Positions 1 to 20,021 of a stretch of DNA of 20,021 nucleotides are shown one piece after another (positions within the stretch are counted from its first letter, which is position 1; each line of letters begins with the position of its first letter). A program made the position numbers and the translations under genes. This stretch comes from a virus, in the IMG/VR virus record IMGVR_UViG_3300037882_000729, positions 1-20,021 of that record. One strand, 5' to 3'. The notes beneath the pieces are model-generated. The model had not been told where the DNA came from. It searched no databases and saw nothing but the letters and a program-made list of their open reading frames with translations.

Positions 1-1
1 A

Positions 2-124
2 CAATTTGGAATAAAGGACGGCAAAGTTGACGTAGTGAATCCTGATATTTTCTTGACTGGCGTATGCGAAACGATTCCGTGCAGCCAGAAAGCTGAGGAA
101 AGCATCAATGGCTACAAAAAATAA
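2..124 (+). CDS. 3' end of an unidentified protein (partial)
   Basis: An open frame enters from the left edge and runs 40 codons to a TAA at 122-124. The visible C-terminus (reading QFGIKDGKVDVV... at the edge, ending ...SINGYKK) has mixed charged and hydrophobic residues and two cysteines, with no motif I recognise. The frame overlaps the start of the next ORF (ATG at 108) by 17 bases, and that ORF's ribosome binding site lies inside its last codons. Such overlap is typical of a phage operon and supports this being a true gene end. It could still be a chance open frame, since only 123 bases are visible. Function unknown. Confidence 0.5.
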   Translation, partial: QFGIKDGKVDVVNPDIFLTGVCETIPCSQKAEESINGYKK

Positions 125-314
125 GTTTGTAACTGGCTCTGGCTCTGGCTCTGGCGATGGCTCTGGCTCTGGCTCTGGCGATGGCTATGGCGATGGCTCT
201 GGCTCTGGCTCTGGCTCTGGCTATGGCTATGGCGATGGCTCTGGCGATGGCTCTGGCTATGGCTCTGGCGATGGCTCTGGCTATGGCGATGGCTCTGGCT
301 CTGGCTCTGGCTAA
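108..314 (+). CDS. Low-complexity Gly-Ser/Asp/Tyr repeat protein, 68 aa
   Basis: The ATG at 108 has a plausible ribosome binding site (GAGGAAA, about 95-101) inside the preceding gene. After nine ordinary residues (MATKNKFVT) the whole protein, residues 10-68, alternates Gly with Ser, Asp or Tyr: 29 dipeptides with 17 Ser, 7 Asp and 5 Tyr in the variable position, then a closing Gly. There is no signal peptide, membrane segment or folded domain. The Asp residues recall calcium-binding glycine-rich repeats, but the RTX nonapeptide GGxGxDxxx is absent. The Gly codon is always GGC, Ser always TCT, Asp always GAT and Tyr always TAT, so the tract probably grew by duplication of a 6-base unit. It sits between ORFs on the same strand, with the next ATG 30 bases beyond its stop. 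It may be a disordered linker-like or sticky protein, or expanded repeat DNA that happens to be open. Confidence 0.5.
   Translation: MATKNKFVTGSGSGSGDGSGSGSGDGYGDGSGSGSGSGYGYGDGSGDGSGYGSGDGSGYGDGSGSGSG
135..311 (+). repeat. Hexanucleotide tandem repeat GGC-(TCT/GAT/TAT)
   Basis: There are 29 consecutive 6-base units, each GGCTCT, GGCGAT or GGCTAT, plus a final GGC: 177 bases in all. The variants differ mainly at the first bases of the second triplet. Because the unit is a multiple of three, gain or loss of units keeps the host ORF in frame. No stop codon can arise in any forward frame from these units, which explains the overlapping open frames here (an Ala-Leu/Met frame and a Trp-Leu/Arg frame forward, a Gln-Ser/His-Arg frame in reverse). 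Confidence 0.95.
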
Positions 315-343
315 TCAAGCGTGTGAACTAACTGAGGTGATTT

Positions 344-574
344 ATGAGTGATTTTAAAATGCGCATACCAGAAATTGTTTTAGTAAATACAAAAACTGGC
401 ACAACAAGAAAATTCAAAGCTCTAAAGCGCAAACAAATGAAGCAGGTTAGACAGGCGTTAGATAAATACAGTTCAGGATGCGCTTACGCGCCTTGCCTTG
501 TCGAAGTAAAGCTTATTTATGAATTGATAGACTCTTGTATAGAAAAACAAAACGTTACTAATTGGGGGCGATAA
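344..574 (+). CDS. Small basic protein of unknown function, 76 aa
   Basis: The start is ATG 344, preceded by a good ribosome binding site (GAGGTGA, about 333-339). The first part has a short beta-like stretch (IPEIVLVNTKTG), followed by a strongly basic segment around residues 20-35 (TTRKFKALKRKQMKQVRQAL). The C-terminal half carries two cysteines and hydrophobic residues (LVEVKLIYELID). The basic segment could bind nucleic acid or a phosphorylated partner, but no known family is evident. The gene is AT-rich: my hand count gives 68 G+C of 180 bases in 361-540, against 35 of 60 in 661-720 of the next gene. Its TAA overlaps the next ATG (TAATG), so the two are probably translationally coupled. 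Confidence 0.7.
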   Translation: MSDFKMRIPEIVLVNTKTGTTRKFKALKRKQMKQVRQALDKYSSGCAYAPCLVEVKLIYELIDSCIEKQNVTNWGR

Positions 575-903
575 TGAACAAACTACTAGAAGCGGCTGAG
601 GCTGTAATTTCAGATATTCATGTTCGTGGATACGTCACTTCGGAAATGTTGTTTGAACTTGAACAGGCCGTTGCCGAGGCGAAGCAGGGTGGTGCGCCTG
701 TCGTTGAGTTTCAATACAAGGGCGCAACGATTAGCGGAAGCGCAAAGGACATCGCGGCAGTTCAGGAAATACTTGCAAGCGAACCGCCCGACCCTGTTGA
801 CGCGCTGATTGCTGAGATTGAGGGACTTCCTAGGCATACCGGCGACTTTATTTGCGCAGATAAACTTAAAGCCGCCACGGACAAATACCGGAGTAAGAAA
901 TGA
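574..903 (+). CDS. Hypothetical acidic/helical protein, 109 aa
   Basis: I choose ATG 574, which shares its A with the TAA of the preceding gene (TAATG). A TTG at 562 would add four residues but lacks an obvious ribosome binding site, and coupling favours the ATG. The sequence starts with an amphipathic helix (MNKLLEAAEAVISDIHVRGY), and a central beta-like stretch (VVEFQYKGATISGSA) is followed by more helix, an acidic proline-containing turn (SEPPDPVDALIAEIEGLP) and a lysine-rich end. There is no membrane segment and no motif I can assign. Its TGA overlaps the ATG of the next ORF (ATGA at 900-903), so it belongs to the same rightward operon. Probably an early or accessory phage protein of unknown role. 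Confidence 0.75.
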   Translation: MNKLLEAAEAVISDIHVRGYVTSEMLFELEQAVAEAKQGGAPVVEFQYKGATISGSAKDIAAVQEILASEPPDPVDALIAEIEGLPRHTGDFICADKLKAATDKYRSKK

Positions 904-1055
904 CCCTACACGCCCAAATCAAGCACTTCCTGAAAAACGTGAACTCGCCGGATAATCTTGATTCAGCGAGGGATAAGCTGGAAAAGGCTATTTTGTTGCT
1001 AAGAGATTCTCAGCTCGAACTTTCTGGCGGCACTCGGCCTCAATCTTTGCCTTGA
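900..1055 (+). CDS. Small ORF coupled to the preceding gene, 51 aa
   Basis: ATG 900 overlaps the stop of the previous gene in an ATGA junction, the usual mark of translational coupling, and the frame runs 51 codons to TGA 1053-1055. The product starts MTLHAQIKHFLKNVNSPDNL and looks like one or two amphipathic helices (SARDKLEKAILLLRDSQLEL) with a short Gly/Pro tail. No known family is evident. Its last 68 bases overlap the 3' end of the Rz1-like gene on the other strand (988-1055), so the two operons converge with overlapping coding sequence. That overlap weakens the case slightly, because codons here could partly reflect constraint on the opposite strand. Function unknown. Confidence 0.55.
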   Translation: MTLHAQIKHFLKNVNSPDNLDSARDKLEKAILLLRDSQLELSGGTRPQSLP

Positions 1056-1281
1056 TTATCTCATCGCGGTATTGCCCTATGAGTAGGCGGTATCCGGCGG
1101 AATAGGCTGGCTCGGTTTCAGCGATTGGCGGTATCGGCGCTGGCAGTGGCTGGTCGCACACTGATTCCGAGCGCGGCGTTAGCGTCATCACGGGCTTGCT
1201 GAAGATTCCGCAGGATGTCAGTGTCAATAGCGCGACACTCAGGGCGAATGTACACAGTGCGGATTTTTTCTGCATCATCAT
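988..1281 (-). CDS. Rz1: Rz1-like outer-membrane lipoprotein spanin (o-spanin)
   Basis: A 97-residue protein with a short basic N-terminus (MMMQKK), a hydrophobic signal segment and a lipobox ending LTSC, with the lipidated cysteine at residue 24. A proline-rich stretch follows (PLPAPIPP), typical of Rz1 proteins, then a helical C-terminus. With the Rz-like protein it would bridge inner and outer membranes and fuse them in the last step of lysis of a Gram-negative host. The frame could start at ATG 1290, but the AGGA of the ribosome binding site lies directly against that codon, while it is 8 bases from ATG 1281; I therefore prefer 1281. The gene overlaps the Rz-like gene out of frame by 164 bases, the classical nested or overlapping spanin layout. 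Confidence 0.85.
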   Translation of the reverse strand: MMMQKKSALCTFALSVALLTLTSCGIFSKPVMTLTPRSESVCDQPLPAPIPPIAETEPAYSAGYRLLIGQYRDEIIKAKIEAECRQKVRAENLLATK

Positions 1282-1516
1282 TTGAGTCATTCCTGTTCTG
1301 GTTTAATTGCTGAGCCACAGCCGCGCCGGTTGCGGCGGCAATCGCCTCGATGTTCACATCCCGCTTGTCCTCGGCTTTCTCAACCTTAGCCGATGCCTTG
1401 CCATTCGCCGCCGAGCAGGCGTTACGGGCATTACTCCCGCCCCACCAGTACATGCCGCCGCCGAACAAACCAAGGGCTAGGACGAACGCTAAGGCGCGGT
1501 ACTGGATGGGAATCAT
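1118..1516 (-). CDS. Rz: Rz-like inner-membrane spanin (i-spanin)
   Basis: A 132-residue type II membrane protein: a short N-terminus (MIPIQYR), one membrane segment at about residues 8-26 (ALAFVLALGLFGGGMYWW), then a long charged, mostly helical periplasmic part rich in Ala, Lys, Glu, Asp and Gln. This matches Rz-type spanins, whose periplasmic coiled coil pairs with the Rz1 lipoprotein. Identity rests on topology, size, position at the end of the lysis cluster and the out-of-frame overlap with a lipobox gene. The frame is open further upstream to 1579, but ATG 1516 forms an ATGA overlap with the stop of the preceding gene and has GAGGGATAAAGG just upstream, so it is the likely start. Two cysteines in the periplasmic part might form disulfides. 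Confidence 0.85.
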   Translation of the reverse strand: MIPIQYRALAFVLALGLFGGGMYWWGGSNARNACSAANGKASAKVEKAEDKRDVNIEAIAAATGAAVAQQLNQNRNDSNDDAEKIRTVYIRPECRAIDTDILRNLQQARDDANAALGISVRPATASADTANR

Positions 1517-1767
1517 GCCTTTATCCCTCGCTGAATCTCGCGGGTGACGCTCAAGACAACGATTGTTGCGGCGCACCATGCGAATACGACAATCTCAAAC
1601 GATGGCATTTGAGCGCGCGCCAAGGATATAAGTGCGCTTGCCGCCATGCCGAGAATAGAAATTTGATGCGCGTTTGAGCGAAAGCATTTTGGTCTGCCAC
1701 GTAGCAGTAACAACATCATGCCGCTTAACGCGATAGTTGATATAGGTAATAACCAGAAGATAATCAT
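1513..1767 (-). CDS. Small membrane protein, holin/antiholin candidate, 84 aa
   Basis: Three hydrophobic stretches are visible: residues about 1-22 (MIIFWLLPISTIALSGMMLL), about 36-51 (ISILGMAASALISLAR) and about 57-74 (FEIVVFAWCAATIVVLSV). Short basic or polar loops separate them, and the C-terminus is charged (TREIQRGIKA). Three membrane segments in under 100 residues within a lysis cluster fits a class I holin, but I do not recognise the family. The frame extends to a TTG at 1782, yet ATG 1767 overlaps the stop of the upstream gene (ATGA) and has GGGGA eight bases before it, so I take 1767. It is followed, again by ATGA overlap, by the Rz-like gene. With two other small membrane genes nearby, which one forms the lethal pore cannot be told from sequence. 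Confidence 0.75.
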   Translation of the reverse strand: MIIFWLLPISTIALSGMMLLLLRGRPKCFRSNAHQISILGMAASALISLARAQMPSFEIVVFAWCAATIVVLSVTREIQRGIKA

Positions 1768-2120
1768 TTTGCATTTCCCCAATTTTTAGCGCGGGGCTTT
1801 ATTACATTTGATACACCCCAGCGAATTGAAAGTCCGAGAATACCGGCACGTGCTTCAACGGGAATTTTGCCAGCCATATCGCCAATGCCGAACCATGCAA
1901 TATGCGGAGCGACAACGGCTAACATTGCCGAAGCGAATGCATATGCGAGAATACTGAGAATCGTTTTAAGTGCTTCCTTTGGTTCTTTCGCTTCTTCAAG
2001 GTACACCGAGAAGAATGCGCCGATAATTGCAAACACCCATGCCCATACGCCAAGGCCAAGCATTCCAGCCGATGCCGCGACAGTGGTCGTTGCTTTAATA
2101 GTTCCGGTTGCCGTCAACAT
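1764..2120 (-). CDS. Membrane protein, probable holin, 118 aa
   Basis: The start ATG 2120 has a good ribosome binding site (AGAAGGAA, seven bases upstream). The N-terminus is polar and Thr/Ala-rich, followed by a long hydrophobic region at about residues 13-41 (GMLGLGVWAWVFAIIGAFFS is its core). Then come an acidic-basic loop (EEAKEPKEALK), a second hydrophobic region at about 52-78 (LSILAYAFASAMLAVVAPHI) and a weaker third one (ILGLSIRWGVSNVI). The tail is basic. The layout of Gly/Ala-rich membrane segments around a charged loop is like many phage proteins annotated as putative holins, which permeabilise the inner membrane at a set time. The position between endolysin and spanins agrees. The 84-residue membrane protein starts within its stop codon. 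This is the best holin candidate of the three. Confidence 0.8.
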   Translation of the reverse strand: MLTATGTIKATTTVAASAGMLGLGVWAWVFAIIGAFFSVYLEEAKEPKEALKTILSILAYAFASAMLAVVAPHIAWFGIGDMAGKIPVEARAGILGLSIRWGVSNVIKPRAKNWGNAK

Positions 2121-2217
2121 TTTTTAATTCCTTCTGGTCAGAGCTATCAAGGATGTAAGTTATTGCCAGCCGTGCCAGCAGTAGTGCGCCTAAAGCAACA
2201 ACAATAAGCAGTTCCAT
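2095..2217 (-). CDS. 40-aa single-pass membrane peptide in the lysis cluster
   Basis: ATG 2217 shares its A with the endolysin stop (TAATG), and the frame runs 40 codons to TAA 2095, overlapping the start of the 118-residue membrane protein by 26 bases. Residues 2-23 form one clear hydrophobic helix (ELLIVVALGALLLARLAITY), broken by one Arg and followed by a charged tail (DSSDQKELKNVDGNRNY). No separate ribosome binding site is visible, so translation would depend on ribosomes finishing the endolysin. Its membrane character, coupling and position argue for a real lysis-related gene such as an antiholin, pinholin-like or accessory peptide. It is short enough that automated callers would often miss it. 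Confidence 0.6.
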   Translation of the reverse strand: MELLIVVALGALLLARLAITYILDSSDQKELKNVDGNRNY

Positions 2218-2633
2218 TATAGTGATTTTAACTGAAAATGCATCCCGTCCTTTTTGCTCCACACCCCACCCCAATCTAAACCGGCATCCGTGAAGCATTT
2301 GACAAGACCGGCGCTCATGGTCGGCTCTTTGCCGAAGCCGTTCCACGCCGCATTGATGTCGATAGCCAGCCCCCAAGAGTGTAGCGATGGTGAACCAGCG
2401 CCGCGCTTTTTGCGGATATTGAAACATCCATCCCATGTTTTAAGTTCTGCAATAAGGCCGCGCGCGATAATGTTTTCAAACGCTTTAGTCAGCGGAGCGA
2501 CCATGCGCTTGTTGCAATAAACCCGCTTCGGGATAACGCCAATTTCAAGGTGTGCAGGAACATCCCAAACAACCATATCGCGCTCAAGCTCCGGCGCTCC
2601 GATTACCTTTAAACACTGTGCGCTAGTTATCAT
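2217..2633 (-). CDS. M15-family peptidase endolysin, 138 aa
   Basis: A zinc peptidase of the VanY/L-alanyl-D-glutamate peptidase type (MEROPS M15) that would cut peptide stems of peptidoglycan during lysis. The M15 signature SxHxxGxAxD is seen as SLHSWGLAID, with H85 and D92 as zinc ligands, and the second motif as KDGMHFQ, with D129 as the probable catalytic acid and H132 as the third ligand. The length fits a single catalytic domain with no separate cell-wall-binding domain, normal for phages of Gram-negative hosts. No signal peptide or SAR segment is visible, so it should need a holin to reach the wall. The ribosome binding site is GAGGG about seven bases before ATG 2633. A 40-residue membrane peptide starts within its stop. 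Confidence 0.93.
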   Translation of the reverse strand: MITSAQCLKVIGAPELERDMVVWDVPAHLEIGVIPKRVYCNKRMVAPLTKAFENIIARGLIAELKTWDGCFNIRKKRGAGSPSLHSWGLAIDINAAWNGFGKEPTMSAGLVKCFTDAGLDWGGVWSKKDGMHFQLKSL

Positions 2634-2652
2634 AAAAGCCCTCTATTTTAAT

Positions 2653-3138
2653 TTAAGCAACCTCAACCGAGGCGGTGAATGTTTTAGTACCTACCAAAGT
2701 CCCGCCAGATGCCGCGTCATGAAACTCAAGCGTGAAGGTACGAGTGTTCCCCCCTGACACAAGCCTCAGGATGCCGATTTGACGTACTACGTTTAACTGA
2801 TACCGAACGCCGGCCGTCAAACCGCCCATGATGTTGCCACTGCCGGTGCTTGAATAGCTTACCCATGTGGCAGGCGGCGAGCTTCCCCACCACTTCGGGC
2901 TTGCTGGCGCGGTCGATATATTCCCAGATAGGACAGCCGTGCCGTCCGTCTGGAAGTCACAGTAAGCGTAGGACTCGATGCCGCCGCCGTCCACATCCTC
3001 AGCGCTAAACGATGTGCTATCAAAGCCGCCGCTTACTGGCGCTTGCCCGTGGATAATCGTTGTGCCAAGGTAAGCGCGGCCTATCTCGGTCGAGCCGAGA
3101 TACTGCTTCACATCAACAGTGCCGAGCTTGATAGCCAT
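2653..3138 (-). CDS. Fibre/appendage protein with YLGS-type N-terminal motif, 161 aa
   Basis: The N-terminus contains VKQYLGSTEIGRAYLGTTII, a version of the YLG...I.KAYLG pattern common at the start of phage tail and appendage proteins; I infer it serves attachment to the virion. The rest is rich in Gly, Ser and Thr with alternating hydrophobic residues, consistent with an all-beta domain. Two regions stand out: an aromatic one (SPKWWGSSPPATWVSY, about residues 82-97) and a C-terminal strand-rich region that might be Ig-like (TFTLEFHDAASGG...TKTFTASVEVA). It starts at ATG 3138, sharing one base with the upstream stop (TGATG). It is the last fibre-type gene before the endolysin and could be a receptor-binding or decoration subunit. 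Confidence 0.75.
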   Translation of the reverse strand: MAIKLGTVDVKQYLGSTEIGRAYLGTTIIHGQAPVSGGFDSTSFSAEDVDGGGIESYAYCDFQTDGTAVLSGNISTAPASPKWWGSSPPATWVSYSSTGSGNIMGGLTAGVRYQLNVVRQIGILRLVSGGNTRTFTLEFHDAASGGTLVGTKTFTASVEVA

Positions 3139-3812
3139 CAGTACTGAGTGACTTCAGCCCAGTCAATCGAGATTGCGGCAGACCATGTGCCAGTAGCAGG
3201 CACAGCCACAGAGCGAATACTAAAGCCTTCATTCTGCGCCAGCACAAGCGGATGCTCGCCATCGCTGACTTCAGCCTGCCAAAGAATTGTATTAGGCGCA
3301 ATGATAGTGCCGTTCAGACTTGCGGTTATCGGGCAACCAGCCAAAATCGTTGACAGGCTTGCGCCTTCCAGCGTTTTAGTGCCAGCGCCGAGCGCCGCCG
3401 TGGTCGCAATCCGCATGTCGCCAGCAACAAGCAAAGTGTTACCCATGTTTGTTCGCCGCTTCAGCAAGGCCGCTGGCGTTACACCCGTGCCGCCAGTGCC
3501 TGCCGCAGACCATGCCGTTGATTTAACCAAGTCAATCTGCATAGGTACGCCAGCCGCGAAGAACGTGGTGCTGACAGATGCCGCTATGCGAATCTTGCGG
3601 ATGACTGCCAAGCGGGTTGCGTCCTGCCATCGGAACTGAAAAATCTCACTGTTCGCCGCAAGAGCCGCTGGCAGAATGCCGGTGAATCCACCGTAAGCGT
3701 ATGCGCCTAGAGTGCCGTGGTCAACAGGCCGTGGGGTTACACGTTGCGCACGAAAGGTTGTGCCGTCAACTTCCGCGATTGCGCCACCATTGCCCTGAAT
3801 TTGAATGCCCAT
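3138..3812 (-). CDS. Probable structural (appendage) protein, 224 aa
   Basis: A beta-rich sequence with no membrane segment and no catalytic motif. It begins MGIQIQGNGGAIAEVDGTTF, with a further conserved-looking segment RVTPRPVDHGTLGAYAYGG, and ends with a strand-like segment (TWSAAISIDWAEVTQY). I have an impression that proteins opening this way occur in fibre clusters of other phages, usually as hypothetical proteins, but I cannot verify this here. The ribosome binding site AAGGAAAA precedes ATG 3812. Its stop overlaps the start of the next fibre-type gene (TGATG). The position among tail-fibre genes and the composition suggest a virion surface protein. No enzymatic role is indicated. Confidence 0.75.
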   Translation of the reverse strand: MGIQIQGNGGAIAEVDGTTFRAQRVTPRPVDHGTLGAYAYGGFTGILPAALAANSEIFQFRWQDATRLAVIRKIRIAASVSTTFFAAGVPMQIDLVKSTAWSAAGTGGTGVTPAALLKRRTNMGNTLLVAGDMRIATTAALGAGTKTLEGASLSTILAGCPITASLNGTIIAPNTILWQAEVSDGEHPLVLAQNEGFSIRSVAVPATGTWSAAISIDWAEVTQY

Positions 3813-3824
3813 AATATTTTCCTT

Positions 3825-4640
3825 TTAGCCCCAAGAGGCTTGAACTGTGAATTTGCCGCGTAGCAAAGTTCCTTTGCCGCCTTTGCCGCCTCGGTTGTAA
3901 TCTTCAACCGGCTCATTGAGCATGTTGGTATTTTTGCCGTAAATCGTAAAGCCAACGCCAGCCACGATATTGCCAGCCGTCACTGCGATGGTTTCAAGCC
4001 AATGCTCATCAGCCGAGTGGTCGGTTGTCGCCTTGGCATAAATCCAAGCGTTGACCTTACTACCAGCTACAATGCCAGCCTGTCCAGTAATCACGACACT
4101 GGCATCGCTTGCGCCTGAGCCGAAGTCAAGCTCGGCCTCAATGAAGTTTCCGCCACCACCGGACGGCGAATCGGTAATGGTGTATTGAGTGCCGGAATCC
4201 CAGCTTCCAAGCGCATCGTATTGTGCTTGCGTTCCAGTCCATACCTTCCAATCAGCGCCGCCAGAGCGCTGATTCGTTAAGCGCTCTGCTTCGCCTGATA
4301 GCATGGCCGCGTGAATCCGAGCGGTTTCAACCGTCCAGACAGAGCCGCCACCAGAAACAACAACATCGCCCTTGTCGCCATCGCTAACGCCGCCGCCGCT
4401 CGTATAAACTGGTATGTTCAGAACGCCGCCAATCAATGTTGCCGCGCCAGAACTGCCCGTGGTAGTAAGCTCAAGCGCAACTGGTGTAGAGGTCGGTTGC
4501 TGGACAAAAGCACTTAGGTCAACCAGTGTGCCGTCAAGGTTGTAAAGGTTGACACCCAAAGTTGCGCCAACCGTAGCGCCGCGCTCTACCTCATCGTAGC
4601 CGCCTTGCTTGTGGAGCTGGACGCGAATTTTCTTTGCCAT
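3825..4640 (-). CDS. Tail-fibre-like protein, 271 aa
   Basis: A modular beta-rich protein with several elements typical of phage tail fibres. One is the segment SDGDKGDVVVSGGGSVWTVE at about residues 85-104, close to the widespread GDKGDVTVS.....W.ID fibre motif. Another, at about 129-156, resembles the QYDAL....SGTQYTITD motif that often marks fibre junctions. The C-terminal part (about residues 165-271) is strand-rich with Gly-rich stretches near the end (DYNRGGKGGKGTLLRG). The start ATG 4640 lies three bases from the upstream stop, with GGA as a weak ribosome binding site, so coupling is likely. It follows the SGNH-bearing fibre gene and may form part of the same adhesion device. The exact role, shaft or receptor-binding tip, cannot be told. 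Confidence 0.8.
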   Translation of the reverse strand: MAKKIRVQLHKQGGYDEVERGATVGATLGVNLYNLDGTLVDLSAFVQQPTSTPVALELTTTGSSGAATLIGGVLNIPVYTSGGGVSDGDKGDVVVSGGGSVWTVETARIHAAMLSGEAERLTNQRSGGADWKVWTGTQAQYDALGSWDSGTQYTITDSPSGGGGNFIEAELDFGSGASDASVVITGQAGIVAGSKVNAWIYAKATTDHSADEHWLETIAVTAGNIVAGVGFTIYGKNTNMLNEPVEDYNRGGKGGKGTLLRGKFTVQASWG

Positions 4641-4643
4641 TCA

Positions 4644-6371
4644 TTAAATCCAACCCAGCCCAATAATGTGCTGGTGAATGTAGGCCGCTTTCAGTTGGTA
4701 GCCTTTATCGTTCAGGTGGATTGTGTCAGAGCGCAACGAGCGCGGCACTAAACCATCGGCAATATCGGCAAGGTCATTAGCTGAACCATCGCCCTGCGTC
4801 ATCAAATAAGCGCGAACATTGCAGAATCGGTTGCCCCATGTTGCCGTGGCGTAGGCGTCAAACTCGTCTAGCGCGGCCTTGGTTGTAGTACCGCCCTCTG
4901 CCCTGTATGGCGGTATGACAATCCAGCGCTTGCGGCCTTTTGTTCCTGCAATACAAGTTTCAATGTTTGCGTAGGTTGGGCTCCAGCCACTTACATTCCA
5001 TGTATCATTAGTGCCCATGCACAGAAGCTGAATCCAGCGGTCTTTCTCGGTGGTGTCAGCCACAAAGCGTGCAGTGATTGCCGCTGATGATTCGCCGCCC
5101 GCGCCTTTCTGGTCAACGAAATAGCCCGTCATTTGCTCAAGGCGTAGCGGATAGCTGAAAGCAATGGCTGTGCCACTGCCCGCAGTCATGCTGTCGCCCC
5201 ACGCCTGCATGTGGCTATCCACGTTGTTGTATTGTTCTAGGTTTTGGCGCTCGGTAGTGGATAGCGATTTGCCAAATGCGCCAAATCCGTATATCCGACC
5301 ACTCGCAAGCCACGAGCCGCCAGAGCCGCGACCCTCGCCCACAAAGAAATTGGGCTTCGTGCCGAACACGTTTGTATTGGCTACCGGCGTACCTACAAGA
5401 CCGTTGCCGTAGTCTGTAATAAAGGACGATGTAAACTCACCTAAATCGAACTTGGTGTACCGTTTTTGCTGTGAAGTTCCCGCCTCGCCGTCATATGCGG
5501 AAATAGTTGAAGCGTTCCAGTCAATGCTACGAGCCAAGTCTAATATTTTTGTATCTACTGCCGTGTTCGTTAACGCTACCGCACCAAACACACCGCCAAC
5601 CCTGTCATCGCGCGTTTGTGCAACCAACGTAAACGGATACGCGCTGACCGTATTCGTGCCGCTGTAAAAATCGCCGCCATCCGAAAACAGAAAGTAAGGC
5701 GCACCAACGCTACCAGCGTCAGCATCCCAAATCATTATATTGTTGACTGAGCCGCTAAAGGTCGATACTGTGAAATCCAGCGCATTGGTGTTAGTTGCGG
5801 TAATGTATTCTTCATAAGTGGCGCTTGCGGAGCGCGTCACGCCAGCTGTGCCGCCAAAATTAAGAGTTACCGAGCCAGCCGTGCGGACAACGGTATAGCG
5901 GACTAGGTACAATTTTCCTGCGGTTGCATTGGATATGTTGTATGTAAAATTGCCCGTTGCAGATACAGCATCCGCCATTGCATCCGTAATCGACCAGCCA
6001 GCGCCAAGCGTCCAGTTTGCAGGCGTAAAGAAATTGCCATCAGCCGCCATCAGGTTTGCGCCTGTTGGCGTACCGCGCAAGCGCATTTGATTGGCAGAGT
6101 TAGATTGCGTGATGATTGGAATATCACCACCACCACTGCGGATAGAGGCCACTAAGCCATTCACCGTGGCAGGCGTAGTACCGCCTACGTCAGAGAACGT
6201 GTTGCTTGTGGTAATCCGCATGGCTTCAAAGCCGCTTACACCGCCTGCAAACAAGGATGCAGGGGTGAAGCCGCCAACATCATCAGCAGGCTCAAACAGG
6301 CCGGTCTTAATTGCCTGAGAAAGCTTTCGGACGACCGGAGTGATGACTGGCTGAATGACGCGCGAGAGCAT
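4644..6371 (-). CDS. Tail fibre/spike with C-terminal SGNH hydrolase domain, 575 aa
   Basis: The protein appears modular. Residues 1-30 may be a virion-attachment helix. Residues about 104-216 look like a jelly-roll carbohydrate-binding-like domain. Residues about 225-385 look like a LamG/concanavalin-like domain, ending in the typical IYGFGAFGKSLSTTERQNLE. Residues 386-575 are an SGNH/GDSL hydrolase with block I WGDSMTAG (nucleophile S394), a block II glycine in GAGGESSA, block III GTND (453-456) and block V DTIH (D549 and H552). SGNH enzymes often remove O-acetyl or other acyl groups from sugars, so this fibre probably binds a surface polysaccharide (O-antigen or capsule) and deacylates it during adsorption. 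It starts at ATG 6371 overlapping the previous stop (TGATG). The substrate cannot be inferred. Confidence 0.9.
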   Translation of the reverse strand: MLSRVIQPVITPVVRKLSQAIKTGLFEPADDVGGFTPASLFAGGVSGFEAMRITTSNTFSDVGGTTPATVNGLVASIRSGGGDIPIITQSNSANQMRLRGTPTGANLMAADGNFFTPANWTLGAGWSITDAMADAVSATGNFTYNISNATAGKLYLVRYTVVRTAGSVTLNFGGTAGVTRSASATYEEYITATNTNALDFTVSTFSGSVNNIMIWDADAGSVGAPYFLFSDGGDFYSGTNTVSAYPFTLVAQTRDDRVGGVFGAVALTNTAVDTKILDLARSIDWNASTISAYDGEAGTSQQKRYTKFDLGEFTSSFITDYGNGLVGTPVANTNVFGTKPNFFVGEGRGSGGSWLASGRIYGFGAFGKSLSTTERQNLEQYNNVDSHMQAWGDSMTAGSGTAIAFSYPLRLEQMTGYFVDQKGAGGESSAAITARFVADTTEKDRWIQLLCMGTNDTWNVSGWSPTYANIETCIAGTKGRKRWIVIPPYRAEGGTTTKAALDEFDAYATATWGNRFCNVRAYLMTQGDGSANDLADIADGLVPRSLRSDTIHLNDKGYQLKAAYIHQHIIGLGWI

Positions 6372-6652
6372 CAGTCTAAATCCAGCGCCGTGCTAACAGG
6401 ATGGCGCGCGGTGTTGCGCGACACTCGCCAAATGCCATTGCCCTGCACATTGAATGGCGTATCAGCCGCATCGAATTGAAGGTATGGCTGGAAATCACTG
6501 CCGTACTTTTTTTCGAGAACGTAATATGAGCCGGTCGGCGCGGCAACTGAGCCGCTTGCCGCTGTAATAGTGACGGTTTTGCGCTGACCGTCCGCGAGAG
6601 TAAACTCGGTGGACGCACCTACGCCAGTACCAGCGGGGATTGCATTTGGCAT
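6371..6652 (-). CDS. Small beta-rich virion-associated protein, 93 aa
   Basis: A short protein rich in Ala, Thr, Gly and aromatic residues, with predicted strands such as ASTEFTLADGQRKTVTITAA, YYVLEKKYGSDFQPYLQFD and FNVQGNGIWRVSR. No membrane segment or catalytic motif is visible. The ending (IWRVSRNTARHPVSTALDLD) resembles small phage structural proteins in which a strand-rich fold closes with a V.VD-type tail; this is a weak resemblance. It is the first gene after the only sizeable gap in the minus-strand operon, has a good ribosome binding site (AGAGGA about eight bases before the ATG) and sits downstream of a candidate promoter at 6680-6708. Its stop overlaps the start of the SGNH fibre gene (TGATG), so the two are probably made together. 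It may be a fibre-attachment or head/tail decoration protein. Confidence 0.75.
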   Translation of the reverse strand: MPNAIPAGTGVGASTEFTLADGQRKTVTITAASGSVAAPTGSYYVLEKKYGSDFQPYLQFDAADTPFNVQGNGIWRVSRNTARHPVSTALDLD

Positions 6653-6679
6653 TTCAGTATCCTCTTGTTAGGCAAATCA

Positions 6680-6708
6680 AATATGGTCTTTTTAGCGGTC
6701 GTATTCAA
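6680..6708 (-). promoter_or_regulatory. Candidate sigma70-type promoter for the fibre/lysis genes
   Basis: Read on the minus strand, TTGAAT (6708-6703) and CATATT (6685-6680) are separated by exactly 17 bases, close to TTGACA-N17-TATAAT. An A-rich run lies in the spacer. Transcription would begin near 6673, about 20 bases before the 6652 start codon. It lies in the one non-coding stretch of the operon, where a secondary promoter would be expected. No operator-like inverted repeat is evident. This is pattern matching only; phage-specific promoters would look different. Confidence 0.4.
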
Positions 6709-6750
6709 GCGGTTGTAGCACTATCGTTTTAAACAGTCCAGCATGGTCGG

Positions 6751-6930
6751 ATGAATCTAATCTACATCGTGTTTGCTTTTGTATTCGGCATGGCTTGCGC
6801 CACGGCAATCGGGGTATTAGCTGGCCTTGCGGTAGGCTGTTTTGTAATAGCCGCTGTCACCGCGCCAGTATGGTTGCCGGTCGTCCTCATTCTGAAATCG
6901 AAACAACGTCACGATGCCAAGCCTTGTTGA
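6751..6930 (+). CDS. Possible 59-aa membrane protein on the opposite strand
   Basis: Inside the gap between the giant gene and the fibre genes, the plus strand holds an ORF from ATG 6751 to TGA 6928-6930. Two hydrophobic segments fill residues about 2-22 (NLIYIVFAFVFGMACATAIG) and about 23-48 (VLAGLAVGCFVIAAVTAPVW is its first part), and the tail is basic and hydrophilic (LKSKQRHDAKPC). That topology looks like a real small membrane protein. Against this, only a weak GGTCGG precedes the ATG, no clear promoter is visible on this strand, and its last 44 bases overlap the 3' end of the giant gene. If real, it could be a lone added gene (moron), for example one that alters the host envelope. No function can be assigned. 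Confidence 0.4.
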   Translation: MNLIYIVFAFVFGMACATAIGVLAGLAVGCFVIAAVTAPVWLPVVLILKSKQRHDAKPC

Positions 6931-9900
6931 ACGATTTTTGCTGTTCAGCGCGCTCCCTGTTTAACTCTTTAATTTCCCTGTCACGGGCAATCGTCTTTTC
7001 GTTAGGTAAAATAGAAGCGCCAGCTTCCTTGTAGGCCGAACGGTAAGAGTCATTGCGCGCGTCAATGGCCTTCTCGGTTTGCTTGTAAAGCGCATAAACG
7101 GTATCGCCGCGAGCCTTCAACTTTGGATTGCCTGTTGAGGTCACACCAACGATGCGCGCGCCGGTCAACTCTGGAGTCCGCTCGATGAAGTATTCTGCGG
7201 CACTCTTGCCGTCTTGCTTAAAGATGTCCTTCAGCTCATTCTCAGCGCGAACAATTGATTGAGTCCGGTCGTAATACAGGGCTTGCTGGGATGCCACATC
7301 ATCAACGCTGGTGAAGAACCGCTTTGCAATAGGGATGTCGCGCATGGTCAAATCAGCGCTTGCGTATGCCTTCTCACCGAGCGTTGCAACATCCAGCACG
7401 AACTTGCCTGCACCGCCACCAAGCTCTTTCAGGATATACTCGATGTCTTCCGGCGCGCGGTCGAACATCGAAAATGGCGGGGCTTTGTAGTCATCGCCGC
7501 CGCCAAGTCGGTTCAGGCCGGTAGCGGTAACTTTAAATATTTCCATAGTGTCCGGCTTTCCTACACTGGCAAGCGGGGCATCGGCTCGGTCATATGGGTT
7601 TTCTTTACGGATAGGGATTCCCAAACCGTCCTTGTTTCGGGCAATGTTGACCGCTGGGCGAATGGCTTGTGGCACTAAACCCCAAACCCCCTCATCAAGC
7701 GGAACGGGCGAGAACGATTCGACAGCCGCATTCATGATGTCGGCAACCGCAGTGACGAATCCTTGTTCTGGTCGCTCGCCTTTGTTGGTAATTGCATCAA
7801 CCATTTTCGATGCGCTGTATGTAAATACGTTCATACCATAAGGCATCGGAATGGTCATGTAGTGCGAGGCATCGACCGGAATGACGATATTGCGGCGCTT
7901 CACATGGTCTGGAATTTTATCCCACAACGAATCTTCGTCATCGTCTTCTTTCAATCCCATTGCATACATTGCGGCAATGGTTTGCAATGCCGCCATCGTG
8001 CCAAGGTACGCATAGGTCTTGTGGTTCTTCATGACCTTCAGAGAACGCGCCGCGCCCTGCACCGATGCATTGAAGAACAGTAGCAGGGCATTTATTTGAG
8101 TTCCGTTCGTGCCTTTGCGGTTGAAGTTCACCGTCAGGTTTTTGGCGTACTCAGCCGCCTTCTCGACACTCATGCCGTTTTCGCGGAGCGTGATGTAGGC
8201 AGACAGGCGCAAGGCGTTCTCAACTGCATCGTTGATGTTTGAAACGCCGTCAGCCAGCAGTGCCGCAAACTTACGGACTCCCTGAGGGTCGAAACTTCCG
8301 AGCTTTCCGCTTCCGAGTTTAGCCTGAAGCTCCTCAACCGACTCCATGTGAACATAGCCCGTCTTGCCACCGGCCTTGGAAAACTCTTTAGCCCATGTGT
8401 CGTACTGGCTGTTGCCGCTTTTGCCGCGCGCATAGCGGTACGCCGCCGCCGCCGCGAACGGATAGTTCGATGCCGTCTTTGCCGCCAACTTCGTACCATG
8501 CTCGACAGCCATGCCGGTCAATCCGAAAATCATGTCGCGCGAAGCATTGACCGGAATGAAGGCTGGGTTGTACTGAGTCAGCACCGCGCTGAAGTAACGA
8601 TTGACTTTTGCGGTTGCAGTCAGGAAGCCATTAAGGTGTGCAACGCCAAGGTTCTTCAGGCCAGCCATCAAGCGCGGGTCTTTAATCTCAACCTTGTAAA
8701 GCTTGCCGTTGTGCTTGACCGCGATGATTGAAGGGTCGCTCCAGTCTTGGACGACCTTTTCAGCCACATCGCCGTTTGCGTCAAGGTAGCGCATGGTCTG
8801 CACCGGCTCAACTTCCCATAGGGTGCTTGGGTTTGCCAGCACAAGGCGCATAAGCGCGCGGCCTACGCGAGCCTTCTCAGCCGCTACCAGCGAGCGCTGG
8901 GAATCGCCAATCACTTCGCCAAGGACATTCTTCGCCTCATTGCCAGCACCGCGCCCTAGCGCGTTCTTAATCAGTTTGCCACGACCATCCAATCCTTGCC
9001 CAGTGCCAGAGCCTTCGGATTCGTATTCATCCTCAGTGCCGCGCAATGGAACGTAGTGCTTGTACATAGAGGTCAGCACCGAATACGATGCGCTGTCAAT
9101 CAGTCCGCTGTTGAACTGGCGGGTCAGCGTGTCTTTAATCAGCGCATCAACCTTGGCGGCAATGGTTTTAAGTTTGGTCAGCTCATCCGGCGAAAGTCCT
9201 GCAATGTATGCATTGGCATCGGCAGTTGTCATGCCAGAGCCGCCGTCAGGCATTTGCGGGTTGATGCTTGCAATACGCGCATTGCGTTCAGGGGCATGGC
9301 GCGCAACAAGGTATTCTTGAAGTTGCTCAGGCTTAACGCCAAGGCGATTCATATCTCGGTCAATCGGCATCCAGTATTTTCGCTCAAGTTCTTTCATGCC
9401 GTCCGATACGCGACCATGCATTAGGTTTTCAAGGCGGTACACATTCTGCGCGTCAGGCAATGGCGAGCCAATGCCTTTTTCAATCGCGGCCTGAACATCG
9501 CGCCAAGCCAGCATTTTGTCCTGAAGCGCCTCACGCGCTTTCTTCAATTCGCCGGTAACGCCTTCCCAAGTGTTCGTGTCGTAGTTCCAGCCAGCCGTGC
9601 CGGTGTACTTACGGGAAAACAATGGAACTTCGCCAGCCGCAACCTTGTCGCGCAGGGCTTGGGGAATGGTGAAACCGAGTTGTGCGCTTCCTTTGCTGGC
9701 ATCAACTTCATCGGCGGAAACAACGCGAGAACCAGCGTGTTGACGCGCAATTTCATGCGCCTGTGAATCATAATCGGTCAACGCAATAACATCGCCATTA
9801 GGACGAACAACCGCAATGCTACCGCTACCAACATCACCAAGCGTCTCGGTGGTATTGACACGGATATGCTCAACCTTCCCGCCGCCGAGCTTCTTCAGCA

Positions 9901-12900
9901 CGTCATTCGCAACCTGTGGCACAAGCTTATCGTAGAAAGCTTTCATGCCTTCGCCGCCAACTTTGAGGTCAAGGCCGGACAAGGTTTTATCGCCCTTGCT
10001 CGGCGCGGTTTCAATTATTTTTTTAGCCAGCTCTTTGCCGATAATATCTTCCAGCTCGGATTCTTTAGCGCGCTGTTTGCTCAGAATGCGTCCGCCGTCC
10101 AAACCATAGGCATAAACCCCGTATGTGCCATCTTTATTTTTCCAGTAAGTCACTTCCTTGATGCGCTTGCTCAGGTCATACAAATCCGCCGCCTGCTCAC
10201 CGTTGATGAAGGCGATGCGGTCAATGTTGTTGTCCACGGCGTAGCGAATCATGCGCTTGATGGCAAGTGCCACCCATGCTTTCGTGTCGGTGACGAAGGG
10301 GGCTTTCGGAGTTTCTTTTGCTCTACGGTTTTTTCTGAACCTTTCGTCAGCAATTTCATCTGCTCTTCGACTATCAATAGTTTCAGCGATTATCCTGTCA
10401 TCTGCAAAAACACCATATCCATTTTCTGTTTTTCTTACCTCAACCCTTTCCGCTTTATCGTCAGAGGCAAAGCCATCCTTCCGGCCTTTCTGCCCCCAGT
10501 CGGATTGGATTTCGTTGATGAACAGAACATCATTGCCATCGGCGTCCTTGCGGTCATCGAAGCGGATGTGGGCGAGGATGTTTTCTTCATCCCAGTGTGA
10601 AGAAGAGAATCGACCAGCACTGTCGCGGTCAGGCAACGTCAGCAAAAGCTCACGATATTTTGTGCCGCCTGCTGGGCGGTATTCGCCGAACTTGGTTACT
10701 TCAGTATCAGCACCAATATCATCTGGGTCAAGGTTAAGTTCTTCAGCAACCATTGACGGGTCGCCACTATAAAGAATTTCATCGCCTTCCATGACATCAA
10801 TGACGCCATTTTCATAACGATACACCGAGCCGTTTTCAATTCCTGAAGATTCATCTTGGACATACGTTTCAATGTAGTTAGCAATAGCGCCTTCATCAAT
10901 ATCTGCTTCTTCGCGCTTCAACACTTCTTCAACGCGCACACCACCAGCATCAAGGTAGGCCGACACATCTTCCTTCGACAACTTGCCTTGTTGCAGGTCG
11001 AGCCATTCATTGATGCCGGTGTATTCCAGCTCATCAGCCTTAACGCCCATCTTGGTCGAGTTTGCGGCAATCCATTTTTTCCACTGGTCTGCGCTAACCT
11101 GCTTCAGCGGAGCGCCTTCAACCATTCGCGCCAGCGGCGAGAACGTCCAGTCGCGCGAGTCGGTTACGTTTTGTTTGCGCGAAAAGCTGACAACCGGAAC
11201 TTTCTTTTTCAGGCCGAACAGAACAACAACCGGCTCGGTGATTCCGCCAATACCGCGATAGTCATACAGCGCGCCGTCAAATCCAGCTTCAACAACAGCT
11301 TCTTCAAACGCATCGGGATTTCTGCGGAACTGCTCAACAAGGCCAAGCGGGTCGGACTCGGTATCGTACAAGTTGTCCATGCGAACCATGTACCGACTGT
11401 TGCCGGATACTGCTTGCTCTTTGGATGGCACGTCTTCATTTGACTTGGCGTAGAAATACAAGCGGCGCGCGGTATCGCCAGCCTTGGCGGTTGCGCCATA
11501 ATTGCCAATACCAAATCGGCGGCGCTCAGCACCAGCCGAGCCTGAGCCAGCATACCTTGAGTCAAGCTCAGATAAGCCTTGAACGCTAGAGTAATGAACT
11601 CCAACAACAGCAACCGAGTTCTGGCGCGGATTGCCGAAGGTTGGTACGTCTTGAGCTATTTCGGGGAGCTTGAGCCAAGTTGGGCTTGTCGGCGCTGATA
11701 CGCGCGCTCCAGAACTTCCGGCAGAAGGTCGCGCATTCGCTTGTCGAACGCCGGACTGTTCATCGGTATTTGAGGTTTCTTTTTCATTGCGCATTGTACC
11801 TTTTTTTCGTGAGAATTGCGCGCCATCTTCCGATACCCATTCCGGCAAAAGTCCTACTTTCTGTTCTGCGTAAATGGTATCTGCTGGCGATGCCTTGCGA
11901 TTTTGTTCGCCAAACTCGCCGTAGTTCACCCATGAGTTCTGGCCACGGGTTTCAGTGGTCATTGCGCGGCGAGCGAGCGGCGAGTACATCGCGCTATGGG
12001 AGCGCCATGCGTTCTCTTCGCCGGTTGCACGGAATCCGACACCTTCTTTCGCGTGGCCGAAGTAGTCATGCACGACACGGAAAATATCGTTTGCGAGTGC
12101 TGGCTTTCCACTAATCGTGTACTCGGTTTCAACAAGCATTGGATTGTCAGAAACATCGAGAGTGCCTGAGCCAAAGCCATCATTGGTAGGAAACACCCAG
12201 AAATGGTTATTATCCACAATGTCGATAATGGCATTGCGGGGGTTGCCGTATGGGTCTTCGCCGGTAATGAATTCGATTTGCAGGCCGGTATCCAGAATCG
12301 CCTGATACTGGGCAAGCGTTTCCTGAATCATGGCCTCGTAGGCGCGCTTGGTCTGCGGGTCGCTTGGGTTGTGCGCCATGGCGCTGAACTCGTCAGCGAT
12401 GGCTTGCGCTCGCTCGGTATCAATTTGCGCGTAGCTGGTAGGCGGGTCGTATTTGAATCCGGCCTGCTCCATGTACCGCTTCGCGGCATCTTGAGCGGTC
12501 TTGAAGCCGCCAAATTCTACCGTGCGGCCATCAACGATTATCTGCCTTGGGAGTCCGGCGAGAGTGGTAGGTTGTTCGCCTTCAGCGCTCTTGCGATATT
12601 CCTGCCCACGGTCGAGTTCCACCTGCCCATCGCTTCTTCCCACTCGCCGTGACTGCTGAACTTCTCGCGCGGCGGCTTGGCCGGATACTTGGCTATCAGC
12701 TCTTCCCTGCTTACGGCTGGCTTCGATTCCTGAGTTTTCATTTGACTCGCCCTTGTTGGTTGGTGTGGATATTGTACCACTGCCACTCTGGCGCTTGGCA
12801 ACTTCCTGAAGGACTGCTTCCAGTTCCTTGCGGAATCCTTGAACGTCTTTCAGGAACTTGTCCGAGCCGAGATTCTTTGCGCGGCCTGTCAGGCTGTCAA

Positions 12901-15592
12901 TGAAGTCGAGCGCCACTTTGGCAAGGTCTTGGAACAGTGTCGGGTCGAGATTTGCAAGGCGCTTCCAGAAATCGATGTCGCCCATTGCATCGCCAATGGC
13001 ATCATTGGTCAACTCGACCAGCGCTTCATCGGCGCTCAGCACGGCAAAGCTTTTGTCCGCGCCCTTGTTGGTTTTGTTTCGATAGCCAAGGACATCGCCG
13101 TTCACGGCAACAAAGTCGGTCAGGCGCTTGTACAGGTCTTTGTGCTTGAATTGAACCTCATGACCAAGCTCATGACCAGCCACAACGATAGCCGGATTGT
13201 TCATGTCTTCCATCAAATACAAAGTTCCGCCCAAGCGAACGCCATCTGCATCAAGCTTGAAGCCTTTACTGACATCGCGGACAACGACAATATCAACCCC
13301 GAAAAGGTTGCTTAGTCCGCCAAGAACAGTATTCGTGCGTTCGGGCAATGCCGACCTCGGCACTTCGAGGAAGCTGGCGTTTTGACCGCCTTCGACTCGG
13401 CTTGCCGGATTTTGGATTGCGCTGGCAAGTCGCTGGCTTTTTTTGGTTTGTTGAGCCGCGCCGACAGCCTCGATTCCAGTATTCGATTTTGCATACTCGA
13501 TTTCCCCTAAATTGGTCTGACTCTCAGGCGCTTGGCTTGCGGAGAGAGGCGCAGGCTCTGCGGCCTGAGAGCCAGTTTTTACCTGCGATGAAATAAGCGC
13601 ATCCAAGTCATCGGTTGGCTCTGGCGGCTGTTGCTTAGGCGCAATGCCACCAAGCTCGGTGATGATGGCATCAAGCTCATTCAGTACTTCAGGATTGTCT
13701 TGAATGCCTTGGACAATCTGACCGATAGGGTCATTGCCAAGTTCACCCAAATCCTGAACAGGCGAATTTTGAACTGTAAAGGATTGCTTTACAGTTGGTG
13801 GCGCAAGTGAGTTGGCAAATGCGAGCAGGTCGTTATCGTTGTCGATTTTGCCGAGCTTGGATTGCAGTTCGCGGAGCTGGCTTTCTGCCGAGCCTGCCGC
13901 GCGGTGCGCTTCAAGGCGAGATTTGATTTCAGCTTGACGTTCGCCAAGGCGCGCTTTGTCGGCGGCGCTGATATTATTTTCTGGGCTTCGGATTACATTG
14001 TTGCGCTCAAGTTGCTCTTGCTCGCGCAATACGTCATTGATGTCCTGAAGCTCGGCCTGAAGCGCTTTGGCTTCGGCCTTATCAAGTCGGGGCTTTGTGG
14101 CTGACTCAAGCTCGGCGATTCGGTTGTCGATGACAGAACCGGCCTCAGTGAAAGAGCGCTGGGCTTCAGCCTTTTGCTGGACTTCCGCATCGGCCTTGGC
14201 CTCAATGGCCTGACCGATTGCACCCAAATCTTCAGGCGTGACTTCGGGAGTTGATTGTTGCGCCGGAGCATCGGACGATTGCCCACGCAAGCGCGCGGCC
14301 TCAATGGTAGCTTGCGCAGAAGCAATGGCTTGCGCCGGAGCGCCTGCAACCGCTTCAAGCAAGGCCTCCTGCGGGTTGTATCCCTGCCCAGAAGCCACCT
14401 GTGCGAGCGCTTCTGTTGCATAGTCGCCAGTAGCGCCAACGCCGCCCTGAGCGAGCGGGTTAAGAATAGCGGCCTTTGCAGGCGTTGAGGCAATGCGCGA
14501 AGGCACAAGCGCTTTGCTAGCCACTCCGCCAGTAATAACGCCACCAGCGCCAACAACTAGCGCTCGCGTTTGTGCCTGCTCCACAGCTTCAGCAATAACT
14601 TCTTTCGGCAAGCTCGCCCATTCTTCGCGCGGTATCTGTTTTTCATCCAGATAGTTTGCAATGCCGGATGCCATTTCCTGTTGGTAGTTCGATGCGCCCC
14701 CGATTGCGGCTAAGGCGTATGGGTTTCGTGTAAGCGCCGAAACGGCGATTGCTGGCGATGAGCCAGCAAGTGATTCGGTTATTAGCGCCGTTGAATCCAG
14801 CGGGTTTTTAACAAGAGTTCCCAGTGTCGGTAAAAAGCCTTTGTCAGCCGCAAGCTCTTGGTCAAATCCTGCGCGGTCTGCCGACTTTTGATAGCGCTCG
14901 CGTGTCGCTTCACCGGAAACTTTATTCACAGCAATCGAGCCAAGGGCATCGGCCTGTATAGCTCTTAGTCCGGCAACCTCTTCTTCATTGGCTGGAATAA
15001 AAGTGTCGCCAATGTAGTAGCCGCCATAAAGCTCAACTTCTTTTAAGCGATTTGCCGCGCCAGCCGCATCAAGTGCTGGCAAGGTGTTTTTTGTTCCTTC
15101 GACCAAGTTGGAAATAAATCGTCCAGCCAAGTTTTTTCCGCTTTCAATTATGCCAATTTCTTTGCGTTGATTCACGCCTTCGCGCGTCTTTACGTATGCG
15201 CCATCAGGCGCAATGGCATAGTCTTTTGTTGGGTACGGATTGTTGATACTGCCAAGAGCAGGCATATTCGTGCCACGCCCACCAGAGCGAGTCTTGGCAG
15301 GATACCGGCTCGTTATTGGTTGCTCCCACGGCTGGCGCTTGCGCAAAAACTCAGGAACGCCGCCAATGTTGTCGGGTGTCATGTAGTCAATGTCGCTTGG
15401 TCGTCCTATGGCCTCAATAGCAATTTGCCGTGTTTTTGCCTTCACATCAGCCATCGGCTCAAGGCGCTCGCGCGAAACTGGAACTTCAGCTTGCTCGAAT
15501 AAATCATCAAACGAAATAGCCGCATTCTTAGGTGCGGCTTTTACGGTTGGCTTAACCGACTCATCAAACAGGTCATCGAAAGATACAGACAT
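6887..15592 (-). CDS. Giant 2901-aa polyvalent protein, probable ejected internal virion protein
   Basis: It starts at ATG 15592 (GGTGA about eight bases upstream). Visible regions, with rough residues: twin SFDDLF motifs (4-9, 27-32); Ala/Gly-rich hydrophobic stretches (255-395); charged helical, probably coiled-coil region (460-580); metallopeptidase-like region with HELGH (807-811) and a downstream acidic helix (E856, E860); conserved module (about 1015-1235) with VFPTNDGFGSG, HDYFGHA (1175-1181) and TTETRGQNSWVNYGE; ADP-ribosyltransferase-like region (about 1330-1470) from VGVHYSS to AGFDGALYDYRG; large module (about 1485-1995) with SHWDEENILAHIRFDDR and EIQSDWGQKGR (1694-1704), known from polyvalent proteins (LPD class); C-terminal LPD38-like region with YNPAFIPVNASRD (2341 on) and LTVNFNRKG (near 2487). 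Polyvalent proteins are thought to enter the cell with phage DNA and counter or reprogramme the host. The position matches T7 gp16. Enzyme activities are inferred. Confidence 0.88.
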   Translation of the reverse strand: MSVSFDDLFDESVKPTVKAAPKNAAISFDDLFEQAEVPVSRERLEPMADVKAKTRQIAIEAIGRPSDIDYMTPDNIGGVPEFLRKRQPWEQPITSRYPAKTRSGGRGTNMPALGSINNPYPTKDYAIAPDGAYVKTREGVNQRKEIGIIESGKNLAGRFISNLVEGTKNTLPALDAAGAANRLKEVELYGGYYIGDTFIPANEEEVAGLRAIQADALGSIAVNKVSGEATRERYQKSADRAGFDQELAADKGFLPTLGTLVKNPLDSTALITESLAGSSPAIAVSALTRNPYALAAIGGASNYQQEMASGIANYLDEKQIPREEWASLPKEVIAEAVEQAQTRALVVGAGGVITGGVASKALVPSRIASTPAKAAILNPLAQGGVGATGDYATEALAQVASGQGYNPQEALLEAVAGAPAQAIASAQATIEAARLRGQSSDAPAQQSTPEVTPEDLGAIGQAIEAKADAEVQQKAEAQRSFTEAGSVIDNRIAELESATKPRLDKAEAKALQAELQDINDVLREQEQLERNNVIRSPENNISAADKARLGERQAEIKSRLEAHRAAGSAESQLRELQSKLGKIDNDNDLLAFANSLAPPTVKQSFTVQNSPVQDLGELGNDPIGQIVQGIQDNPEVLNELDAIITELGGIAPKQQPPEPTDDLDALISSQVKTGSQAAEPAPLSASQAPESQTNLGEIEYAKSNTGIEAVGAAQQTKKSQRLASAIQNPASRVEGGQNASFLEVPRSALPERTNTVLGGLSNLFGVDIVVVRDVSKGFKLDADGVRLGGTLYLMEDMNNPAIVVAGHELGHEVQFKHKDLYKRLTDFVAVNGDVLGYRNKTNKGADKSFAVLSADEALVELTNDAIGDAMGDIDFWKRLANLDPTLFQDLAKVALDFIDSLTGRAKNLGSDKFLKDVQGFRKELEAVLQEVAKRQSGSGTISTPTNKGESNENSGIEASRKQGRADSQVSGQAAAREVQQSRRVGRSDGQVELDRGQEYRKSAEGEQPTTLAGLPRQIIVDGRTVEFGGFKTAQDAAKRYMEQAGFKYDPPTSYAQIDTERAQAIADEFSAMAHNPSDPQTKRAYEAMIQETLAQYQAILDTGLQIEFITGEDPYGNPRNAIIDIVDNNHFWVFPTNDGFGSGTLDVSDNPMLVETEYTISGKPALANDIFRVVHDYFGHAKEGVGFRATGEENAWRSHSAMYSPLARRAMTTETRGQNSWVNYGEFGEQNRKASPADTIYAEQKVGLLPEWVSEDGAQFSRKKGTMRNEKETSNTDEQSGVRQANARPSAGSSGARVSAPTSPTWLKLPEIAQDVPTFGNPRQNSVAVVGVHYSSVQGLSELDSRYAGSGSAGAERRRFGIGNYGATAKAGDTARRLYFYAKSNEDVPSKEQAVSGNSRYMVRMDNLYDTESDPLGLVEQFRRNPDAFEEAVVEAGFDGALYDYRGIGGITEPVVVLFGLKKKVPVVSFSRKQNVTDSRDWTFSPLARMVEGAPLKQVSADQWKKWIAANSTKMGVKADELEYTGINEWLDLQQGKLSKEDVSAYLDAGGVRVEEVLKREEADIDEGAIANYIETYVQDESSGIENGSVYRYENGVIDVMEGDEILYSGDPSMVAEELNLDPDDIGADTEVTKFGEYRPAGGTKYRELLLTLPDRDSAGRFSSSHWDEENILAHIRFDDRKDADGNDVLFINEIQSDWGQKGRKDGFASDDKAERVEVRKTENGYGVFADDRIIAETIDSRRADEIADERFRKNRRAKETPKAPFVTDTKAWVALAIKRMIRYAVDNNIDRIAFINGEQAADLYDLSKRIKEVTYWKNKDGTYGVYAYGLDGGRILSKQRAKESELEDIIGKELAKKIIETAPSKGDKTLSGLDLKVGGEGMKAFYDKLVPQVANDVLKKLGGGKVEHIRVNTTETLGDVGSGSIAVVRPNGDVIALTDYDSQAHEIARQHAGSRVVSADEVDASKGSAQLGFTIPQALRDKVAAGEVPLFSRKYTGTAGWNYDTNTWEGVTGELKKAREALQDKMLAWRDVQAAIEKGIGSPLPDAQNVYRLENLMHGRVSDGMKELERKYWMPIDRDMNRLGVKPEQLQEYLVARHAPERNARIASINPQMPDGGSGMTTADANAYIAGLSPDELTKLKTIAAKVDALIKDTLTRQFNSGLIDSASYSVLTSMYKHYVPLRGTEDEYESEGSGTGQGLDGRGKLIKNALGRGAGNEAKNVLGEVIGDSQRSLVAAEKARVGRALMRLVLANPSTLWEVEPVQTMRYLDANGDVAEKVVQDWSDPSIIAVKHNGKLYKVEIKDPRLMAGLKNLGVAHLNGFLTATAKVNRYFSAVLTQYNPAFIPVNASRDMIFGLTGMAVEHGTKLAAKTASNYPFAAAAAYRYARGKSGNSQYDTWAKEFSKAGGKTGYVHMESVEELQAKLGSGKLGSFDPQGVRKFAALLADGVSNINDAVENALRLSAYITLRENGMSVEKAAEYAKNLTVNFNRKGTNGTQINALLLFFNASVQGAARSLKVMKNHKTYAYLGTMAALQTIAAMYAMGLKEDDDEDSLWDKIPDHVKRRNIVIPVDASHYMTIPMPYGMNVFTYSASKMVDAITNKGERPEQGFVTAVADIMNAAVESFSPVPLDEGVWGLVPQAIRPAVNIARNKDGLGIPIRKENPYDRADAPLASVGKPDTMEIFKVTATGLNRLGGGDDYKAPPFSMFDRAPEDIEYILKELGGGAGKFVLDVATLGEKAYASADLTMRDIPIAKRFFTSVDDVASQQALYYDRTQSIVRAENELKDIFKQDGKSAAEYFIERTPELTGARIVGVTSTGNPKLKARGDTVYALYKQTEKAIDARNDSYRSAYKEAGASILPNEKTIARDREIKELNRERAEQQKSFNKAWHRDVVSISE

Positions 15593-15595
15593 TTT

Positions 15596-16372
15596 TTATT
15601 CACCCATCAGGTCATTTGCTATCTTGCCATATCCAGAGTCAACAAGTCGATTATAAATCGCTTTCTGAGTAGCTTTTCGTTTCTCTTGGTCTTTAATAGA
15701 GAGCGCTTTAATCAAGGCTTCTCGCGCTGATTTTAATACAGCGCTTTCATCGGCCTTGGTCGAATAGCCGCCTTCTGGTTTGGGCGGCGCGCGATACCTC
15801 TCAGGCGATGTTCTTTTTGCGTCCGTCAAAGCGGCGCGCGCTTCACGCTCTCTGCTAAGTGCGTTTGCCGCTCCGGCAGTTGCTAAATCTTCAGCAATGC
15901 GCGCATCGCCAAGAGGCGTTACCGTACCGGCCTGCTCACCACCAAGCGGGTCAAACATGATGCCGTCCTGAATATCGGAGCGCTTCATTGGCTCGCCTTT
16001 GATGTACCCCAATGCATTATTTGCGCCACCCTTATCAACCACAATGTCGCCCAGCGCATTTTCGATGATGCCCAAGTCTTGCGCGGCCTTACGGTCTGCA
16101 TCGAATGAATATCTGCGCTGATAGTCGCCAAGCTTTCCAAGGTCAACAACTTCATTGGCGAACGGGATGTTTGCCTGAATCTCGTTAAATCCTTGCTCTC
16201 GCATTGCCGCCTGTGCATTATCCCGCGCCAAGTTGCGGGAACGCACAAGACGAGCATCTTCAAGCGCCTTGAAGGTCGAGAAGTTCTTTTGCAGTCGCGG
16301 CAAATATTCCTGCTCAGCTTCGCGCTTAACGCCGCCAGTTAGAATAGCGCCTAAGTCAGCCCATCCGTTCAT
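15596..16372 (-). CDS. Probable internal virion (ejection) protein, 258 aa
   Basis: A hydrophilic, mostly helical sequence rich in Ala, Arg, Glu and Lys. The N-terminus (MNGWADLGAILTGGVKREAE) is weakly hydrophobic; it is followed by long amphipathic helices, a Gly/Asp-rich middle (DIVVDKGGANNALGYIKGEP) and a strongly charged C-terminal third (ALIKALSIKDQEKRKATQKA). No catalytic motif is visible. It starts at ATG 16372 inside the preceding stop (ATGA) and ends four bases before the giant polyvalent gene. In T7-like order it lies between the gp14-like and gp16-like positions, so an internal core protein released into the host envelope during DNA ejection is the most reasonable assignment. This is a positional inference, not a recognised family. 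Confidence 0.75.
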   Translation of the reverse strand: MNGWADLGAILTGGVKREAEQEYLPRLQKNFSTFKALEDARLVRSRNLARDNAQAAMREQGFNEIQANIPFANEVVDLGKLGDYQRRYSFDADRKAAQDLGIIENALGDIVVDKGGANNALGYIKGEPMKRSDIQDGIMFDPLGGEQAGTVTPLGDARIAEDLATAGAANALSREREARAALTDAKRTSPERYRAPPKPEGGYSTKADESAVLKSAREALIKALSIKDQEKRKATQKAIYNRLVDSGYGKIANDLMGE

Positions 16373-17043
16373 GCAATACTACCTTGAAGTGTTGAAGTTC
16401 CAAGTTTCTTTAGAGGATAATTCATAACCATGCCGTACTGGCTCATGCTTTTTGATAGTCCATTTGGCGTAGTTCCGCTTGCCGCGCCATTCATTCCGCC
16501 AGCCACTCCCGTAACAAAGCTCGATGCGGCATCAATCCACGGGTTGCGCTTGATGCTGTTATATCGAAGCTGGTCAAGGAAGTGCTGTCCTTGCGCGGCG
16601 CGAGATACATTGTCTAAGTCAATCCCAAGATTACCAAAAGAAACACCTTCGCCTCGGCGCTGGTCAACCGGCGCGTCAATTCGGCTCATCAGGCTCGACA
16701 ATTCCTTGCCGTAGTCAAGAACGCCGGTCTTGCCTTCGGCAGACGCCTTTTGAAAGGTTTCGCCGCCAGCGCCGCCGAATCCAGCGGTAACTTCGGCATT
16801 GCCTCGGCGAAGCGCGTCTGCGTACTCAGTCAGGCGCTTGGTTCGCTCATCGGCACTGGAACTGCCAGTCAGCTTCGTCACCTCTTCATTGACGCGCGCC
16901 TCTTGCTCGCGGCGCTTGGCAGACTGGTTGCGAATATCGGTCGCCAATGCTCGGTCTTGTTTCTTTTGGGTTTGCGCCGTGTTGTACACCGGAGCAAGCA
17001 CCGATGTAGCGAGTAGCGTCAATGAAAGCGGGTCAATTCCCAT
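16369..17043 (-). CDS. Probable internal virion (ejection) protein, 224 aa
   Basis: The N-terminus carries a hydrophobic stretch (IDPLSLTLLATSVLAPVYNT) that could insert in a membrane. Next comes a charged helical segment (about residues 25-75, rich in Arg, Glu and Lys), then a Gly-rich middle (EVTAGFGGAGGETFQKAS). Another hydrophobic Gly/Ala stretch is near residues 175-192 (ASSFVTGVAGGMNGAASG). An amphipathic N-terminus with Gly/Ala-rich membrane-like segments is common in phage internal core proteins that form the trans-envelope ejection channel. It starts two bases after the previous stop with GGGGGT as ribosome binding site, and the next gene starts in its stop codon (ATGA). The role is assigned by character and position. 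Confidence 0.75.
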   Translation of the reverse strand: MGIDPLSLTLLATSVLAPVYNTAQTQKKQDRALATDIRNQSAKRREQEARVNEEVTKLTGSSSADERTKRLTEYADALRRGNAEVTAGFGGAGGETFQKASAEGKTGVLDYGKELSSLMSRIDAPVDQRRGEGVSFGNLGIDLDNVSRAAQGQHFLDQLRYNSIKRNPWIDAASSFVTGVAGGMNGAASGTTPNGLSKSMSQYGMVMNYPLKKLGTSTLQGSIA

Positions 17044-17045
17044 GA

Positions 17046-17657
17046 TTAGTTACCCCCAAAAAGAACTTTGCTTGGTTGATATGCGCCGTACGCATCACGG
17101 TCAGCGCGGCGGCGTACAGCATTTTCCTGCGATTTTTGATAAAAATCCTTAAACACCCCAAAAGAATCGCCAAGGCCTTGCGCAAGGCTGGTGGCTTTTC
17201 CAGCTTCCAGTGAAGAGCGCATAGCGGCGGCAGATTGCGAAGCGGCGGTCGTGGCATCCAAGCCCTGACTCGCCATGCTGATAAGGCGCATACGCGAATC
17301 CGCATCGGCCTGCTCAAGCTCTGCGCCTCCACCAGTGGCTCGGCGCTGAACGTCCAGCAAGCCCTTGGTGTGCTCTTCACCAACACGGCGCTGTTGGTCA
17401 ACCTGAGTCGAGCCTCCGGTAAGTCCGCCGCGCGCCAGTGCGAATTTCAGGTTGCGGTCGGTGTCGCCTTTCTGTTTGTTCAAGTCCTTGGTGAAATACT
17501 CGCCAAGCGCCTTGACGTAATCGGCGATTTCCAGCTTCCGATTCGGGTTATCGAACGCGGCATTGATACCCGACTGAGCGGTTTTAATGCCAGCCTGCCG
17601 TTCTTCTTCGGCCTTTTGAGCCGCCTTAGCTGAAGAGTCGCTTCCGCCCATTCCCAT
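17046..17657 (-). CDS. Probable internal core protein, gp14-like position, 203 aa
   Basis: A soluble, helical, Ala/Gln/Arg-rich protein. The N-terminus (MGMGGSDSSAKAAQKAEEER) is followed by a conserved-looking region (ALGEYFTKDLNKQKGDTDRN) and a long helix-prone section, then an Ala/Ser/Met-rich segment (DATTAASQSAAAMRSSLEAG). Its size is close to T7 gp14 (about 196 residues) and it follows a gp13-like gene as gp14 does in T7, so it is probably part of the ejectosome. The ribosome binding site AAGGAG is almost ideal and is built from the Lys-Glu-stop codons that end the upstream gene, four bases from the ATG, so expression should be strong and linked to its neighbour. No enzymatic motif is visible. 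Confidence 0.75.
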   Translation of the reverse strand: MGMGGSDSSAKAAQKAEEERQAGIKTAQSGINAAFDNPNRKLEIADYVKALGEYFTKDLNKQKGDTDRNLKFALARGGLTGGSTQVDQQRRVGEEHTKGLLDVQRRATGGGAELEQADADSRMRLISMASQGLDATTAASQSAAAMRSSLEAGKATSLAQGLGDSFGVFKDFYQKSQENAVRRRADRDAYGAYQPSKVLFGGN

Positions 17658-17660
17658 AAA

Positions 17661-18140
17661 TTACTCCTTAACCCTGATATAGCAGGCGGCATCTTGCCCG
17701 TCCGAAAACCACTTTTGTTCGTTGTGCGAAAACTTCATGCCAAGACCTTTGACGTACCAGCGGTGCGCGGCAGTGCGCGTCACCAGCGAGTAGTCATGAA
17801 TCCGATGGCATCGGTCGCTCGCAAGCAAGGTATCCATGATGCGGCGGCTTGCCTTGGTAATCTCGCGCCAGTGGTTTTTCCATCCGTCATCTGTACCCAT
17901 CATCCAGCTTTGCCAAACTTTCGGGCGCGACTCGGTGAATCCGCCAACGCAATATGCCTCGCCATTTTCATCGAGCAAAGCAAAGTTCACTTCGCCCATC
18001 ATCGACAGCACCATTCGCGTTGCTTCATCGGGGTCATACTGCTCGACTTGCGCCCATGCCAAATACTGAGCCTGCTCATCATCACGCATACGAAGCGCAA
18101 TGTGGTAGATGTCCAGAACGGTTGGCGTAACTAAATTCAT
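17661..18140 (-). CDS. DUF2833/T7 gp13-like protein with GNAT-like fold, 159 aa
   Basis: The sequence resembles phage proteins of the T7 gp13 family (DUF2833), which have an acetyltransferase-like fold. Features are a central strand and turn (NGEAYCVGGFTESRPKVWQS), then WMMGTDDGWKNHWREITKAS with a long helix, and a final segment (TRTAAHRWYVKGLGMKFSH) typical of the last GNAT strands, where side chains normally contact the ligand. The classic GNAT acetyl-CoA loop (R/QxxGxG/A) is not obvious, so activity is uncertain and the fold may be used structurally or during virion assembly. T7 gp13 is needed for internal core assembly. The gene starts within the stop of the nozzle gene (ATGA at 18137-18140) and its 3' end supplies the ribosome binding site of the next gene. 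Confidence 0.78.
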   Translation of the reverse strand: MNLVTPTVLDIYHIALRMRDDEQAQYLAWAQVEQYDPDEATRMVLSMMGEVNFALLDENGEAYCVGGFTESRPKVWQSWMMGTDDGWKNHWREITKASRRIMDTLLASDRCHRIHDYSLVTRTAAHRWYVKGLGMKFSHNEQKWFSDGQDAACYIRVKE

Positions 18141-19936
18141 CGTCCGATTCCCATTGGTCTTGTGCGAATATTGAATTGCTGTAACTCCCAGCCGCCTGCC
18201 GCGTAATTCAAGATAATGCTCATGGTCGGCGCGGCAATAGGAATGGGTATTTCCATGCCTGTCATTGTATCAGCAGTAAGCTGATATGGCGTGGTAAATG
18301 CGGCAGGATTTGTCTGGTCGTAACCGATGCTGACAGTCGGCGCTGTGCCGTTGCCAACGATGTCGATAGCTTCGAGCATCTTGGTAACGCCGGTCGCGCC
18401 GAAGTCGAGCCAAGGCCACTGCACAACACCGGCAACCGGAGCGCCGTCATCGGTGATAACGTCCTCATCCATGACGTAGATGCAGTCATTCGTGCCGTTG
18501 TTGCCTCGGATATACAGGTTGTTTGCCAGCGTGGCGAAGCCGTCAATGGTGTATGGAAATTCGTAGGTACTCCACGAACCCATGCGACCAATCTGGTTCT
18601 GGGTATAAACGAACACCAGTTGCTTGCCGGAAACTACGTTTGCCGTCACCCAGTACTGGCCTGCGCCCGTGTAATAGGTCGCGCGCGGGGTCAGGCCAGC
18701 GGCAACCGCCGCCTCAATGGCTGGCACAATCAGGCTATCAACCGGAGCGCCGACATCGCCACTCTGAAGCGAGCTACTGGTCGCGCTTAACCCGATAGTC
18801 CGAATGCCCTGCGCGGACATGAAGAAAAGCTCATCGGCAACTTCTTGTGCCGCTTCCTGATAGATTGAGCCGATGCCCTGCATTTGGTCGAGCAAGGCCA
18901 TCGCTTCTGGGTCTGGGTCAATCTGCCACATTTGAAAGCCGTTTGCATTAAACACAACAAGATTGTCACGATATAGGTTTAGTACCGATACGCTGTTAGC
19001 GCCAGCCTGATTTAAGCCGGTCGGAAGGAAGCCTGCATCGCGCGCGGTTGTCCAATCAAGAGGCGCAACAGTTGCCGAGAATCGGGTTACATCTTCAGCG
19101 CCTGCAAATATCTTGCTAGCGCCCATCGCCACAACTTTCGATTGTGGGCAGTTGGCATCACCGACAACCTGCGAGGCGCAAACCCAGTTGATTGTGCCGT
19201 CACTAACCACTTGTGTTGGCACGGTAGGCCATGTTGGCTCGGTCACGCCGCTTACCAGCAACGGGTAAGCCTCCCATGTGACCGAATTTTCTAGAATCGC
19301 TTCCCATGTCACCGTGCCATCGGTAACGCGCTGGCCTACTGTCGCAGGCCATGTTGGCTCGCTTGCCGCGCTTGTGCCTGCGGCTACTACTTTGTACAGC
19401 AATCCAGTCACAACAACTTGCGCCAGATTCCATGAGAATTGGTCGAAGTGGTGAATGTTGCTTGATATCTTGAACGAATACGCGCCAATCTTAACTGTTA
19501 CCGCGCCAGCAGGCGCAACCGCCGTGACGGTCGATGTTTTCCAGCCACCGTCAGAAGAAGTGATGACGTTACCATCAGAGCGCGATATGAGCGTACCGGC
19601 TTGGTTATACCAGTTCAGCGTCACGTTGCCACGATTAAGCCCAGCCGCCGCCGAGCCTTGATGATACATGCAGGATGCAATAACCGTCTTACCAGCGGTT
19701 ACTGCGCCAGCCGTTGTCGATTCAATATGTAGATTGCCAGTGCCATTAACGACAATTGAATTTGAACCGGCATATCGAAAAATTGTTGATAGCGCGATGT
19801 TGCCGCCGAAGTTAAATCCGCTTGCTCCAGACTCAAGGCCGGAGTTTGTAATCGGCACAGCGCCGCCAGTCGCAAGCGTCAGTGGCGAGCGAACGTCATT
19901 GAGTGCATATGCGGTAGAGCCTGCCCAAGCTGTCAT
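18137..19936 (-). CDS. Tail nozzle/stabilisation protein (P22 gp10/T7 gp12 type) with inserted CBM-like module, 599 aa
   Basis: Residues 1-20 (WAGSTAYALNDVRSPLT) match the WxxSTxYxxxDVRxP opening common in phage baseplate and tail proteins. Residues about 25-170 look like a jelly-roll carbohydrate-binding module, with strands NVTLNWYNQAGTLISRSDGN, GGWKTSTVTAVAPAGAVTVK and a closing HHFDQFSWN. Two related units follow, EPTWP...DGTVTWEA (193-212) and EPTWP...DGTINWVC (233-253). Residues about 260-599 have the look of the P22 gp10/T7 gp12 beta-propeller nozzle: FAGAEDVTRF, LYRDNLVVFNANGFQMWQID, ELFFMSAQGIRTIG and VFVYTQNQIGRMGSWSTYEF. It would extend the short tail tube below the portal and adaptor and close it before ejection. 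The upstream stop overlaps its ATG, and the next gene starts in its own stop. Confidence 0.82.
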   Translation of the reverse strand: MTAWAGSTAYALNDVRSPLTLATGGAVPITNSGLESGASGFNFGGNIALSTIFRYAGSNSIVVNGTGNLHIESTTAGAVTAGKTVIASCMYHQGSAAAGLNRGNVTLNWYNQAGTLISRSDGNVITSSDGGWKTSTVTAVAPAGAVTVKIGAYSFKISSNIHHFDQFSWNLAQVVVTGLLYKVVAAGTSAASEPTWPATVGQRVTDGTVTWEAILENSVTWEAYPLLVSGVTEPTWPTVPTQVVSDGTINWVCASQVVGDANCPQSKVVAMGASKIFAGAEDVTRFSATVAPLDWTTARDAGFLPTGLNQAGANSVSVLNLYRDNLVVFNANGFQMWQIDPDPEAMALLDQMQGIGSIYQEAAQEVADELFFMSAQGIRTIGLSATSSSLQSGDVGAPVDSLIVPAIEAAVAAGLTPRATYYTGAGQYWVTANVVSGKQLVFVYTQNQIGRMGSWSTYEFPYTIDGFATLANNLYIRGNNGTNDCIYVMDEDVITDDGAPVAGVVQWPWLDFGATGVTKMLEAIDIVGNGTAPTVSIGYDQTNPAAFTTPYQLTADTMTGMEIPIPIAAPTMSIILNYAAGGWELQQFNIRTRPMGIGR

Positions 19937-20021
19937 TGTTGTTCGCTATCCCCGCCGCCGCCATCAATGCCGCCACCAGAACCGCCCGTGCCAGTTCCGC
20001 CCGTGCCGCCACCGCCGCCTG
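19933..20021 (-). CDS. Glycine-rich C-terminus of an upstream virion gene (partial)
   Basis: On the minus strand an open frame enters from the right edge and ends at TGA 19935-19933, which overlaps the ATG of the nozzle gene (ATGA). The visible 28 codons are very Gly-rich with some Thr and Ser (GGGGGTGGTGTGGSGGGIDG), ending GGGDSEQQ. In T7-like order this would be the adaptor (gp11-type) or another head-tail joining protein, but the visible part shows no fold. A second frame is also open here and would read Ala-rich; I prefer this one because it gives the ATGA junction seen elsewhere in the operon. Confidence 0.6.
   Translation of the reverse strand, partial: GGGGGTGGTGTGGSGGGIDGGGGDSEQQ

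Follow-up and report, generated by a model that had tools for sequence, protein, structure and literature searches.

A phage protein of 2,901 residues probably takes the place of T7 gp16 as a virion-type polyvalent protein: its N terminus would load it into the head, its C terminus would serve in ejection, and its exchangeable middle would be injected as cargo. The window analysed here is a virus record of 20,021 bases, and the gene lies on its minus strand (Table 1); the plus strand across 6887-15592 has stops throughout. The initial annotation had described a single uninterrupted frame, leaving out its strand, and had placed the product among the polyvalent proteins. Both statements hold: the frame was confirmed, and several disparate domains are joined in one large polypeptide encoded among late and virion genes, which makes the giant a phage polyvalent protein of a known kind, from a short-tailed-type phage. 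Many-domain giant phage proteins are common and mostly unexplained. What is new relative to known polyvalent proteins is a tandem N-terminal motif, a C-terminal module that is fixed across giants, and an unnamed domain with SAH-hydrolase neighbours. None of the three had been picked up by the initial annotation, and the unnamed domain and the doubled motif seem to be undescribed.

Table 1. Features of the window and of the giant protein, with the basis of each assignment
Feature	Position	Strand	Basis
P22 gp10/tail tube B-like protein, 599 aa	18137..19936	-	tblastn, E 1e-14
Internal virion protein, PHROG 308, 159 aa	17661..18140	-	E 2e-9
Three candidate internal virion proteins, 203/224/258 aa	15596..17657	-	position only
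Giant polyvalent protein, 2,901 aa	6887..15592	-	single ORF, ATG at 15592, stop at 6887, no internal stops
N-terminal motif (putative tag), copy 1, aa 2-11 SVSFDDLFDE	15560..15589	-	best internal repeat, first 110 aa
N-terminal motif (putative tag), copy 2, aa 25-34 AISFDDLFEQ	15491..15520	-	same repeat search
Ala/Gly-rich hydrophobic-helical region, aa 250-440	14273..14845	-	highest Kyte-Doolittle window at aa 344
Zincin-like metallopeptidase, aa 740-935	12788..13375	-	H807-E-L-G-H811 and E860, invariant in 8 homologues
Unnamed domain (PHROG 3170), aa 1010-1259	11816..12565	-	H1175-D-Y-F-G-H1180, E1192, H1199, E1214, Q1218
ART-like domain, aa 1319-1467	11192..11638	-	H1333, GFDG at 1437; family alignment; hhalign 78%
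Unnamed LPD-like domain, aa 1484-1930 (EIQSDW...DLKVGGEGMK)	9803..11143	-	homologues in phages
Conserved C-terminal module, aa 2015-2817	7142..9550	-	PHROGs 14770, 616, 10691, 10089
LPD38 (PF18857), aa 2555-2755	7328..7930	-	Pfam E 5.1e-31, 108.7 bits vs cut-off 27
Tail fibre-like protein	4644..6371	-	PHROG 11419, E 1e-16

Ejectosomal podoviruses are best recognised via tail tube B and then the candidate ejection genes (PMC10386132). Along the minus strand of the window, the tail tube B-like gene, whose tblastn match is the 'packaged DNA stabilization protein' of Microcystis phage Mae-Yong1326-1, is followed by the PHROG-308 gene, three small ORFs, the giant, the tail fibre-like gene, an endolysin gene and, recognised by eye only, holin-like and Rz-like genes. 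This gene position supports the T7 gp16-equivalent slot that had been proposed, and the arrangement is close to that in Pelagibacter phage HTVC028P. There, tail tube B is followed by an acetyltransferase (in the place of the window's PHROG-308 gene), internal protein A, a pair of large proteins, of which one holds part of the LPD-like domain, an internal virion protein and a tail fibre. In the IMG/VR contig L015, homologues of the 599- and 203-residue proteins lie, in the window's order, ahead of its own LPD38 giant. No homologue of the 203-residue neighbour turned up in annotated phages. With T7 gp16 and the P22 ejection proteins the giant shares the position after tail tube B and small internal proteins and before the tail fibres; the likeness is one of position. 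The giant gives no match to Pfam lytic transglycosylases. Its length is about twice that of T7 gp16.

The domain assigned with most assurance is LPD38, which is certain at the level of sequence and the only family above its curated cut-off when slices of the giant were compared with Pfam; in this respect the LPD content suggested earlier is borne out. According to Iyer et al. 2017 (PMC5512222), LPD38 is restricted to phage-type polyvalent proteins. The whole C-terminal block matches PHROG families with E-values down to 3e-150, including the DarB-like PHROG 10089. In 18 of 18 giants, the end of LPD38 lies 103-190 residues from the C terminus and the rest varies; judged by these sequences, it is thus the C-terminal module that stays constant, and the middle that varies as cargo. 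The Bcep22-like protein JC1 gp69 (4,515 aa, LPD38 at 4195-4401), of which 51 unique peptides were detected in purified virions (PMC9144972), fits this distance and is linked to the giant of the window through LPD38 alone. P1 DarB and the Bcep22-like DarB-like proteins are virion proteins to which the giant is related by the DarB-like match of its C terminus, whereas their methylase-helicase module was not found in the giant, whose cargo consists of the peptidase, the unnamed domain and the ART-like domain. We propose that the module spanning aa 2015-2817, with LPD38, would be the structural or ejection part of the protein.

How might such a protein enter the head? The pair of SFDDLF motifs at the N terminus was equalled as an internal repeat of the first 110 residues in 0 of 5,000 shuffles, and the motif is absent from the window's ORFs elsewhere. 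At the N terminus of other giants, different short motifs stand in two or three copies, among them SYFDQF (L061), NPYLDTL (L082), SQFDxVD (L116), LFLDEFG (L078) and SLREMF (L060); the motifs differ by lineage. When an ungapped-repeat score with a shuffle p < 0.05 was applied to 60 non-redundant giants and 304 control ORFs from the same loci, 23 giants and 33 controls had a tandem N-terminal motif (Fisher p 1e-6); a significant one is missing in about 60% of the giants. Because the motif had first been noticed in this set, we tested prophage giants from bacterial genome contigs as an independent set, and 5 of these 12 carry a tandem motif (p 0.008 against the same controls). The motif was not found elsewhere in its own locus in the 15 loci checked, and usually no more than about ten residues separate its first copy from a methionine that could plausibly be the start. 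This position matches the capsid-targeting sequence of P1 DarB, a head protein whose N terminus is needed for packaging; its first 30 residues are enough to bring a reporter into the capsid, and residues 6-10 are implicated in this targeting (PMC9024508). Since the N terminus of P1 DarB has no tandem motif, it is by analogy that we assign the motif of the giants a capsid-loading role, in which the doubled SFDDLF would recruit the protein into the assembling head. A published report of such a motif was not found in the literature searched, outside of which most subscription journals lie.

Between its ends, the giant contains the several distinct conserved regions that had been anticipated: the peptidase, the unnamed domain, the ART-like domain and the unnamed LPD-like domain precede the C-terminal block with its LPD38. 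They are joined by linkers, as had been stated; the description of these linkers as low-complexity is partly right, in that their composition is mildly biased. They are probably disordered rather than of low complexity, because the pLDDT of the AlphaFold2 (AF2) model falls below 50 in two stretches, roughly aa 939-998 and aa 1265-1326. Searched with Foldseek, the multi-domain AF2 model had no PDB match at E <0.001, and a helical bundle filled the Foldseek and VIA listings. An IMG/VR scan with the whole giant as single-sequence query found nothing, and for aa 1-960 there was no tblastn match in annotated phages. Within this N-terminal third, the Ala/Gly-rich region at aa 250-440 is possibly membrane-active, as its hydrophobicity weakly suggests.

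The metallopeptidase claimed earlier is supported. HEXXH with a downstream Glu is the signature of polyvalent zincin peptidases (PMC5512222), and in an alignment of eight homologues E808 is as invariant as the three residues listed in Table 1. Comparison with PDB profiles gave mostly metalloproteinases around HEXXH, at non-significant scores (best E 0.13). The zincin fold was modelled at low confidence over aa 771-856, and the fold search was filled by the helical part of the model; the first AF2 model says little about the peptidase because its alignment had misplaced peptidase-only rows over other domains. In our preferred reading, the middle of the giant would enter the cell together with the DNA. 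Once inside, the peptidase may cleave the linkers, releasing the unnamed metal-enzyme-like domain and the ART-like enzyme, and these would act on host factors ahead of new phage gene expression. The sequences themselves show the domains and their conservation, the fixed C-terminal module, the tandem motif with its excess over controls, and the gene order; we infer packaging and injection by analogy with JC1 gp69 and P1 DarB, and we likewise infer processing and all enzymatic activities. If the N-terminal motif loads the protein and the C-terminal module ejects it, loading, ejection and cargo become separately testable. One could also imagine that the cargo works during assembly in the producing cell, with the peptidase processing head proteins, for example, and no injection taking place; P1 DdrB, which has an MPTase, is indeed processed prior to packaging (PMC5512222). 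We give this idea little credence, as no assembly role is evident for the ART-like and other effector-like domains, and as DarB and the N4 virion RNA polymerase are instances of such proteins being packaged whole (PMC9024508, PMC5512222).

The ADP-ribosyltransferase that had been claimed is weakly supported by profile-profile comparison. Aligned by hhalign with a canonical ART-PolyVal set built here, the family reaches 78% probability, with the first His and the GFDG/GYDG stretch in register and H1333 invariant throughout the family; the strand-2 Tyr and strand-5 acidic residue of ART-PolyVal have no proven counterpart. No PDB profile matched significantly, and because 0 of 36 members match Pfam ART-PolyVal (PF18760), we call the domain ART-like and not a member. 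The family occurs in dozens of giants. The LPD-like domain that follows has homologues in cyanophage Dfl-JY45 (two copies), ct7L0027 and Pelagibacter phage HTVC028P (gp34). The Dfl-JY45 giant (L008:7343-14563) combines its two LPD-like copies with five ART-PolyVal-like stretches in one protein. Limnohabitans phage DC33 has a giant of 3,125 residues in the same slot, with a homologue of the ART-like domain (35% identity) and a canonical ART-PolyVal domain; it differs from the window's giant in that the LPD38 C-terminal module was not found and in having LPD22 at its N terminus. The DC33 record (L007, PQ492659.1) says Inoviridae; the giant, its ejection-type neighbourhood and the 39 kb resemble a tailed phage.

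Conservation is very high in the unnamed domain at aa 1010-1259, for which neither Pfam nor NCBIfam has a model. It matches 567 stretches in IMG/VR, the best 80 of which are 55-67% identical. Across 30 phage copies, the mean column identity is 63%, and H1175, D1176, H1180, E1192, H1199, E1214 and Q1218 are invariant; by its sequence, the domain is conserved like a housekeeping enzyme. It is widespread among phage giants, is present on hundreds of contigs from phages, and is found in bacteria as well. In phages it often stands immediately before or after the ART-like domain. The residues kept in this domain and in the peptidase look like the outcome of selection on active sites, not on shape alone. 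They bear on a rival view of the giant as nothing but a structural ejection protein, a trans-envelope channel like that of T7 gp16, whose cargo domains would serve a structural role or have lost their activity. Such a channel would agree with the gp16-like position, with the hydrophobic stretches of the giant and with a C-terminal module that is conserved in every LPD38 giant; it sits poorly with the column identity and the invariant HD..GH, E, H and E..Q of the unnamed domain, and with a peptidase that retains its H, E, H and E, and we consider it unlikely.

What could the unnamed domain be? Its AF2 model is confident (pLDDT 91, pTM 0.90), and no PDB profile matched significantly. The motif resembles FHDVFGH of bacterial aromatic amino-acid hydroxylases, and Foldseek listed TPH2 first (E 0.23, non-significant) and six more hydroxylase entries in the top 22, in alignments with a TM of about 0.19 and an rmsd of 17-18. 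VIA-align listed no match for the model, which says nothing for or against a new fold. With hhalign, the aromatic amino-acid hydroxylase family PF00351 scored 33.2 at 31% probability, and the best of 68 decoy families 22.1. The hydroxylase family is thus a suggestive lead, not a membership, and we do not claim the identity because the fold comparison gave no confirmation.

Running profiles made from the window's domains over 131 loci, we found that the order of domains is in large part shared, contrary to the suggestion that it may be new. The IMG/VR contigs L052 and L061 have unnamed domain, ART-like domain, LPD-like domain and C-terminal module, which is the window's order from residue 1010 on; a different type of peptidase lies further along in both. 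In L068 and L069 the order is peptidase, unnamed domain, ART-like domain and C-terminal module. That the giant has no single product and arose by gene fusion or as an artefact of assembly, an idea for which the metagenomic-type nature of the window's record speaks, seems extremely improbable: its 2,901 codons form a single open frame, and the independent contigs L052 and L061 have the same order across more than 1,500 residues. The phage polyvalent proteins in the available part of Iyer et al. 2017 (PMC5512222) resemble the giant in being large and multi-domain, in having virion genes nearby and in containing zincin MPTase, ART-like and LPD38 domains; the giant adds the domains at aa 1010-1259 and 1484-1930, neither of which has a Pfam model, along with the tandem N-terminal motif, of which that part of the source makes no mention.

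In bacteria, the unnamed domain is often a stand-alone gene. At 10 bacterial loci (L150, L151, L153-L158, L161, L167), not all of them independent, it directly adjoins an SAH-hydrolase-like gene of ~350-440 aa; at L152 the two are fused, and at six further loci, again not all independent, an SAH-hydrolase gene lies within a few kilobases. The adjoining 350-aa type, where checked, scores far below the housekeeping enzyme, and most of the genomes checked with it have a housekeeping SAH hydrolase elsewhere. Because SAH-hydrolase-like genes adjoin or fuse in 11 loci and lie near in six more, the domain might be a virion-delivered metal enzyme acting on SAM, SAH or a linked metabolite, which would disturb SAM-dependent restriction or methylation at DNA entry, with the doubled N-terminal motif as a lineage-specific capsid-loading tag; we offer this as a tentative and, on the whole, unlikely extension, in which we are guessing at the substrate, at the activity and at any effect on defence. 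The SAH-hydrolase-like neighbours do provide a first testable substrate class for the domain. In a plasmid search, the domain turned up in four non-mobilisable actinobacterial plasmids only, which argues against a conjugative origin.

The domain is also found in other settings. Microbacterium plasmids carry it, and at nine loci (L108, L111, L114, L117-L119, L123, L127, L130) it sits in a separate protein of ~475 aa and not in a giant. At L165, genes for a homocysteine S-methyltransferase and a methyltransferase adjoin it, and in actinobacterial proteins of ~460-585 aa (L171, L172, L174-L178, L184, L186, L188, L207) HD..AH replaces HD..GH.
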